Source: Sulfurovum indicum (lineage in GTDB: Bacteria; Campylobacterota; Campylobacteria; Campylobacterales; Sulfurovaceae). From it: 64,000 bases of DNA. Position 1 is the first letter of the stretch. Every line of letters starts with the position of its first letter. The notes under the pieces were generated by a model. That model was given only the letters and a program-made list of their open reading frames with translations, made no database searches and was not told where the DNA came from. Position numbers and translations under genes: made by a program. Below, piece by piece: positions 1 to 64,000 of this stretch. The DNA lies in contig NZ_CP063164.1 in the NCBI RefSeq assembly GCF_014931715.1, positions 310,001-374,000 on the forward strand, read 5' to 3'.

Positions 1-440
1 GAGATCATGTTTTCTAACTCTCTAATCATAGGATAGCCAGTATAGTTGTAGGTAGTAACTAAAAAGTTTTTGTTTTTGTCTATGATATTTTTGATTTTCA
101 ATGCATCTTCAAGTGATGCGGTCAATGTTTTTTCGCAAATGATGGGTATATTGAACTTTAGTATCTCGATGATGATGTCTGTATGACTGTCTGTCGGGGT
201 TAATATGGCAATCGCATCTAGGTTATTTTTCTCTTTTTCCAGTAATTCCAGATAGTGTGTATAATATTTGGGTATAGACCATTGTGTTGCTGTCTTGGAA
301 TTGATATTGGAGTGTCGGCTAAAGCAGCCTGCGACCAATTGAAACTTTCCATCCATTTGTGTAGCTATTTTGTGTGTTGTGCCTATAGCAGAGTTTAGCC
401 CACCACCAACAAATCCTATTTTAAGTGATTCATGTTTCAT
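1..440 (-). CDS. Gfo/Idh/MocA-family oxidoreductase, partial (C-terminus outside window)
   Basis: This is the N-terminal part of an NAD(P)-dependent sugar oxidoreductase. Translating the minus strand from ATG at 440 gives MKHESLKIGFVGGGLNSAIG, a Rossmann nucleotide-binding loop, followed by an AILTPTDSHTD strand and the ICEKTLTASLEDA segment that corresponds to the family's EKP motif. The reading frame runs off the left edge, so the catalytic C-terminal domain is not seen. Its start overlaps the stop of the upstream glycosyltransferase by 11 bp (ATGAAACATGA), which suggests translational coupling. The pairing with a membrane glycosyltransferase suggests nucleotide-sugar modification for a surface polysaccharide; the substrate cannot be read from the sequence. 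Confidence 0.85.
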   Translation of the reverse strand, partial: MKHESLKIGFVGGGLNSAIGTTHKIATQMDGKFQLVAGCFSRHSNINSKTATQWSIPKYYTHYLELLEKEKNNLDAIAILTPTDSHTDIIIEILKFNIPIICEKTLTASLEDALKIKNIIDKNKNFLVTTYNYTGYPMIRELENMI

Positions 441-1383
441 TTGTACTCTTTGTAAAAGTAGTCTCTTGTATAATATAAAGGGGTCTTTGTTTGACCTCAT
501 CAAATATTTTACCTATATACAGTCCTAACATACCGATACTTCCAATAATCAGTCCAGCTAAAAAATAAAGAGAAACGATCAAGCTTGTCCAGCCAATGAT
601 TGGAGTAGACCAGAATATATAGCTTATGACAAGCCATATGGAATAAAGGAGTGATAGAAAAGAAAGGATAAAACCAAATTGTACTGAAAGTTTCAGGGGT
701 TTATTTGAATGTGCAACGATGCTATCTATAGCTAAGTTAATTAGTTTAGATAGTGTATATGAGCTTGTACCTTCCTGTCTTGGTGCATGTTTTATTTCAA
801 TCTCTATTCTTGTAAAACCTGTCCAAAGTACAAAAAGACCAAAGGAACGGTTTTGTTCACGAAATAGTTTGACATTTTTAATGACTTGTTTTGAATATAT
901 ACCAAAATTTCCAATACTTTTGTCAATTTGTGCATCTGTTAAATAGTTGTAAAGTTTATAAAAAAAATGAGAGCTGAGTTTCTTAAAAAAGTTATCTTTC
1001 CGTTCTATACGTTTACCGACAACAATGTCATACCCTTCCTGAGCCTTACGGTATAGTTTCAAAATCTCTTCAGGTTGATCCTGTAGATCACAGTCCATCA
1101 CAATGATCCAGTCACCTTGTGCATAATCCAGACCGGCCGTAATAGCCCGATGTTGACCAAAGTTTCTAGAAAAGTTAACTCCCTTGACACGAAGGTCACA
1201 TTGAGCAAGTTTTTTGATGATCTCCCATGCATTATCGGGGCTGGCATCATTAACCATAATGATTTCAAAGTTTGCATCTATTTGAGTCAATGTGTGTACA
1301 AGTCTTTCATAAAGTTGATCAAGTGTAGAAGCACAGCCGTAAATGGGCGTAATGACACTAATAAAGGGTGTTGATCGGTGCAT
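430..1383 (-). CDS. Family 2 glycosyltransferase (GtrB/ArnC/DPM1-like), membrane anchored
   Basis: A 317-residue GT2 enzyme of the type that moves a sugar from a nucleotide donor to a polyprenyl phosphate on the inner face of the membrane. The N-terminal GT-A fold starts at ISVITPIYG (residues 8-16) and carries the metal-binding DCDLQDQ motif near residues 97-103. Two hydrophobic C-terminal segments (about residues 230-260 and 265-295) match the paired membrane anchor of GtrB-like proteins. It overlaps the downstream Gfo/Idh/MocA gene. Likely role (inference): priming or side-branch glycosylation of a surface glycan. Donor and acceptor are unknown. Confidence 0.88.
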   Translation of the reverse strand: MHRSTPFISVITPIYGCASTLDQLYERLVHTLTQIDANFEIIMVNDASPDNAWEIIKKLAQCDLRVKGVNFSRNFGQHRAITAGLDYAQGDWIIVMDCDLQDQPEEILKLYRKAQEGYDIVVGKRIERKDNFFKKLSSHFFYKLYNYLTDAQIDKSIGNFGIYSKQVIKNVKLFREQNRSFGLFVLWTGFTRIEIEIKHAPRQEGTSSYTLSKLINLAIDSIVAHSNKPLKLSVQFGFILSFLSLLYSIWLVISYIFWSTPIIGWTSLIVSLYFLAGLIIGSIGMLGLYIGKIFDEVKQRPLYIIQETTFTKSTNET

Positions 1384-1743
1384 AAGATTTCTCCAACTGT
1401 TTTTCTATCATTGTTTAAAGTTATTATTGTTACTTTAGTTGTATTAACTATTATTAATTAACTATCTATCGGTGTTTGTGGTACTTTGGACAATTATTTA
1501 TAGAAATAATAAATTCTTCATAAGTTTAGTATTTTTTCTTTGTTAGAAACTATTGTATCCAAAGTTTTACAAAAAATCTCTGTTGTGGTGAATACATTAT
1601 GAAATAAATCAGAAAGAAAACCTGATAATTGAATATATTGTAGTTTAATACATTTAAAGTTTGAAATATGTTATACTTTAAAAGGTAGTGAGGAGATTAC
1701 GAAACAGAGTGATTTGTTTATAAGCGATACAGAAGGATAGCAG
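1384..1743. promoter_or_regulatory. AT-rich divergent intergenic region with a weak promoter-like site
   Basis: About 360 bp of very AT-rich DNA between the minus-strand glycan genes and the plus-strand pilin genes. I see no convincing ORF. TATACT at 1672-1677 could be a -10 element for the pilin genes, about 66 bp before the ATG at 1744; no clear -35 is visible, which is common for sigma-70 promoters in this phylum. A promoter for the leftward genes must also lie here but I cannot place it. Confidence 0.35.
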
Positions 1744-2127
1744 ATGCGTAAGGGTTTCACAATGATTGAGTTAATCTTTGTAATTGTGATAGTAGGTATT
1801 TTGGCATTAATAGCGATTCCAAGACTTAATGCAAGCAGAGATGATGCAAAAGCAAGTGCAGAGCTTTTGAATTTGGCTATTAAAGTTAAAGATATATCCA
1901 CCTACTATATGGCTACAGGGGAAGGGGATGTAAATAGAAGCAGTGTAAATGTCAAGTGTTTTGACATTGCTTTAGTTGATATGAATGGAACATTAAGTAT
2001 TTCGGTTTCTGACGGAGGGGAGGATAATGGTGAAGATTATTGTACTGCGGCACAGGAAGCCGCAAGGAATAAAAATTTGAGTAGAGAGCATCTTGTTACA
2101 ATTGGTGGTACTTTGGTAAAATATTAA
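1744..2127 (+). CDS. Type IV pilin / type II secretion pseudopilin-like protein
   Basis: A 127-residue protein with a class III prepilin leader. MRKG precedes the processing site, and the mature protein would begin FTMIELIFVIVIVGILALIAIPRL, with the conserved Glu at +5 and a hydrophobic helix of about 20 residues. A prepilin peptidase would cleave after Gly4 and N-methylate Phe. The C-terminal part is small, acidic and has two cysteines (about residues 74 and 99) that could form a disulfide. AAGGA lies just upstream of the ATG. A second pilin-like gene follows, so the pair probably acts in a type IV pilus, competence or secretion machine. A comEC-type gene lies 6 kb downstream; a functional link is only inference. 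Confidence 0.85.
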   Translation: MRKGFTMIELIFVIVIVGILALIAIPRLNASRDDAKASAELLNLAIKVKDISTYYMATGEGDVNRSSVNVKCFDIALVDMNGTLSISVSDGGEDNGEDYCTAAQEAARNKNLSREHLVTIGGTLVKY

Positions 2128-2181
2128 AACCCTGTTTATAATTATGATATAGTAAAAAAATAAGTATTGAAGGAATATACA

Positions 2182-2619
2182 ATGCAGACAGCTTTAAAAA
2201 AAGCTTTCACAATGATAGAACTGGTTTTTGTGATCGTAGTGATCGGTATACTCTCGGCTATTGCTATCCCAAAACTTGCTGCAACACGTGATGATGCGGT
2301 TATCACCAAAGCCAGGGCAACGGTTGCATCGGTGAGAAGTTCCCTGAGTACAGAGCGGCAAAAGCGCATACTCCGGGGAGATTTTACATCTATAGGTGAT
2401 CTGGGAGATTCAACCTATGCATTCAGCTATTTTGACGGCAACACATCACACCCTGTGCTTGAGTATCCTGTAAAGAACTGTGCGGGAACAAAACGAGAGT
2501 GCTGGAAACGTGACAGTGCTACGCAATATACATTCAGGGAAGGTACAGGTACTGATGTAGTCTTTACTCTTTCGGGCAATAAGCTCAACTGTACCTCAAA
2601 CTGTAGCAACTTTGAATAA
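2182..2619 (+). CDS. Type IV pilin / pseudopilin-like protein
   Basis: A prepilin-like protein of 145 residues. I place the start at ATG 2182, not the in-frame TTG at 2167, because AAGGAA at 2170-2175 is a well-spaced ribosome-binding site for that ATG. The leader MQTALKKA ends in Ala rather than the usual Gly before FTMIELVFVIVVIGILSAIAIPKL, so processing would be at an Ala-Phe bond. The globular part has four cysteines (NCAGTKREC and NCTSNC), consistent with disulfides in an exported pilin. It sits 54 bp after the first pilin gene and 4 bp before priA, suggesting one transcript. Confidence 0.85.
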   Translation: MQTALKKAFTMIELVFVIVVIGILSAIAIPKLAATRDDAVITKARATVASVRSSLSTERQKRILRGDFTSIGDLGDSTYAFSYFDGNTSHPVLEYPVKNCAGTKRECWKRDSATQYTFREGTGTDVVFTLSGNKLNCTSNCSNFE

Positions 2620-2623
2620 TTAA

Positions 2624-4489
2624 GTGCATTACTACGAAGTTTTTCTGTTACGGTCAAGTGCGCCGTGTCTGACTTATCATGCAGATGGTGTACTCTATGC
2701 AGGTTCTGTTGTTTCCGTACCTTTAAAAAACAGTCTAAAAGAGGCTGTTATTGTTGCTGAAGTACAAAAACCGGACTTCAAAACAGCAGAGATAAGTACT
2801 GTTACAGACAAAAGATACAGTGCCAAACAGATGGAGATGGCGAAGTTCATCTCAGAATACTATTTCTCTTCTTTTTCTGAGGCGATCTCATTGTTTATCC
2901 CGTACCGTAGGGGTGCCCCTTGTGGGTACCCTAAGAGAAGAGGCTGTGCAGATGGAGGGCAACCACAAGGGATTGCCCCTACATTGACTACCATTCAGCA
3001 AAACGCTTACACACAACTGTTGCAAAAAGAGAAAGCCCTGCTTTTTGGTGTTACCGGTGCAGGAAAGACCGAAATTTTTATCGCGTTGATGGCTAAGATG
3101 CTTGAAGAGGGCAAAACCTCTATTTTTCTGATGCCGGAGATCTCTCTGACCCCCCAAATGGAGAAACGCCTGAAGGTCTATTTTGGGGATGCAGTGGCAA
3201 TGTGGCACTCCAGGATAACAAGAAAGAAAAAAGAGCAGATCCTGGAAGCTATAGAGGACGGGAGAGTGCGCATAGTGGCAGGAGCGCGTTCTGCACTCTT
3301 TACACCACTGCCAGACCTTGGGCTGATCATTGTAGATGAAGAGCATGATGACAGTTACAAAGCACAGACCCGTCCGCGTTACCATGCGCGTGATGTGGCT
3401 GTACTGATGGGACAGAAACTTGGTGCCAAAGTAGTGTTGGCATCGGCAACACCCAGTATGACCTCCTATGCCAAATATGATGTTGTGAAATTGGAAAAAC
3501 CGTTTATAGAGACAAAGAAGCAGTACCGCTTCATTGCCGGTGACAGCATCAGCCAGCCTATTCTGAATGCACTGGAGAGAAACTTCAGCTCAGGGCATCA
3601 GTCACTGCTTTTCCTGCCTACACGGGGGAACTTCAAGTATCTGTATTGTGAGCGGTGCGGGAAGACGCATCTGTGTCCTTTCTGTTCGGTAGGAATGGCA
3701 CTGCACCGGAAATACAGACACCTGAAATGCCACTACTGCAACTATACAGAGCCAATACAGGATACTTGTCAGCATTGCGGGCATACACCGCTAAAGAGCG
3801 AGCGTATGGGAACACAGGAAGCTATAGAGGTCATTACTTCAGCCATAGCAGGTATTAAGGTTGAACAATTCGATCGTGACAGTATTACGACATCCAAAAA
3901 GCTTAAAGATGCACTGAAGCGTTTTGAAAGTGGTGCAAGTCATCTGATTTTAGGAACACAGATGCTTTCCAAGGGGCATGACTATGCCAATATTACGCTC
4001 TCTGTCATTATGGGACTTGATCACATTCTAGGGTTGGCTGATTACCGTGCCAGAGAACGTGCTATGAGTCTTTTGTTGCAGATAGCCGGGCGAAGCGGAC
4101 GTGCCAAAGAAGCAGAAGTACTGGTACAGACAAATGATCCGGATTTTTTCAGGACCTACCTGCATGACTATGAAGTGTTCATCAAAGATGAATTAGCCTT
4201 TCTGGAAATGGCACAATACCCTCCTTTCGTTTCTCTGGCACGCATACTCATTGCCCATAAAGATGAAGCCAAAGCAGGCAAGATCACACTTGATACCGTC
4301 ACAAAGCTCAAAGTATTTGAAGAGATAGAGATTGTAGGACACGGGAAAGCTCCGGTAGAGCGGATCGCTGACAAGTTCAGATTTCAGATATTGCTCAAAG
4401 CCAAAAACAGAGTACCGTTATTAAAAGCATTGCACAGTGTAGACTGCAGAGAGATTGAGATCGATATGGATCCGGTTGAATTTTCATAG
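2624..4489 (+). CDS. priA: Primosomal replication-restart helicase PriA
   Basis: A 621-residue PriA, the 3'-5' superfamily 2 helicase that reloads DnaB at stalled forks. It has the N-terminal fork-binding domain (about 1-93), Walker A GVTGAGKT (142-149), the DEEH Walker B motif in IIVDEEHDDSYK, and an eight-cysteine zinc module beginning CERCGKTHLCPFC, the part that organises the primosome. The start is GTG at 2624, 4 bp after the pilin stop. Residues 95-120 do not look like PriA: they are encoded by a palindromic REP doublet inserted in frame (see the repeat at 2907-2982). The insert lies in the linker between the DNA-binding and helicase domains, where it could be tolerated. Confidence 0.95.
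   Translation: MHYYEVFLLRSSAPCLTYHADGVLYAGSVVSVPLKNSLKEAVIVAEVQKPDFKTAEISTVTDKRYSAKQMEMAKFISEYYFSSFSEAISLFIPYRRGAPCGYPKRRGCADGGQPQGIAPTLTTIQQNAYTQLLQKEKALLFGVTGAGKTEIFIALMAKMLEEGKTSIFLMPEISLTPQMEKRLKVYFGDAVAMWHSRITRKKKEQILEAIEDGRVRIVAGARSALFTPLPDLGLIIVDEEHDDSYKAQTRPRYHARDVAVLMGQKLGAKVVLASATPSMTSYAKYDVVKLEKPFIETKKQYRFIAGDSISQPILNALERNFSSGHQSLLFLPTRGNFKYLYCERCGKTHLCPFCSVGMALHRKYRHLKCHYCNYTEPIQDTCQHCGHTPLKSERMGTQEAIEVITSAIAGIKVEQFDRDSITTSKKLKDALKRFESGASHLILGTQMLSKGHDYANITLSVIMGLDHILGLADYRARERAMSLLLQIAGRSGRAKEAEVLVQTNDPDFFRTYLHDYEVFIKDELAFLEMAQYPPFVSLARILIAHKDEAKAGKITLDTVTKLKVFEEIEIVGHGKAPVERIADKFRFQILLKAKNRVPLLKALHSVDCREIEIDMDPVEFS
2907..2982. repeat. REPIN-like palindromic doublet inserted in frame within priA
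   Basis: A 76-bp element. The left arm starts GTAGGGGTGCCCCTTGTGGG; the reverse complement of the right arm starts GTAGGGGCAATCCCTTGTGG. Each arm begins with the GTAG tetranucleotide typical of REP sequences and folds into its own imperfect hairpin (GGGTGCCC with GGGTACCC; GGGCAA with TTGCCC). Two REPs in inverted orientation form a REPIN. It adds about 26 codons to priA without a stop, which fits 76 bp plus a 2-bp duplication. No other copy and no RAYT transposase was found in this window, so a donor would have to be elsewhere. Confidence 0.75.
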
Positions 4490-4498
4490 AAAATTCAA

Positions 4499-4648
4499 AG
4501 TGAATAGTGAGTAGTTGCTTTTTGAGTGAAGAACTAAGAGTGAAGAGTGAAGAGTTGTGGTATGCCAGTCATGCGTTGCATGAAGTGAAGAATTAATAGT
4601 GAATAGTGAATAGTTATGGTATGCTTTTCTTTCAGAAAAGCTTTTTTA
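4499..4648. repeat. Heptad array with triloop palindromes; the last doubles as a terminator
   Basis: Downstream of priA there are three short arrays with 7-bp periodicity (GTGAATA, GTGAAGA): about 4500-4515, 4534-4556 and 4581-4616. Two of them end in GGTATGC (4559 and 4618), each followed by a palindrome with a 3-nt loop: CATGC-GTT-GCATG (4570-4582) and GCTTTTCT-TTC-AGAAAAGC (4623-4641). The second is followed by TTTTTT and would work as an intrinsic terminator for the pilin-priA transcript. The same architecture recurs at several other gene boundaries in the window. Confidence 0.75.
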
Positions 4649-4663
4649 ATTATGAGGTGTTTT

Positions 4664-5014
4664 TTGAGTGTTTTGGTAGATAAAAGCTATGGTTTTGCAA
4701 TCAGAGTGGTTAAATTGTCTATATATCTGAACAATGAGAAAAAAGAATACACTTTGAGCAAACAGCTATTGCGCTCGGGTACAGCTATTGGCGCATTGAT
4801 TGCAGAAGCGCAATATGCTCAATCAAAAGCGGATTTTATCAATAAGCTTCAAATCGCACTAAAAGAAGCAAACGAAAGCAAGTATTGGATACGTCTGCTT
4901 CATGATACAGAATTTCTTACGTTGCAAATGTTTGAAAGTATTTTGCCCGATATAGAAGCACTTATTAAGATGTTGACAAGCAGTATTAATACAACAAAAG
5001 AGAGAACAACATGA
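4664..5014 (+). CDS. Four-helix-bundle protein (23S rRNA intervening-sequence protein family)
   Basis: A helical protein of 116 residues of the four-helix-bundle family first found in intervening sequences of 23S rRNA genes, but widespread as a solitary gene of unknown function. Diagnostic stretches are VDKSYGFAIRVVKL, LSKQLLRSGTAIGALIAEA and the acidic helix ALKEANESKYWIRLL. The open frame reaches back to 4616, but that part runs through a repeat array and a terminator hairpin ending at 4648. I therefore place the start at TTG 4664, with GAGGTG at 4654-4659 as its ribosome-binding site; ATG 4652 is the alternative. It is flanked on both sides by heptad-palindrome repeats, so it may have arrived as a unit (inference). 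Confidence 0.8.
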   Translation: MSVLVDKSYGFAIRVVKLSIYLNNEKKEYTLSKQLLRSGTAIGALIAEAQYAQSKADFINKLQIALKEANESKYWIRLLHDTEFLTLQMFESILPDIEALIKMLTSSINTTKERTT

Positions 5015-5027
5015 ATTTAAATAGAAA

Positions 5028-5082
5028 GCACACGAAGTGTGCAATCCGAAACTATTCACTATTCACTATTCACTATTCACTA
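5028..5082. repeat. Triloop palindrome plus heptad array (reverse orientation)
   Basis: The palindrome GCACAC-GAA-GTGTGC (5028-5042) is followed by an array of about five TATTCAC heptads (5048-5082), the reverse complement of the GTGAATA unit after priA. This is the same composite in the opposite orientation, just before ispG. The open frame of ispG extends through it, but the repeat shows that the true start lies downstream at 5097. Confidence 0.75.
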
Positions 5083-5096
5083 AATGGGTTATCGCG

Positions 5097-6161
5097 ATGA
5101 AAGCGCGTTTCTCCACTAAGAAGATTTACGTCGGCAATGTAGCCGTAGGCGGTGATGCACCTATTTCGGTGCAGTCGATGACCTATAGCGATACACGTGA
5201 TGTGGCAGCAACAGTAGAGCAGATCAACAGGCTGCATTTTGCCGGGGCGGATATGGTACGTGTAGCCGTACCGGAGATGGAGGATGCATTGGCACTAAAA
5301 GCGATCAAAGAGCAGATATCACTGCCGCTCATTGCCGATATCCACTTCAATTACAAGCTGGCACTGGAAGCGGCAAAGTGGGTGGACTGTATCCGTTTCA
5401 ATCCGGGGAACATCGGAGAGAAAGGGCGGATCAAAGAGATCGTCAAAGCATGCCAGGAACGCAACCTGCCTATACGTGTCGGTGTCAATGCAGGGAGCCT
5501 TGAAAAAGAGTTTGATCAGAGATACGGAGCTACAGCTGAAGGGATGGTCGCTTCTGCGGAGTATAATATCAAGTTTCTTGAAGACTTGGGCTTTACAGAC
5601 ATTAAAGTCTCACTTAAAGCCTCTGATGTAGACCGGACGGTAGAAGCCTACCGGATGCTGCGTCCCAAGAATGATTATCCTTTCCATCTGGGGGTTACAG
5701 AAGCAGGAACGATCTTCCATGCAACAGTCAAATCAGCGATCGGACTTGGTGCACTGCTGCTTGACGGTATAGGGGATACCCTGCGGGTTTCCATTACTGG
5801 TGAACTGGAAGAGGAGATCAAAGTCGGGAAGGCCATTCTAAAAGACTCGGGACGTGTACAGGAGGGGCTTAATATTATCTCCTGTCCTACCTGCGGACGT
5901 ATTGAAGCAGACCTTGTTTCTGCCGTGGCAGAGGTAGAGAGACGTACGGCACACATTACGACCCCTATGGATGTCAGTGTAATGGGGTGTGTGGTCAATG
6001 CTATCGGTGAAGCCAAGCATGCCGATGTGGCGATCGCATACGGTAAAGGTTCCGGGCTTATTATGGTCAAAGGGGAAGTGGTTGCCAAACTGCCCGAAGG
6101 TGAGTTGGTGGAGAGGTTTGTGAAGGAAGTAGAGAATTTTGCCAAGCAAAATTCAGAGTGA
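5097..6161 (+). CDS. ispG: 4-hydroxy-3-methylbut-2-enyl-diphosphate synthase (flavodoxin type)
   Basis: IspG (GcpE), 354 residues, the [4Fe-4S] enzyme of the MEP isoprenoid pathway that converts MEcPP to HMBPP. The N-terminal TIM barrel opens with [19 protein letters not shown] and [12 protein letters not shown]. The C-terminal half carries the cluster motif SCPTCGR and the third cysteine in [11 protein letters not shown], with Glu in the usual position. The frame is open upstream to 5037, but that stretch is a TATTCAC repeat; ATG 5097 gives the family N-terminus. The final residues and stop lie in another heptad array (GAGTGA at 6157-6161). Confidence 0.96.
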
Positions 6162-6321
6162 AGAGTGAAGAGTTGTGGTATGCTTTCCTTTTGAAAAGTT
6201 TTTATTTAATGAAGGATAGTAATGATGAATTCTAATAAGATAAAAGCATTGCAAAGCAATGCAAACCAACACTATTTACTATTTACTATTCACTATTCAC
6301 TTAAAACTCCAAAGGAGTTTT
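6153..6321. repeat. Composite heptad arrays with two triloop palindromes between ispG and dnaB
   Basis: Two arrays in opposite orientation: GTGAAGA units at about 6153-6176 followed by GGTATGCTTT at 6177, and ACTATTT/ACTATTC units at about 6270-6301. Between and after them are perfect palindromes with 3-nt loops: GCATTGC-AAA-GCAATGC (6246-6262) and AAAACTCC-AAA-GGAGTTTT (6303-6321). The second contains the dnaB ribosome-binding site in its right arm. The 17-bp palindrome at 6246 is the exact reverse complement of the one at 20828-20844. Confidence 0.75.
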
Positions 6322-6324
6322 AAC

Positions 6325-7755
6325 ATGGAAAACATGTACAATCTCAACATCGAACGTGCAGTCCTCTCTGCGATCATCTTTGACCCTGAGATCTATGAGG
6401 AGATCGCTTCAAAACTGACCCCTCAGGATTTTTATCTGCCATTTCATCAGCATGTTTTTCTCGCAATGGAAGAGTTGAGTCGTGAAGAGAAACCCATTGA
6501 TGAAGAGTTCCTCAAATCCAAACTTCAGGGGATGGGAAAATTTGATGAAGTAGCGATGCTGGACCTGCTCTCTGCCAATCCCATCTCCAATACTGCGGCC
6601 TATTTGGCAGAGATTAAAGCCAAATCAAGCAAGCGTGCCCTGGCAACATTGGCTACAGAGATCAAAAAAGTGACCATCGAAGATGATCTTCCTGCCGAAG
6701 AGGTAATGAACCTGGTAGAGAAAAAGCTCTATGAGATCACACAGAACAATACCAATGAGGATTTCAGGGAATCTAAAGAGATCACCATGTCGATGATGGA
6801 TGAGATCAACCGTTTAAAGGCACTTGGGAACTCCAAGCTTATCGGGGTTGATACAGGGTTCAAGAATCTTAATGAAAAAACGTCAGGATTTGGAAAAGGA
6901 GACCTGGTCATCATCGCGGCAAGGCCGGCGATGGGTAAAACGGCATTTGTACTCAATATGGCACTTAAAGCGATCGAGCGGAATGAAGGGGTAGCCTTTT
7001 TTTCACTGGAGATGCCTGCTGAACAATTGATGCTGCGTCTGCTCTCTGCAAAAACCTCCATACCCCTGCAGCAGCTGAGAGTGGGTGATCTGCGTGATGA
7101 GCAGTGGCAGCAGCTCTCTGCTGCAACTGATGAGTTGTCCCGGAAGAAACTTTTTGTAGATGACGGTGGATATGCGACCATTCACCATGTCAGAAGCAAG
7201 CTGCGAAAGCTTAAAACACAGCACCCTGAAATCTCTATCGCGATTATTGACTATCTGCAGCTGATGAGCGGTGAGGGGCGTGAAGGGCGTCAGCAGGAGG
7301 TTTCGGAGATCTCAAGGGGACTCAAACAGCTGGCCAGGGAGCTTCAGATACCTATTGTAGCACTCTCTCAGCTGAACCGTTCACTTGAAGCACGCGAGAA
7401 TAAACGTCCGATGCTCTCTGATTTGAGAGAATCCGGAGCTATTGAGCAGGATGCTGATATCATTCTTTTTGTCTACCGTGACGATGTTTACCGTGAAGCC
7501 AAAGAGAAAGAGAAGGAGATGAAAGCCAAAGCAGAAGGGAAGCCTTATGAGTCTGACTTTAGAAGAAAGCCTGAAGAGGATGCAGAGATTATTATCGGAA
7601 AGCAGCGTAACGGACCGACGGGTACAGTCGATCTGATCTTCCAAAAGAAGTTCACCCGTTTTGTCGATGCGGTACACTCACCGGCATTTGAAGTGGTCTA
7701 TGAGGAGGGAGATATCCCTGCCAACACCGGGAATATCGAGTTGCCTACGATATAG
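6325..7755 (+). CDS. dnaB: Replicative DNA helicase DnaB
   Basis: DnaB, 476 residues, the hexameric 5'-3' helicase at the replication fork. The N-terminal helical domain starts MENMYNLNIERAVLSAIIFDPE; the C-terminal RecA-like domain has Walker A AARPAMGKTAF, Walker B IAIIDYLQLMSG, the ALSQLNRSLE motif and SDLRESGAIEQDAD. The start is ATG 6325 with AAAGGAG at 6311-6317. That ribosome-binding site is the right arm of a perfect 8-3-8 hairpin (6303-6321), which could restrict initiation. Earlier in-frame codons run through repeat DNA and are rejected. comEC follows after 26 bp. Confidence 0.97.
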   Translation: MENMYNLNIERAVLSAIIFDPEIYEEIASKLTPQDFYLPFHQHVFLAMEELSREEKPIDEEFLKSKLQGMGKFDEVAMLDLLSANPISNTAAYLAEIKAKSSKRALATLATEIKKVTIEDDLPAEEVMNLVEKKLYEITQNNTNEDFRESKEITMSMMDEINRLKALGNSKLIGVDTGFKNLNEKTSGFGKGDLVIIAARPAMGKTAFVLNMALKAIERNEGVAFFSLEMPAEQLMLRLLSAKTSIPLQQLRVGDLRDEQWQQLSAATDELSRKKLFVDDGGYATIHHVRSKLRKLKTQHPEISIAIIDYLQLMSGEGREGRQQEVSEISRGLKQLARELQIPIVALSQLNRSLEARENKRPMLSDLRESGAIEQDADIILFVYRDDVYREAKEKEKEMKAKAEGKPYESDFRRKPEEDAEIIIGKQRNGPTGTVDLIFQKKFTRFVDAVHSPAFEVVYEEGDIPANTGNIELPTI

Positions 7756-7781
7756 TCCCATTAAATACAAAGCAGAAGATC

Positions 7782-9071
7782 ATGTCTTTGGAGAGACCGA
7801 AACTTTTTGAAACCCGAAAAAGTTTTTTTCTCTTCATAGGTTTCCTCTTTCTGTTGCTTCTATCCCGCCTTTGGTTTGAGTACAGAGTGTACCAGGATTT
7901 TGTTTCCAAACCTTTCTACTATCTCCATGCCAATGTTCTTTCTGCCTATACAAAACACAAAGGACGTCACTCTTATCAGGTTCTGAAGCTTCGGGGTGAC
8001 GGGGGAATGGTTTTTTATACAACCACTCATAAACTGCAGGAGCTCTCCGGACGATATTTGCGACTTCAGTTGTTTCCAAATCAAAGTATCTCTTTTTGGG
8101 GTTTTCTGGGTACTTTTTATGTTAAAAGCCGTATCAAGGAGATAGCAGACTCCCCCAATACACTGAAACAAACACTCTATGAAAAAGTGGCTTCTCAGCA
8201 TGAAGATCCTATGTTGCAGGCTTTTTATAATGCAATCTTCTTTGCCGCTTCTGTACCTAAAGAGCTCAGAGAAAAGATCAGTATACTTGGGGTCAGCCAT
8301 CTTGTGGCTCTAAGCGGATTTCATCTGGGTATTTTATGGGGACTGGTCTACGGTCTTTTATTGTTTCTGTACAGGCCTTTGCAACAGCGCTATTTTCCCT
8401 ACCGCTTTTCTTTGATAGATATGGGATTGCTTACAGTTCTGATCCTTGGGTTATATGTCTGGTTTGTGGATGCGCCTCCCTCTTTGGTACGTTCTTATGC
8501 GATGCTGCTTACAGGGTGGAGTATGCTGCTGATGGGAATAGAACTACTAAGCTTTACTTTTTTGGCAACTGTTATTGCATTACTTTTGGTATTTTTCCCT
8601 TCTTTGCTTGTATCATGGGGCTTTTGGTTCTCTGTTGCAGGTGTTTTCTATATTTTCCTGCTTTTACATTATACAAAGCAGTGGAATAAGTGGGTGCTTA
8701 CACTGCTGGTGATCCCTGTAGGGATCTTCTTGTTAATGCTGCCGGTTGTACATGCTGTTTTCCCGGTAACCAGTACCTATCAGCTGCTGTCACCTTTGCT
8801 GTCACTGCTCTTTGTCCCTTTTTATCCTTTGGTTATGCTGCTGCATCTAGTCGGTATGGGAGATATATTTGACAGAGGATTACAATGGCTTTTTTCTTTG
8901 CCGCACAGTTCTGTCGAGCATATACTTTCTGTGTGGATGCTGGGTATTTATATGGTACTCTCCGTTGCCGCTGTATTTTACAAAAAACTCTTTTATATTC
9001 TTTTCGGATTATCAGTCGTTTATAGCATATACTTGTTCGCAGAGCCTCTGTACAGACCGATGACAATGTAG
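7782..9071 (+). CDS. comEC: ComEC/Rec2-type competence membrane protein (short form)
   Basis: A 429-residue polytopic membrane protein with the ComEC/Rec2 competence core. It has an N-terminal TM segment, a soluble OB-like stretch (about 50-120), then the LREKISILGVSHLVALSGFHLGIL motif (about 165-190) and a series of hydrophobic helices to the C-terminus. ComEC forms the inner-membrane channel for incoming single-stranded DNA. The C-terminal metallo-beta-lactamase-like domain of full-length ComEC (700-800 aa) is absent, as in other short campylobacterotal forms. The pseudopilins 5-6 kb upstream fit a competence role, though they are not in the same operon. Confidence 0.88.
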   Translation: MSLERPKLFETRKSFFLFIGFLFLLLLSRLWFEYRVYQDFVSKPFYYLHANVLSAYTKHKGRHSYQVLKLRGDGGMVFYTTTHKLQELSGRYLRLQLFPNQSISFWGFLGTFYVKSRIKEIADSPNTLKQTLYEKVASQHEDPMLQAFYNAIFFAASVPKELREKISILGVSHLVALSGFHLGILWGLVYGLLLFLYRPLQQRYFPYRFSLIDMGLLTVLILGLYVWFVDAPPSLVRSYAMLLTGWSMLLMGIELLSFTFLATVIALLLVFFPSLLVSWGFWFSVAGVFYIFLLLHYTKQWNKWVLTLLVIPVGIFLLMLPVVHAVFPVTSTYQLLSPLLSLLFVPFYPLVMLLHLVGMGDIFDRGLQWLFSLPHSSVEHILSVWMLGIYMVLSVAAVFYKKLFYILFGLSVVYSIYLFAEPLYRPMTM

Positions 9072-9098
9072 GAAAAGCAGATTTCTGAAAACAGCTGA

Positions 9099-9917
9099 TC
9101 AAATCTTTTCGATCTTTATACCTTTGTTCAGAAGATAGCAGAAACGCAATCCGTGGAGGAAGATCGCCCAGGAGATATAGATCCATAGAAAGAAGAAGAG
9201 AAGCGTACTGATACTTCCGTAAACGGAAGTATAGGTCTTGTTGTGAATGACATAGAAAACAAAAAGACTTTTTGAGATATACCAGACAAGCGAGGCAATA
9301 AATGAACTTGTCAGGGCTGCATGCTTTTTGATGTGTGTATTGGCAGAGAGTTGGTAGGCAATGTAAAAAGCGATCCAGATGATAAGATAGGGAAGAAAAT
9401 AGTAGATATGTATCATGCTGGTAATGCTTGTTCTGTCAAGGTAGCCCTGAATAAGGCTGGTAAGGTAGAAAGATGTTCCTGTCATTATCGGAATAAGAAT
9501 GATCAGGAGCAGATAGGTTTTGATAGTTTTGAGTATGCCTCGGCTTGGCAGCTCAAAGATATCATTGACAATATAATCATAACTTTTAAAGAACATGACC
9601 ACAGCGAATGTGATGTAAAAGACCCCGACCATTCCCAGTTTAGCGGAATTGGAGATAAAGGTATTGAGATGTTCCATAATCTCTCTGGATTGTGTCGGCA
9701 TAAGATTTTCAAAGATGAGTTGTTGGACCTTGTCATAGATCTCATCAAAAAGGGGAAGGGTAGTGAAGATATAAAGTACGATGACCAGTAGAGGAATAAT
9801 AGAGAATATGGTATTCCAGCTCAGACTGGAAGCATAATATCCCAGTCGGTCATCAAGCAGGTCCCTGAAGAAGTCCCGCAGAAAGATGTAATACTGTTTC
9901 AGGAGTGTACGCTTCAT
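9099..9917 (-). CDS. YihY/BrkB-family inner-membrane protein
   Basis: A 272-residue membrane protein of the YihY/virulence factor BrkB family (the family once misnamed RNase BN). The opening DDRLGYYASSLSWNTIFSIIPLLVIVLYI is typical, with about six TM helices in total, and the family-like SVYGSISTLLFFFLWIYISWAIFLHG near the C-terminus. The molecular role is not established; transport has been suggested for some members. Encoded convergently with comEC. Confidence 0.88.
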   Translation of the reverse strand: MKRTLLKQYYIFLRDFFRDLLDDRLGYYASSLSWNTIFSIIPLLVIVLYIFTTLPLFDEIYDKVQQLIFENLMPTQSREIMEHLNTFISNSAKLGMVGVFYITFAVVMFFKSYDYIVNDIFELPSRGILKTIKTYLLLIILIPIMTGTSFYLTSLIQGYLDRTSITSMIHIYYFLPYLIIWIAFYIAYQLSANTHIKKHAALTSSFIASLVWYISKSLFVFYVIHNKTYTSVYGSISTLLFFFLWIYISWAIFLHGLRFCYLLNKGIKIEKI

Positions 9918-9937
9918 AGATAAAAAGCTTCACTGTT

Positions 9938-10010
9938 TTGAGTGAAGCGTAAAGTATGAAGAGAACTTAGCTTTGGTATGCTTTTTTTACAAAGTTTTTG
10001 TTGCATCAAT
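9938..10010. repeat. Degenerate heptad element between yihY and glcD
   Basis: GAGTGAAGCGTAAAGTATG-like 7-bp periodic sequence, then GGTATGCTTT at 9975-9984 and an imperfect CTTT...AAAG palindrome with a T-run. It resembles the composite elements near priA, ispG and dnaB but is more decayed. Confidence 0.5.
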
Positions 10011-10048
10011 GTTGGCATAATGCAGTTTCCTGTTACCATTCCTGCTTC

Positions 10049-11431
10049 CTAAAGCCCCATCTTCCCCGGATTGAGGATGCCGTTCGGATCGAAGGCGTTT
10101 TTGATGTCTTTAAAGAGCTGCAGTTCGGCATCGTTGAATGCAATGTGCATAAATGGTGCTTTGCTGGTACCGATACCGTGTTCTCCACTGAGTGTACCGC
10201 CCATTTCAACCACCAGTTCAAAGATCTCTTCAATGGCCTTATGACCCTCTTCAAGCTGTTTTTCATCTGATCCGTCCACCATGACATTGACATGGATGTT
10301 CCCGTCTCCTGCATGACCGAAACAGGGGACTTTGAAACCGTATTTGTTCCCAATTTCATAGATGCGTCCCAGGGCTTCAGGCAGCATACTTCTTGGTACA
10401 GAGATATCTTCGTTGAGTTTTTTGCTTCCAAAGATCGTAATGGAGGGAGAAGCGTTCCGTCGGGCATACCAGAGTTTCTCTCTCTCCTCATCTGTATGTG
10501 CCACAACAAAGTTCTGTGCACCGTTCTCGTTAAAGGACTTCTCAAGTATGTCAAGCTGAAAATCCACCTCTTCGGAAACATTTCCATCGACATCACCGAT
10601 AAGCAGTGCTCCGGCATCTTCAGGAAGCTCCACCCCCAGTTTCTCTTTGAGTGCCTGAACGACAAGAGAGTCCATGAATTCCATAGCAACAGGGTTTGCC
10701 CCCCCCGCAAGTGATTTGAAGACAGCATTCATGGCATTTTCAACAGAGGGGAAGACACCCATATAGGCTTTTCTGAATTTTGGCTTTGGAAGCAGTTTGA
10801 CTGTGATTTCGGTAATAACTGCCAACGTACCCTCTGAAGCGATGAGGATACCCGCAATGTTATAGCCTGCAACATCTTTGATAGTACGTTTCCCTGCCCG
10901 TATGATATCACCGTTTGCACGGACGGCACGCAGTGCCATAACATAGTCTTTTGTGATACCGTATTTGGCAGCGCGCATCCCTCCGGCATTTTCACTGACA
11001 TTTCCTCCGATAGTGGAGTACTCTTCACTTGCAGGATCAGGCGGATAGAAAAGGCCTACCTCTTCAACAGCGCGCTGAAGATCCATATTGATGACACCAG
11101 GCTGTACAACAGCAACCATGTTTTCCATATCGATCTCAAGGATCTTGTTCATATGTTTTTCCATGGCAAGTGTGATCCCGCCATTGGTAGGGAGTGCTCC
11201 GCCGGTAAAACCGCTTCCTGCACCCCTTGGTGTGATAACGATACCATGGTGGTTACAGTAGACAAGTATGCGGCTGACGTCCTCTTCATTGCGAGGGAAA
11301 ACTACGGCATCAGGTTCAAACCGGGTACGTGTTGCATCGTAGGAGTATGCGATCATATGCGCTTTGTCACTGTAAACATTTTCGTCACCCACAAGGTCTT
11401 TCAGTGCTTTAATATGTTTTGGATCTATCAT
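10049..11431 (-). CDS. glcD: FAD-linked oxidase, glycolate oxidase subunit GlcD-like
   Basis: A 460-residue FAD-binding oxidoreductase of the GlcD/D-lactate dehydrogenase group. The PCMH-type FAD domain is in the N-terminal half, with VITPRGAGSGFTGGALP, PPDPASEEYSTIGGNVSENAGG and the GYN segment. The C-terminal FAD-oxidase domain has FGHAGDGNIHVN and GGTLSGEHGIGTSKAPF. It would oxidise a 2-hydroxy acid such as glycolate or D-lactate and pass electrons to an Fe-S partner. A GlcF-like two-cluster protein is encoded 29 kb away at 40000-41325, not adjacent. Its ATG overlaps the stop of the upstream PgbA-N gene. Confidence 0.9.
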   Translation of the reverse strand: MIDPKHIKALKDLVGDENVYSDKAHMIAYSYDATRTRFEPDAVVFPRNEEDVSRILVYCNHHGIVITPRGAGSGFTGGALPTNGGITLAMEKHMNKILEIDMENMVAVVQPGVINMDLQRAVEEVGLFYPPDPASEEYSTIGGNVSENAGGMRAAKYGITKDYVMALRAVRANGDIIRAGKRTIKDVAGYNIAGILIASEGTLAVITEITVKLLPKPKFRKAYMGVFPSVENAMNAVFKSLAGGANPVAMEFMDSLVVQALKEKLGVELPEDAGALLIGDVDGNVSEEVDFQLDILEKSFNENGAQNFVVAHTDEEREKLWYARRNASPSITIFGSKKLNEDISVPRSMLPEALGRIYEIGNKYGFKVPCFGHAGDGNIHVNVMVDGSDEKQLEEGHKAIEEIFELVVEMGGTLSGEHGIGTSKAPFMHIAFNDAELQLFKDIKNAFDPNGILNPGKMGL

Positions 11432-12114
11432 CAGAACTGCTCCATTACTTGATAGTAGTTCCCCTGACCGCTTTTTGAGAACCAGCCGGTTTTAATCTCG
11501 TCAAAGCGCATAAAGAACGGAAACTGTGCTTTTTGGGGTGTATTATTGATATTTTTCCGGGAAACAGTTTGTCCGGAGATAGGATCGAACAGGACTGCAC
11601 TGTCACGTTTGATGATATAGATAAGCCCCGCCTGGTACTCTTTTGCAAATTTTGCAAGGTTTTCCTTTGTCGGGAAAGCATCTCCCTCCTGTGAAAGGAA
11701 AAGTGCAAAAAGATCTGGATGGATCCATTTTTTATGTGTCTCTTTTGTGACCCTTGCATAGGTGTCGGCATCGGGTGCCAAAAGCAGCACATTGTCATAA
11801 AGATATCCTCCGATCACTTTGTCTCCACTGAAAATCTGCGTTTTGATGGTCGGCAGCTCTTCATGATGGATGATCTCCTTTGCGACGAGTTTGCCGTTCC
11901 CGTCGGAAGAGACTTGAACAATATACCCGGTAATGGCTTCCAGGTCGTTACCGTAATTGTGTATGACGACCCCGCTCATCCCGTTGACAGGGAAAGGTTT
12001 GCTGAGTTTGATATCCGTACCGTTTGAGGTTGAAACGGAAGTGTGTACTGTAGGAGGAAAAAAACCTGCAAAAAGCGGTAGTGCTGAAAGTACGAAGAGT
12101 GCGATTTTACGCAT
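11431..12114 (-). CDS. Exported protein similar to the N-terminus of plasminogen-binding protein PgbA
   Basis: A 227-residue protein with a cleavable signal peptide (MRKIALFVLSALPLFAGFF). The body, for example NGMSGVVIHNYGNDLEAITGYIVQV and YLYDNVLLLAPDADTYARVTK, resembles the N-terminal domain of Helicobacter pylori PgbA. The long Lys-rich coiled-coil C-terminus that gives H. pylori PgbA its plasminogen binding is missing, so that activity should not be assumed. A periplasmic or surface location is likely. First gene of a two-gene unit with glcD. Confidence 0.7.
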   Translation of the reverse strand: MRKIALFVLSALPLFAGFFPPTVHTSVSTSNGTDIKLSKPFPVNGMSGVVIHNYGNDLEAITGYIVQVSSDGNGKLVAKEIIHHEELPTIKTQIFSGDKVIGGYLYDNVLLLAPDADTYARVTKETHKKWIHPDLFALFLSQEGDAFPTKENLAKFAKEYQAGLIYIIKRDSAVLFDPISGQTVSRKNINNTPQKAQFPFFMRFDEIKTGWFSKSGQGNYYQVMEQF

Positions 12115-12214
12115 AGCGATCCTTTAATGGTTTAGTAATCACTGATTATACAGCCAAAAGATTAAAAATCCAATGAGAGGCTCTTTTGTCGTAATCGTAT
12201 TAATCTAATTCGGC

Positions 12215-12220
12215 TATAAT
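12215..12220 (+). promoter_or_regulatory. Candidate -10 element for the M23 peptidase operon
   Basis: A perfect TATAAT, preceded by GGC, 37 bp before the ATG at 12257 in the 142-bp divergent gap. A GGGGGAG purine stretch at about 12236-12242 lies between it and the start. The operon downstream runs through Nudix, response regulator and histidine kinase genes without a gap. Confidence 0.5.
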
Positions 12221-12256
12221 TATGGCTATTTAATCGGGGGAGTTGGTACAATACGT

Positions 12257-13537
12257 ATGAGAATCTTCATTTTAAGTCTGCTGTTTATCACATTGACATT
12301 CGGTATGAAAGTGAACTATCATGAATGGGAGAAAGGCAAGACATTTTCAGACTATCTGGATGATCGGAATATCTCCAAAGGACTGCTCCAGTCAATTTCG
12401 GAAGAGGATAAGAAATTCCTTCTTGAAATACGTACCGACTATAAATATTATGAACTTATAAATGAGAACGGTGCCCTGGAACAGGCACTTATCCCTATCA
12501 GTGAAGAGATGCAGATACATCTTTTCAAAAAGCATGACGAGAGTTATGGTTTTGATATTATCCCTGTTGTTTATCGTAATCAGGAGTATTTTGCCAGGAT
12601 AGAGATCACTTCAAATCCTTACAGTGATACACTGAAGGCTACCAACTATCCAAAGGTTGCGAAACGTCTTGCCATGGCACTTGACGGTGTGATCGATACC
12701 AGAAAACTTCATAAAGGCGATGAAGTAGCTTTTATCTATACACAGAAAACCCGTCTCGGTGAGTTGTATGCCATGCCGAAGATAAAGATGGCCAAAGTAG
12801 ATATGGGCAGGAAAGAGCAGTTTATCTATGTGGATGAGGAGGGGTACGGTTACAAAGAGGTAGGAGAGAAAGTTGCCTATACGGTAACCGGGAAGAGAAA
12901 AGTGGTCTATACCAGACGGGTAAAAGCGGGAAAGGGAAGCCGCTTCGGCATGCCTCTGCGTCACGCAAGGATCACTTCAAGTTTTGCCTATAGAAGGTGG
13001 CATCCGATTCTGAAACGGTACAGACCGCATCATGGAACTGACTTTGGTGCAAGGCGAGGTACACCGATATTGGCAGTCAATAAAGGGAAAGTGACTTTTG
13101 CCGGATGGATGGGAGGTTACGGGAAAGTAGTCAAGATCAAGCATTCCGGCGGTTATGTCTCACTGTATGCGCATCAAAGCCGCCTCAGGGTTAAACGCGG
13201 ACAGTATGTTAAAAAAGGACAGATCATCGGTTATGTAGGCAATACAGGAAGAAGTACCGGTCCCCATCTGCATTTTGGCCTTATGAAGAACGGCCGATGG
13301 ATCAACCCGATGAAAGTATTACGTAAGAAATCAATTGGTGGATCGACCCTGAAAAAAGTAACTAAATATGAAGATGTGAAAACCACCAAGTATAAAAAAG
13401 TGGAGATCCCCGGAGCTGAAGAGAACAGGAAAAAGCTTGAGGCTTACCTGTTGAACGAGATACCATCCTATATTTGGGGTGAAGAACGTTTCAAAGGAAA
13501 ACTGCAGGATGAGGAGATACTTGAAGATGAAGAGTAA
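12257..13537 (+). CDS. M23-family peptidoglycan metallopeptidase, Csd3/Pgp3-like
   Basis: A 426-residue exported peptidase with a short signal (MRIFILSLLFITLTFG). The LytM domain holds the zinc motifs HHGTDFGARRGTPI and HLHFG, with HQS between them. The long N-terminal region (about 20-240) corresponds to the inhibitory/substrate-positioning domains of Csd3 (HdpA) of H. pylori and Pgp3 of Campylobacter, which act as DD-endo/carboxypeptidases that shape the cell. The C-terminal tail is charged. Its end overlaps the Nudix gene start by 11 bp (ATGAAGAGTAA). Confidence 0.88.
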   Translation: MRIFILSLLFITLTFGMKVNYHEWEKGKTFSDYLDDRNISKGLLQSISEEDKKFLLEIRTDYKYYELINENGALEQALIPISEEMQIHLFKKHDESYGFDIIPVVYRNQEYFARIEITSNPYSDTLKATNYPKVAKRLAMALDGVIDTRKLHKGDEVAFIYTQKTRLGELYAMPKIKMAKVDMGRKEQFIYVDEEGYGYKEVGEKVAYTVTGKRKVVYTRRVKAGKGSRFGMPLRHARITSSFAYRRWHPILKRYRPHHGTDFGARRGTPILAVNKGKVTFAGWMGGYGKVVKIKHSGGYVSLYAHQSRLRVKRGQYVKKGQIIGYVGNTGRSTGPHLHFGLMKNGRWINPMKVLRKKSIGGSTLKKVTKYEDVKTTKYKKVEIPGAEENRKKLEAYLLNEIPSYIWGEERFKGKLQDEEILEDEE

Positions 13538-14111
13538 GATCACAGACTTTAAACTTGAACCGCTGACTGATCCAAGTTTTGTCCAGACATCATTGGCCAG
13601 ATACGAACAGGAGGGAACAACCAAAACCTGGGAGATCGTCAAAGCACACGACAGTGTAGCGATCTTACTGTACCATACAGAAAAAAATGTGTTTATTTTG
13701 GTAAAACAGTTCCGGCCGGCAGTCTATCTGAACAACCAAAACGGAGAGACGGTCGAGCTTTGTGCCGGTATTGTGGACAAGGATCTCCCTCTGGTTCAAA
13801 TAGCGGTTGAAGAGATTGAAGAGGAGTGCGGATACAGTGTGCCTCTGGATGCTATTGAGCGTGTGACTCTCTTTTATACTTCTGTAGGATTTGCCGGAAG
13901 CAAACAGACACTTTACTATGCGGAAGTAGATGAGAAAATGAAGGTGTCAGAGGGAGGAGGTGTTGAGGGGGAAGAGATTGAAGTGGTAGAACTTCCGGTA
14001 GAGCGGATGGATGATTTTATTTTTGATGAAAGTATTGCCAAAACACCGGGTTTGATGTTTGCATTTATGTGGTGGCGTCAAAGGAGAAAAAGTGAAGATT
14101 TTACTACTTGA
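13527..14111 (+). CDS. Nudix hydrolase (nucleotide-sugar/ADP-ribose pyrophosphatase type)
   Basis: A 194-residue Nudix protein starting at ATG 13527 inside the end of the M23 gene, with GAGGAGA at 13511-13517 as ribosome-binding site. The Nudix box is recognisable but divergent: ELCAGIVDKDLPLVQIAVEEIEEECGY keeps the EEECG metal-binding end, while the usual Arg of REXXEE is Glu. The domain layout resembles UDP-sugar or GDP-mannose pyrophosphatases. The exact substrate cannot be assigned. The response-regulator gene begins within its 3' end. Confidence 0.82.
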   Translation: MKSKITDFKLEPLTDPSFVQTSLARYEQEGTTKTWEIVKAHDSVAILLYHTEKNVFILVKQFRPAVYLNNQNGETVELCAGIVDKDLPLVQIAVEEIEEECGYSVPLDAIERVTLFYTSVGFAGSKQTLYYAEVDEKMKVSEGGGVEGEEIEVVELPVERMDDFIFDESIAKTPGLMFAFMWWRQRRKSEDFTT

Positions 14112-14724
14112 AGATGACCATATTCTCTGTGAAAGTCTTATGGAGTATTTGGAACTTGAGGGGCATAGTGTAGACAGAGCACATCGTGGGGAAGAAGTAT
14201 TTGATCTTACATTCGAACATAAGTATGACCTTTATATTTTAGATATAAATGTTCCTGACGTCAATGGGTTTGATATTTTGAAAGAATTAAAAGAATCCGG
14301 AGATGACACACCGGCTATTTACATCACTGCTCTGACCGATACAAGTTCAATATCCAAAGGTTTCAATTTGGGAGCGGAAGATTATATTAAAAAGCCTTTT
14401 GATCCGGAAGAACTTGTAATACGGATCAAAAGATACTATCTCAATAAAGATCAAAAGATTGTTTATGGGAATCTAACCTATGATCCAAACAGCAGACTTG
14501 TGCAAAAAGATGGTAAGACAGTTGGGCTTGGAGAAATACAGTTAAAGCTGTTTCATACCCTGATAACACGGCAGAACAAGATTGTGGACAGTAATGAGTT
14601 GATGGAGTTTCTTGAGCAGCCTAATACAAATGCACTGAGAGTCAATCTTGCAAAGCTTAAAAATAAACTGGGAATAGAGATAAAAAATATCAGAGGGCAG
14701 GGGTATATGATTGAAAAAACATGA
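14092..14724 (+). CDS. OmpR-family response regulator
   Basis: A 210-residue regulator with a receiver domain (KILLLEDDHILCESL; phosphoacceptor Asp in DLYILDINVPD; Lys in YIKKPFDPEEL) and a C-terminal winged-helix DNA-binding domain ending NIRGQGYMIEK. The start is GTG 14092, with AAGGAG at 14081-14086. It overlaps the Nudix gene upstream and the kinase gene downstream by 14 bp, so the pair is co-translated. Targets are not known. The two envelope-protein genes that follow are natural candidates (inference). Confidence 0.92.
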   Translation: MKILLLEDDHILCESLMEYLELEGHSVDRAHRGEEVFDLTFEHKYDLYILDINVPDVNGFDILKELKESGDDTPAIYITALTDTSSISKGFNLGAEDYIKKPFDPEELVIRIKRYYLNKDQKIVYGNLTYDPNSRLVQKDGKTVGLGEIQLKLFHTLITRQNKIVDSNELMEFLEQPNTNALRVNLAKLKNKLGIEIKNIRGQGYMIEKT

Positions 14725-15760
14725 ACGAGAGTCTCTGCTCAAGAACTTTTTTCCCTTCTTTGTACTTTTGGAGATCTTGATCGCTATTATTTTTCTGCAA
14801 CAGTTCAATAGTGAAAAAAGAACGCTGGATGAGAAGTTGCTGACCCAGATGAAGCTTTGCAGTTATACGATGAAATGTGATGGTTTTGATTTGGACTTTG
14901 TTCCATCTTCAAAAAAAATAGAAACAAATACATTGTATAAAGAGCATGGTATTTACAGTTATTTTTCAGTCCCTACAGCAGATGATTTTTTAATGAAAGT
15001 AATTCTCCCCTCGAAAAGCTATGAAGAAAAGATATATCTAGTGAAACGAAGCTTGATTATGGATATGCTCATTTTTTCTATTTTCATTATAGTGATTGCC
15101 TTGCTCTTCTCTTTCTATGCACTTAAACCGCTTAGAAAAGCACTAAACCTGAATGAAGAGTTTGTTAAGGATATTCTGCATGATTTTAATACGCCTATCT
15201 CATCAATGATAATCAATTTTAAACTTTTAAAAAAAGAGATAGGCGGAAACAAAAAGATCAGTAGGCTTGAAAACAATGTTGAAACCATACTGACACTACA
15301 AAAAAACCTACAAACTTTTTTAAAAGGGATAGATACGCAAAAAGAACGGTTTGATTTGGTAGATCTATTGCAAAAGAGGATCCTTTATTTCAATGAACTT
15401 TATCCGGATATCGTATATACCATAGAGATGGAGAATGTCTCTTTACATACCAGTAAAGATGCTTTTACGAGGATCATTGACAATATCTTAAGTAATGCAG
15501 GAAAATATAATGTTGCAAACGGAACAGTCTGTATTTTTTTGGAGGAAGAGAGACTGGTGATAGAAGATAGCGGAATAGGTATCAAATATCCTTCAAAAAT
15601 ATTTCAAAGATTTTATAAAGAGCAGGATAGAGGTATAGGTATAGGCATGCACATTGTTAAAAAGTTATGTGATGAGCTCTCTATAGGGATCAAAATAGAA
15701 AGTAAAGAGAGAAAAGGTACAAAAGTTATACTGGACCTTTCCGAGGTAATAGACAAGTAA
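14711..15760 (+). CDS. Membrane sensor histidine kinase
   Basis: A 349-residue kinase with two TM helices (about 11-30 and 117-142) enclosing a small periplasmic domain with two cysteines (CSYTMKC). The H-box is HDFNTPISSM, a variant of HELRTP. The N-box is DNILSNAGKYN, and the G boxes are IEDSGIGI and GIGIGMHIVKKL. The start is TTG 14711, overlapping the regulator gene. The periplasmic signal is unknown; the cysteine pair could make it redox sensitive (inference). Confidence 0.9.
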   Translation: MKKHERESLLKNFFPFFVLLEILIAIIFLQQFNSEKRTLDEKLLTQMKLCSYTMKCDGFDLDFVPSSKKIETNTLYKEHGIYSYFSVPTADDFLMKVILPSKSYEEKIYLVKRSLIMDMLIFSIFIIVIALLFSFYALKPLRKALNLNEEFVKDILHDFNTPISSMIINFKLLKKEIGGNKKISRLENNVETILTLQKNLQTFLKGIDTQKERFDLVDLLQKRILYFNELYPDIVYTIEMENVSLHTSKDAFTRIIDNILSNAGKYNVANGTVCIFLEEERLVIEDSGIGIKYPSKIFQRFYKEQDRGIGIGMHIVKKLCDELSIGIKIESKERKGTKVILDLSEVIDK

Positions 15761-15812
15761 TAGTGTTTAACTATAATATGATATAATGCAATTTATTAGA
15801 GAGAAGGATGAA

Positions 15813-16157
15813 ATGAATATTATTAAAACGATTCTTTTGCTATCATTGTGCGTAAGTATGGCAGCTTCTGTAGATAATATCGATATTGCTGCACAGATCA
15901 AGCAACTCAAAAATGCCAATAAGTCTGAAAAATATATTATTATGAATAAAATAAAGATGCAAATTGCCAAACTTAACCGTGCACAAAGAGCCAAAGCGAT
16001 CTCCCAGCTGAGGGAAGTGATGTCCGGTTCAGAAAATACAATACAGATACCACAAGTGACTCTACCTACAATGACCAGTCCTATACAGAGTCTTCCTCAA
16101 ACACCTCCCGCAATAATGCCAGTACCCAACCTTCAGGTACCTAAAGGGGGAGAGTAG
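15813..16157 (+). CDS. Small exported protein of unknown function
   Basis: A 114-residue protein with a signal peptide (MNIIKTILLLSLCVSMAAS), a charged amphipathic helix (about 30-75: KQLKNANKSEKYIIMNKIK and QRAKAISQLREVM) and a Pro-rich tail (PQVTLP, LPQTPPAIMPVPNLQVP). I choose ATG 15813 because GAGAAGGA at 15801-15808 precedes it. I do not recognise the family. It lies 52 bp after the kinase gene and directly before a predicted barrel protein, so it may be a periplasmic partner. Confidence 0.65.
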   Translation: MNIIKTILLLSLCVSMAASVDNIDIAAQIKQLKNANKSEKYIIMNKIKMQIAKLNRAQRAKAISQLREVMSGSENTIQIPQVTLPTMTSPIQSLPQTPPAIMPVPNLQVPKGGE

Positions 16158-16162
16158 TCCCC

Positions 16163-16927
16163 ATGAGATTCTTCATTTTATTCTCTTTGCTTATAGTAAA
16201 TATGTTGGCGGCATCAATAGATAATGATATGGATGGGGTAGATAATGATATGGACCAGTGTCCAAACACACCTTTTTTTGAGCTGGTAGACAAAAGAGGC
16301 TGCAGCATACAAAAAATTCCTGTTAAAGAGGAGTACCATTTTGATATCATACTTGGCGGCGGCTATGTAGAGACCGGGAACGGTACAAGTGATACCCTGG
16401 TCTCTTTTATGGCCGACTATTATTATAAAAATTTTATAGTTACGCTTTTTACGCAGTCCTATTCACAGAATAATACTTATGCGGGCAATGATCTTTATCT
16501 GTATACCAACTACAAGCTAAAGATAGATGACTTTACAGTGAAAGTCGGACCAGGTATGGTATTGCCTATAGCTTCTGACAGTAATAACAAAACAGATTAT
16601 TTTTTCAATATAAACATGAACTATAAAATAGATAAATATGATATAAACCTCTATTACAAATATACATTCATGCATGATGATCTGACGCAGGATATAGATA
16701 CAAAAGCAATAAGTATGGGGTACTATCTGCTTGACACTACTTATATTAATCTTGCATATAGTAAAGAAAGATCTATTTATGAGACTATTGAAGATGTTGA
16801 AAATGTGACATTAATGCTGAACCAGGCTTTGGATAGAAACTGGTTTGCAAACCTAAGAGTTTCACATGGTCTTAGTGAGAGTGCAAGTGATCTTTCTGCT
16901 ATTGTCAGTCTCGGCTACTATTTTTAA
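16163..16927 (+). CDS. Predicted outer-membrane beta-barrel with thrombospondin type-3 repeat
   Basis: A 254-residue protein with a signal peptide (MRFFILFSLLIVNMLAAS), then a calcium-binding TSP3-like stretch with repeated D residues (DNDMDGVDNDMDQCPNTP) and a cysteine pair. The rest is alternating aromatic/polar strands (YYYKNFIVTLFTQSY, INLYYKYTFMHDD, ANLRVSHGLSES) ending in Phe (VSLGYYF), the usual end of an outer-membrane barrel. The function is unknown. It is 5 bp after the small exported protein and probably in the same operon as the two-component system. Confidence 0.65.
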   Translation: MRFFILFSLLIVNMLAASIDNDMDGVDNDMDQCPNTPFFELVDKRGCSIQKIPVKEEYHFDIILGGGYVETGNGTSDTLVSFMADYYYKNFIVTLFTQSYSQNNTYAGNDLYLYTNYKLKIDDFTVKVGPGMVLPIASDSNNKTDYFFNINMNYKIDKYDINLYYKYTFMHDDLTQDIDTKAISMGYYLLDTTYINLAYSKERSIYETIEDVENVTLMLNQALDRNWFANLRVSHGLSESASDLSAIVSLGYYF

Positions 16928-17009
16928 ACGGCATACATCTCCTCTTCCTGTAACAAAGTTTTATTAAAGAGTACAAATATACTATTTATTATAAAAGTAA
17001 TAACCTGAG

Positions 17010-17058
17010 GTAATTCTCAGGTAATACTTCTTTGCCATAATTTGAGTATCAAACTCAA
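17010..17058 (+). promoter_or_regulatory. Two hairpins in the leader of the lipoprotein gene
   Basis: CCTGAG-GTAATT-CTCAGG (about 17013-17030) and TTTGAGT-ATCAA-ACTCAAA (about 17040-17058) lie just before the AAGGATGG ribosome-binding site of the gene at 17067. Neither is followed by a T-run, so they are not classic terminators; they could affect message stability or translation. Confidence 0.4.
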
Positions 17059-17066
17059 AGGATGGA

Positions 17067-18218
17067 ATGATGAAAAAAAGAAGTACTATAGCAGTAGCAG
17101 CATTGATAGCAGGTTTTGGTTTAGTCGGATGTGGAGGAGGAGGTTCAGCTTCCGTATCAACAGAGACAACTGTGCAGGGGACTGCTGTAGATCCTGAACT
17201 TGTAGGTGCTACAGTATGTCTGGATACCAATAACAATGGTGAGTGTGAAATTAATGAACCCTCGGTAAAAACAGATATAAACGGTACTTACAGTATAGCT
17301 GTTTTACAGGATGAGATGACAGCAGGAGCTACTCTGCTTGTAGAGGGTGGATATGACAGAGTAACCAAAATGCCGTTTACCGGTACGATGAGTACCCTGA
17401 TAGATGAAGCGGATCTGACAGCACAGCAGATGATCACACCGCTTACCACACTGGTGTACGAAACAGCTATGGCAGCAGATATGAATATGACAGCTGCACA
17501 AGAAAAAGTTGCATCTACTCTTGGATTGACAGCGGAGGAAGTACAGGCAAATATGCTTGAACTGGCAGATCAAAGAGCACTTCAGGCGGCGATGGCATTA
17601 CAGCAGGCTGCAGAACTTGCAACAGATGCTAACAATACAAGAGTATTCTACAGAGCAATGGCAGAGGAGATGGCAGTATCATCTTATGGTAATCTTACTG
17701 ATTTAATGACAGCTGTTGCAGATCAAAATCTCAGCGGAGTAGAGAAGCTGCGGGTTCAATATTTTTCCGAAGCCATGAATGCCATGAGTGCAGTTGCTGA
17801 TTCTGATCTTTATGCAATGAGTGTGGAAAGAATACAGGAGATGATCGCTGCTATGAATATGAACACTGTAACCGGAGAATTAGAGACAGGCTTTACTTTG
17901 GTTTCGGATTTTGTAACCACGGCTATGGTTCTTTCTCCGGCAGATGTAGAAGTTTATGTTGCATCACATTTGCTTAAGGCAGCGGGAGTTGCACAAGAGC
18001 TTATTGATCCGGTTGCAGAAGTGATCATCGCAAATGCAGAAGTCACTGTCGAGACAGGTTTTACTTCAATGAAAGAAATCATGGTACAGTATGAAGCGGA
18101 AATTAAAGTCAAATTGGTTGATACATTAGGCTATACTGAGGCTGAAGCACAAACAAAATATGATGAAATCGTTGTAAAGCTGGAGGCAATGGAAGCAGCA
18201 TTTATGCCAGCTTCCTAG
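17067..18218 (+). CDS. Large predicted lipoprotein, alpha-helical, unknown function
   Basis: A 383-residue protein with a lipoprotein signal ending LVGCGGGGS, so Cys at about residue 22 would be acylated. An N-terminal beta region (VQGTAVDPELVGATVCLDTNNNGECEINEPSVKTDINGTYSIAV) resembles surface-protein modules with an EF-hand-like DTNNNGECE loop. The remainder is a long Ala/Met-rich helical region with many AAMN and AAD segments. I do not recognise the complete family. ATG 17070 is an equally possible start. An intrinsic terminator follows at 18265. Confidence 0.75.
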   Translation: MMKKRSTIAVAALIAGFGLVGCGGGGSASVSTETTVQGTAVDPELVGATVCLDTNNNGECEINEPSVKTDINGTYSIAVLQDEMTAGATLLVEGGYDRVTKMPFTGTMSTLIDEADLTAQQMITPLTTLVYETAMAADMNMTAAQEKVASTLGLTAEEVQANMLELADQRALQAAMALQQAAELATDANNTRVFYRAMAEEMAVSSYGNLTDLMTAVADQNLSGVEKLRVQYFSEAMNAMSAVADSDLYAMSVERIQEMIAAMNMNTVTGELETGFTLVSDFVTTAMVLSPADVEVYVASHLLKAAGVAQELIDPVAEVIIANAEVTVETGFTSMKEIMVQYEAEIKVKLVDTLGYTEAEAQTKYDEIVVKLEAMEAAFMPAS

Positions 18219-18264
18219 GAAAAAACCGGGTAAAGTCACACTTCATAGAATGGAGCAGATATGG

Positions 18265-18292
18265 GAAGAGAGAAGATTATCTCTCTTCTTTT
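18265..18292 (+). terminator. Intrinsic terminator after the lipoprotein gene
   Basis: A perfect 9-bp stem, GAAGAGAGA (18265-18273) with TCTCTCTTC (18280-18288), loop AGATTA, followed by TTTT. It overlaps the last codons of the convergent globin gene. Confidence 0.65.
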
Positions 18293-18798
18293 GCCTGCGT
18301 ATAGGCAGCATAGTAGGTGCTTCCGTCACTAAATGAGTTGACAGTCAGTTTGGAGAAGTTCTCCAGATAGTCCCAGAACTCTTTGATAAGAGCAATATCG
18401 ACATGTTGTGCCTTGTCCGCAAGGGCATCACGCATAGTTCCCAGCCACTCAATACGTGATTTTTCGGTAATGGAGAAGTCGTCATGTAGACGAATCATGT
18501 ATTCATTGAGGTCCATCCCTCCAGATTCTTTTTCATAGATTTTCGGACCGCCACAGATCTGAATGAAGAATTTGCTGTTCTTGAATTTTATTTCGTCAAA
18601 TTCTTTTTCACATTGAGGAAAAAAGTTGGCTATATCACTTTCATAGATCTTATCGTAAAAATCATACATCAGCTCTTTCATTCCCTCTTCACCGCCAATG
18701 GCGCTGAAAAATGCTGCGGGTGGATTTTTAAAATGTACCTCTTTGGCTTTTTCAACCGGTGTCAATTCCAAGGCCATGATCTCTTTTCTGGTTGTCAT
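18277..18798 (-). CDS. Truncated hemoglobin-like globin (group II-like)
   Basis: A 173-residue globin. Family signatures are the N-terminal FSAIGGEEGMKELMYDFYDKI, FKNSKFFIQICGGPKIYEKES with the GGP turn, and LHDDFSITEKSRIEWLGTMRDAL, where the His of RLHDDF is the expected proximal heme ligand. It would bind O2 or NO in the cytoplasm. It is longer than typical 120-140 residue members because of extensions at both ends. It lies alone between the lipoprotein gene and the agmatine genes. Confidence 0.85.
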   Translation of the reverse strand: MTTRKEIMALELTPVEKAKEVHFKNPPAAFFSAIGGEEGMKELMYDFYDKIYESDIANFFPQCEKEFDEIKFKNSKFFIQICGGPKIYEKESGGMDLNEYMIRLHDDFSITEKSRIEWLGTMRDALADKAQHVDIALIKEFWDYLENFSKLTVNSFSDGSTYYAAYTQAKEER

Positions 18799-18851
18799 AG
18801 TATCCCCTTATACTGCTTTTTAGACGCGATTATAGTTAAAATCTCTTAAAG

Positions 18852-19745
18852 TCAGTCACAGTAACGCTTGAGAAGACAGTTGTAGTTTTCTATTCTCCGG
18901 TCTCTCAGGAATGGCCATATTTTCCGTATCTCTTTACCGGCATTAAGGTCTATTTTGACTTCTATGAGCTCTTCCTCTTCCCCTCCACGGGCCAGAAATT
19001 CACCTTGCGGGCCGAAGACAAAGCTGTTGCCCCAGAACCTGATCCCCTCCAGAATGCCCGAACAGTCTTTTTCCTTGCCCACACGGTTAACGGTTATGAC
19101 AGGAATACCGTTTGCAACGGCATGGCCCCTTTGTACGCTGATCCATGCATCGAGCATTTTCTGTTTCTCTTCGGGTGTATTCTCCTGTTCACAAAGTTCA
19201 TCATAACGCTCTTTGGGGCATTCTAGATAACCGATTGCTGTAGGATAGATGAGTACTTCGGCTCCTTTAAGTGCCATGATACGGGCGGCTTCAGGATACC
19301 ATTGGTCCCAGCAGACCAGTACACCCAGTTTTCCTACACTGGTATCGATAGGCTCAAACCCGAGATCGCCTGGTGTGAAATAGAACTTTTCATAGTAGCC
19401 TGGATCATCAGGAATATGCATTTTTCGGTATCTGCCTGCCAGTTTTCCATGGTCAAAGACATAGGCGGTATTGTGGTAAATACCCTCTGCACGCTTTTCA
19501 AAGAGAGAGGTAACCAGTACGATCTCTTTTGCTTGACTGATGTTTTGCCAAAAGGCAATATCTTCCTGATAATTTTGGGCATAGTCAAAGAATCTGGTAT
19601 CTTCACTCTGGCAGAAATACTCATTCTGATGCAGCTCCTGCAGGACAATAAGTTCTGCGTCAGTCTGGTCGATCATCTCAAGAGTACGGGAGATGGTCGC
19701 CTCTTTGCTTCCGTGGTATCGTTGTTGTATGAGGGCTGTTTTCAT
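18852..19745 (-). CDS. aguB: N-carbamoylputrescine amidase
   Basis: A 297-residue nitrilase-superfamily enzyme that hydrolyses N-carbamoylputrescine to putrescine, CO2 and ammonia. The catalytic triad is visible as Glu in VLQELHQNEYF, Lys in RKMHIPDDPGYYEKFYF and Cys in VLVCWDQWYPEAARIMAL. RFWGNSFVFGPQGE near the C-terminus is characteristic. It begins 8 bp after the stop of aguA on the same strand, so the two steps are encoded as one unit. Confidence 0.93.
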   Translation of the reverse strand: MKTALIQQRYHGSKEATISRTLEMIDQTDAELIVLQELHQNEYFCQSEDTRFFDYAQNYQEDIAFWQNISQAKEIVLVTSLFEKRAEGIYHNTAYVFDHGKLAGRYRKMHIPDDPGYYEKFYFTPGDLGFEPIDTSVGKLGVLVCWDQWYPEAARIMALKGAEVLIYPTAIGYLECPKERYDELCEQENTPEEKQKMLDAWISVQRGHAVANGIPVITVNRVGKEKDCSGILEGIRFWGNSFVFGPQGEFLARGGEEEELIEVKIDLNAGKEIRKIWPFLRDRRIENYNCLLKRYCD

Positions 19746-19753
19746 AAATGCTC

Positions 19754-20770
19754 CTAATAGGCTATATGCATTGTTGAACAGTGCAGGCTTCCGCCTTGTT
19801 CGATGAGTTTGAGACAGTTGACAGGAATGATTTCTCTATCTGGGAAAAGCATTTTGAAGATTTTACCGGCTTTTTTGTCATTAACAGTATCGCCATATGT
19901 GGGATAGACCAATGCACCGTTAGTAATGAGGAAGTTGGCATAAGTCGCAGGCAGCCTGTTACCCTCACTGTCATATTTTGCTTCACATATTGGCAACGGA
20001 ACAAGTTGGTAGGGTGCTCCTTCTTCTGTTTTGAAACTTTTCAGCTGCTCCTCCATAGCCTTGAGCGCTTCGTAATGCTCATCACTGCTGTCTTCACATT
20101 TGACATAGGCAATAGTGTTTTTGTTGACAAAACGTGCCAGTGTGTCAATATGGCTGTCTGTATCATCTCCGGCCAGATAGCCGTGATCGAGCCATAGTAT
20201 ACGCTTTGCTCCAAGGTACTCTGAGAGTCTTGTCTCAACTTCCGTTTTTGTCAATCCGTTGTTACGGTTTGGGTTACAAAGACACTCTGAAGTTGTCAGT
20301 ATCGTACCTCTGCCGTCACTCTCTATGGAGCCCCCCTCAAGTACGTAGTCAATGCGTTCAAATGGTGATCTGCCCATCAGACCGGTTTTGTAAAGTGCCT
20401 GATTGACCTGATTGTCAAGGTCTGCTTTAAATTTTCCGCCCCATCCGTCAAAGATAAAGTCAAGCAGTTTGAGCTCTTCATTCTCTTTCACGCTGATATA
20501 ACCATAGTCGCGTATCCAGGTATCATTGGTGGGCAGTTCCCAAAAGATCATGTTGAAAGTGGAGCAGAACATCTCACTGATACGTTTTCTGTCATCGCAT
20601 ATAATATAGACAGGTTCCTTATAGGCGATTGCCTGTGCGATCCGGATAAAGGGAGTAAGGGCTTCATTAAGAGTTTTGGGATTGTCAGGATGATACCAGT
20701 CTGTCTTTGCATGGGGAAAGCTCATGAGTACACAGCGCTGCTTTTCCCATTCTGCGGGGACTCTTCTCAT
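19754..20770 (-). CDS. aguA: Agmatine deiminase
   Basis: A 338-residue member of the peptidyl-arginine deiminase/agmatine deiminase family, converting agmatine to N-carbamoylputrescine. Key motifs: MSFPHAKTDW, NDTWIRDYGYI, LEGGSIESDGRGTILTT, the GDDTDSHIDTLARF stretch with the catalytic His, and the C-terminal nucleophile Cys in EQGGSLHCSTMHI. Together with aguB it gives the agmatine route to putrescine. Confidence 0.95.
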   Translation of the reverse strand: MRRVPAEWEKQRCVLMSFPHAKTDWYHPDNPKTLNEALTPFIRIAQAIAYKEPVYIICDDRKRISEMFCSTFNMIFWELPTNDTWIRDYGYISVKENEELKLLDFIFDGWGGKFKADLDNQVNQALYKTGLMGRSPFERIDYVLEGGSIESDGRGTILTTSECLCNPNRNNGLTKTEVETRLSEYLGAKRILWLDHGYLAGDDTDSHIDTLARFVNKNTIAYVKCEDSSDEHYEALKAMEEQLKSFKTEEGAPYQLVPLPICEAKYDSEGNRLPATYANFLITNGALVYPTYGDTVNDKKAGKIFKMLFPDREIIPVNCLKLIEQGGSLHCSTMHIAY

Positions 20771-20790
20771 AGGGGCTTCCTGTGAAAAGG

Positions 20791-20844
20791 TAATAGGTGA
20801 TGAGCAATAAGTGATGAATGTTGATGTGCATTGCTTTGCAATGC
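20791..20844. repeat. Heptad array with 7-3-7 palindrome upstream of aguA
   Basis: Units of 7 bp (GGTGATG, AGCAATA, AGTGATG, AATGTTG) run into GCATTGC-TTT-GCAATGC at 20828-20844, the exact reverse complement of the 17-bp palindrome at 6246-6262. TCTATTTT follows. Confidence 0.65.
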
Positions 20845-20949
20845 CTCTATTTTAGTCAGATAGTTTGGCACGCTTCTCTCCCAAAGAAATAAAAGCTTTT
20901 TGTCAGGAAAGGATACCAAAATTATGTACTGTTCATTATTAATGATGTA

Positions 20950-21087
20950 CTAATCCAGGTTGCATTTTCCGCTTACTTTGCCTTTTTTACTCTCTTTTAT
21001 ACTTTTTTTGAACTCTTTTATGAGTAAAAACAGAAGATAAGCCGTAATAAGTATACCGCCGCTCTCCACGATGCTGAGCCAATCCAT
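20950..21087 (-). CDS. Small single-span membrane protein
   Basis: A 45-residue [23 protein letters not shown] continues as a hydrophobic helix (about 10-25), then a basic tail rich in Lys ([17 protein letters not shown]) ending CNLD. AAGGGA is 6 nt before the ATG. The shape (one TM helix and a positive cytoplasmic tail) and the good ribosome-binding site support a real gene. It is divergent from alr, with starts only 28 bp apart. Function unknown. Confidence 0.6.
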
Positions 21088-21103
21088 TTTAATCCCTTTT
21101 AAG

Positions 21104-21109
21104 TATAAT
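21104..21109 (+). promoter_or_regulatory. -10 element of alr placed for a leaderless transcript
   Basis: A perfect TATAAT ends 6 nt before the alr ATG at 21116. Transcription normally starts 6-8 nt after the -10 element, so the message would begin at or near the A of the start codon. No Shine-Dalgarno sequence is present. Confidence 0.6.
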
Positions 21110-21115
21110 CACATT

Positions 21116-22120
21116 ATGGCAAAAATCATTATCAATAAAAACAACTTTTATCATAATCTTAACCAAATTGCCCTAAAAACAGGCTCAATTGACAAGATCG
21201 CCATTGTGCTCAAGGATAATGCCTATGGGCATGGAGTAGAGATCATCGGAAGGCTTGCTTCAGAGTTTGGCATCAAACACGCTGTTGTAAGAGATTATAA
21301 AGAGGCTGCGATCATCAAACCGTTTTTTCAGACAATACTGGTACTGGGAGATCAAGCTGTTCTAGATGATAGCTGCTCTTTTACATTAAATGATCTGGCA
21401 GATATTGAAAATGCACAGTCAGGTGCGAAGGTAGAACTCAAGGTCGATACCGGTATGCATCGAAACGGGGTTGCCATGGATGATCTGCCAATAGCACTTG
21501 AGCGCATCAAAGCCAAAGGCTTGAAACTGGTCGGTGTCATGACCCATTTCCGCTCTGCCGATGAGATGGGTTCCGAACTCTTCTGGCAGCAAAAGCAGTT
21601 TGAAGCGGTGAAAGCACAGATCAGGGTAACGGGCTATACCAATGTCCGATTCCATTCCCATAATTCCGCCGCCATCCTTCGAACCAAGACTTTCTCAGAA
21701 GATCTGGTGAGGGTGGGCATTGCTGCTTACGGTTATAATGAACTGCCCGAAACGTTTGACAAGGTCTTGCTCAAACCAGTCATGAAGCTTGTTGCCGGCA
21801 AAGTAGCTACCCGAACCCTCAAAGCAGGAGAACGTATCGGCTATGGAGGAGACTTCACTGCTCCCAAAACCATGACCGTTTCTACCTATGATATCGGCTA
21901 TGGTGACGGTTGGTGCAGAGGCAATATGTTCTCTCCTTATATGACTGCGGAAGAGCTGCCTATACTTGGACGTGTATCCATGGATTTCATCTCTCTGGAG
22001 AGTGTCAAAGAGGAAGTATGTGTGTTCGATGATGCGCAAAAAGCAGCTGAACAGCTTGGTACGATAAGTTATGAGATATTGACGGCAATGTCGAAAGATA
22101 TTGAGCGGGTTGTGATATGA
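21116..22120 (+). CDS. alr: Alanine racemase
   Basis: A 334-residue PLP enzyme making D-alanine for peptidoglycan. The PLP lysine is in [14 protein letters not shown]; the [11 protein letters not shown] motif and the C-terminal [10 protein letters not shown] with the active-site loop are present. The family N-terminus [15 protein letters not shown] fixes the start at ATG 21116; upstream in-frame codons belong to the promoter. It appears to be translated from a leaderless mRNA. The tmRNA gene lies convergently 10 bp downstream. Confidence 0.95.
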
Positions 22121-22130
22121 ATTATAGATT

Positions 22131-22495
22131 TGGTGGAGGTGAGGGGAATTGAACCCCTGTCCTAAAATAGCTAGGACTATGACTCTACATGCTTAGTCGG
22201 TGTTGATAGATCTCGTTGTGTTTCGTACAACACCCAAAACTACACACAACCAGCCAAAAGATTCGTCTGCAAGCATGGCTTCTTGCAGATATAGTCATCA
22301 GATATGATACCCAAAGATCCGGCTAAGATGACACTCGCCGGCAGGGCAGTCCAAAGTTAGTTAAACTTACGCTACAGCGTAAGCTGGACGATAATCTGTA
22401 TTGTTTGCGTTTGTTCGCGTTGGGCCGCGTAACGGAATTGCCCAGTCCGACATGCACATAGCCCCGACTATTCCAGTCGAAACCAAGTCACCCCC
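22131..22495 (-). ncRNA. ssrA: tmRNA (10Sa RNA)
   Basis: On the minus strand the RNA starts GGGGGTGACTTGGTTTCGAC and ends with a T-arm (GGTTCAATTCC) and CACCTCCACCA. The first and last bases form the 7-bp acceptor stem with one G-U pair. The resume codon GCA (22406-22408) begins the tag ANNTDYRPAYAVA, ending at TAA 22367-22369. It rescues ribosomes stalled on broken mRNAs, with SmpB, and targets the products for proteolysis. CCA is encoded. Length 365 nt. Confidence 0.96.
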
Positions 22496-22497
22496 GT

Positions 22498-22571
22498 AAA
22501 ATGCATAGCATTTTGAAGTGAAGAATTAATAGTGAAAAGTGAATAGTGTTTGTTGCAATGCAGGGCATTGC
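22498..22571. repeat. Heptad array flanked by two triloop palindromes upstream of ssrA
   Basis: AAAATGC-ATA-GCATTTT (22498-22514), then 7-bp periodic GAAGTGA/AGAATTA/ATAGTGA units (22515-22548), then GCAATGC-AGG-GCATTGC (22555-22571). The arms of the last palindrome are the same heptamers as those at 6246 and 20828, in swapped order. Confidence 0.65.
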
Positions 22572-22641
22572 TACCATTAACAATTCTGGCGGATAATAAC
22601 ACGTTTGGGTAAGTTTGTCAAGAGCGTTATGTTTTAAGGTA

Positions 22642-22680
22642 TATAATGATAATATCTTCGTTATATACTTCTATACATAA
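22642..22680 (+). promoter_or_regulatory. Promoter and candidate ModE operator of the molybdate operon
   Basis: A -10 element TATAAT at 22642-22647 is followed at 22659-22680 by CGTTATATA-CTTC-TATACATAA, an imperfect inverted repeat similar to the E. coli ModE box (CGTTATATA with spaced TATATAACG). Its position just downstream of the promoter and before modE would give molybdate-dependent autorepression. The match is by eye. Confidence 0.45.
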
Positions 22681-22688
22681 AGGCAGGC

Positions 22689-23471
22689 ATGGAACTTTCA
22701 TCGAAACTAACTGTAAATATGCTGGGTGAACCTTTTTTGTTGGAAAAGCGTATCGAGCTCCTGTATGCGATAGAAAAACATGGCTCCATTTCCAAAGCGG
22801 CTAAAGCGGTACCAATGAGCTATAAAAGTGCATGGGAAGCAGTAGATGCAATGAACAATCTTTCTGAAGAGCCGATAGTCCAAAGAGAGACTGGTGGGAA
22901 AAACGGAGGCGGTACGACCATAACGCCCTATGGGATGAAGCTTTTGGAAACATACAGGGTTTTGAAAGAGGAGCATGACCGTTTTTTGGAGAGACTGTCA
23001 CAGATGAGAGATATAGAGAGTAGGGCATTTAAGACCATAGGGAGATTAGCCATGCAGATATCGGCAAGAAACCAGATACAGGGCAGAGTAGAATCGTTGG
23101 CTCTGGGGGCTGTCAATGCCAATGTATGCCTCAAGCTTAAAAGCGGGAAGAAACTTGTCTCTGTAATCACCAAAGAGGCTGTAGAAAACCTGGGACTTGA
23201 AGAAGGAGAGAGTGTAACGGCTATTTTCAAATCGAGTACTGTTATGCTGGCAGTTCCCGGTAAAATGGAGCTTAGTGCAAGAAACAGTCTTAAAGGGAGT
23301 ATCACCCGTATTACTGTAGATGAGGTGAATGCTGAGGTAATAGTGGACATAGGCTATCACGATGTGCTGGTTGCGGTCATCACGGTTGATGCGCTAAAAG
23401 CGTTGGAACTAAAAGAAGGAAGCAGCGTTATTGCCATTATCAAATCAAGTGATGTAATGCTGGGAAGATAG
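22689..23471 (+). CDS. modE: ModE-type molybdate-responsive regulator
   Basis: A 260-residue regulator with an N-terminal winged helix (LLYAIEKHGSISKAAKAVPMSYKSAWEAVDAMNN) and two C-terminal Mop/TOBE domains (about 123-190 and 193-258), each with the SARNQIQGRV or SARNSLKGSI opening and the VIAIIKSSDVML-like end that binds molybdate. In E. coli, Mo-loaded ModE represses modABC. Here it is the first gene of the operon it probably controls. Spacing to modA is 6 bp. Confidence 0.93.
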   Translation: MELSSKLTVNMLGEPFLLEKRIELLYAIEKHGSISKAAKAVPMSYKSAWEAVDAMNNLSEEPIVQRETGGKNGGGTTITPYGMKLLETYRVLKEEHDRFLERLSQMRDIESRAFKTIGRLAMQISARNQIQGRVESLALGAVNANVCLKLKSGKKLVSVITKEAVENLGLEEGESVTAIFKSSTVMLAVPGKMELSARNSLKGSITRITVDEVNAEVIVDIGYHDVLVAVITVDALKALELKEGSSVIAIIKSSDVMLGR

Positions 23472-23477
23472 AGGATA

Positions 23478-24233
23478 ATGATGAAAACAAAACTCTTTAT
23501 GGCAGCGCTGCTGATATCGACCTGCAGTATGGCTGGCACCATCAGTATTGCTGTTGCAGCCAATGTCTCTTACGCTATAGATGATCTCAAAAAAGCGTTC
23601 AACAAACAATACCCGGATACGGATGTAAAAGTAACGCTTGGAAGCAGCGGGAAACTGACAGCCCAGATAAAGAACGGTGCTCCTTACGAAATACTGATGT
23701 CTGCCAATATGAAATATCCGGAAGCGCTTTACAAAGAGAAGCTTGCAGTAACAGAACCGGTTGTATATGCCCGGGGATCACTGGCGGTTTTAAGCAGCAG
23801 AAAAAAAGATTTTAGTCAGGGGATAAATATAGTACTGGACAAACAGATAAGAGCCATCGCCATTGCAAATCCAAAAAGTGCACCCTATGGGAAAGCTGCT
23901 GTCGAGGCTTTAAAGAATGCAGGACTTTACGAAAAAGTCAAACATAAATTTGTGAATGCGGAATCGATATCCCAGACAGTAGCCTATACTGTAACGGCAG
24001 CCGATATAGGTTTTATAGCCAAATCATCACTCTATTCATCCAGGATGGCAAGGTTTAGAAGAGGCGACTACTTTATAGATGTGGATCCTGAACTGTATAC
24101 ACCGATCAGTCAGGGAATGGTTATTTTAAAAAAGGGAGAAGAGGAGAGAGAGGTTCGTGCTTTCTATAATTTTATTCTTGGCCCCAAAGCAAAAGAGATA
24201 TTTGAAAAATACGGGTATAGGGTCAATGAGTAA
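23478..24233 (+). CDS. modA: Molybdate ABC transporter substrate-binding protein
   Basis: A 251-residue periplasmic binding protein with a signal peptide (MMKTKLFMAALLISTCSMAG). The mature part starts with ISIAVAANVSYAIDDLKKAF and has VTLGSSGKLTAQIKNGAPYEILMSAN, typical of ModA anion-binding loops. It captures molybdate or tungstate for ModBC. ATG 23481 is an alternative start. It overlaps the following Mop gene by 8 bp. Confidence 0.95.
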   Translation: MMKTKLFMAALLISTCSMAGTISIAVAANVSYAIDDLKKAFNKQYPDTDVKVTLGSSGKLTAQIKNGAPYEILMSANMKYPEALYKEKLAVTEPVVYARGSLAVLSSRKKDFSQGINIVLDKQIRAIAIANPKSAPYGKAAVEALKNAGLYEKVKHKFVNAESISQTVAYTVTAADIGFIAKSSLYSSRMARFRRGDYFIDVDPELYTPISQGMVILKKGEEEREVRAFYNFILGPKAKEIFEKYGYRVNE

Positions 24234-24624
24234 AATTATCGCAAAGGTATCAACCATACAGAGCATAGAGACTTTGAATATTGTCAGTTTTGAATGTAGG
24301 GATACTATTCTGACAATGGTGAGTCTGGAGTTGGGTAATGAGATCAGTGTCGGCAGGGAAGTACTCCTTAATGTCAAGCCGACTTCAATGGCTGTCGGCA
24401 AAAATATTCAGGGTGAACTGAGCTATTCCAACCAACTCAATGTAAAAATAGCAGCGTTGAGTGTTGGGGAACTTCTCTGTTCGTTAAAACTGCAGTTTCA
24501 TGACTTTGTTTTGGAGTCCATAATCACAACAGCCGCACAGAAGAGAATGAATTTGCAGGTCAATGATGAAGTGATCGCCCTGATCAAATCAACAGATCTT
24601 TCCATAGAGAAGGTGCTGTCATGA
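24226..24624 (+). CDS. Molybdopterin-binding (Mop/TOBE) domain protein
   Basis: A 132-residue protein with two TOBE/Mop-like units. The second has [25 protein letters not shown] and ends [19 protein letters not shown], close to the Mop motif of ModE and ModC. Such proteins bind molybdate in the cytoplasm (molbindins) or modulate the transporter. The start is ATG 24226, inside the end of modA; its stop overlaps the ATG of modB (ATGA). Confidence 0.85.
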
Positions 24625-25292
24625 ATTTCGAACCTTTTGTATTATCGTTTAAACTAGCGGGTATTACGGCTTTAATACTGTTTTTTATTTCTCTCCCTTT
24701 GGCCTGGTATCTGTCACAAACAAGATCAAAATCCAAACCGTTTTTAGAGGCATTGACTGCTCTGCCGATCGTTCTTCCCCCATCTGTTCTAGGGTTTTAT
24801 ATACTTTGGGCACTCTCTTACAACTCACCTGTGGGTGCTTTTTTTGAGGAAATATTCGGGGTCAAACTGGTTTTTAGTTTTGAAGGGCTTGTGATCGCAA
24901 GTTGTTTTTACTCTCTTCCTTTTATGGTACAGCCTTTGCAAAACGGCTTTGAGTCAATTAACAGAAATATGCTTGAAGCAAGCTATATTGCAGGTAAATC
25001 AAAAGTAGAAACCATCTTTAAAGTGGCACTTCCCAATATGAAACCGGCACTCATGACAGCCATCATAGTTACTTTTGCACATACGGTCGGTGAATTCGGT
25101 GTGGTACTGATGGTTGGCGGAAGTATTCCGGGTGAGACAAAGGTTGCCTCTGTTGCGATCTATGAGATGGTTGAGATTATGGATTATACCTCAGCACATA
25201 TTTACAGTGCGATTATGGTGGGTATCAGTTTTGTGGTTTTGCTCAGTGTATATATTTTTAATGCCAGACAAACGAAGAGGTTCGGGTTATGA
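24621..25292 (+). CDS. modB: Molybdate ABC transporter permease
   Basis: A 223-residue inner-membrane permease with five or six TM helices and the EAA loop [26 protein letters not shown] that docks on the ATPase. The [14 protein letters not shown] segment is typical of ModB. It overlaps both neighbours by ATGA, indicating tight translational coupling. Confidence 0.95.
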
Positions 25293-26140
25293 TACATATT
25301 GCAATTGACAAGCTTCTCCATGGATCGGACGGAGATCTGACGCTTGATATAGCGCTTGATATAAAAGAGGGTGAGTTTGTGGCACTTAGTGGTAGAAGCG
25401 GAAGCGGCAAAACGACACTGCTTCGTATCCTGGCCGGTCTTGAAAGTGCCAATGGAGAGATAAAGGTGGCAGATACTGTCTGGTTGAACGGGCAAAAAGA
25501 GTTAGCTGTTCAAAAAAGAGAAATAGGTTTTGTTTTTCAGGACTATGCACTCTTCGAAAATATGACGATAGAAAAGAACCTGCTTTTTGTAGAAGATGAC
25601 AAAAAACTGGCAAAGCACCTTTTGGAAGTAACAGAACTTTACACACTGAAAGAGAGGTACCCGAATATGTTGAGCGGCGGACAGAAACAGAGAGTCAGTT
25701 TATGCCGTGCTTTAATGAAAAGACCGAAAATACTGCTGCTGGATGAGCCGCTTTCGGCATTGGATCCTAAAATGAGAACAAAACTGCAAAGTGAGATACT
25801 GTCACTGCATAAAGAGTTCAAAACGACAACAATCATGGTAAGTCATGATCCAAGCGAAATTTTCAGACTGGCATCACGGGTAATTGTTTTAGATAATGGA
25901 AAAGTCATTAATGATGGTCTTCCAAAAGAGGTACTGCTTAAAACATCAGGTTCCCAAAAGTTCTCTTTTGAAGGAGAACTCTTGGATATTGTAAAGGTTG
26001 ATGTGATCTATGTGGCTATTATAGCGATAGGACAGCAACTGGTTGAAGTTGTTGTCAGCAAAGAAGAAGCTGAGCATTTGTCTGTCGGTGCTATGGTCAG
26101 TGTAAGTACAAAGGCTTTCAGCCCGGTTATAAAACAGTGA
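25289..26140 (+). CDS. modC: Molybdate ABC transporter ATP-binding protein
   Basis: A 283-residue ATPase with Walker [10 protein letters not shown], the Q-loop in [12 protein letters not shown], signature LSGGQKQR, Walker [13 protein letters not shown] and the switch His in MVSHDPSE. The C-terminal region (about 222-283) is a TOBE domain. It completes the modE-modA-mop-modB-modC unit. Confidence 0.95.
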
Positions 26141-26158
26141 CAGAAAGAGAGGGAAAGA

Positions 26159-26944
26159 GTGGCACCCAAAGAGCGCGGAAAATATGATCAGAACTTCGAC
26201 TGTATGGTGGAAAAATTTGAGCATCGTATCTATGGTACGGTGAAGGGAGAATGGCGGCTTAGACTTTTGAAAGAAGACCTCCGGGAACTTTATGAAAGAG
26301 AGGTGCTGGATATTTGGGATGCAGGATGCGGATTGGGACAGATGGCACTCTGGTTCGCCCAAAAAGGACATAGGCTGACCTGTTGTGATATCTCCTATAA
26401 AATGCTTGAAAAGACCAAGGCTTCTTTTGCCGAGGCCAAGTGCAGGGCACTGTTTTACAAGGCACCGGCTCAAGAGATCGCCCAAAGTATAGAACCTCAG
26501 GACCTGGTGCTCTTTCATGCCGTCATTGAGTGGCTTGCCAAGCCTTTGGAGACGCTTCAGGTTGTTTCTGAGAGTGTTAAACCTGGCGGTTCTCTCTCTT
26601 TACTCTTTTTCAATTATCACAGTTTTATTTACCGTAATGCTCTTAAAGGAGGATGGCATATCCCTTTTCTGCTGGATAAATCACAGTGGTGGGGCAAAGG
26701 AAAAAAGCTTACTCCTCCTCATCCTCAAAAACCGGAAGAACTGATCGGTTGGCTTGAGATGAACGGGTATAAAGTTGAGAGAGTAACAGGTATTCGGGTG
26801 TTTCATGACTATATGCATGATGATGCAATGAAAGAGAAGAGTATGGATGAACTGCTCTCCCTTGAGTATCAATATTGCAGAGAACCTATCTACAGTCATA
26901 TGGGAAGATATGTGCATATATTGGCGAAGAAGAAGGATACTTGA
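26159..26944 (+). CDS. cmoM: tRNA 5-carboxymethoxyuridine methyltransferase CmoM-like
   Basis: A 261-residue SAM-dependent methyltransferase. The family hallmarks of CmoM (SmtA) are clear: FDCMVEKFEHRIYGTVKGEWRL, SAM loop WDAGCGLGQMALWFA, LVLFHAVIEWLAKP, LSLLFFNYHS and the C-terminal VTGIRVFHDYM and YCREPIYSHMGRYVHI. It methylates cmo5U34 of tRNA to mcmo5U. The start is GTG 26159 with GAGAGGGA upstream. It follows modC by 18 bp but has no functional link to molybdate. Confidence 0.85.
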   Translation: MAPKERGKYDQNFDCMVEKFEHRIYGTVKGEWRLRLLKEDLRELYEREVLDIWDAGCGLGQMALWFAQKGHRLTCCDISYKMLEKTKASFAEAKCRALFYKAPAQEIAQSIEPQDLVLFHAVIEWLAKPLETLQVVSESVKPGGSLSLLFFNYHSFIYRNALKGGWHIPFLLDKSQWWGKGKKLTPPHPQKPEELIGWLEMNGYKVERVTGIRVFHDYMHDDAMKEKSMDELLSLEYQYCREPIYSHMGRYVHILAKKKDT

Positions 26945-26955
26945 TATGAAGCTGA

Positions 26956-27879
26956 CTATCTGCTTACACGGTTTCTGCCGCTTTTCTTTGCTCTATAGAG
27001 TGCATTGTCTGCCTTTTTTATGATGCTTAGAGAAGTATCCCCGTTTTCATAATGGCTTATACCGAAACTACATGTAAGTGTTTTGATAACTTCAAAAGAA
27101 AACGATTCTATGGCTTTCCGTAAGCGGGTTGCCAGAGTATAGGCATCAGCTTCTGTAGTGGATTCGGACAAAATAATAAACTCTTCTCCTCCCCATCTGG
27201 CAAATGTGTCCTGGTTTCGTAATAGACTTTTTATAATTGAAGCGACCTGTATCAAGACTTTGTCTCCTGTATCATGTCCGTATGTATCATTGACTTTTTT
27301 GAAGTGGTCTATGTCAAGTAGAATGATCGTGAAAGGTGTATTGTATATTTGTGCATTTCGTAAGGTAGATGAGAGTATTTTATTGAATTTTGTACGATTG
27401 TAGATTTGAGTCAATGCATCCTTCTCCGCAATCTGGGAAATAGTCTCTTTTTCTGCAACAACCTGTGAGATATTGTGAAAAGTGACCATATATCGATCCG
27501 ATTTGATTTTGCTCACCTGCATATAAAAAGTCTGTGTCAAGGGGCCTTTGGGTATCTGTACTATAAGCTTCTGCTTTTTTTTGATTTTTGTGACCCAGTT
27601 TATCCCTTCGACATACCTGGTATCCTCTACGACAACCTCTGAGAAGAGTTTACCTAGATATTTTGTTTTTTTTCGTAGATCTTTAACCGTTTCAAAGCCA
27701 AAGAAACTCAACCCCTCTTTGTTCATTGCGACTATTTCGGTTTCTGTTGTGATCACGGTTATATTGTTGTTAAATTCAATAAAGGATTTTAGATGACTGT
27801 CAAAACGGCTTTTATAGTATGTAATGATCAGAATAATCAAGAACACTATTATTAGGGTATAGAGTATATAAGTTATCAT
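26956..27879 (-). CDS. Diguanylate cyclase with one TM helix and a PAS-like domain
   Basis: A 307-residue protein with an N-terminal TM helix (MITYILYTLIIVFLIILIITYY), a PAS-like sensor (about 30-135: NNNITVITTETEIVAMNKEGLSFFG) and a C-terminal GGDEF domain with RWGGEEFII (GGEEF variant, active type), LDIDHFKKVNDTYGHDTGD and ALYRAKKSGRNRV. It makes c-di-GMP. I start at ATG 27879; the frame is open to GTG 27906. It is the only GGDEF protein in the window and a candidate source of the ligand for the riboswitches at 46.4 kb. Confidence 0.92.
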   Translation of the reverse strand: MITYILYTLIIVFLIILIITYYKSRFDSHLKSFIEFNNNITVITTETEIVAMNKEGLSFFGFETVKDLRKKTKYLGKLFSEVVVEDTRYVEGINWVTKIKKKQKLIVQIPKGPLTQTFYMQVSKIKSDRYMVTFHNISQVVAEKETISQIAEKDALTQIYNRTKFNKILSSTLRNAQIYNTPFTIILLDIDHFKKVNDTYGHDTGDKVLIQVASIIKSLLRNQDTFARWGGEEFIILSESTTEADAYTLATRLRKAIESFSFEVIKTLTCSFGISHYENGDTSLSIIKKADNALYRAKKSGRNRVSR

Positions 27880-27970
27880 TGTTTCATCTTTGCTCTTGTA
27901 TAGCACATAACTAAGAAAGGCAGTCTCCTTTCTTACTATTATAGAAGAATATACTTAGTTTTATCCGAAG

Positions 27971-29491
27971 TTAAATAGGGGATTTGATAATGGACTCTAC
28001 CAGTTTTGCAGAGGTACCGATTTTTTTATTTACAGGCTGACAGAGGTAATTGTGTATCCTCTTGGGGAGATACTCCGGGACTTCCAATGTCTCAAACTCC
28101 TCTTTGGCAGCCTGTTTGGCTTTGAAAAGTGCCATCTGTACTCTTGAGTAGAAGTTTGCAGCACCCTCTCCCGAGGTTTCAATGCTTAAGAAGTTAACCT
28201 GCGGGTAACGGGCAGTAACCAGAGACTGGATACCGTCAGAAACTGCCGAAGAAGGCATGCATCCAAAAGGCTTGATGGAGATAACAAGGTGTGCAAGATT
28301 ATGTCTGACAGCTTCGATGAGGTGTGCGACTTCCAGGTGACCTTCTCCGCCGCTGCATTCCAAAGTGTAGTAGTCTTTGGCAAGATGTGCCAGTTTTTCC
28401 ATATCGGGAATCTCATAATCATGCAGTCCGATAGCTTTGGCATAGAGTGTAAAGTGGGTTTTGACAGCAGCTTTCCCAGCTTTAATGAGTAATCTTGTTT
28501 TGAGACTGGAAAAGTCTATTTTTCTCCCGTTTGATACTTGCAGCACCTCTTTTTTGTAAAGTGCCTGTTCTGCTTCCCAGATACTGAGCATCAGGCGGTT
28601 GATGATGGGCTGTGGAGTACATTCGGCCCCTTCCGCTTCAAGAAAACGGTAAAGATTGTAGTTCCCGTCCCCTTCGGTCATTGCTGCCCAGAACTCTCCC
28701 ATGACCATCACTTTGGGCTTGGGATGGAGACGGTTGAGCTTGACTTTACCAAGCTCACTGCGGCATTTCCACAGTGCTTTGATGAGTGAGCTGTGATTCA
28801 AAAAGGCTTGTGCTACGATCTCTTTACACTGTGCCAGCGCCGCATCGGTACTGCCCGCTTCCACTTCGTAGGGGCGCATCTTATAGCCGAGCATATTGAC
28901 GATATCTCCGATGATGACCGCTTTAATGAGCGTGACAAAGAACTTCGGCGTATAGTCAAGCAGCTGCTCTTCGATCTCCTCGCCCTGGAAGATCCCTTTT
29001 TCATGGTCGAAGGAGGTGAGTCTAAAACCTTCAAAGCCTGCATCACGAAGGGCTTTTTTGTATTCGGTAATGTACATTCCAAAACGGCATGGTCCGCATC
29101 CTCCGGCAGTGATGTAGACATACTTTCTGACGATCTCTTCAGTACTTAATCCCTTGTTATCACGCAGGTCCTGAAGGTATTTGACCAGGTTTCCTACGGT
29201 AAAGTAGGTAGGATTGCACTGTCCCCGGTTCCCGAAGGCTTTTCCGGTTTGAAAAGATTTGAAGTCCGGGTTTGGAAGTGCGATGAAGCGAATGCCCAGT
29301 GAATTGAGTGCTGCTTCGATGAGCTTGTCTTGAAGCAGCGTCAATCCGCCTGAGAGAAAGATGGTCTCCTCTTTTGGCGCATACTCGATGGGAGTGTCGG
29401 GTGCTTCTCTCCATTGGGATGGGGCTTGATGGAGAAAGGAGAGACCACCTGTTTTTTCGTTTATTTTCATGGAGTTGCAAGCTAAACTCAT
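27971..29491 (-). CDS. 2-hydroxyacyl-CoA dehydratase-like protein (HgdB/COG3581-type)
   Basis: A 506-residue protein related to the HgdB/BcrB family of Fe-S proteins, with several conserved cysteines: GNRGQCNPTYFTVGN, TAGGCGPCRFGMYITEY, LECSGGEGHLEVAHL and KPFGCMPSSAVSDG. In 2-hydroxyacyl-CoA dehydratases and benzoyl-CoA reductases such subunits accept a low-potential electron from an ATP-driven activase. Here the likely activase is the 1131-residue protein encoded 91 bp upstream. A strong AAGGAGG precedes the ATG. No CoA-pathway genes are nearby, so the substrate is unknown. Confidence 0.78.
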   Translation of the reverse strand: MSLACNSMKINEKTGGLSFLHQAPSQWREAPDTPIEYAPKEETIFLSGGLTLLQDKLIEAALNSLGIRFIALPNPDFKSFQTGKAFGNRGQCNPTYFTVGNLVKYLQDLRDNKGLSTEEIVRKYVYITAGGCGPCRFGMYITEYKKALRDAGFEGFRLTSFDHEKGIFQGEEIEEQLLDYTPKFFVTLIKAVIIGDIVNMLGYKMRPYEVEAGSTDAALAQCKEIVAQAFLNHSSLIKALWKCRSELGKVKLNRLHPKPKVMVMGEFWAAMTEGDGNYNLYRFLEAEGAECTPQPIINRLMLSIWEAEQALYKKEVLQVSNGRKIDFSSLKTRLLIKAGKAAVKTHFTLYAKAIGLHDYEIPDMEKLAHLAKDYYTLECSGGEGHLEVAHLIEAVRHNLAHLVISIKPFGCMPSSAVSDGIQSLVTARYPQVNFLSIETSGEGAANFYSRVQMALFKAKQAAKEEFETLEVPEYLPKRIHNYLCQPVNKKIGTSAKLVESIIKSPI

Positions 29492-29582
29492 GAGAGACCT
29501 CCTTTAAAGGGAAAAGAGTAAACAGGATAAAACAGAGTGTATGTCTGGTTTGCATTATAGTGCAATATCTTTATAAAATATC

Positions 29583-32500
29583 TCATACCGATACCTTAGT
29601 GTTCGTATTGTTGAAGATTTTGCCTGATTCCTCTCTCCGGGTCTTTGTTAACTGCTGTTTATACTGATCCAGTGTATAGGCAAATGTTTTGACCCGTATC
29701 TTGATCGACCCGCCCGGTTTGTTGGCATCGATGTCATGTAAAGTCAGGTGCGGGGTGCGTGATGCGCCGAGTATCTTGTCGATGATGGCATAAGTAGGTG
29801 CGTCATGTCCGCACTTAAAGGAGCTTAGATCAAGGACTGCCACATTGGGATGGCGTGCAGCGAATTTGGCTGCCCAGACCTTTTGTGCGGAGTTGGTGGA
29901 GAAGTTCTCTTTCCATACATCTCGGATATCATAGGGAGACTCTATGATCCCTGCTTTGATGTCGTCTTCAAAGAAACGCATGAGGTATGCTTTGTCTTTG
30001 GGTATAGCGCGCATGGAGAGGGTCTTAAAGCCCAGTGACTGGAACTCATCAAGTACTTCATGGTTGAGTCCGGGATCAGAGTGGTAGGGCCGTGCAAGCA
30101 GCAAAATAACCATTTCACCCTCTCTCTCGGCATCATCAAGAATGGCACGTCCCTCTGACATGATCTCTTTGTCGTTCTGTTCCAGAGCTTTCCATGCCTG
30201 TTCACAAGCCCAGTTGTTTTCATCTTTGGTAATGTGCAGTTTTTCCTTCCATGTGGCAAAGAGCTGTTCAGCCAGTAGAAGCCTGTTGTCAAAATCAAGT
30301 GCATCATCAATATAGACAATGTTTTTTTCTTTAAAAAGGTCCCTTTCTTTGGTAAAAGCAGAGTAGACTACTTTGGGTGTACCCGAGACAACGGGGCAGG
30401 AGGTCTGTCCCATCGAGTATGTTACAAACCCGGGCAGATGGGTTACGGCAGGGAACCAGAGATAATGGAACACTTTTTTTGAAAACTTCCCGGAATATAG
30501 CAGACTGTAGACATGGGACTGTGCTACTTTTGCAGGATAGCAGGAGTCTACAGAGCCGTATTTCGCCCCCTCCAGATACATATCTTCATTACTGAAGCCT
30601 GAAAACTGGATATGGAGCGGATCGATATCGAGGGCTTCGAGGTAAGTACGTATAAAAGGGGCAAGTGAGTAGATATTGAGCACTTTTGGAATGGCTATCT
30701 TAAGTGTTTTTCTGTAGGCAGCAGCTTCTTGAGTACTTCTTTTGAAGGGGCGGGTGACCTCTTTACGCAGTGTCGGCCCCCAACCGCCAAGGGTAACCTT
30801 GACCTCTTGTTCTCTGATTATGGTGTTTTCTGTCGGCTTTGGCTCAAGAGTGTAAAGTGGTGCAAAAAGTTTGGCAGACTCTTTTTTGACAAGGTTGGGT
30901 ACACTCTCCTGCAGAGATCGGCGATTTGATTTAAGTGCTTTGAGTGCTTCATGAGACTCTACTGTCCCGTCTTCACAGCTAAAGCCTGCAATATAGCGTG
31001 CTGTGTTGCCCGATGGTGTCTGTGTATCGATGAAGGTACGCGAACAGTTGATAGTACAGAAGTTGCAGCGGGTACTTTCATCGGTTTTGGAAGTATAGGT
31101 CATCTGCATCGCTTCTTCCATGCCTACAAAAGTAGCAAACCCCCGTTTTTGAACAATATCTCTGGCTTCAAGTGCAGCACCGATAGCTCCCGCCTCTCCG
31201 GGATGTGGATGGACATCGACCCTGGCATCGGGAACATCTGTTTTAATGTAGTCGATTTGTGCTTTAAGTGCTGCCTGGTTGTACTGTGTGCCACCCTGCA
31301 GGACAAAGTGATTTCCAAACATTGAAAGATTGGGAGTCTGAACGACATACTGCCAGACATTTTTAGGAAGTACTTTGGCTATACCGGCAAAAAGTTCCTC
31401 TTTGGTATAGCCCTCTTTCTGGAAGTTGACACGGTCTGTATCGAGGAATACAGCACATCCGTAATTGAACTTTGGTGCCTGTTTGGCTGCAAATGCGACA
31501 TCGGCAAAAGATTCTATCGGTACACCGAACTGTTTGGCCATGCTCTGCAGCAGAGTACCGTTTCCTGCAGAACACTGGTTGGAAAGACGGAAGTTCTTCA
31601 TCATGCCATTTTCCATGAAAAGCACTTTGATATCCTGTCCGCCGATATCACAGATGACGTTGATACTTTCGCCAAATGCTTTCTGGGCACTTTTCATATG
31701 GGCAATAGTTTCGATGATATTTGCATCTGCCCTGAGAGCCCCTTCGAGTACATCTGCCGCATATCCTGTCACGCCCAGTCCTTTGACATCATAAAGATGA
31801 TCAGGATCCTGTTCTTTGATCTTTCGCAGCAGCTCCAGCGTATCTTCGATGGGGTTTCCTTTGGAGAGCTGATAGACTTTTAGAAGCAGATTTCCTCTTT
31901 TATCTACCAGCACAGCTTTGGAAGAGGTGGATCCTCCGTCGATACCCAAAAAACAAGTGGTTTTTTTTGAAAGTATTGGTGGAGTAAAAGGTTTTATAGT
32001 GTATTGGGTTCTGAAGGCTTCAAGCTCCTCCAGACTTGTTACCAGCGGTGTGTCAACATTGTCATTGTGATTGACACTTCCACTCTCTACAAGTGTACGA
32101 AGCTGGATGAGCCCACTGAATTTTTGCGTATGGTTGGACTCTCCTTCTCCAAAGATCACTGCACCCAGGGCAGCATAGTACTGGGCATTGTCCGGTATGA
32201 GGATAAGTTCATCCAACTTTCCTTTCTCATAAGGTATACCCCTCTCATCCCAAAGTTCGGAAATACGCATACGCCAGCACTCCTGCAAAAAAGGCAGGTA
32301 AGTATTGGGTCCTCCAAGCAGAAGCACTTTTGGCATGAGGGTGTTCCCTCTGGTCAGAACAGTGAGGTTCTGCATGACAATTGCATCAGCAAGAGAGTTC
32401 ATGATCTCCACAGGCGGAACGGATGCCTTGACAAGATTGACAATGTCTGTTTCGGCAAAGACCCCGCATTTGGCAGCAACATGATGCAGTTTTTCGGCAC

Positions 32501-32978
32501 TAAAGCGTAGTTTTGCTATATCTTCTTTCTCCATACCTACCTTCATAGTACACTTCTCTATTGTTGCACCCGTACCTGAAGCACACTTGTCATTCATGGA
32601 GGTCAGTACGGTTTTTTTGCCATCTTCGCTCTCTTTGAAATGGATGATCTTTGCATCCTGTCCGCCGAGTTCAATGACAGAGCGTACATCCGGATGAAGA
32701 TGTTCTACCGCCAGTACGACAGCGTTGACCTCCTGTACGAAACGGGCGTTGAGTGTAGGAGCAATGCGGGAAGCTCCCGAACCGGTGATATAGACTTTGT
32801 CTATCCGGGCATATGCTTCTTTATGGGTCACAGAAAGTGTTGTCAGAAGCTTTAAAAGGGTATGTGCCTGTCTGGTATCATGGGGAGTATATGCCTTGGC
32901 AATGATGTTGAAATGATGGTCACAAAGAACATATTTGACTGTTGTGGAACCGATGTCGATGCCAAGCGAGCAGCTCAT
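29583..32978 (-). CDS. Double-domain acyl-CoA dehydratase activase (BadF/BadG/BcrA/BcrD family) with DUF2229-like C-terminus
   Basis: A 1131-residue protein with two ASKHA-type activase modules. Module 1 (about 1-280) has GIDIGSTTVKYVL, KCASGTGATIEK and KCGVFAETDIVNLVKA; module 2 (about 340-620) has GIDGGSTSSKAVLVD, QCSAGNGTLLQS and GCAVFLDTDRVNF. The Cys of each pair match those that hold the bridging [4Fe-4S] of HgdC. A CNFCTINC cluster follows near residue 660, then a C-terminal domain of the DUF2229 type. Together with the HgdB-like gene downstream this is the split form of a family often fused into one protein of about 1400 residues. The reaction it energises is not known. Confidence 0.82.
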   Translation of the reverse strand: MSCSLGIDIGSTTVKYVLCDHHFNIIAKAYTPHDTRQAHTLLKLLTTLSVTHKEAYARIDKVYITGSGASRIAPTLNARFVQEVNAVVLAVEHLHPDVRSVIELGGQDAKIIHFKESEDGKKTVLTSMNDKCASGTGATIEKCTMKVGMEKEDIAKLRFSAEKLHHVAAKCGVFAETDIVNLVKASVPPVEIMNSLADAIVMQNLTVLTRGNTLMPKVLLLGGPNTYLPFLQECWRMRISELWDERGIPYEKGKLDELILIPDNAQYYAALGAVIFGEGESNHTQKFSGLIQLRTLVESGSVNHNDNVDTPLVTSLEELEAFRTQYTIKPFTPPILSKKTTCFLGIDGGSTSSKAVLVDKRGNLLLKVYQLSKGNPIEDTLELLRKIKEQDPDHLYDVKGLGVTGYAADVLEGALRADANIIETIAHMKSAQKAFGESINVICDIGGQDIKVLFMENGMMKNFRLSNQCSAGNGTLLQSMAKQFGVPIESFADVAFAAKQAPKFNYGCAVFLDTDRVNFQKEGYTKEELFAGIAKVLPKNVWQYVVQTPNLSMFGNHFVLQGGTQYNQAALKAQIDYIKTDVPDARVDVHPHPGEAGAIGAALEARDIVQKRGFATFVGMEEAMQMTYTSKTDESTRCNFCTINCSRTFIDTQTPSGNTARYIAGFSCEDGTVESHEALKALKSNRRSLQESVPNLVKKESAKLFAPLYTLEPKPTENTIIREQEVKVTLGGWGPTLRKEVTRPFKRSTQEAAAYRKTLKIAIPKVLNIYSLAPFIRTYLEALDIDPLHIQFSGFSNEDMYLEGAKYGSVDSCYPAKVAQSHVYSLLYSGKFSKKVFHYLWFPAVTHLPGFVTYSMGQTSCPVVSGTPKVVYSAFTKERDLFKEKNIVYIDDALDFDNRLLLAEQLFATWKEKLHITKDENNWACEQAWKALEQNDKEIMSEGRAILDDAEREGEMVILLLARPYHSDPGLNHEVLDEFQSLGFKTLSMRAIPKDKAYLMRFFEDDIKAGIIESPYDIRDVWKENFSTNSAQKVWAAKFAARHPNVAVLDLSSFKCGHDAPTYAIIDKILGASRTPHLTLHDIDANKPGGSIKIRVKTFAYTLDQYKQQLTKTRREESGKIFNNTNTKVSV

Positions 32979-32997
32979 GAACTGCTCGCTTGGAGTA

Positions 32998-33060
32998 AAT
33001 CGTAAATGGAAAATGGTGAATAGTGTCGGTATGTTTTTTTTTCGAAAAAGCTTTTATTTA
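32998..33060. repeat. Degenerate heptad element with palindrome
   Basis: GTAAATG/GAAAATG/GTGAATA units (33000-33026), then GGTATGTTTT and the palindromic TTTTTCGAAAAA with GCTTTTATTTA. It lies between the activase gene and lgt and covers the lgt stop region. Confidence 0.55.
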
Positions 33061-33851
33061 CCGGGTACATTTTGTTTGATCTTTTGTAATGATATGAGTA
33101 GCCATATAACACCGATGATAATAAATGGCAGACTTAAGGCCTGTCCGGTAGTCAGTGGTAGATCCCATGTATAATCTGCCTGCTTTGTTTTGGTGTATTC
33201 CAGCAGGAATCGTACAGTAAACATGTAGGTTAGAAAGAGTGGCGGGAGGATCTTGGTTGATGTGCTGAAACTGACCTTTTTGTATACGATGAGCAATATG
33301 GCAAACAGCGTGAGGTAGGCGAAGGCTTCATAAAGCTGTACGGGGTGGCGGGGGAGCATATCGACACGTTCGAAGATGATCGCCCATGGTTTGTCTGTGG
33401 GAAGTCCGAGGATCTCGGAGTTGAAGAGGTTTCCAAAGCGTACAAAGGCTGCGGTGAGTGCACCGGGGATCGATACACGTGAGAGAAGCCACAGATAATT
33501 TTCCTGATACTTTTTGGTAAACAGGTAAAGTGCGATGAGCACTCCGATAAGCCCCCCATGGCTTGCCAGACCCCCTTTCCATATTTTGAGTATCTCAAGC
33601 GGGTGGGCAAGGTAGAAGTCTGGTTCATAGGCTAAACAGTGCATGAGCCTGGCACCAACTACTGCGCCGACCATAATATATATAAGCAGATTATCAAGAA
33701 CAGCAGGATCTCTCTGTTCCTGTTTGTATACTCTTTGGAGGATCATAAGGCCAAGAAAGAAAGATCCGACAAAAAGCAATCCGTACCAACGCAGCTGCAA
33801 GGAGCCCAAATGAAGCAGAACAGGATCGACATTCCAGATAAAATATTCCAA
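33054..33851 (-). CDS. lgt: Prolipoprotein diacylglyceryl transferase
   Basis: A membrane enzyme of about 265 residues that attaches diacylglycerol to the lipobox Cys of prolipoproteins. The N-terminal FIWNVDPVLLHLGSLQLRWYGLLF, the VGAVVGARLMHCLAYEP motif and GGLASHGGLIGVLIALYLF (catalytic His) are characteristic, as is RFGNLFNSEILG. The frame is open to TTG 33866, but TTG 33851 is preceded by GGAAGG with good spacing and gives the usual family start. It would mature the lipoproteins encoded in this window. Confidence 0.95.
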   Translation of the reverse strand: MEYFIWNVDPVLLHLGSLQLRWYGLLFVGSFFLGLMILQRVYKQEQRDPAVLDNLLIYIMVGAVVGARLMHCLAYEPDFYLAHPLEILKIWKGGLASHGGLIGVLIALYLFTKKYQENYLWLLSRVSIPGALTAAFVRFGNLFNSEILGLPTDKPWAIIFERVDMLPRHPVQLYEAFAYLTLFAILLIVYKKVSFSTSTKILPPLFLTYMFTVRFLLEYTKTKQADYTWDLPLTTGQALSLPFIIIGVIWLLISLQKIKQNVPGK

Positions 33852-33880
33852 GATAACACCTTCCAAAGCTATGTGAAGGA

Positions 33881-33886
33881 ATTATA
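33881..33886 (-). promoter_or_regulatory. -10 element of lgt
   Basis: TATAAT on the minus strand, directly after the trpA stop codon and about 30 nt before the lgt start. Confidence 0.5.
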
Positions 33887-33897
33887 CATAAAAATAT

Positions 33898-34638
33898 TTA
33901 ACTGTTGATTTTCTCCTTGATCTCTTTGGCAATAGAGGTGATCCTGGTGATCTTTTGGGTACCACTGAGATCTTCGTTCAGCAGTACTTTGACAAAAGCG
34001 GAACCGACAATGACCCCGTCAACACCCTGGGCTTTCTCTTTTGCTGTGTTCTGGTCAACTCCAAACCCTACGTAAACAGGTGTCTCTGTAAAGCTTTTGA
34101 TATTCTCTACGATCTCCTGGAGATCCTCGCTTTTCCCGCTTCCGGTAATACCCGCATAGGCAACAAGATAGATAAATTTTTTGGCTTCTCGAACGATCTC
34201 TTCTATTCGCGCTTTCGAATCTGTCGGAGCGATGAAGTCAATAAGGTCGAGTCCTGCTTTCTCAATGAGGGGTTTATACGGCTGTGCCTCTTCAAAAGGA
34301 AGGTCCGGAATGATAAAACCGTTCACGCCTGTTTCTTTGGCTTTTTTGATGAAAGTATCGATACCTTTATGGTAAAAAGGGTTGAAGTAACCCATCCAGA
34401 GTGTATCGATATGCGGTGCGATCCTGGCAGAAGTTTCAAAGAGATGTTCAAGTCTAAAGCCGTTTTGCAATGCTTTTAGGTTGGCAGCTTCTATGACAGG
34501 ACCGTCTGCAACAGGGTCGGAGAACGGCATACCCAGTTCTAAGGTATCAACACCCGATTCTGCGAGGGCCAGTGCGGCATCAATGGTAAATTCCGGTGAA
34601 GGGAATCCGGTGGTAATATAGGCGACTAATTGTTTCAA
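33898..34638 (-). CDS. trpA: Tryptophan synthase alpha subunit
   Basis: A 246-residue TIM-barrel lyase that cleaves indole-3-glycerol phosphate. VAYITTGFPSPE, the catalytic Glu in DTLELGMPFSDPVADGP and the second acid in FIIPDLPFEEA are present; YAGITGSGK and VYVGFGVD form the phosphate site. No other trp genes are adjacent, so trpA is detached from the rest of the pathway here. Confidence 0.95.
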   Translation of the reverse strand: MKQLVAYITTGFPSPEFTIDAALALAESGVDTLELGMPFSDPVADGPVIEAANLKALQNGFRLEHLFETSARIAPHIDTLWMGYFNPFYHKGIDTFIKKAKETGVNGFIIPDLPFEEAQPYKPLIEKAGLDLIDFIAPTDSKARIEEIVREAKKFIYLVAYAGITGSGKSEDLQEIVENIKSFTETPVYVGFGVDQNTAKEKAQGVDGVIVGSAFVKVLLNEDLSGTQKITRITSIAKEIKEKINS

Positions 34639-34919
34639 TTGGGACTCTTTTTATCTGATATAGTATATAGTTTCAATATTATATGATAAAATGAGTAAAA
34701 AAATGGGGTATACACCAGAAGGTGTTATCTCAATTTGATGTCTCTTTATTGCTTTTTTAAGAAAAAGGCAGTACAAAAAAACGTCACTTTGCAACTAAAA
34801 ATGTATGATGTTTTCAGCGTGTGCTTTACAATATGTACACTTTGGCATCTGTACACCCGGTGTTCAGTGACAGAAATTAAGCATAAAAGGCGACGATAAA
34901 GCGCCAAAGGGGATCTGTT
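34639..34919. other. Divergent gap between trpA and panB
   Basis: 281 bp with no convincing gene. It must hold promoters for trpA (leftward) and panB (rightward). A short inverted repeat (ACACC-AGAA-GGTGT, about 34713-34726) is visible. An AAGGGGATC ribosome-binding site precedes panB. Confidence 0.4.
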
Positions 34920-35732
34920 ATGAGTATGCATACTCCAAGAGTAGATAAAAAAGTGACGTTGAATACCATTGCCCGGATGAAAGGTGTTGAACCGATCACA
35001 ATGGTCACAGCCTATGATGCATTGTTTGCACAGCTTTTTGACGGTGAGGTTGAGATGATTCTTGTGGGAGACAGTCTTAACATGAGCTTCTTTGGAAAAG
35101 AAGATACACTTTCAGCTACGATGGATCAGATGATCTATCATACACAGGCAGTCTGTAACGGTGCAAAAAAAGCATGTGTTGTATTTGATATGCCGTTTGG
35201 TACTTATATCACACCAAAAGTTGCTCTGGAAAATGCAACACGTGTCTACCGTGAGACCTGTGCGCAGGCGGTCAAGATCGAAGGAGGCAGGGAAAAAGCC
35301 GATATCGTACGGACACTGTCCGAAAACGGGATCGCTGTCGTAGCACATATCGGCTTGATGCCTCAGCATGTACGGAGTGAAGGCGGTTACAGGGTACGCG
35401 GAAAAGATGAAGAGGATATTAAAAGACTTCTGGAAGATGCGCTGGAGCTTGAAGCGGCCGGTGCGGTGATGATCCTGATAGAAGGTGTCAAGGCCAAAGC
35501 AGCAAAAGCAGTTACTGATGCGGTAAAAGTACCCACTGTCGGGATCGGTGCGGGGAATGTTACTGACGGACAAGTTCTGGTCTGGAGTGATATGTTCGGT
35601 TTCTTCGAGGCATTTACCCCCAAATTCGTTAAACAGTACTGTAATGGGGCCAAAGAGGTACGAGAGGGATTGGAACAGTATGTCAACGAGGTAAAAAGCC
35701 GTGCATTTCCGGATGAAGAACACTCTTATTAA
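34920..35732 (+). CDS. panB: 3-methyl-2-oxobutanoate hydroxymethyltransferase
   Basis: A 270-residue TIM barrel of pantothenate synthesis that transfers a hydroxymethyl group from methylene-THF to 2-oxoisovalerate. Motifs: MVTAYDALFAQLFDG, VGDSLNMSFFG (metal-binding Asp), VFDMPFGTY, KIEGG, VAHIGLMPQHV and TVGIGAGNVTDGQVLVWSDM. It is the only pan gene in view. Confidence 0.96.
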   Translation: MSMHTPRVDKKVTLNTIARMKGVEPITMVTAYDALFAQLFDGEVEMILVGDSLNMSFFGKEDTLSATMDQMIYHTQAVCNGAKKACVVFDMPFGTYITPKVALENATRVYRETCAQAVKIEGGREKADIVRTLSENGIAVVAHIGLMPQHVRSEGGYRVRGKDEEDIKRLLEDALELEAAGAVMILIEGVKAKAAKAVTDAVKVPTVGIGAGNVTDGQVLVWSDMFGFFEAFTPKFVKQYCNGAKEVREGLEQYVNEVKSRAFPDEEHSY

Positions 35733-35734
35733 TG

Positions 35735-35762
35735 AGGAATGAGCAATGAGGAATGAGGAACT
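35735..35762. repeat. Heptad array downstream of panB
   Basis: GAGGAAT-GAGCAAT-GAGGAAT-GAGGAAC, four units with exact 7-bp period but a base sequence different from the GTGAATA arrays. It lies in the panB-ruvB gap. Confidence 0.6.
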
Positions 35763-35855
35763 TAGAGGAGCGCAAAGGGTGGATTTGTCTATTATACTGC
35801 CGATACTACCTGCTACTTATTACCGGCTGCCTACACAAGCTCAGGGAGTTTGCTG

Positions 35856-36866
35856 ATGGAGCGTATGGTCGAGATCGAACGGTTTGACGGAGAAGCCTCT
35901 TATGAAGCAACCCTGCGTCCGAACTCATGGGATGAGTATATCGGACAGGAGAAGATCAAGAAGAATCTCCAGGTTTTTATTGAAGCAAGCAAACGGAGGG
36001 AGGAGGCACTTGACCATATCTTGTTCTTTGGACCTCCCGGACTGGGCAAAACGACGTTGGCAAACATTATTGCTACCCAGATGCATGCCAATATCAAGAC
36101 AACTGCAGCACCGATGATAGAAAAAGCAGGGGATCTGGCTGCGCTTCTGACCAATATAGAAGAGGGGGATATCCTTTTTATCGATGAGATCCATCGTATG
36201 TCTCCAGCGATTGAAGAGATCCTCTACCCGGCGATGGAAGACTTCAGGCTTGATATTATTATCGGTTCCGGACCTGCTGCGCAGACGGTGAAGATAGATC
36301 TGCCGCGTTTTACGCTTATAGGGGCGACAACCAGAGCCGGTATGCTCTCAAATCCGCTCAGGGAACGTTTCGGTATGCACTTTAGAATGCAGTTCTATAC
36401 ACCGGAGGAGTTGGCGAAGATCATTGCACAGGCTGCCTGTAAGCTGGAAAAACCTGCCCATGAAGCAGCAGCAGTCGAGATTGCCCGCCGCAGCAGGGGA
36501 ACACCGCGTATTGCTCTGCGTCTGCTCAAGAGAGTACGTGATTTCTCCGAAGTGGCAAATGAAACAGAAGTGACACTGGAACGGGCCAAGTATGCACTGG
36601 ATGAGTTGGGGGTGAACAGCCTTGGCTTTGATGAACAGGATATCCAGCTGCTGGAACTTCTGGTCAGTGCCAAAAACAGACCGATGGGGTTGAGTACCAT
36701 CTCCGCAGCACTGAGTGAGGATGAGGGAACGATTGAGGATGTACTTGAACCCTATCTTATAGCCAATGGCTATATAGAACGTACAGCACGTGGGCGCATT
36801 GCAACCAAAAAAAGTTATGAGCACTTCAAACTGGCTGCTTTCAAGGAAGGTTTATTTGATGAGTAG
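35856..36866 (+). CDS. ruvB: Holliday junction branch-migration helicase RuvB
   Basis: A 336-residue AAA+ motor of the RuvABC resolvasome. [18 protein letters not shown], Walker [10 protein letters not shown], Walker B LFIDEIHR, sensor [16 protein letters not shown] and the C-terminal winged helix ([15 protein letters not shown]) are all present. The start is ATG 35856 with GGGAG at 35845-35849. Confidence 0.97.
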
Positions 36867-36909
36867 GCATGTTTATGAATTTTTAGGAAAAGTTTATATG
36901 AAAGGGGTT

Positions 36910-36932
36910 CCAAAAGGGTTTTTGCCTTTTGG
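36910..36932 (+). repeat. Perfect hairpin before the AI-2E transporter gene
   Basis: CCAAAAGG-GTTTTTG-CCTTTTGG, an 8-bp stem without a following T-run, 16 bp before the next ATG. It could be an mRNA stability or translation element. Confidence 0.4.
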
Positions 36933-36948
36933 ATGGAGATAGAACAGT

Positions 36949-37971
36949 ATGAATAAGACCTCATTGCTTATTACAGCCCTTTTTGTATTCGGCCTTATAG
37001 GGGCCTACAGTGTCTATCAGCCTTTTCTGCTCTCTTTGACGGTTGCCGTTCTTCTCAGTATGGCGACTTTTAACCTTACCAAAAAGCTGTCTGACTTTAC
37101 CGGTTCGGCCAAGATCTCTGCAGGTATTTCCACCCTCCTGATGACGCTGCTGCTTTTTGTGCCGATCATCTATTTGGCAACGATAGGAGTAGGGTATATC
37201 TCAGAAATCGATAAAGAGGGGGTTAAAGATACACTTGCAACACTGCGGGCTATGGTAGAGAATTTTCCTTTTCTGAAAGAGGTAACTGAGCAGTATTTGA
37301 GTGATGAACGTATTACAGAATATATCAAGGATTCAACAGCTTATTTGACTGTGGCGGGAAGTACCGGTTTTGGGTTTATGAAAAATATGTTCTTTGTCGT
37401 TTTGTTCTATTTCTTTATCAACTATTACGGGAACCGTTTTTTTGATACGATTCTGGATCTTTTGCCTGTGACGCCGAAAAAAGGTGAAAAGATGATGAAA
37501 GAGGTTTCTGCAACGATGGAGATCGTCTTCTATTCCATTATCGTTACAGCGATTTTTGAAGGTCTGTTGTTTGGACTGGCGATGAGCTACTTTGGTTTTA
37601 ATGGTGTCTTTTTTGGTGTGATCTACGGCTTTGCTTCACTTATTCCCATTGTTGGTGGTATCATTGTATGGGTGCCTGTTTCGCTGTATGCCTGGACAAA
37701 GATCGATCTGCAGACAGCATTGTTTATTGCTTCTTATTCGGTGATTGTCATTTCTATTATTGCCGATACTTTCGTAAAGCCGATGATCATCGAAGTGATC
37801 AAGAAGGATTTTTTAAAGAGTACGCTGCAGATCAATTCAATTTTGATCTTCTTCTCTATTTTGGCGGGAATGAGTACCTATGGATTCTGGGGGATGATAC
37901 TCGGTCCTGCGATCACCTCGTTCCTGATTGCGATCACCAAAGTATATCTGGATTATTCAGAAGTGAATTAA
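36949..37971 (+). CDS. AI-2E family transporter (PerM/YdiK-like permease)
   Basis: A 340-residue membrane protein with about seven TM helices. The C-terminal signature PIVGGIIVWVPVSLYAW and ILAGMSTYGFWGMILGPAI is typical of the AI-2E transporter family (PF01594). The name comes from one member that exports autoinducer-2; other members are Na+/H+ antiporters, so the cargo is open. Confidence 0.88.
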   Translation: MNKTSLLITALFVFGLIGAYSVYQPFLLSLTVAVLLSMATFNLTKKLSDFTGSAKISAGISTLLMTLLLFVPIIYLATIGVGYISEIDKEGVKDTLATLRAMVENFPFLKEVTEQYLSDERITEYIKDSTAYLTVAGSTGFGFMKNMFFVVLFYFFINYYGNRFFDTILDLLPVTPKKGEKMMKEVSATMEIVFYSIIVTAIFEGLLFGLAMSYFGFNGVFFGVIYGFASLIPIVGGIIVWVPVSLYAWTKIDLQTALFIASYSVIVISIIADTFVKPMIIEVIKKDFLKSTLQINSILIFFSILAGMSTYGFWGMILGPAITSFLIAITKVYLDYSEVN

Positions 37972-38027
37972 CCCCCAGTTAAACTTGTTAGTTTACAATA
38001 TCAATACTAGTATGAAAAGGATGAACC

Positions 38028-38708
38028 ATTATTAAGATACTGATTATAGAAGATGATCCGGAACTGGCACTGATCTTAAGCAACTACCTTACCAAATATG
38101 ATATGGAGGTAATATGTGCAGAGGATCCCTATATTGGACTCTCTCTATTGACTCAGCATAATTTCGATCTGATCATCCTGGATCTTACCCTGCCCGGAAT
38201 GGATGGGTTGGAAGTGATTCCCAAAATTCGGGACATTACGGATATTCCTATTATTATCTCCTCTGCACGTGATGATATTACTGACAAGGTGATCGGAATG
38301 GAAAGAGGTGCGGATGACTATATGCCAAAACCGTACGATCCCCGTGAACTGGTGAGTCGTATCAAGACGATCCTTCGCCGTACGCACAGTGCAGAAGAGA
38401 AGAAAGAAAAGAAAGAGGAGACATTTGTTGCAGACCCGGCTGCACGTACTATCATTTTCAAAGGACACTTCCTGGACCTGACTGCAGCCGAGTATGATAT
38501 TCTCTCTATGCTAATACAGCATAAAAACGGTTCTGTTTCACGAGAACAACTGCTTTATGAAAGTGAGCATATCGATGATGACAGTTCTATTAAGAATATT
38601 GATGTGATCATCTCCCGTATCAGACAGAAGATCGCAAAGATCGACCCTGATCATATTTATATCAAACCGATCCGTGGTGTTGGATACCTCTTGACAGACC
38701 GCGTATGA
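38028..38708 (+). CDS. OmpR-family response regulator with apparent ATT start (ArsR-like, acid response type)
   Basis: A 226-residue regulator. The receiver begins IKILIIEDDPELALILSNYL, with phosphoacceptor Asp in LIILDLTLPGMDG and Lys in YMPKPYDPRELV; a winged-helix domain follows, ending IKPIRGVGYLLT. There is no ATG, GTG or TTG in frame at the true N-terminus. The only fit is ATT 38028, 7 nt after AAGG at 38017-38020, giving (M)IKILIIEDD as in relatives. A start at ATG 38103 would delete the acidic pocket and is rejected. Its stop overlaps the kinase ATG (ATGA). The pair resembles ArsRS of H. pylori. Confidence 0.85.
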   Translation: MIKILIIEDDPELALILSNYLTKYDMEVICAEDPYIGLSLLTQHNFDLIILDLTLPGMDGLEVIPKIRDITDIPIIISSARDDITDKVIGMERGADDYMPKPYDPRELVSRIKTILRRTHSAEEKKEKKEETFVADPAARTIIFKGHFLDLTAAEYDILSMLIQHKNGSVSREQLLYESEHIDDDSSIKNIDVIISRIRQKIAKIDPDHIYIKPIRGVGYLLTDRV

Positions 38709-39937
38709 GAAACCTTTCCGTTACTACTTTTATCCATATTCTTTTCTCGGTTGCGATTATTATTCTGATTGCGACCTTTACGCTTTTTCATTACTGGGAC
38801 AAAGACCGTCAGAAGATAGCAGAGTTTAAACGTTATCAACTTATCTCTCTTACTTTTCTTTCCAATTTAAAGCTTTATCCGTCTCAGGAAGAGTTGAATA
38901 AACTGTATGAAGAGCTTCATGTTGAACCACTTCCTCCTGTCAAGGCCGAAGAGATCAAGCAAAAGATCATGAAGGAAGGAGAGACTATTTTCAGCGGCGG
39001 ATCACAGCAGCTTGGACGTGTACGTGTATTTAGTATTGACGGAGAGCGATATATCTATGTACAGCGTATGTCCTATAATCTGCTGCTTAAAGATGCCGTA
39101 CCGAAGAACTTCTTTTTTGAGATAGCAGTAACATTGGGGATTATTCTGATTGTACTGCTGCTGTTGTTATATTTTGCTGTACTGAAAAAACTTTATCCGC
39201 TCAAAAAACTGCATTGGCAGATACAGCGTTTTGCACGGGGCGATATGAATGTCGAGATCACCTATGAACATGATGATGAGATAGGTAAGATCGCTAAAAG
39301 TTTTGATGATGCGATCAAACATATTAATCAGTTGAGCAGATCAAAGAATCTGTTTATGCGTAACTTGATGCATGAGCTCAAAACTCCTATTACCAAGGGC
39401 CGTATCATTGTTGAAATGATGGATGATGAGAGTACGAAAAAAGTATTGATCCGGGCATTTGAGCGTATGAATGAACTTATCTCCGAGTTGGCAGAGATAG
39501 AGCGTGTAACGACACAGAGTTTTGAACCGGATTTTGAATATACCATGCTTAGCGAGATTGTCAAAGAGAGTAGAGAGCTTCTGATGTCAGAGGGAAACTG
39601 TATCCATACAGAAGTGGAAGAGATGGCACTTACAACTGACAAGAAACTAATGGTACTGGTGTTAAAGAATCTTATTGATAACGGTATGAAGTACGGTAAA
39701 GACAAGTGTGTACTGGTGCGTACCCGGAACGGACTGATTGAGGTGGTCTCCAAAGGTGATCCTCTTGAACATCCGCTCTCCTACTATACAGAACCGTTCT
39801 CTCAGGCTGAAAAACGGAGTTCAGGATTTGGGTTGGGGCTTTACATTGTTGACAGTATTTTGGAGAAAATAGGCTATCGTCTGGCATATAAACATGAAGA
39901 AGGAATGAATATCTTCATACTGCTACCGGAGAAGTAG
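38705..39937 (+). CDS. ArsS-like sensor histidine kinase
   Basis: A 410-residue kinase with an N-terminal TM helix (about 7-28), a periplasmic domain, a second TM (about 136-159), HAMP, the H-box HELKTPITKGRIIVEMM, the N-box LKNLIDNGMKYG and a short ATPase lid SGFGLGLYIVDSI. The HELKTPITKGR motif is typical of the campylobacterotal ArsS group that senses pH in H. pylori. The signal here is not established. Confidence 0.9.
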   Translation: MRNLSVTTFIHILFSVAIIILIATFTLFHYWDKDRQKIAEFKRYQLISLTFLSNLKLYPSQEELNKLYEELHVEPLPPVKAEEIKQKIMKEGETIFSGGSQQLGRVRVFSIDGERYIYVQRMSYNLLLKDAVPKNFFFEIAVTLGIILIVLLLLLYFAVLKKLYPLKKLHWQIQRFARGDMNVEITYEHDDEIGKIAKSFDDAIKHINQLSRSKNLFMRNLMHELKTPITKGRIIVEMMDDESTKKVLIRAFERMNELISELAEIERVTTQSFEPDFEYTMLSEIVKESRELLMSEGNCIHTEVEEMALTTDKKLMVLVLKNLIDNGMKYGKDKCVLVRTRNGLIEVVSKGDPLEHPLSYYTEPFSQAEKRSSGFGLGLYIVDSILEKIGYRLAYKHEEGMNIFILLPEK

Positions 39938-39986
39938 TGATAGAGGATTAGTGATAGTCATAGAGTGATAGTGATAGTGATAGAGG
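39938..39986. repeat. Heptad array GTGATAG type
   Basis: GTGATAG-AGGATTA-GTGATAG-TCATAGA-GTGATAG units followed by GATAGT repeats of 6 bp, between the kinase stop and the convergent Fe-S gene. Confidence 0.6.
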
Positions 39987-39999
39987 GGAGGGTGGTCTA

Positions 40000-41325
40000 T
40001 CACTGTCTGCTATTATTATCATCTTTTAATGCTTCTGCGATCAGCTCCAGCGGATTTTTAAAAATTGTTTCAACGTTCGTATTGTTCATCGCTTCACTAA
40101 GCTGTACACGACAGGCTGAGCATTCCGCACTTACATAATGTGCTTTGGTCTCTTTTATCATTGCCGCTTTTGGTTTGCCGGCCGCTTCAGCAAAGTGGAA
40201 TTTCTCTGTCTGCATGGTGACACCGCCAAATCCGCAACAACGGTTGGGATCGCTCATTTCTACCATTGGATAGTTCGGTGAGAGCAAATTTCTTGGTTCT
40301 TGGTAGATTCCCTGTACCTTTCTGGCATGGCACGGATCATGGTAGGTGACCAACTGATCAAACTTTTTCCCTTTTGATTCGAGCAGTTCTTTAAGGTTGG
40401 TATTGTCATGCAGCCAGGCAGTTGCCATATGGATCTTCTCAGTGACTTTTTGCGCCCTCTTTTCCCATTCCGGCATTTTATGGTTCTTGAAAAAGACCTG
40501 CCAGTCGTGTTTGACCATCGCGGAACAGGTTGCTTCCGGGATGAGCATTGCATCATATTCATCCATAAAACTTTCAAAATATTCAATATTTTTTTTTGTC
40601 ATATATTCAACTGAATCTACATCACCGGTGAAGTATGCCGGAGCACCGCAGCAAAGCTGTTTTTTGGGTATGAAAACTTCAATATTGAGTTTCTCCAGGA
40701 TATCTACAAGACTGTCTCCGATTCCTTCGTAATTGTAGTTTGCCAGACAACCGATGAAAATTGCGACACGTTGTTTTTTTTCTGCAGGCTTTGAAGCAGG
40801 AATATGTTCGGGATATTTGTTGAGGAAACTTGTTTTCATGAGTGATGGGATAAGTCTGCCTTTTTTCATCATCGGCAGGGAAAATCTTGCTCTGAGACCT
40901 CTTCCCTTATTATCTTCCGCCAATGCACAGGTTTTGAACATGAAGCCAAGTTTCATAACAAGATCCATGATTTTACGGTGACGAAGCAGGAAGAAGAACC
41001 CTCTTTTAAACCAGGCAATCCCGTATTTGTCAGCAATGTCTGCACGTACCTCTTCAATGACCATATCAGTTGCCAGAGAGTTGGGGCAGACATCAACACA
41101 GTTTGTACAGAGAAAACAGCTCTCAAAGATATCTTTTGCATTTTTGTCCAGAGGCAGATGCCCTTTTTGGTACGCGCCCAACAGGTCGATAAAGCCGCGA
41201 GGAGAGGTTGTTTCGTCAGGATTGACCTGGTGAATGGTACATACCGGGATACACTTTCCGCATTTGATACATGCATCGCTTGTTTCAGCGAAGTTGAAAA
41301 TCTCTTCAGGTTTTTTCAAACTCAT
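40000..41325 (-). CDS. Fe-S oxidoreductase, glycolate oxidase GlcF / heterodisulfide-reductase-like
   Basis: A 441-residue protein with two N-terminal [4Fe-4S] ferredoxin motifs (CIKCGKCIPVC at about 19-29 and CFLCTNCVDVC at about 70-80) and two C-terminal CCG domains: one with CCGAPAYFTGD, the other with DPNRCCGFGG. GlcF-type subunits pass electrons from a flavin dehydrogenase to the quinone pool or another carrier. The GlcD-like gene at 10049 could be the partner, although the two are 29 kb apart. Confidence 0.88.
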   Translation of the reverse strand: MSLKKPEEIFNFAETSDACIKCGKCIPVCTIHQVNPDETTSPRGFIDLLGAYQKGHLPLDKNAKDIFESCFLCTNCVDVCPNSLATDMVIEEVRADIADKYGIAWFKRGFFFLLRHRKIMDLVMKLGFMFKTCALAEDNKGRGLRARFSLPMMKKGRLIPSLMKTSFLNKYPEHIPASKPAEKKQRVAIFIGCLANYNYEGIGDSLVDILEKLNIEVFIPKKQLCCGAPAYFTGDVDSVEYMTKKNIEYFESFMDEYDAMLIPEATCSAMVKHDWQVFFKNHKMPEWEKRAQKVTEKIHMATAWLHDNTNLKELLESKGKKFDQLVTYHDPCHARKVQGIYQEPRNLLSPNYPMVEMSDPNRCCGFGGVTMQTEKFHFAEAAGKPKAAMIKETKAHYVSAECSACRVQLSEAMNNTNVETIFKNPLELIAEALKDDNNSRQ

Positions 41326-41361
41326 TCCTTAAGTTTTATAGTTCTTTGTTCATTTTTTTTC

Positions 41362-41392
41362 TTTGTCCAACCACAAAGAAAAAGAAACGAAC
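41362..41392. repeat. Inverted repeat with CTTTGT/ACAAAG arms
   Basis: TTTTTCTTTGT-CCAACC-ACAAAGAAAAA, a 10-11-bp near-perfect inverted repeat in the gap before the Fe-S gene. No T-run follows on either strand. The A/C-rich sequence after it (GAACCAAAAAAAAGAAAAGG) resembles common dispersed intergenic elements in proteobacteria. Confidence 0.4.
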
Positions 41393-41486
41393 CAAAAAAA
41401 AGAAAAGGTGGGGAACTGACGTGTTTCAGAAAGCACCTTGTTCTTTTAAGCTTTCAGGTAGCAAAAATACTCTCTGCTGCTTAAGA

Positions 41487-42854
41487 TTATACCGTCTTTG
41501 AAAAACTTTTTTTGTTTCCGCCATACTGGTGCATATAGGCATCAAACGGCATAGCGATGTTTCTTATCAGCAATGTTCCTGTTGGGCTTACAGATATTTT
41601 TTCGTCTGTAAGAGTTACAAGGTCAGCTTTTACGAACTCCTCCAGAGCATCCAGTGCATCTGCAAAATACTCTTTAAATACGATATTATGCTCCTTCTCT
41701 ACTCTCCTGATGTCTATGGAGAAGTTTGCCATGAGTTCCATGATGACCGCTTTTCTCAGGTAGTCATCCCCACTCAGCTCTACACCCCGTTCAAAAGGAA
41801 GTCTTCCGGCATCAATAGCTGCTTCGTACAGCTTCATATCTTTGGTATTTTGTGCATAGTAACGAGTGCCTTCACCGATACTGGTCAGACCGATACCAAT
41901 GAGATTTGCTCCGCCTTTTGTTGTGTAACCCTGAAAGTTTCTATGCAGTTCACCTTTTGCTATGGCACCGAAGAGTTCATCTTCAGGTTTGGCAAAGTGA
42001 TCCATACCTACCATTTTATACCCATTGCTTTCAAAAAAGTCAATAGTATACTGGAATATTTGTAACTTTACATCGGGGGCAGGCAGGGTGGTTTCATCGA
42101 ATTTACGCATGGTTTTTTTCATCCATGGCACATGTGCGTAGTTGAAGACAGCCAGTCTGTCCGGCTCGAGCGAAAAGGCCTGCTGCAGTGTTGCCCTGAA
42201 ACTCTCAAAGGTCTGATAGGGAAGGCCGTAAATGAGGTCTACATTGATGGAATTGATACCGTACTTCCGTGCCAGGTCAACGGCTGCTTTGGTCAGCTCA
42301 TAAGGCTGGATACGGTGTATCTCCTGTTGAACTTTTGGGTTGAAGTCCTGCACTCCGAAGCTGATACGGTTAAATCCGTGTTTCTGAAAAACCTTCATCT
42401 GCTCTTCATTGAAAAAACGTGGATCGATCTCTACGCTTATCTCGGCATCTTTGCTCCAGTTGGGGAACTTCCCTTTAATATAAGAGATGATCTCATCCAG
42501 CTCGAATGCTTTATAGAAGGTCGGTGTCCCCCCGCCAAAATGAAACTGTATGATCTCCCTTGAAGTATCGAGGTGTTGTGCCAATATATCGATCTCTTTT
42601 TTGAGGTACTCGATATAGGTACTGAGTTTTTCCTCTTTGGAGGTAAAAACAACATTACAGCCACAGAAATAGCAGGCTGATCGGCAGAAGGGAAGATGTA
42701 CATAAAGTGAAAGAGCTTCTTTCCCCTCTTCAAGATATTTAAGATAGTCTTCATACCTGAAGTTGTCACTAAACTCCAAAGCAGTCGGGTAGGACGTGTA
42801 TCTTGGTCCCGGTTTGGAGTATTTGCTGAATTTTTCTAAATCGATGTTGCTCAT
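41487..42854 (-). CDS. hemN: Oxygen-independent coproporphyrinogen III oxidase
   Basis: A 455-residue radical SAM enzyme that decarboxylates coproporphyrinogen III to protoporphyrinogen IX without oxygen. The cluster motif is CRSACYFCGC; HFGGGTPTF, RISFGVQDFNP and DLIYGLPYQT follow, and a C-terminal HemN domain is present. The start is ATG 42854 with GAAGGA upstream; the open frame to 42890 enters a repeat array. Together with hemB this gives heme-synthesis steps in this region. Confidence 0.95.
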   Translation of the reverse strand: MSNIDLEKFSKYSKPGPRYTSYPTALEFSDNFRYEDYLKYLEEGKEALSLYVHLPFCRSACYFCGCNVVFTSKEEKLSTYIEYLKKEIDILAQHLDTSREIIQFHFGGGTPTFYKAFELDEIISYIKGKFPNWSKDAEISVEIDPRFFNEEQMKVFQKHGFNRISFGVQDFNPKVQQEIHRIQPYELTKAAVDLARKYGINSINVDLIYGLPYQTFESFRATLQQAFSLEPDRLAVFNYAHVPWMKKTMRKFDETTLPAPDVKLQIFQYTIDFFESNGYKMVGMDHFAKPEDELFGAIAKGELHRNFQGYTTKGGANLIGIGLTSIGEGTRYYAQNTKDMKLYEAAIDAGRLPFERGVELSGDDYLRKAVIMELMANFSIDIRRVEKEHNIVFKEYFADALDALEEFVKADLVTLTDEKISVSPTGTLLIRNIAMPFDAYMHQYGGNKKSFSKTV

Positions 42855-42876
42855 TGTTTTCCTTCGGAAAAAGCGT

Positions 42877-42902
42877 TCAGCATTCAGCATTCAGTGTTCA
42901 GA
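42877..42902. repeat. Heptad array TTCAGCA type
   Basis: TTCAGCA-TTCAGCA-TTCAGTG-TTCAGAG, four 7-bp units immediately upstream of hemN. Confidence 0.6.
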
Positions 42903-43010
42903 GGTTTTCTCTTTTTCACATTGCTTCATGCTTGTGACGCATTAATATTATTTTTATTTGTTAAAATTCTCAAGGTTCCCTTAACGCTTAGCGCTGAACG
43001 CTCGGCTATG

Positions 43011-43931
43011 TCAGCGATGCTGATCCAGCCATACCATAATCCCTTTTTGGGCATGGAGCCTGTTTTCCGCTTCGGTGAAGATCACCTCTGCATGTTTTTC
43101 GAAAGTCTCTTCACTCACTTCATAGCCACGGTAGGCAGGCAGACAGTGTAGAAAAATAGCATCTTCTTTTGCCAGGCTCATCATTGTTTCATCTACCATG
43201 TAGCCGGCAAAGGCTTTGAGGCGGATCTCCTTTTCAGCTTCCTGCCCCATGGAGACCCAGGTGTCTGTTGTGACAACATCACACCCTCTGACTGCCTCTT
43301 TTGGGTCATTTCCGAAAATAAGTTTTGCACCGCTCTCTTTTGCAAATGCTTCCGCCTGGGCTACGATATCCGGGTCACACTCATATCCTTTGGGTGTAGC
43401 TACTCTAAGCTCAAAGCCCATCTTCGCTGCCAGCATCAGCCAGGAGTGTGTCATGTTGTTGCCGTCTCCCACATATGCACAGACAGGATCATCTGCTTTG
43501 CCGAATTCGATCATGGTAAGGTAGTCCGTCATCAGCTGTACAGGGTGAAAAGAGTCGGTCAGTCCATTTATTACAGGTACTTTGGAGTAGGCAGCGAACT
43601 CTTCAATTTTATTTTGTTCAAAAGTGCGGATCATGACCATGTCAACCATACGGCTGATGACACGTGCAGTGTCTTTCATCGGTTCACCGCGCCCAAGCTG
43701 AATATCATTGGCAGAAAGAAAAAGTCCTACACCTCCGAGTTGATAAATACCGGTCTCGAAGCTTACACGGGTGCGTGTAGAACTTTTTTCAAAGATCATT
43801 CCCAGTGTCTGTCTCTCCAGATAGGGAACAAACTCTTTGCGTTTGGTCTGTACTTTGATCTTAACGGCAAGATCGATCATCTCCAGCAGCTCTTCTTTCG
43901 TAAAGTCTGCCAGCGTTAAAAAATGTCTCAT
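43011..43931 (-). CDS. argF: Ornithine carbamoyltransferase
   Basis: A 306-residue carbamoyltransferase of arginine synthesis. The carbamoyl-phosphate motif is [22 protein letters not shown] and [11 protein letters not shown] (ornithine SMG/HCLP loop type) identify the ornithine enzyme rather than PyrB, which is encoded separately at 60560. Confidence 0.95.
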
Positions 43932-44602
43932 AGGACCATCCTTATTTTAACCATAAAATCAGTTAAAAATTTAAAAGAAATTATTCTACCATAAAATTAT
44001 TGAGGGTTCTATATTTAAGAGGAAAGGCAAGGTTGATATTTTTATCAAAATATAATCGTGCATGTGTCTGTTGATCATCTGTATACAGGGTATACGGTGA
44101 TATCTGAGGGTAGCAATATAGTAATGAAACTGGAGCATTTGTTTACTGTGTTACTTGTAATAGTATAGATGAAACATTTAGGAAGCAATCATTTTTTTAT
44201 CTTTGTTACTCATTTCCGGTCCAAAACATGGTGTTAGAGTAGATTTTTTCACCATTTTGTCTTGACTTCCTGATTTTATACTATCGATTCTTGTGCGGAG
44301 TAGGTTTGCATATGAGATAAAAAAGACGACCTTGAATTTAAAAAGATGTGAAGGATCAATCATGAAAGGTTTGAAAACATAAAGTGAAGTTATATTGTGC
44401 AGTATAGTTATTTCTATCCACATCGCAGTATATGCCATAGAAACTGTACAAAATCTATAGGAAGTAGAGGCTTGGGCCTTAAACCCGAATTATGCAATAG
44501 AAATCACTGTATTTCACACAAATCATTGCACCATAGGCATTTGGTGAACTTCGAGTGATTCTAATGCATATTTTGGCTTAAAGACAGCAGTTTTTTACAG
44601 TT
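43932..44602. other. Long AT-rich gap without a recognisable gene; possible remnant
   Basis: 671 bp between argF and hemB. One open frame on the minus strand (44178-44438, 86 codons) has a Lys/Phe-rich sequence (FKFKVVFFISYANLLRTRIDS) but no family I recognise and no good start context. The stretch around 44474-44560 (AACCCGAATTATGCAATAG and following) looks like a decayed end of a mobile element, with stops in every frame. TATAAT occurs at 44051-44056 on the plus strand. Confidence 0.35.
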
Positions 44603-45574
44603 TCATTTGCCTAGAAGTATCGCTGCTTCTTTTGCATGGTAGGTAATGATGATATCTGCACCGGCACGTTTAAAGCCAAGCAGGGTTTCCATCATGACTC
44701 TGTCATAGTCTATAACACCTGCTTTGGCAGCCATTTTGAGCATAGCGTATTCACCGCTGACGTTATAGACTGCCAAAGGCAAAGCAGTATTTTCTCTAAC
44801 ATCGCGAATAATATCCATATAGGCGAGTGCCGGCTTGACCATCAGGATATCTGCTCCCTCCAGCTCATCCTCAACACTTTCTGCAATAGCTTCTCTCCGG
44901 TTGGCCGGGTTCATCTGGTAGCTTCTTCGGTCTCCAAAACTTGGACTTGATTCTGCTACATCCCGGAATGGGCCGTAGTAGGCTGAAGCGAACTTGGTTG
45001 AGTAGCTCATGACAGGTAGATTCTCGAATCCCGCACTGTCCAGGCCACCTCTGATCGCCTGGATCATTCCGTCCATCATGCCTGAAGGGGCGATCATGTC
45101 AGCACCTGCTTTGGCATGAATAACTGCCTGTTTTGCAAGGTTGTCAAGAGTAATGTCATTGTCAACTGTTTCCAGAACCGGGTCGAGTACACCACAGTGT
45201 CCGTGATCGGTGTATTCACAGAAACAGAGGTCGGTTACAACGAACATCTCTGGATGTGCTGCTTTGACTTCTCTTACTGTTTGGGCAATGATGCCGTGTT
45301 CACACATCGCATCACTCCCTACACTGTCTTTGACATCCGGGATTCCAAAAAGGATAATAGACATAATGCCGAGTCTTTTAAGTACATCACACTCTTTGAC
45401 GATCTCATCGATACTCATCTGATATACGCCAGGCATGGAAGCTACTTCTTCCCTGATGCCTTCACCGCTTCTTGCAAAGAGAGGATAGATGAAGTCATTG
45501 ACGCTTAAATGTGTCTCCTGTAGAAGATCTCTCAATACAGGATTAATTCTTTTTCTTCTAAAACGGGCAAACAT
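44603..45574 (-). CDS. hemB: Delta-aminolevulinic acid dehydratase (porphobilinogen synthase)
   Basis: A 323-residue enzyme that condenses two 5-aminolevulinates to porphobilinogen. The zinc-binding cysteines are in DLCFCEYTDHGHCG, the Schiff-base lysines in SYSTKFASAYYGPFR and MVKPALAYMDI. The N-terminal RFRRKRINPVLRDLLQETHLSVNDFIYPLF is standard. Confidence 0.97.
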   Translation of the reverse strand: MFARFRRKRINPVLRDLLQETHLSVNDFIYPLFARSGEGIREEVASMPGVYQMSIDEIVKECDVLKRLGIMSIILFGIPDVKDSVGSDAMCEHGIIAQTVREVKAAHPEMFVVTDLCFCEYTDHGHCGVLDPVLETVDNDITLDNLAKQAVIHAKAGADMIAPSGMMDGMIQAIRGGLDSAGFENLPVMSYSTKFASAYYGPFRDVAESSPSFGDRRSYQMNPANRREAIAESVEDELEGADILMVKPALAYMDIIRDVRENTALPLAVYNVSGEYAMLKMAAKAGVIDYDRVMMETLLGFKRAGADIIITYHAKEAAILLGK

Positions 45575-45609
45575 ACACGACCTTTTGTAATTATTTGTGT
45601 TATTTTACA

Positions 45610-45644
45610 CTAATTATTAATTGTTAATTATTAATTATTAATTG
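45610..45644. repeat. Heptad array TTAATTA/TTAATTG
   Basis: Five 7-bp units (TAATTAT, TAATTGT, TAATTAT, TAATTAT, TAATTGT) in the divergent hemB-ribA gap, ending 7 bp before the ribA -10 element. Confidence 0.6.
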
Positions 45645-45650
45645 TTTCTG

Positions 45651-45656
45651 TATAAT
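45651..45656 (+). promoter_or_regulatory. -10 element of ribA placed for a leaderless transcript
   Basis: TATAAT ends 6 nt before the ATG at 45663, the same spacing as at alr. No Shine-Dalgarno sequence is visible before the start. Confidence 0.55.
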
Positions 45657-45662
45657 CTCTTC

Positions 45663-46232
45663 ATGAAAAACATAGAGATATCACAAATCGCTGCTTTGCC
45701 GACCAAATACGGTACCTTCAGGATCCAGGCTTTTAAAGACGGTTTGGGGAAAGAACATCTTGCACTTTTTACCGAAAGCCTCCCGGATACTCCCATAGTC
45801 AGGGTCCATTCCGAGTGTCTGACAGGGGATGCGCTCGGGTCTGTCAAGTGTGACTGCGGAGAACAGCTTCATTTTGCTCTCGAGCTTATAGCCAAAGAGG
45901 GAGGTATGCTCATCTACCACCGCCAGGAAGGAAGGAATATCGGTCTGCTCAACAAGGTAAATGCCTATGCGCTTCAGGATAAAGGCTATAATACTGTCGA
46001 GGCCAATCATCAGCTGGGCTTTTCTGCCGATGAAAGAACCTATGAGATCGTAGAGTTCATTTTAAACCATTTTGATATTAAAAAGCTCAAGTTGCTAACA
46101 AATAATCCAAAAAAGATAGAGAGTCTCGGATCTATAGAGATCGTAGAACGACTTCCTATACAGATTATCCCGAATCCGTATAATAAAGAGTACTTGAAAA
46201 CCAAAAAAGAGCAACTGGGACATTTACTATAG
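45663..46232 (+). CDS. ribA: GTP cyclohydrolase II
   Basis: A 189-residue monofunctional GTP cyclohydrolase II, the first step of riboflavin synthesis. Zinc ligands are in HSECLTGDALGSVKCDCGEQL; the catalytic region is HRQEGRNIGLLNKVNAYALQD, and LLTNNPKKIESL is conserved. The start is ATG 45663, giving MKNIEISQIAALPTKYG. No DHBP synthase domain is attached. Confidence 0.95.
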   Translation: MKNIEISQIAALPTKYGTFRIQAFKDGLGKEHLALFTESLPDTPIVRVHSECLTGDALGSVKCDCGEQLHFALELIAKEGGMLIYHRQEGRNIGLLNKVNAYALQDKGYNTVEANHQLGFSADERTYEIVEFILNHFDIKKLKLLTNNPKKIESLGSIEIVERLPIQIIPNPYNKEYLKTKKEQLGHLL

Positions 46233-46351
46233 ATTAAAAAAAATAATAGTTATAGTTTATATTTTTATATCATTATAGTTTTTATTTTTTTTTATTTATG
46301 ATATAATAACCCCTTCTGCAATATATAAGATTTTTTTTATAAAACAGCATG

Positions 46352-46357
46352 TATAAT
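46352..46357 (+). promoter_or_regulatory. Promoter of the riboswitch-led operon
   Basis: TATAAT in a very AT-rich gap after ribA. The expected transcription start (about 46364) lies roughly 20 nt before the first aptamer. Confidence 0.55.
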
Positions 46358-46383
46358 ATTCATTTTATTGTAAGCAAAGAAAA

Positions 46384-46471
46384 AGCCACACCTGCTGTGA
46401 AGCAGGGCCGGAAAGCCATGGGTCTCTGATATTTTCGCCCGAAAGTAGATGATGAGATCGCCAGGTTGCCT
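46384..46471 (+). promoter_or_regulatory. Class-I cyclic di-GMP (GEMM-like) riboswitch aptamer, copy 1
   Basis: The sequence follows the GEMM-I layout. A first hairpin CCTGCT-GTGA-AGCAGG carries a GNRA tetraloop, followed by GGCCGGAAAGCC (compare ACGCAAAGCC in Vc2). A second stem GGGTCTC pairs with GAGATC and holds an inner hairpin (TATTTTCG/CGAAAGTA), ending GCCAGGTTGCC, the conserved 3' receptor. The core differs from the commonest consensus (CCGG for ACGC), so ligand preference should be tested. Confidence 0.8.
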
Positions 46472-46494
46472 CATATCAATCAATTTTACACAAC

Positions 46495-46580
46495 TGCCAC
46501 ACCTGTTGCGAAGCAGGGCCGGAAAGCCATGGGTCTCTGATATTTTCCCCGAAAGTAGATGATGAGATCGCCAGGTTGCC
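46495..46580 (+). promoter_or_regulatory. Class-I cyclic di-GMP (GEMM-like) riboswitch aptamer, copy 2
   Basis: Nearly identical to copy 1 (about 23 nt apart), with a few substitutions such as CCTGTT-GCGA-AGCAGG and a 1-nt deletion in the inner loop. The compensating loop change keeps a GNRA tetraloop. It ends 28 nt before the GTG of the LamG gene, with AAAGG at 46597-46601 in the short expression platform. No terminator hairpin is seen, so control could be at translation initiation. Confidence 0.8.
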
Positions 46581-46608
46581 TATAGATCAATTTGACAAAG
46601 GTATATCT

Positions 46609-48771
46609 GTGAATGTGCGAATAATCATTTCAATGGTTTTGTTTATAGGCAACTTTCTATATGCTGCACCTGTTGCCGAGTACCGTATGGACGAGTGTTA
46701 CTGGAATGGCAGCATCGGTGAAGTCAATGATAGCAGCGGCAACGGCTATAACGGAACTGCCATTGATGCAACAACTCTCTCTTCGGATGCTATGATTAAC
46801 AGCAGCGGCTATCTGCGCGGGGTGACCAATATGGTTAACCTTGATAAAAATGTAATGGATGGTTTGACTGATTTTACGGTCATGGCATGGGTTAAAGCAC
46901 CAGTGAGCGGATATGAGACGATTTTATCCGCAGCTGATACGGCAGGAGCACTGCCTTATGCCAATGAAGCTCTGCTCTGGTTTCAGGATGCAACGACTGT
47001 TGAAGTCTGGATCAAAGGCGAGAGAAGCAGCGGTATGACAATTCCGGATATCAGCAGTGGATGGCACCAGATCGTCTGGACACGTTCGGGTCGGGACAAC
47101 TGTGTGTATATAGATCCGGACTCAGCTGCCGCGGTACCGGTTTGTACGACACTCCCAGATACGGCAAGCGGAGCATTGACTGTTGCCCAGAATGGTTTGA
47201 AACTGGGTGTCGACCAGGACAGTATTAATGGCGGTTTTGGTCAATATCTTGATGGTTTGCTGGATGAGATAAAGATTTTCAATACAGTTCTGAGTGTAGC
47301 GGAGATGGCAGATATCTACAACAATGAACTCAGCGGCAAAAACTATGACGGTACGGTACGGGAAGCGGCAATCTGCAAGAAATATCCTGTACTTGATTAC
47401 CGGATGGACGAATGTTACTGGTTTGACAATGCAGGCGGTATTACCGAAGATGTGAAAGATTCCGGACTCTATAAGTATAACGCAACGTCCTATAGCAATG
47501 CCCAAACTGATCAAACGAACAGCAAAGTCGGTTTTTCTGGAAGTTTTGATGGTGCTTCTTCTTATTTGGAAGTAAATAACAGTCCGTTATTGAACTTTCA
47601 AGATAAAATGGCTATATCTTTATGGGTGTATCCGAAAAATGATACAGATACGCATCAAATATATATAGAAAAGTATTATAGCAGCAATACACGGTCAGAG
47701 GGTTGGATGGTGTGGAATTATGATGATGGAGGTACTGGTGAATATATTGCCTTTTCTCTTAATATAGATGGTGCTTTTTACAATGCATATATTGCGAAGC
47801 CTGCATCGTGGGAAAGGAGTTGGCACTATATTGCTGCAACATACAGCAATGGAGTAATGGCACTTTATATTGACAGTGACACTCCTGTGGCTACGAAGAG
47901 TATTGCAGGAGAGATAGTGAACTCGACAGAGCCGTTGAGATTAGGTCAGCTATATAATAATTATTGGTTTGACGGGTTATTGGATGAGGTTAAAATATAC
48001 AGTACAGACTTAAACGATAGTGATATTGCCAATATCAGACTAAACGAAGGTAATGGGAAAAACTATGATAGCAGTTTAAGAGAAGATATCGTTTGTGGTG
48101 CTACTATCAGTGCCCATACGTGGGAGCTAGTTGGAATACCTGCAGAGCTTCGGACGAGTACGGAAACTGTAAGCAGTGTGTTTGGGGATGATATGCTCGG
48201 AACATACGGGGTTGACTGGATTGTGTATCGCCGGGATTACAGTGAGAGCAACAATAGCAGCTGGGATACACAGTTGAGTGAAACAGATATTGTTGAGTTT
48301 GGTAAAGGTTATTGGCTGGGCAGCAGAAACAGTGAAAGCTGGAGTGTAAATGACCTGGTAAGCGTTGATTATAATGCCAGCAATGGCGCTTGTACGGCAA
48401 ACCGCTGTGTAGAGGTAGATCTTAAAAGTGTTTCACTGGATGTAGAAAGCGGGGATGATCTGCTTGGAACGGGTGCCCACCGTTACAATATGACAGGCTT
48501 TGTGGGGAAAACCGCAGTAGATTGGGCAGATTGCCGGTTTGTTATTGACGGAGTTGCATACACACCGTCTGCAGCATATGAAGCAGGGTATGTGGAAAAA
48601 CAGATATGGCAGTACAATCCTGGAGACGGCAGTGCAGATGCAAACGGACATACAGCATGTGATGACGTTACTCCGGGCGGATGTAAGCTTGAACCATATA
48701 AAGGTTTCTGGATCAAACTGCACGCTTCTACCAAAAATAAAACAGTAAAACTGTTGATCCCACAGGAGTAA
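46609..48771 (+). CDS. Secreted protein with two LamG/concanavalin-A-like domains
   Basis: A 720-residue protein with a signal peptide (IIISMVLFIGNFLYAAP) followed by APVAEYRMDECYWNG. Two LamG-like units (about 24-255 and 265-490) share the opening YRMDECYW, a DSSGNGYNGT or DSGLYKYNAT turn and the end LDGLLDEIKIFNTVLS or FDGLLDEVKIYSTDLN. A C-terminal region (about 500-720) is of unknown type. Such proteins are often adhesins or matrix components. I start at GTG 46609 because AAAGG is 7 nt upstream; the frame is open further back into the aptamer. It directly follows the tandem riboswitches. Confidence 0.82.
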   Translation: MNVRIIISMVLFIGNFLYAAPVAEYRMDECYWNGSIGEVNDSSGNGYNGTAIDATTLSSDAMINSSGYLRGVTNMVNLDKNVMDGLTDFTVMAWVKAPVSGYETILSAADTAGALPYANEALLWFQDATTVEVWIKGERSSGMTIPDISSGWHQIVWTRSGRDNCVYIDPDSAAAVPVCTTLPDTASGALTVAQNGLKLGVDQDSINGGFGQYLDGLLDEIKIFNTVLSVAEMADIYNNELSGKNYDGTVREAAICKKYPVLDYRMDECYWFDNAGGITEDVKDSGLYKYNATSYSNAQTDQTNSKVGFSGSFDGASSYLEVNNSPLLNFQDKMAISLWVYPKNDTDTHQIYIEKYYSSNTRSEGWMVWNYDDGGTGEYIAFSLNIDGAFYNAYIAKPASWERSWHYIAATYSNGVMALYIDSDTPVATKSIAGEIVNSTEPLRLGQLYNNYWFDGLLDEVKIYSTDLNDSDIANIRLNEGNGKNYDSSLREDIVCGATISAHTWELVGIPAELRTSTETVSSVFGDDMLGTYGVDWIVYRRDYSESNNSSWDTQLSETDIVEFGKGYWLGSRNSESWSVNDLVSVDYNASNGACTANRCVEVDLKSVSLDVESGDDLLGTGAHRYNMTGFVGKTAVDWADCRFVIDGVAYTPSAAYEAGYVEKQIWQYNPGDGSADANGHTACDDVTPGGCKLEPYKGFWIKLHASTKNKTVKLLIPQE

Positions 48772-48774
48772 CAG

Positions 48775-49554
48775 ATGAAAAAAAATATATGGATTTCGAT
48801 CATTCTGGTATTGGGATTGGCAGGGTGTAATACCGATACACAATCTGTAAATGAAGTGAAGAGTATAAGTCTTGATACTGTAGCGGCAGAGACAAAACCG
48901 TCAAACTGGTATATTCGGCTGGTGGCAGAAGATCCTGTCAGAAAAATGAGGACAGGCAGTACACAGCTGGGAGAGCTTGATACAGATGACAATATCTCCA
49001 AGCATACACTGCAGTCACTCAGCCCGTTTGGCGGTACTTATCTTGATATTGTGTTTGTTGACCCTGCCGGTGTAGCTCCGGGCGAGTATAAAACCAGTTT
49101 TCACCATTATCAGGAAAACACGGAAGAGAGTTGGAGATTTACTGTAAAGACTGATGACAGCAATGCCAGGATCACTTTGACATGGTATGGGTTATATATA
49201 CTGGACCCTTATATAGATAACGAAAAGCGTACACGTTATCATGAACATAGATCTATGAACAATCCTCTGCTTAAGCATATGAAACTGGTAGATACTGTAA
49301 GCGGAAAAGAGATGCCTGTTATACTGAACGGCAAAGCACAGGTATATACGTTTACGATGGACGGAATGAATGAAAGAACCTTTCAGTGGATAGTGCAGAC
49401 AGAAGAGGTTAATGTGACTGATATGGGCGGGAGCTACATATTTCTAGATGGCAAAAATGTACAGAAGGATACTCTTCAAGAGCAAAAGAGTGTGACAGAA
49501 AGCAAAAAAGAAAGGTTTGATTTAAGCAGACCTCCGATGAGCAGTGGAGGATAA
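48775..49554 (+). CDS. Predicted lipoprotein of unknown function
   Basis: A 259-residue protein with lipobox LGLAGC at about residues 13-18. The body is beta-rich (for example NWYIRLVAEDPVRKMRTGSTQLGEL and ESWRFTVKTDDSNARITLTWYGLYI), with a charged C-terminus ending LSRPPMSSGG. It starts 3 bp after the LamG stop and ends 2 bp before the next gene, so it is clearly in the same operon. I do not recognise the family. Confidence 0.72.
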   Translation: MKKNIWISIILVLGLAGCNTDTQSVNEVKSISLDTVAAETKPSNWYIRLVAEDPVRKMRTGSTQLGELDTDDNISKHTLQSLSPFGGTYLDIVFVDPAGVAPGEYKTSFHHYQENTEESWRFTVKTDDSNARITLTWYGLYILDPYIDNEKRTRYHEHRSMNNPLLKHMKLVDTVSGKEMPVILNGKAQVYTFTMDGMNERTFQWIVQTEEVNVTDMGGSYIFLDGKNVQKDTLQEQKSVTESKKERFDLSRPPMSSGG

Positions 49555-49556
49555 CA

Positions 49557-49763
49557 GTGCGAGAGAAAAAAAAGCTGCAGAAACCGATAGTATCTGAAAA
49601 AGTAAAAAACAAGAGAAGAGACAGTAGACGCTCTTTTTTAAAAAAAGCAGCCTATGCTGCACCTGCTCTAGTCACCTTGGGACAACTGGCCAGGCCGTCC
49701 GGTGCATATGCTGATGGTTCTACAGGTCCGTCAGGCCCGCCTACTGACGGTTGGACTGTTTGA
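49557..49763 (+). CDS. Small twin-arginine signal peptide protein, possible second peptide substrate
   Basis: A 68-residue protein starting GTG 49557. A basic N-terminus leads to the twin-arginine motif SRRSFLKK (residues 23-30) and a hydrophobic stretch AAYAAPALVTLG, with a probable signal-peptidase site after GAYA (about 52), leaving DGSTGPSGPPTDGWTV. The hydrophobic part also matches the lasso-leader pattern YxxPxLxxxG (Y33, P36, L38, G42), the same pattern as in the precursor at 55681. It could be a Tat-exported peptide, a second precursor or both. Two bases separate it from the lipoprotein gene. Confidence 0.65.
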   Translation: MREKKKLQKPIVSEKVKNKRRDSRRSFLKKAAYAAPALVTLGQLARPSGAYADGSTGPSGPPTDGWTV

Positions 49764-49788
49764 AAACAGTAGTATTATACAGTGAACA

Positions 49789-50670
49789 ATGACTGCATTT
49801 AACCGACATATTGTTTTCCCGGACCGAAAGAGTTTTCAGAACCATGTCTCCCATAACAGGCTTGAAACAATTCATATTATAGAAAAAAAGATCTACCCCC
49901 TTTCACAAAATTTCTTGCTGAAAAGTGACTGGTATTGTATGTCCGGTCGGGAAATAAGATATTATAGCAGCAGACCTTTTGGAGAGGCAGACAGAATGCT
50001 TTCATGGGCTTTGGAGATCAAAGATACGATGATACTGGTATGGGATGCAAAGCAGAGAAATATCCTGTATGTCAGAAAACAAGCCTATACTTTTCAAAGA
50101 TTGCAGTTTTGGGTACTTCATACCTTTATACCTCTTATACTTGAACTTGAACGAAGCTATCATCTTCTTCATGCAGGGGCAGTTGAAATAGCGGGCAAAG
50201 CAGTACTGTTTTCAGCTTTTTCCTATGGTGGGAAATCGACACTGACTGACTTTTTCATGCAAAACGGCCATGCTATGCTCACAGATGACTCTATAGCTAT
50301 AGAGAAACGAAGAGATGGCTATTATGCGACTTCTTCATACCCTTTTCACCGACCTTTCAGAAAAGTAGAGACACTTGGTTATTTTGTTGAAAACTTTGTT
50401 ACTGATCCCAAACCCGTTGATGCAGTCTATCTTCTTGAAAAAAGTGCACCCGATGCCTCTGTAGGGGTAACAGAGATCAAGGGCATAGAGAAGTTCAAGG
50501 CCCTGCATTTCAGCAGCTTTATTGATTTTTCTTTTATGAAACAGGAGCGTTTTTGTTTTTTTACAGAGATGACAAAGCGTGTAGGAGTATATAAAATTAC
50601 TGTTCCATGGGATACTGCAAGGTTACCGGAAGTGTATGAAACGGTCATGGTGCACAGTAGTCAAATATGA
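49789..50670 (+). CDS. HPr-kinase-like protein (lasso-peptide kinase type), paralogue 1
   Basis: A 293-residue protein with an HprK-like P-loop domain: HLLHAGAVEIAGKAVLFSAFSYGGKSTLTDFFMQNGHAMLTDDSIAIE holds the GGKST loop and the following acidic motif. The N-terminal part (about 1-120) is a divergent domain of unknown type. Family knowledge: HprK-like kinases in lasso clusters (paeninodin type) phosphorylate the peptide. A paralogue is encoded at 52923 with the same layout (LHAGAVEVEEKSILFMANSFGGKST). Starts 25 bp after the Tat peptide gene. Confidence 0.82.
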   Translation: MTAFNRHIVFPDRKSFQNHVSHNRLETIHIIEKKIYPLSQNFLLKSDWYCMSGREIRYYSSRPFGEADRMLSWALEIKDTMILVWDAKQRNILYVRKQAYTFQRLQFWVLHTFIPLILELERSYHLLHAGAVEIAGKAVLFSAFSYGGKSTLTDFFMQNGHAMLTDDSIAIEKRRDGYYATSSYPFHRPFRKVETLGYFVENFVTDPKPVDAVYLLEKSAPDASVGVTEIKGIEKFKALHFSSFIDFSFMKQERFCFFTEMTKRVGVYKITVPWDTARLPEVYETVMVHSSQI

Positions 50671-50721
50671 AGTATCAAGGTCTTTTATCTTTATGCAATA
50701 TAATAAAGAGACCAGACTAAT

Positions 50722-52488
50722 ATGACAAGGCACTATACATTTAAAGTACTGTATGAGCAGATTAACTCCCAGAAAAAAGATTTTTGGCGTACCAATATTT
50801 TTGGAACATTGGCAACATTGCTGCTGCTGCCCATTCCAATGCTCATTCCTCTGCTTGTTGATGAAGTACTGCTTGAACACTCCGGAAAGATGACAGAGGT
50901 GATCTCGAGAGTCTATGGAGAGAGTGAAGTATGGGTTTATGTTCTCATTATTCTAAGTACAGTGCTGACTTTGCGGATCATTGCATTTTTTTTCAATAAT
51001 AAAAAAATATTTTATGCTACAAAAATTACCCAAAAGATAAGCTATCTGCTCCGTCACCGGATTTTACATCATCTTGAACGTGTTTCGATTTCTGAGTATG
51101 AAACACTCAAATCTGGTGGTATTGCTTCCAAAACAGTACAGGATGTTGAGAGTATCAGCCGTTTTGCCGGACAAGTGGTGATGATTGCGTTGAGTGCGCT
51201 ACTTATGTTGGCAGGTATTGCTGCTGTGATGTTCTGGATGAACTGGGCACTTGCACTGCTGGTATTTATACTCAACCCACTGTTTTTTGGATTTTCAAAG
51301 ATTCTGGGACGTAAAACCGGAGAGTTGCTGCGTCGTCAACATGAAGCCTATGAACTTTACAATGAACTGCTTAATGAGACACTGGAACTTTTTATTCAGG
51401 TACGTGCGAGTAATCAGGAGAGGAGTTTTTTCGGTATACTTCAAAAGCGGGCAAAAGAGATAGAAAAAACTTCGCTTGATTACGGGTATAAAGCGTCTGT
51501 GGCACACAGCTCCTCCACTCTGCTGATCAATACGGCGATTGATATTTTCAGAGTACTTGGTGTTACTGCTGTAGCCTATTCGGATCTGACGATCGGGATG
51601 ATGATAGCTTTTCTTTTTTATCTTTCAACACTGGTGCAGCCGGTTCAGCAGCTGGTGGGTCTGGTCATCGCCTATCAGAGTACAAAGCCGGCATTCGAGC
51701 GTATCAATACACTGCTTTCATTTTCTCAGGAGCCACATTATCCACATGAATCTGATCCGTTTGATAACAAAAAAACGACTTCAGTTTCATTAAATAATGT
51801 CAGCTTTGCTTATAGAAACGGCAGAAGAGTGCTGCATAATATTACTCTAAAGGCCAATGCGGGAGAAAAGATCGCTCTTATCGGTTCAAGCGGTAGCGGT
51901 AAAACAACTGTTGCCCAGCTTTTGGTTGGTTTTTACCCTGTGCATTCTGGAGAAATACTCTATGGCAATACCCCGATAGAGAAGATAGGTCTTCCGGTTG
52001 TACGTAAGAATGTGGCTTTAATGCTGCAGTATGCGCTTTTTTTCAATGATACTATTCGAATGAACCTTGCTCTTTCAGAGGTAAAGAGCGATAGAGAAAT
52101 TTATGAGGCATTGGGAGCAGCACAGCTTGAAGCCTTTGTCAGGGGGTTGGATGAGGGACTCGATACGCTTATCGGCAAAAATGGTATAAAACTTTCGGGA
52201 GGACAGCGTCAACGTCTTGCAATTGCACGTCTTATCCTCTCAAATCCAAAGGTTGTTATTTTTGATGAAGCAACATCTGCTCTGGACAATGCAACGGAGT
52301 TTCATCTCTACAAGACGCTGGCACCGTTTCTCAAAGGGCGTACGGTCATTATTATTGCACATCGGATCTCAACCATAAAACAGGCTGATCGTATCTACCT
52401 GATAGATGAGGGGAGGGTTACAGCTGAGGGGAATTATGACAGTTTGCAAAAACAAGGATTGATAAAAGAGGATTTTGATGTTGCGTAA
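50722..52488 (+). CDS. ABC transporter, fused membrane and ATPase domains (peptide exporter)
   Basis: A 588-residue half-transporter with six TM helices in the N-terminal 320 residues and an ATPase domain with Walker A IGSSGSGKTT, signature LSGGQRQR, Walker B VVIFDEATSALD and switch His in IIIAHRIST. There is no N-terminal C39 peptidase, as expected for a lasso-peptide D protein where the leader is removed by B2. It would export the mature peptide. The B2 gene begins inside its 3' end. Confidence 0.9.
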   Translation: MTRHYTFKVLYEQINSQKKDFWRTNIFGTLATLLLLPIPMLIPLLVDEVLLEHSGKMTEVISRVYGESEVWVYVLIILSTVLTLRIIAFFFNNKKIFYATKITQKISYLLRHRILHHLERVSISEYETLKSGGIASKTVQDVESISRFAGQVVMIALSALLMLAGIAAVMFWMNWALALLVFILNPLFFGFSKILGRKTGELLRRQHEAYELYNELLNETLELFIQVRASNQERSFFGILQKRAKEIEKTSLDYGYKASVAHSSSTLLINTAIDIFRVLGVTAVAYSDLTIGMMIAFLFYLSTLVQPVQQLVGLVIAYQSTKPAFERINTLLSFSQEPHYPHESDPFDNKKTTSVSLNNVSFAYRNGRRVLHNITLKANAGEKIALIGSSGSGKTTVAQLLVGFYPVHSGEILYGNTPIEKIGLPVVRKNVALMLQYALFFNDTIRMNLALSEVKSDREIYEALGAAQLEAFVRGLDEGLDTLIGKNGIKLSGGQRQRLAIARLILSNPKVVIFDEATSALDNATEFHLYKTLAPFLKGRTVIIIAHRISTIKQADRIYLIDEGRVTAEGNYDSLQKQGLIKEDFDVA

Positions 52489-52936
52489 AATAAAAAAGTT
52501 CTTCAAACTCTCAGCACACGAGCGAAATCTTTTTATGGAAGCCTATTATACATTGGGCATAATGCGTGCCGCCATTTTGAGCATATCCTTTAAACGATTG
52601 GTCCGACCATTGGAGCATTGGAGTAAAAAAGGTGAGTCGATAGAGCTTAGTGAAGAAGAGAAAAAAATGGCACTTGCCATAGGCAAAGCTATTAAACAGG
52701 CAGCAGCTCATACACCATGGGAAAGCGCCTGTCTGGTACAGGCTTTGACAGCACAGAAGATGTTGAAAAAACGTGGAATTTCCGGAGTGTTTTATCTTGG
52801 CGTTGCCAGAGATGAAGAGAAGATGAAAGCCCATGCATGGTCACAGTGCGGGGATATACTTATTACTGGTGGCAGCGGACATGGAGTATTTACTGTCGTT
52901 TCGGTGTTTGAATGGGGAAAGTATGATCGCATATAA
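52478..52936 (+). CDS. Lasso-peptide biosynthesis B2 protein (leader peptidase)
   Basis: A 152-residue transglutaminase-fold protease. The catalytic Cys is in TPWESACLVQALTAQKMLKKRGI, the His in KAHAWSQCGDILI and the Asp follows at GD, the pattern of B2 proteins (PF13471). It would cleave the leader from the precursor. The start is ATG 52478 with AAAAGAGGA upstream; the TTG at 52475 is unlikely. It overlaps the ABC gene by 11 bp and the second kinase gene by 14 bp. Confidence 0.9.
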   Translation: MLRKIKKFFKLSAHERNLFMEAYYTLGIMRAAILSISFKRLVRPLEHWSKKGESIELSEEEKKMALAIGKAIKQAAAHTPWESACLVQALTAQKMLKKRGISGVFYLGVARDEEKMKAHAWSQCGDILITGGSGHGVFTVVSVFEWGKYDRI

Positions 52937-53813
52937 TCATTATATTGAATTTATCCCGGCGTTGGAAAGTGGCAAAAAGATTGAGGGAGCTTTTGTTGAT
53001 GTGGTTAGGGTAAAAGCAAGTCCACTTGACAAACTACCGGAAGTATTTCGTTTTCACATTTCATTTTATAGCAATCAGGGAAGAGAACTGAAGCTACTTT
53101 CAGATAGAGAGTTTGCACCTGCAGTACAAAATCAACGTTGGGCTTTTGATGTAAAAGATGTAGTAACTTTTGTGTGGTACAGCGGAACTTTGGAGGTAGA
53201 GTATATATCTCATGAAAACTTTACGGAAGAGCTGCTGGAGTACTGGTGCATGCATCTTATGCTTCCTCTATTTTTTACCATTGAAGAGACGTATGATTTT
53301 TTACATGCGGGTGCGGTTGAGGTAGAGGAAAAGTCTATTCTATTTATGGCAAATTCATTTGGCGGGAAATCAACATTAACAGATTTTTTTTTAAAAAAAG
53401 GGCATACACTTATATCAGATGATAAAGTAGGAATATTTAAAAAGCAAGAAGGTTTTTTGTTAGTACCTTCTCATCCCCATCATCGTCCATATCGTGAACG
53501 GGAAACATTAGGTTGTTTTTTTGCTAATACATTAACAGGAGTAAAAACAATAGACATAATATATGACCTTGAACGTACTGCAGCAGATGCTCCTATTGAA
53601 ATTATTGAACTGAATGGAGTTGACAAATTCCGTTCATTGCGTTTTGGCAGTGAGATTAATCTTTATTTTTTAAAAGAAAAACGGTTTATGTTTTTAGCAC
53701 ATATGGCTCAATATGTATCTGTTTTCAAAATTAAGATCCCCTGGGATATGAATCGATTAAGTGAGGTATATGAGACTATTTGTCTGCATACGAAAAATAT
53801 TGGTTGCAAATAA
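52923..53813 (+). CDS. HPr-kinase-like protein (lasso-peptide kinase type), paralogue 2
   Basis: A 296-residue paralogue of the kinase at 49789: the same N-terminal domain followed by YDFLHAGAVEVEEKSILFMANSFGGKSTLTDFFLKKGHTLISDDKVGI and the shared HRPYRERETLGCFF segment. The start is ATG 52923 with GGGGAAA before it. Two kinases around one B2/exporter core suggest two phosphorylation steps or two substrates (inference). The second half of the gene is more AT-rich than the first kinase. Confidence 0.82.
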   Translation: MIAYNHYIEFIPALESGKKIEGAFVDVVRVKASPLDKLPEVFRFHISFYSNQGRELKLLSDREFAPAVQNQRWAFDVKDVVTFVWYSGTLEVEYISHENFTEELLEYWCMHLMLPLFFTIEETYDFLHAGAVEVEEKSILFMANSFGGKSTLTDFFLKKGHTLISDDKVGIFKKQEGFLLVPSHPHHRPYRERETLGCFFANTLTGVKTIDIIYDLERTAADAPIEIIELNGVDKFRSLRFGSEINLYFLKEKRFMFLAHMAQYVSVFKIKIPWDMNRLSEVYETICLHTKNIGCK

Positions 53814-53821
53814 GAGGGAGT

Positions 53822-55684
53822 ATGAATTATTTTACAGGAGTCATAGATTTTGGTCATTTAAATGTGCAAGAACAGGACTTGCATACCATGATGGAGGCAG
53901 TAACAGTTTACGACTTAAAAGAGTATAAAGTTGTTACTGAAAAAAATACGGGTTTTATTATTTATTCACATGGTCGGGTACAAAACGGCCTGTCCGGATA
54001 TTATAAATCCCTAAAAGATGAAATTTATATTTTTGCTGATGCAAGAATTTATAATGCAGGTGATGTTGGCAAGAAGCTGGGGCTTGTTAATGAAAATATA
54101 AGTGTTGCAGAGTTGATTTATGAGTCATATATGAAATGGGGTGAAGAGTGTCTTGAGTATTTTGCCGGTGATTTTGCCTTCTCTTTATGGGATAAGCGAA
54201 ATAAAACTCTTTTTTGTGCAAGAGACCATATCGGAATGCGACAGATTTTTTATTTTAGACAGAATAACTATTTTATTGTTTCATCAGACCTGGATGCGAT
54301 TCTCGCATCCAAGAATGTAGAAGTGAATGTGAATATGTATGCTCTCCAAAATTTTATTGATGGGTATCCTGTATCATACCACGATACTTTTTATGAAAAT
54401 GTTTTTCGTATTCCTCCAGGATATATGTTAACGATTAAAAATAATACAGTGAGTGTAAAGAGGTACTGGTACCCGCATAAGATAAAACAAGACAGGTCGA
54501 TATTGTTTGAAGAGGCTGCCAAAAAGTTTAAAAAACTTTTTATACAAGCAGTGCAAAGTAGAGTTCCAACTCATACAAAAATTGGTGCAGAGGTTAGTGG
54601 TGGTCTTGATTCTTCATCTGTTTATGCAGTTATAAAAAAGTATAGGAAAGATGTGGATCTGTCATCTTTTTCTCTTAGATTTGGAGATGATGTGTGCGAT
54701 GAGGGGGAATATATTGAAACTTTAGTAGCCGGCAATGGAGCAAAACATTTTGAGTCCAGAGTGGATGTAAGGGATAGTCAAGAGGGCTATACGCTTTCAA
54801 ATATTTATCAAGTAAACCCACATTGGCCTATTTTTTCTACTTATACAATGTCAATGCCATTATTGAAACAAATGGCTGATAGTAATATTGCAATTGGTTT
54901 GACAGGACAGGGAGGGGATCAAGCTACTGTTGGGAACTGGGGGCATTTGGCAGATATGTTTTTTACATTAAAATGGATTACGCTTTTTCAAACGATACAA
55001 ATATATAGAGATAAAAAGTCCACACTACGGAAATTATTTCTACCATATATTTTTTCAAATAAACAGAAGGCTTTAATTAAAAAAATATTTCTTCCTTTTA
55101 AAAAAGAGTATCATTTAAAAAAAGTTGCACAGTATACAGATGATACATTCAGGTTTTATAGCGTATCTCAAAAAATAAATATAGAACAGTTTACAGGACA
55201 CGGACATGCGAGATATGTAGATAACAACCCATATTTGATTGCTGAAAAAATCTATGGTATAGAGTTCCGGCATCCGTTTTTTGATGTACGACTTGTAGAG
55301 TTTATGTTCAGTCTGCCTTGGGATTACAGTTATAACTATACAAACAATAGAATTAATTTAAGAGTGTTATTTAGGGAGGCTATGGTAGGTATTTTACCGG
55401 AGAAGATTAGAAAACGGCGTGATAAAGCAGAGTTTTCACAAGTAATCTATGGAGAGTTGGAAAGTCTGGATCTTGATTCTTTGCTAAATAACGCTTACTT
55501 GATACAAAAAAAGATTGTGAAAAGAAGTGACGTTGAGGATCTTGTGTCAGGGTATAAGAATGATAAAAAAAAGCTTTTCAGACTCTGGAGGTTCGTTAAT
55601 GCTGAATTGTTTTATAAAAATGTTTCCAAAACACAGAAGTATGGTATAATTATAAACACAAGCAGAGAGGGGGAGGATGTATGA
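53822..55684 (+). CDS. Asparagine-synthetase-like lasso-peptide cyclase (C protein)
   Basis: A 620-residue AsnB homologue. The N-terminal glutaminase-like domain starts MNYFTGVIDF and lacks the catalytic Cys2 of true asparagine synthetase, as lasso cyclases do. The C-terminal ATP-pyrophosphatase domain has EVSGGLDSSSVYAV. It would adenylate the Asp side chain of the peptide and close the macrolactam. The start is ATG 53822 with AAGAGGGAG upstream. The gene is AT-rich compared with its surroundings. Its stop overlaps the precursor ATG (ATGA). Confidence 0.88.
   Translation: MNYFTGVIDFGHLNVQEQDLHTMMEAVTVYDLKEYKVVTEKNTGFIIYSHGRVQNGLSGYYKSLKDEIYIFADARIYNAGDVGKKLGLVNENISVAELIYESYMKWGEECLEYFAGDFAFSLWDKRNKTLFCARDHIGMRQIFYFRQNNYFIVSSDLDAILASKNVEVNVNMYALQNFIDGYPVSYHDTFYENVFRIPPGYMLTIKNNTVSVKRYWYPHKIKQDRSILFEEAAKKFKKLFIQAVQSRVPTHTKIGAEVSGGLDSSSVYAVIKKYRKDVDLSSFSLRFGDDVCDEGEYIETLVAGNGAKHFESRVDVRDSQEGYTLSNIYQVNPHWPIFSTYTMSMPLLKQMADSNIAIGLTGQGGDQATVGNWGHLADMFFTLKWITLFQTIQIYRDKKSTLRKLFLPYIFSNKQKALIKKIFLPFKKEYHLKKVAQYTDDTFRFYSVSQKINIEQFTGHGHARYVDNNPYLIAEKIYGIEFRHPFFDVRLVEFMFSLPWDYSYNYTNNRINLRVLFREAMVGILPEKIRKRRDKAEFSQVIYGELESLDLDSLLNNAYLIQKKIVKRSDVEDLVSGYKNDKKKLFRLWRFVNAELFYKNVSKTQKYGIIINTSREGEDV
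55642..55650 (+). promoter_or_regulatory. Internal extended -10 promoter for the precursor gene
   Basis: TGGTATAAT, an extended -10 element, lies inside the 3' end of the cyclase gene and would start a transcript about 24 nt before the precursor ATG. A strong purine-rich ribosome-binding site (GAGAGGGGGAGG) follows. This would let the peptide gene be expressed above its enzymes. Confidence 0.5.
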
Positions 55685-55812
55685 AAAAAGAATATGCTCA
55701 GCCCAAATTAATAGTGATGGGTTCAATGGTAAAAATCACACAAGGCGGTGTAAGTCCTACAAGCACACTTGATAACAGTAACAGTTCCTTTGATGCATCT
55801 AGCACGAAATGA
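55681..55812 (+). CDS. Lasso-peptide precursor (A peptide)
   Basis: A 43-residue peptide too short for ordinary gene callers. Leader: MKKEYAQPKLIVMGSMVKITQ contains YxxPxLxxxG (Y5, P8, L10, G14), the binding motif for the B1/RRE protein, and Thr20 near the cleavage site. If the core starts at Gly23 it reads GVSPTSTLD, placing Asp31 at ring position 9, with a tail NSNSSFDASSTK. If it starts at Gly22, Asp is at position 10, which no known lasso uses. In the first case Thr is at -3, not the usual -2. The Ser/Thr-rich tail gives sites for the kinases. The ATG overlaps the cyclase stop. Confidence 0.85.
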   Translation: MKKEYAQPKLIVMGSMVKITQGGVSPTSTLDNSNSSFDASSTK

Positions 55813-56276
55813 TGAAGAGTAGGAAGTTTAAACAGAAGAGGATGTGGTGCTCCGGACAACTCCGGTAATCTTTCTGTTTTCTGATCTCTTCCAAAGGAGA
55901 GGTTGAGTTGTAGGAACCGGTTTTAATCAGGAGTCCTCTTTTTGGATGGGTATCAAGTATATGTTAAAAAACCCGAATTTAAAATTAAAGTGCAAATATC
56001 TCTAAAAATGCTATTCAGGTCCCCTGCGGGTCTTTGAGTTTTGAGCTCATAGGGGAATCATGCAAAAGTATCTATTCGGTCTTTAAGAACACTTCCCCTG
56101 GAGATTGAATGAATGGATGAAGAGATAGGGAAAACTATTTTATGCTACACTCACAATAAACAAGTTTCAAAGGAACTTTCAAGTGAAGCAGCGTAAAATT
56201 TAATTTGCGAGCTATATCCGTGATAACGGGTTTCAATCTGTTTTGTAAAATAAGCTGAGAAGGAAGACGGAAAATA
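55813..56276 (+). other. Structured gap between precursor and B1 gene
   Basis: 464 bp without a convincing ORF. Just after the precursor, AAACAGAAGA (55830-55839) pairs with TCTTTCTGTTT (about 55869-55879), enclosing the hairpin CCGGA-CAAC-TCCGG (55852-55865), with T-rich sequence after it: a possible weak terminator that lets some readthrough reach B1. Further hairpins are possible (CCAAA...TTTGG around 55891-55947; CCCCT...AGGGG around 56023-56055; CCGT-GATA-ACGG at about 56219-56230). AAGGA precedes B1. Confidence 0.4.
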
Positions 56277-56564
56277 ATGGACCTTAGTCAAAAAGTAAAA
56301 TTCCCGGATACTGTTTTTGCTCAGGAAGTAGATGGAGAGATGGTACTGCTTGATATGAATACCGAAAACTATTTCGGACTGGATGAGGTGGGTACATCTA
56401 TCTGGCAGGCGATAGAAGAGAATGAGGGGGAGTTGCAGAAGGTCTTCAGAGCACTTCTTGATCAGTATGATGTGGAAGAAGATGTATTGAAAAAAGATCT
56501 CTCTGTCTTTGTAGATAAGCTGGCGGAGAGCGGACTGGTGACAGTGCTGCGTAATGAATGTTGA
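56277..56564 (+). CDS. PqqD-like RRE protein (lasso-peptide B1)
   Basis: A 95-residue PqqD-family protein: KVKFPDTVFAQEVDGEMVLLDMNTENYFGLDEVGTSIWQAI is the winged-helix RiPP recognition element, with VLKKDLSVFVDKLAESGLV completing the fold. In lasso pathways B1 binds the leader and presents it to B2 and C. It is separated from the precursor by a structured gap and is followed by rsmG. Confidence 0.9.
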   Translation: MDLSQKVKFPDTVFAQEVDGEMVLLDMNTENYFGLDEVGTSIWQAIEENEGELQKVFRALLDQYDVEEDVLKKDLSVFVDKLAESGLVTVLRNEC

Positions 56565-56582
56565 ATTGTAAATGGTGAATGA
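56560..56582. repeat. Short heptad-like array before rsmG
   Basis: GAATTGT-AAATGGT-GAATGAA, 7-bp periodic, between the B1 stop and rsmG. Confidence 0.45.
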
Positions 56583-57173
56583 ATGGATTTACGAACTTGT
56601 TTGAGGCAGGAAGGTATTGAGCTTCCTATAGAGATCATTGAAAAACTGGAACATTTTACTCTGTTGTTGCAAGAGTGGAACAGGGTGCACAATCTGACCG
56701 GGGCCAAAACAGTGGAAGCGATCTACGGGAACATCATAGATTCACTTTATCCCCTGGTGTTTATTGAAAGACCAAAAAGCCTGCTTGATGTTGGAACAGG
56801 AGCAGGCTTCCCCGGTTTTGTACTGGCTGCAGCGCTGCCTGAAACGGAAGTGGTTCTGGCTGAACCGTTGAAGAAACGGGTTGCTTTTTTGAAGTATGCT
56901 GCAATAGATATTGGATTGGAGAATGTGAAGGTAGAAGCAAAAAGGGTTGAAGGGGTAGAGCATACACCGTTTGATCTCATCTCTTCACGGGCTGTGACCA
57001 ATACAAAACTGCTTCTCGAGCTGACAGAGAATATCAGTGATAGTCATACAAATTATCTTTTTTACAAAGGAAGCCGTGTTTTTGAAGAGATTGAAGCGGT
57101 ACAACATCAGTTAGATTATGATATAGTACAGAAAAATCAGAGAAACTATCTCTATATCAGGGGTCGGGTATGA
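56583..57173 (+). CDS. rsmG: 16S rRNA (guanine527-N7)-methyltransferase
   Basis: A 196-residue GidB-family enzyme: [31 protein letters not shown], the SAM loop [16 protein letters not shown] and [16 protein letters not shown] are diagnostic. It makes m7G527 in 16S rRNA. It overlaps the next gene by ATGA. It is not functionally part of the lasso locus. Confidence 0.95.
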
Positions 57174-57382
57174 TCTTGAAGCTTATCATCTTTGCGATCG
57201 CGGGGCTGCTAATTTATAAATTCTTTGGGGGCAAACTGCCTGCATTGAGAAAGAAAAGTACTTCCAAAGAGAAGAAACCTGATGGAGATACTCTTGTAGA
57301 GTGCAGTCAGTGCGGTACATACGTAACGGTCAAAGAGGCTACACTAATCAATGGCAAATACTGCTGTGATGAATGTGTATAA
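57170..57382 (+). CDS. Small protein with TM helix and zinc ribbon (PP0621-like)
   Basis: A 70-residue protein: an N-terminal TM helix ([17 protein letters not shown]), a basic linker, then a possible zinc ribbon with CSQCG and CCDEC. It resembles the PP0621 family of unknown function. Translationally coupled to rsmG. Confidence 0.75.
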
Positions 57383-57417
57383 AAAAGTAAACTGAATACT
57401 TTTATCAAGGAGCGAAA

Positions 57418-57798
57418 ATGATACTTATCGGACATCCATGGATCAAGAGCCCGGAGTTTTGCAGAGTCTACTCAGAAGAAGATATCAAAACGAGCAAACC
57501 TGAACAGGTTGTACTGCTTGAACCGTTGGTCGATTCACATAAACTGGCACAGTATTGTCAGGAGAACCAGATTACGTATGCAGTAGTGGTCAGCTCACTT
57601 GATGATGCGATCTATGCCAATGCACTGGGGGCTGCCTATATGATCTGCGATGAAGATATGGGACTGATGGTACAACCGGTGGCACAGGAGTATCTTTTTG
57701 ATACCAAAGTACTGGTGCTGATCCAAAATGAAAAAGAGATCAGTAAAATTGCCCGTGGAGGCGTTGACGGTGTGATATTTGCAAGAGCGATCTGTTAA
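57418..57798 (+). CDS. Conserved campylobacterotal protein of unknown function
   Basis: A 126-residue soluble protein (MILIGHPWIKSPEFCRVYSEEDI... ending GGVDGVIFARAIC). Alternating beta/alpha pattern like a small Rossmann-type domain; no motif I can assign. SD AAGGAGCG is just before the ATG. It is 7 bp before the rhomboid gene. Confidence 0.7.
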   Translation: MILIGHPWIKSPEFCRVYSEEDIKTSKPEQVVLLEPLVDSHKLAQYCQENQITYAVVVSSLDDAIYANALGAAYMICDEDMGLMVQPVAQEYLFDTKVLVLIQNEKEISKIARGGVDGVIFARAIC

Positions 57799-57804
57799 TA
57801 CCTG

Positions 57805-58482
57805 ATGCAGGAGTTTCAGCGTTACCCTCTGACCTATTTAGTCATTCTTCTAAACAGCGCTGTCTATCTGTTTTCCTCTATATATAGCGGAAGTATTGTC
57901 GAAATGAACTTGAGGGTGCTTGTTGATATGGGCGCACTCTATGGCCCCTTGACAGTATTGCATGGAGAGTGGTGGCGGCTTTTTACGGCCATGTTTCTGC
58001 ATGGCGGTATGACACATCTTTTGATGAATATGGTCTCAATCTATCTCATAGGACGTGGGATGGAGCTTTATTTCGAGAAAAAAGCCTATATTTCCATTTA
58101 CCTTTTTGCCGGTCTTGTCGGAGGATTGGTATCACTTCTCGTACATCCTGAAAGTGTTGGTATAGGTGCTTCAGGTGCGATATTTGGTGTTTTTGGGGCC
58201 TTGGCCGGCTTTTTCCTGGCACACAGGAAGAGGAGAGCTGTCCGCAGTCAAGCATTCATGAAAGATTTTGCTGTGATTATGGGGATTAACCTTGTATTGG
58301 GGTTTTCCATAGAGTCTATTGATGTCACTGCACATATTGCAGGTTTGGTTGCAGGGTTCACAGGTGGCTTTATGCTTTCCAGACAGCCCAGGCTGATCTG
58401 GGTTTACGGTCTGGTGATGCTGGGAGTGATTATATCTCTTGTGCGCTATTTGCCATACTATTATGCACAGTACTATACTTAA
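57805..58482 (+). CDS. Rhomboid-family intramembrane serine protease
   Basis: A 225-residue membrane protease with six TM helices. WWRLFTAMFLHGGMTHLLMNM is the L1 loop, GIGASGAIFGVFGALAGFF carries the catalytic Ser and VTAHIAGLVAGFTGGF the catalytic His. It cleaves TM segments of membrane proteins; the substrate is unknown. A lipoprotein gene begins inside its 3' end. Confidence 0.92.
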   Translation: MQEFQRYPLTYLVILLNSAVYLFSSIYSGSIVEMNLRVLVDMGALYGPLTVLHGEWWRLFTAMFLHGGMTHLLMNMVSIYLIGRGMELYFEKKAYISIYLFAGLVGGLVSLLVHPESVGIGASGAIFGVFGALAGFFLAHRKRRAVRSQAFMKDFAVIMGINLVLGFSIESIDVTAHIAGLVAGFTGGFMLSRQPRLIWVYGLVMLGVIISLVRYLPYYYAQYYT

Positions 58483-58987
58483 ACTTTTCTTTCTTTTTTT
58501 GTTTTTATGGGGATGCAGTACAGTACATGATCCCCATCAGCAAAGCAGCAGGAAAGTACTTGCTATACAACTTATGGAACTTGATGAGAAGATATCTTAT
58601 CATGAAGCTCAGGACCTCTCTTCTGCTATTTTCCAAAGATCAGCAGTTCTCGATCAGATGTTTGAACGTACGGGGAACCCTTATATGCATAATTTCCTAG
58701 TCAATATAGGCTTAAAAAAGAAAGGGTTATGTTACCACTATAGCGATGGGCTCTACAGCTATCTAAAACAGAAAAACTATTCCGGTTTTGAATTTCATCT
58801 GGTTGGCGCGAATATTGGAGATTACTGGCGGGAGCATAATGCTCTGGTTGTAGTCGCCAAGGGGCAGAAGGTTATGGATGGTATTGTGGTTGATCCTTGG
58901 AGAGACGAACGGGAACTCTATTTTTCAAAGATATCAGAAGACAGAACCTATGAGTGGAAACATAGAATCAGGAGAGGATGCTACTGA
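58463..58987 (+). CDS. Predicted lipoprotein of unknown function
   Basis: A 174-residue protein with a lipobox (FLFLWGC) after a short hydrophobic signal. The body (for example YHEAQDLSSAIFQRSAVLDQMFE and LCYHYSDGLYSYLKQKNYSGFEFHLVGANIGDYWREHNALVV, with conserved Cys and His) may be a transglutaminase-like or related fold, but I cannot assign it. The start is ATG 58463, overlapping the rhomboid gene by 20 bp. Confidence 0.7.
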   Translation: MHSTILKLFFLFLFLWGCSTVHDPHQQSSRKVLAIQLMELDEKISYHEAQDLSSAIFQRSAVLDQMFERTGNPYMHNFLVNIGLKKKGLCYHYSDGLYSYLKQKNYSGFEFHLVGANIGDYWREHNALVVVAKGQKVMDGIVVDPWRDERELYFSKISEDRTYEWKHRIRRGCY

Positions 58988-59061
58988 GATCTTTATCACT
59001 TTCTGTTTGATCAAAAGCAGTGCTACTGTATAATCTGGGAAAAAAGGAAAAGGTTAACAGG

Positions 59062-59517
59062 ATGACTGATGATGAACGTGCTATGATGATGCTGGAAAAG
59101 TCTATTTATGAAGCCCAGGCAATGCTTGAGAAGGATCAGATATTCCGGCCTTTTGCTATGCTTCTGGATAAAAACGGAGAGATAGAGAGAATAGACAACA
59201 GCATTGCAAATGCACGGGATTCCTACAGGGCACTTTATAAAGAGGTGAAACTCTACATAGAGCAGAAAGAGGTTGATATTATTGTACTGTTAGCGGATAC
59301 AAAGATGCCTGAAAGTATCTCGGACGGGAGTGTTGACAGTGCAATACGTGTACATCTTGAAGAGCGTTCCCAGCAGTACAGAAAGATAGCAGGGCGCTAT
59401 ATCTATGTGCCTTATCAGCTTCAGCGTTCAGTCGGTAGGGAACAGATACATGCCAAACTGTTTCTTCCCAAAGCAGTGAGTTTCCCATCCGAGTTTTTAA
59501 GCTATAGTGGAAGATAG
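59062..59517 (+). CDS. Hypothetical cytoplasmic protein
   Basis: A 151-residue soluble protein (MTDDERAMMMLEKSIYEAQAMLEKDQIFRPFAMLLDKNGEIERID and on) with an alpha/beta pattern and no recognised motif. I choose ATG 59062, with AAAGG upstream, over an earlier frame extension. It is convergent with pabB and overlaps its end by 16 bp. Confidence 0.65.
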   Translation: MTDDERAMMMLEKSIYEAQAMLEKDQIFRPFAMLLDKNGEIERIDNSIANARDSYRALYKEVKLYIEQKEVDIIVLLADTKMPESISDGSVDSAIRVHLEERSQQYRKIAGRYIYVPYQLQRSVGREQIHAKLFLPKAVSFPSEFLSYSGR

Positions 59518-60464
59518 ATCTTGTCCTTTAACTCTTTATACTCACTTTGTGCATCGGAGTCTATGGTGATACCGCCGCCGCTTTTATAAAGCATTTGGCT
59601 GTTTTGTTCTTCAATGAAGCGTATCATCACGCTTGAGCGTAGGCTCTTTCCGTTGAAGATACCAAATATTCCGGTATAGAATCCTCTATCATAGTTTTCT
59701 ACACGATCAATAATGGAAACCGTACTTTTTTTTGGAGTACCGGTAATGGAACCTGCCGGTGTGAGTTTATCGAGTATCTTGCCAAGCTGAGCCTGCCACT
59801 CTTCAGGAAGTTTGGCTGTGATTCTAGAGCTGACCTGAAGCAGTTCCTTCTTTCCGGCTTTGATACGGTCAATATAGCGAAAATCTTCAACTTTGATATC
59901 TGTACCTACAATACCAAGATCGTTACGCATGAGATCAACGATCATAACATGTTCTGCCATCTCTTTCTCATTGGAAAGAATACGCTTTTTGGCATCAGGA
60001 ATATGTGCATCAATAGTACCCTTCATCGGGTAGGTGGCAATGGTGTCTCCCTCGATCTCTACAAAACATTCCGGAGAGAAGCAGATGAATTCTCCTTTAA
60101 AATAGAGTTTATACCTGGCTCTGGCATAGGTAAAGATCTCTTTGAGTGTCAGATCGGTTTTTATGGGAGTGGCAAAGGTAAGGTTAAGCAGGTAGGTATT
60201 GCCGGAACGGATCTCTTCGAGTATCTTTTCCATTACATTTTGGTATTGGGTAAAATTAACAGGAGAGAGGGAAAATGTAAATGCTTTTTCTCTCTTTTTC
60301 GCAGGATAGTTACGCCACTCTTCCAGTTTGTAGAAGATATCCTTGTCAAGCTTGTCCAGGGGCTGTACAAAGAGTTTGTTTTTGTCATAGGAGATAATGA
60401 AAAGAAAAGGTGTCCTGGTTTTGCCAAGCCGGTTTATTTTATCAAAACCCTCTTGTGAAGACAA
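59502..60464 (-). CDS. pabB: Aminodeoxychorismate synthase component I
   Basis: A chorismate-binding enzyme of about 320 residues of folate synthesis: IVDLMRNDLGIVG, GKILDKLTPAGSITGTPKKSTV and FYTGIFGIFNGKSLRSSVMIR are the shared anthranilate/ADC synthase motifs. There is no attached glutaminase or lyase domain. The start is uncertain: the frame is open to GTG 60539, but that part runs through a heptad array. TTG 60464 is the best remaining in-frame start, without a clear ribosome-binding site. Confidence 0.85.
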   Translation of the reverse strand: MSSQEGFDKINRLGKTRTPFLFIISYDKNKLFVQPLDKLDKDIFYKLEEWRNYPAKKREKAFTFSLSPVNFTQYQNVMEKILEEIRSGNTYLLNLTFATPIKTDLTLKEIFTYARARYKLYFKGEFICFSPECFVEIEGDTIATYPMKGTIDAHIPDAKKRILSNEKEMAEHVMIVDLMRNDLGIVGTDIKVEDFRYIDRIKAGKKELLQVSSRITAKLPEEWQAQLGKILDKLTPAGSITGTPKKSTVSIIDRVENYDRGFYTGIFGIFNGKSLRSSVMIRFIEEQNSQMLYKSGGGITIDSDAQSEYKELKDKIYLPL

Positions 60465-60476
60465 CCAGTGGTTTTC

Positions 60477-60562
60477 AGTGTCTAACGTATGGTGTGTAAC
60501 GTGTAGACCGGTAACCCTCTCTCCTTTTTCTCTACACACTATACACTACCTATTATACATTA
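60477..60562. repeat. Two heptad arrays between pabB and pyrB
   Basis: GTCTAAC-GTATGGT-GTGTAAC-GTGTAGA (60480-60508) and CTACACA-CTATACA-CTACCTA-TTATACA-TTAGTTA (60532-60566), separated by a C/T-rich stretch. The second runs into the pyrB stop codon. Confidence 0.6.
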
Positions 60563-61447
60563 GTTATTGCTGTCCAGCAGCAGTAATTTCAAGATGGCCA
60601 TTCTCATAAAGACACCGTTCTTTACCTGGGTCAGTACTTTGCATCTTGGGTCATCGAGTATTTCATCGGAGATGTCTATATTCCGCATGACAGGTCCGGG
60701 ATGCAGAATAAGGATATCTCTGTTGCCAAGATGTTCTTTGGTAATGCAGTAGTGTCTGGCATATTCATCATAGTCTTCAAAAATTGGTTTGGCATGGCGT
60801 TCAAGCTGTGCACGAAGGCTCATGATGACATCGACCTGGTTGATAACATCTTTCAGGTTTTCGTATTGGGGAAGTTTGATGTTTTCAGGCTGGAACGGTT
60901 TGGGTGCGACAAGCAGAACTTTCATGCCCATACGTGAAAGCAGACGTATACCGGAGCTGGCCACTCTTGAGTTGACGATATCCCCGACAATAGCGATGGT
61001 TTTCCCCTCAATGTTTCCGTCAAAATGTTCCATTAGTGTAAAAAGATCGAGCAGGGCCTGTGTCGGATGGGCATGATTTCCTGCACCGGCATTGATAACA
61101 GGGGTCATCTGCATATTTGCCAAGATGCCGGGTGCTTCATTTTCCTCATGGCGGATAATGACACCGTCGGGCTCCATTGCACAGAGGTTTGCAAAAGTAT
61201 CCTCAAGACTTTCTCCTTTTTTTGTGGAAGAGCGTGAAGGGTCAAGGTGTACGACTGCCGCCCCCAGACGTTTGGCAGCTACTTCAAATGAGCTGCGTGT
61301 ACGGGTTGAGGGCTCAAAAAATAGTGTGATAAGCAGTTTGTCCTTTAGCAGTTGCGGTGGTCTCTGTGTTTTGAATCGCTTTGCATCTTCAAGCAGGTCG
61401 GTTATCTGGCTGTCAGTAAAATTATTTGTATCTATAAGATGTTGCAT
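60560..61447 (-). CDS. pyrB: Aspartate carbamoyltransferase catalytic subunit
   Basis: A 295-residue enzyme of pyrimidine synthesis: EPSTRTRSSFE (carbamoyl phosphate), HPTQALLDLFTL and HPGPVMRNIDIS are typical of the catalytic chain. No pyrI is adjacent. Confidence 0.95.
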   Translation of the reverse strand: MQHLIDTNNFTDSQITDLLEDAKRFKTQRPPQLLKDKLLITLFFEPSTRTRSSFEVAAKRLGAAVVHLDPSRSSTKKGESLEDTFANLCAMEPDGVIIRHEENEAPGILANMQMTPVINAGAGNHAHPTQALLDLFTLMEHFDGNIEGKTIAIVGDIVNSRVASSGIRLLSRMGMKVLLVAPKPFQPENIKLPQYENLKDVINQVDVIMSLRAQLERHAKPIFEDYDEYARHYCITKEHLGNRDILILHPGPVMRNIDISDEILDDPRCKVLTQVKNGVFMRMAILKLLLLDSNN

Positions 61448-61551
61448 GGGTGATCATCCTCTGTTGTTCCTGTGCTTTGTACGGGAATCCGTTCTTTGGA
61501 AAAGATTATAGCAAAGGTGTGGTAAAAGGGGAGTTTGGTTTCATACCAACT

Positions 61552-62205
61552 CTAAAGAATCTGATCCTGTAGTGATTCTGCAAACTTTTCCAACCCTTTT
61601 TCCGTACTCCACCATCCTGGAAATACTTCATCATAATAGGGCTGTGTAACTTTGGAAAAATCTTTTTTGCCCTCATATAGATTGACACACCATTCAAAGT
61701 CGATATCGAAACTTCGCAAAGCCATTATCGAGAGGAGGGTATCGTTGATGCAGCCAAGCCGGCTCGGTGTAACAAGCAGTGCTTTGCTTTCCAACTCTTT
61801 GATGAGATTGATTACCAGGTATTCTCTGGTAATGGGAACCATCAACCCGCCTGCACCTTCAACAAGCAGAATATCACATCTTTTTAACAGCATGTCATGC
61901 TTCTCAATAAGGTACTGCAGATCTATCTTATGCTCAAGGTCGGCACAGAAAGGGGCTGCAGGCAGTTTAAAGGTATAGGCGGTAATATCCTGTACTGTCA
62001 ATGATTTAAAGTCAGGATTGACCGATTGACATGCCTGAAGCAAAGCCGTAGCATCGGCCGCTTCATTTGTGACACCTGTCTCAATGGGTTTATAGACACC
62101 TGGTTTTACTCCTTTTTCTGCCAATAGCTCTATAAGCCTCAGTGTGGTGTGAGTCTTGCCTACATTTGTACCTGTAGCGGTGATAAAAAGAGTGTTCACT
62201 TGCAT
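61552..62205 (-). CDS. bioD: Dethiobiotin synthetase
   Basis: A 217-residue P-loop enzyme: FITATGTNVGKTHTTLRL, GVYKPIETGVT and LLVEGAGGLMVPI are diagnostic. It closes the ureido ring in biotin synthesis. It is divergent from clpS, with a shared 85-bp promoter gap, and no other bio gene is seen. Confidence 0.95.
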   Translation of the reverse strand: MQVNTLFITATGTNVGKTHTTLRLIELLAEKGVKPGVYKPIETGVTNEAADATALLQACQSVNPDFKSLTVQDITAYTFKLPAAPFCADLEHKIDLQYLIEKHDMLLKRCDILLVEGAGGLMVPITREYLVINLIKELESKALLVTPSRLGCINDTLLSIMALRSFDIDFEWCVNLYEGKKDFSKVTQPYYDEVFPGWWSTEKGLEKFAESLQDQIL

Positions 62206-62221
62206 TTCTCCATTTTTTTTG

Positions 62222-62227
62222 TATAAT
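62222..62227 (+). promoter_or_regulatory. -10 element for clpSA
   Basis: TATAAT about 64 bp before the clpS ATG in the gap divergent from bioD. Confidence 0.45.
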
Positions 62228-62290
62228 ATAGAGTCTTACATGAAACATGTGTAAGTATCAATAAATTATTAATCAGGATTTTAACATAAG

Positions 62291-62590
62291 ATGCCAAAGT
62301 TTGAAGAAGAATTAGATGTTGCTTTAGAACTGCAGGAACCACAACTTTTTAAAGTGCTGCTGCACAATGATGATTATACAAGTATGGATTTTGTGGTAGA
62401 GGTATTGATGGGGATCTTTCATAAGACACACAGCCAGGCAGAGCAGATCATGTTACAGATCCATGAAAAGGGAAAAGCGATCTGTGGGGTATATACCTAC
62501 GAGATTGCACAGATGAAGGTTGAGCAGGTAAAAGAGCTCGCCAAGCAGAATGAATTCCCTCTTCTTGCAACAATGGAAGAGGATGCATGA
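62291..62590 (+). CDS. clpS: ATP-dependent Clp protease adaptor ClpS
   Basis: A 99-residue adaptor: LHNDDYTSMDFVVEVLMGIFHKTHSQAEQIMLQIHEKGKAICGVYTYEIAQMKVEQV is the standard ClpS core that binds N-degrons and docks on ClpA, encoded 19 bp downstream. Confidence 0.95.
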   Translation: MPKFEEELDVALELQEPQLFKVLLHNDDYTSMDFVVEVLMGIFHKTHSQAEQIMLQIHEKGKAICGVYTYEIAQMKVEQVKELAKQNEFPLLATMEEDA

Positions 62591-62609
62591 AAGAATGAAA
62601 GGTATATAA

Positions 62610-64000
62610 ATGATCAGTGTAGCATTGAATGATGTATTTAAAGAGGCGGTAAGCTATGCCAAAGAGAACCGTCATGAGTATTTGACCGTAGAACATGTTT
62701 TCCTAGCGATCGTACGGTCGGAAAAAGGAAAAGATATTTTAGAGACACTGGGTGCAGATATAGCTAGGCTTGAAAAAGGAATAGTTGAGCATATACATAA
62801 AACGATTCCGACACTCAAAGAGGCTGTAGAGCCTTTTGAGACAGTCGCACTTTCACGTGCCATCAACGATATGATGACTCATATCCATTCGGCAGGACGT
62901 ACCGAAGCAAAGGTAGGAGATATGCTTGCATCCATTTTTATGCAGGAACACTCCTATGCGGTCTATCTGATGAAAAAAGAGGGGATCGCACGTATAGATA
63001 TCCTGGAAGTGATCTCACACAACCATACGGAGGAGGGTGCTCCTTCCAAACAGAGTGAGAAAGAGGAGACACTGCTTGAACAGTTTACGATAGAACTTGT
63101 TTCCCTGGCAAAGACCGGTAAGATCGATCCGGTGATAGGACGGGTTGATGAGATAAATCGTGTAATGCAGACACTGTGTCGCCGCAAAAAGAACAATCCT
63201 TTACTGGTAGGAGAACCGGGGGTCGGTAAAACAGCGATCGCTGAAGGGTTGGCGCTTAAGATCTCTGAGGATGAGGTCCCTGATGTACTAAAAAACTCAA
63301 AAGTCTATGCGCTGGACATGGGAGCGCTTGTCGCGGGTACCAAATACAGGGGTGATTTTGAGAAGCGACTCAAGGGGATCATTAAGGAGCTTACGGTACA
63401 GAAGGATGCCATTCTCTTCATTGATGAGATCCATACAATGGTTGGTGCGGGTGCGACCAGCGGAGGAAGTATGGATGCCAGCAACCTGCTTAAGCCTGCA
63501 CTTGCACGAGGAGAACTCAAGTGTATTGGTGCGACAACTTATGGTGAGTTCAGGAATTTTTTTGACAAAGACAAAGCACTCAGCCGCCGTTTTGCGAAGA
63601 TCGATGTGGAAGAGCCAAGCATTGAGGATACCTTTACGATCCTCAAAGGAGTCCAGCACAAATATGAGAATTTTCATAAGATCAATTTTACCGATGAAGC
63701 ATTGCAGAGTGCCATTGACCTTTCCGTAAAGTATCTGCATGACCGTTTCCTGCCGGATAAGGCAATGGATATTATTGATGAAGTAGGGGCCCATTTTATG
63801 CTTCGTGGAAAAGAGGGGGTTGACGTCACGCCAAAAGATATTGAAGAGAGTGTAGCAAAGATGATGAAGCTGCCTTCAACGGTCATCGGAACGGATGATA
63901 CGAAGAAGCTCAAGAATCTTGAAAAAGATCTCAGAGCGCATATTATCGGGCAGGATGAAGCGATTTATGTACTGTCAGCAGCGATCAAACGTTCGTATGC
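62610..64000 (+). CDS. clpA: ATP-dependent Clp protease ATP-binding subunit ClpA, partial
   Basis: The first 463 codons of ClpA; the gene runs off the right edge. The N-domain (two Clp_N repeats, [30 protein letters not shown]...) is followed by the first AAA+ module with Walker [26 protein letters not shown] and the [17 protein letters not shown] sensor region. It unfolds substrates for ClpP, including tmRNA-tagged proteins. It is co-transcribed with clpS. Confidence 0.96.

Follow-up and report, generated by a model that had tools for sequence, protein, structure and literature searches.

Class-I c-di-GMP aptamers are described by the Rfam model RF01051 and are known from Vc1 and Vc2 of V. 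cholerae, where expression of gbpA, a gene for a surface adhesin, is promoted by Vc1 (PMC4744006). The pilM riboswitch of Geobacter (GEMM-Ib) responds to cGAMP. It is an ON switch, and its ligand-binding C (C75) is sequestered in the alternative (OFF) fold (PMC9262584). Aptamers for cGAMP carry A at position 20 (G20A) (PMC6274999). c-di-GMP riboswitches are among the most prominent tandem riboswitch families (PMC12452182). The window investigated here, a stretch of 64,000 nucleotides of Sulfurovum indicum (NZ_CP063164.1, positions 310,001 to 374,000), probably contains an operon of surface-module and lasso genes headed by a tandem class-I c-di-GMP riboswitch, a member of a Sulfurovum subgroup for which we propose a translational ON mechanism.

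Fold, GNRA tetraloops, G20, A47 and C92 as well as covariation support are shared with RF01051 and Vc1/Vc2, and the predicted control of a LamG surface protein resembles the control of gbpA by Vc1. The window differs from these aptamers by A24C/A43C, the C21-G46 core, a weak P1, the tandem copies, the lasso-peptide targets and the proposed direct pairing of the aptamer tail with the Shine-Dalgarno (SD) sequence. The C21-G46-type pair (C15-G40) is found in pilM as well, and the ON logic with a sequestered ligand-binding C is proposed here too. In contrast to pilM, G instead of A stands at position 20, and the proposed alternative pairing hides the ribosome site, whereas that of pilM builds a terminator. 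Two aptamers in series are common to other tandem c-di-GMP riboswitches, but the window copies stem from a recent local duplication with no platform between them, and the locus of relative G136 (L075) is single-copy. Lasso clusters with split B1/B2 and an HPrK-like kinase also possess A, B1, B2, C, an ABC exporter and the kinase. The cluster of the window differs in lying within a LamG/lipoprotein/Tat-peptide operon that follows a riboswitch, with the PqqD (B1) apparently shared with the surface module. No paper linking lasso peptides with c-di-GMP riboswitches was found among open-licence papers. To our knowledge, this would be the first riboswitch-controlled lasso-peptide pathway, if the reading of the subgroup as an ON switch is true.

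The original prediction of two GEMM-like aptamers, flanked by a TATAAT and a LamG gene that starts with GTG, was confirmed with Infernal and Rfam, and the predicted coordinates were correct to within a few bases (Table 1). Both copies exceed the gathering score of RF01051 (35 bits) in cmscan on the plus strand; the cut-off of RF03167 (59 bits) is passed by copy 1 only. Near-identity of the copies and preserved GNRA loops had also been claimed: the cores agree at 84 of 87 positions (96.6%), and both tetraloops are of the GNRA type (GUGA, GCGA). The core was rightly read as CCGG, with C46G compensated by G21C and A43C accompanied by A24C. Covariation backs the P2/P3 fold in 25 aligned hits (98.3% of cells paired, nine pairs changed on both sides), which none of 500 shuffles reached. 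Copy 1 has a weak P1 helix and in copy 2 this helix is broken; the consensus fold calculated for the Sulfurovum hits contains no P1.

Table 1 Features of the aptamer-headed operon (positions in the window)
Feature	Position	Strand	Evidence and remarks
TATAAT -10 hexamer	46352..46357	+	direct reading; about 19 nt upstream of aptamer copy 1
c-di-GMP-I aptamer, copy 1	46376..46474	+	cmscan: RF03167 66.3 bits, RF01051 58.3 bits
Key positions of copy 1	G20 46385, A24C 46389, A43C 46408, A47 46412, C92 46469		
c-di-GMP-I aptamer, copy 2	46486..46583	+	cmscan: RF01051 52.4 bits, RF03167 49.3
Key positions of copy 2	G20 46496, A24C 46500, A43C 46519, A47 46523, C92 46579		
Proposed expression platform	46577..46603	+	proposed duplex of tail UGCCU (46577-46581) and AGGUA (46599-46603), masking SD AAAGG (46597-46601)
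LamG (Laminin_G_3) surface protein, 720 aa, GTG start	46609..48771	+	PF13385 7e-34
Conserved lipoprotein, 259 aa	48775..49554	+	no family assigned by profile search; homologues in 32/175 family genomes
Short peptide p68, Tat signal and YxxPxLxxxG motif	49557..49763	+	TIGR01409 19.5 bits, cut-off 16.7
HPrK-like kinase 1 of surface module (HPrK1)	49789..50670	+	Hpr_kinase_C 5e-4; conserved in module
Lasso-cluster ABC exporter	50722..52488	+	ABC_membrane and ABC_tran; homologues directly after aptamer in five relatives
Lasso B2 leader peptidase	52475..52936	+	NF033537 90.8 bits, cut-off 33
HPrK-like kinase 2 of lasso cassette	52923..53813	+	Hpr_kinase_C 5.6e-6; open frame from 52833
Lasso cyclase C, Asn-synthase type	53822..55684	+	Asn_synthase PF00733 7e-32; open frame from 53780
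Lasso precursor A, 43 aa	55681..55812	+	YAQPKLIVMG leader
Terminator-like hairpin, weak	55852..55865	+	just after lasso precursor; first outside coding region
PqqD-type leader-binding protein B1	56277..56564	+	PF05402 1e-16, 61.4 bits, cut-off 23.4

Both copies retain G20, A47 and C92, which are invariant in 35 aligned covariance-model hits. The invariance of G20 rests on these hits, since the larger set of 77 distinct cores was gathered with a pattern fixing G20. As the three residues are kept, c-di-GMP is the predicted ligand of both copies. The label of RF03167 (c-di-GMP-I-GGC) was rejected for copy 1 despite its best score with that model. According to our own reading of the consensus and the name, this model has G at the A47 position of Vc2, where both copies have A, and it is therefore unfit for ligand prediction. 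The flipped C21-G46 pair (G21-C46 in Vc2) is fixed throughout the aptamer set of the genus, and the C-G pair adjoining position 20 (C15-G40) occurs in the Geobacter pilM cGAMP aptamer, too (PMC6274999). By our own mapping of the numbering, positions 24 and 43 apparently lie outside the ligand contacts listed there. An altered ligand choice due to the CCGG core, as originally suggested, is thus unlikely, the ligand-contact residues being conserved.

Both in the alignment of the genus hits and among 77 distinct cores, the two copies of the window fall into a group with A24 changed to C and A43 to C or U. Both changes always occurred together (34 of 34), whereas the other 43 cores have A24 with A43 or, rarely, G43. 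The subgroup pattern gave 36 matches in 26 genomes and the reversed-pattern control none. For the whole family, class-I matches were detected in 106 of 175 genomes (about 634 in total, at most 21 per genome), so that the subgroup accounts for about 6% (36/634) of them. About 23 of the 36 matches stand at lasso, LamG, p68 or RRE-leader-peptide loci. Exclusive occurrence at lasso/LamG loci was rejected, as the remainder precede further genes for membrane or surface proteins, among them an outer-membrane protein, a membrane protein and an AGWLSDRW-type protein. Nine of the 12 lasso-operon aptamers fall into the subgroup, against its overall share of about 36/634 (binomial 1e-9, ignoring shared descent). 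The start codon follows the subgroup aptamers at a median distance of 38 nt, compared to 92 nt. The canonical aptamers used for comparison, with adhesins, TolC and regulators as targets, were selected by score, which biases this sample. As judged from sequence, the aptamers with A24C and A43C or A43U are an undescribed Sulfurovum subgroup, found repeatedly before lasso, LamG and Tat/RRE-peptide genes.

In 18 module or lasso loci the tail YYRCCNN, which holds C92, is complementary to the SD region. The mean duplex energy was -6.3 kcal/mol, compared to -3.0 kcal/mol with shuffled SD sequences (0 of 300 as low) and -5.5 kcal/mol with partners swapped between loci (3 of 2000 as low). The pairs vary between loci, as in UUGCCU/AGGCAA (L106, L115), UUGCC/GGCAA (L092), ACCUA/UAGGU (L091, L096) and GCCUAU/AUAGGC (L079); the duplex of the window has -5.6 kcal/mol. 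No such excess was detected for canonical or other-target aptamers; in the canonical set only the comparison with the controls is usable, because one locus has no SD stretch. For the group, the predicted SD accessibility was 0.17 with the aptamer and 0.51 for the downstream part folded alone, which served as approximation of the ligand-bound state. The corresponding values of the window (0.08 and 0.13) are ambiguous, the SD being predicted as hidden either way, and hence the ON direction rests on the group. Complementarity and covariation of tail and SD suggest a translational ON switch: C92 cannot hold both the ligand and the SD, so c-di-GMP should free the ribosome site.

According to the proposed mechanism, transcription would begin shortly before aptamer 1. 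In the absence of c-di-GMP, the 3' tail of the aptamer including C92 would pair with the SD of the first gene. With c-di-GMP bound, C92 would be taken by the ligand and the ribosome site freed, so that the surface module would be switched on at high c-di-GMP. The two aptamers in series would give a steeper response. In this genome the lasso genes would be reached by read-through. As the switch acts on the ribosome site of LamG, this would need co-transcription plus coupling or polarity. Counting against this reading, a translational switch acts first on LamG, and the lasso ABC gene, separated from HPrK1 by 51 bp, carries a start of its own.

The layout of the operon agrees with the gaps of 3, 2 and 25 bp given by the original prediction, which separate LamG from the lipoprotein, the lipoprotein from p68 and p68 from HPrK1. 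Between 46583 and the ABC gene, no terminator-like hairpin was seen on the plus strand in a hairpin scan. The absence of a terminator before the end of the lasso genes, noted earlier, is likewise borne out, although the scan found hairpins only moderately more numerous than in shuffled sequence. The gap between precursor and PqqD carries weak terminator-like hairpins. In relatives, -10-like sequences (GATATAAT/GATATACT) lie close upstream of the aptamer; the promoter scan of the window gave promoter-like sites at chance level. For the lipoprotein, a fold search with an AlphaFold model (pLDDT 72) gave no PDB match at E<0.001. The Tat signal of p68 (68 aa) overlaps the motif YAAPALVTLG, which fits YxxPxLxxxG, conserved among the p68 relatives and identical to the lasso leader motif. 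In lasso biosynthesis, this leader motif is the one that PqqD-type RRE proteins recognise.

A B2 leader peptidase, an Asn-synthase-type cyclase and a PqqD-type B1 (RRE), three of the criteria used for a lasso cluster, are present. The cyclase matched best to the lasso-specific NF033535 (280.8 bits, below the cut-off of 525), and precursor A reached 25.9 bits with NF033528 (cut-off 33). Precursors were assessed by Thr at -2 of the leader, Gly1 and Asp/Glu at core position 7-9; in precursor A, after TQ, the acceptor Asp stands at 10, or at 9 with the core starting at the second Gly. The start of kinase 2 was deduced from homologues, which align from residue 28-31. The lasso cassette of ABC exporter, B2, kinase, cyclase and precursor is real and is inserted in a conserved surface module.

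This module, with the order LamG, lipoprotein, p68, HPrK1 and PqqD, was reached via the homologues of the lipoprotein (32 of 175 genomes). An earlier reading had missed that the first genes of the operon form a conserved unit of their own, mostly found without lasso genes (L076, L084-L088). The nearest relative of the module is L075 of G136, with a LamG 85% identical and only cyclase-matching fragments left. LamG homologues follow the aptamer in relatives, and the gene order with an aptamer in front of the module is common to the window and L075, L076, L077, L079 and L106. Loci starting with p68 are preceded by an aptamer in L116, L117, L125, L127, L129, L130, L133 and L135.

Among 29 B2 matches in the family, 24 Sulfurovum-type lasso loci (E < 1e-40) were counted; in 12 of them an aptamer heads either the lasso operon or that of the precursor. 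The connection runs via LamG in the window, G069 and G065, and via p68 in G079, whose lasso cluster is apparently split across two contigs. In G067, G082, G097, G137 and G138 the aptamer stands directly before the lasso ABC gene, with 32-80 nt to its start (L091, L092, L096, L099, L103); the distance is about 32 nt in Sulfurovum sp. AR (NZ_AJLE01000006.1). In G076 and G139 the distance is 172 and 370 nt, with a small membrane-protein ORF between. G139 has a second aptamer directly before a lasso-type precursor (MKQIKEFEKKSYRQPQLKIIG..., L101), and in G117 tandem aptamers precede a surface protein, precursor and cyclase. Since the loci share descent, these counts are not independent and significance values are overstated; most relatives are metagenome bins, many with short contigs. 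With the B2 profile, relatives in Desulfocapsa, Desulfobulbaceae and Gammaproteobacteria were detected in GTDB, all aptamer-free. No aptamer was found at nine lasso loci outside Campylobacterota in an Rfam scan, and a custom model over all 41 GTDB lasso loci gave no similar link outside this phylum. Control of the lasso pathway by c-di-GMP, as originally proposed, thus gained strong comparative support from the relatives with an aptamer directly upstream of lasso ABC or precursor. In the window itself such control is likely by comparison with these sequences. Most lipoprotein-module loci have no lasso genes and half of the family's lasso loci have no aptamer, which counts against it.

A chance association in a genus rich in aptamers can hardly be maintained. 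The class-I hits are numerous, as given above, but the aptamer densities of the genomes predict 0.018 placements within 400 nt, or 0.18 with intergenic DNA alone allowed, and 11-12 were observed in the 24 loci. The aptamer-free loci of Desulfocapsa, Desulfobulbaceae and Gammaproteobacteria also argue for a lineage-specific link. More weight has to be given to the doubtful possibility that the riboswitch controls only the module of LamG, lipoprotein, p68 and kinase, while the lasso cassette is an inserted passenger with its own promoter and regulation. The modules without lasso genes and the decayed cyclase remnants of L075 would fit this, and distal genes are beyond the direct reach of a translational switch. 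Against it, aptamers of the subgroup found in the window immediately precede the lasso ABC gene in five relatives, and in a sixth an aptamer immediately precedes the precursor; the short gaps of the window and the lack of a visible terminator ahead of the lasso genes count against it as well.

Regarding the direction of the switch, it is unlikely that c-di-GMP lowers expression and that the lasso peptide is made at low c-di-GMP. OFF switches are known within class I, C. difficile Cd1 being one (cited in PMC4744006), and the hidden SD of the window, even with the downstream part folded alone, would be compatible with one. But the strand pairing with the SD in the group is the ligand-binding strand and covaries with the SD, and sequestration of C92 corresponds to the ON logic of pilM (PMC9262584). 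A switched ligand of the subgroup, cGAMP or another dinucleotide, is very improbable. It would account for the strict coupling of C24 with C/U43 (34 cores) and A24 with A/G43 (43 cores) and for the best match of copy 1 to a variant Rfam model. Against it, both copies have G20 where cGAMP aptamers have A20, all aligned hits retain A47 and C92, the C21-G46 pair is genus-wide and present in pilM, and positions 24 and 43 are apparently no listed contacts (PMC6274999; own mapping).

With the ON switch as the preferred reading, a second messenger whose best-known roles lie in biofilm formation and motility would gate ribosomal peptide natural products directly via an RNA switch. The timing of expression of a cryptic lasso cluster would be explained, and raising c-di-GMP would be a simple means of activation. 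The aptamers directly before lasso genes in relatives suggest that these bacteria tie peptide production to a surface or biofilm signal; the lasso peptides may then act at surfaces. As a tentative extension, for which the odds are not quite even, the A24C/A43C-or-U subgroup may have become, during evolution within Sulfurovum, a translational ON switch serving largely peptide-modification operons, so that lasso peptides and p68-type peptides with Tat signal and RRE motif, a new class, would be made only in the surface-attached state with high c-di-GMP. A testable aptamer subgroup also emerges from the analysis, together with a concrete model of translational control by class-I switches. The PqqD belongs to the lasso-less surface module as well. 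The genome of 2.2 Mb, a single contig, contains four class-I aptamers at three loci and 16 GGDEF domains.

The 68-aa peptide p68 of the window operon belongs to a family with members at further loci in relatives' genomes (L-numbers in the table). These peptides have a length of 55-80 aa and carry the Tat motif RRxFLKK together with the RRE-like motif YxxPxLxxLG; GPPS..W is often found within their short tail. Genes of an HPrK-like kinase, a LamG-like protein, a lipoprotein and PqqD are usually located nearby. Possibly, the family represents an undescribed system of modified or exported peptides. In Sulfurovum, PqqD-linked peptide cassettes seem to be exchanged in the interval between hemB/ribA-type and rsmG/rhomboid genes; this interval is present in the window and at four further loci.

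Subgroup aptamers (class-I c-di-GMP aptamers with A24C and A43C/U) were located at L095 and L153 directly before genes of 56-59 aa peptides. The leaders of these peptides contain W(V/K)xPxLSxx (TKGG/TKNG), and lasso cyclases are encoded nearby. These peptides are candidate RiPP precursors that would share this aptamer-based control.

In the lasso precursor of the window, the acceptor Asp is at position 10 counted after the TQ leader end, or at position 9 if the second Gly is taken as core start; the homologue at L093 has Asp at 8. An unusual ring size or leader cut is possible for the window precursor.

Further class-I aptamers lie near lasso genes. The pairs of canonical aptamers (A24 with A43, rarely G43) at L096, L103 and L091 (Sulfurovum sp. 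AR and two relatives) are divergent from PqqD and close to lasso clusters; no clear gene was seen behind them. At L178, a Helicobacteraceae metagenome contig, one weak and one strong class-I aptamer in series lie about 0.8 kb past a lasso B2 gene. The leaders of many canonical Sulfurovum aptamers (L007, L013, L017, L021, L026) contain an ATAGTG...CACTATT-TTTTT arrangement, which resembles a terminator and overlaps with the tail of the aptamer. Therefore, the expression platforms of canonical and subgroup aptamers may differ.

Features in the window and at loci of relatives
Feature	Locus	Positions	Remark
p68 gene	window	49557-49763 (+)	
p68 family	L116, L117, L125, L127, L129, L130, L133, L135, L145-L154		
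Lasso precursor	window	55681-55812	
Exchange site	window	45600-57400	
Exchange site	L149, L150, L152, L164		
Subgroup aptamer	L095	1098-1376	
Subgroup aptamer	L153	1660-1924	
Paired canonical aptamers	L096	4694-4921	spacing 148-150 bp
Paired canonical aptamers	L103	2478-2705	spacing 148-150 bp
Paired canonical aptamers	L091	4888-5116	spacing 148-150 bp
Canonical class-I aptamer	L101 (genome G139)	8276-8539	lasso-type precursor gene directly downstream
Class-I aptamers in series	L178	4168-4323	
tmRNA	window	22131-22495 (-)	149 bits
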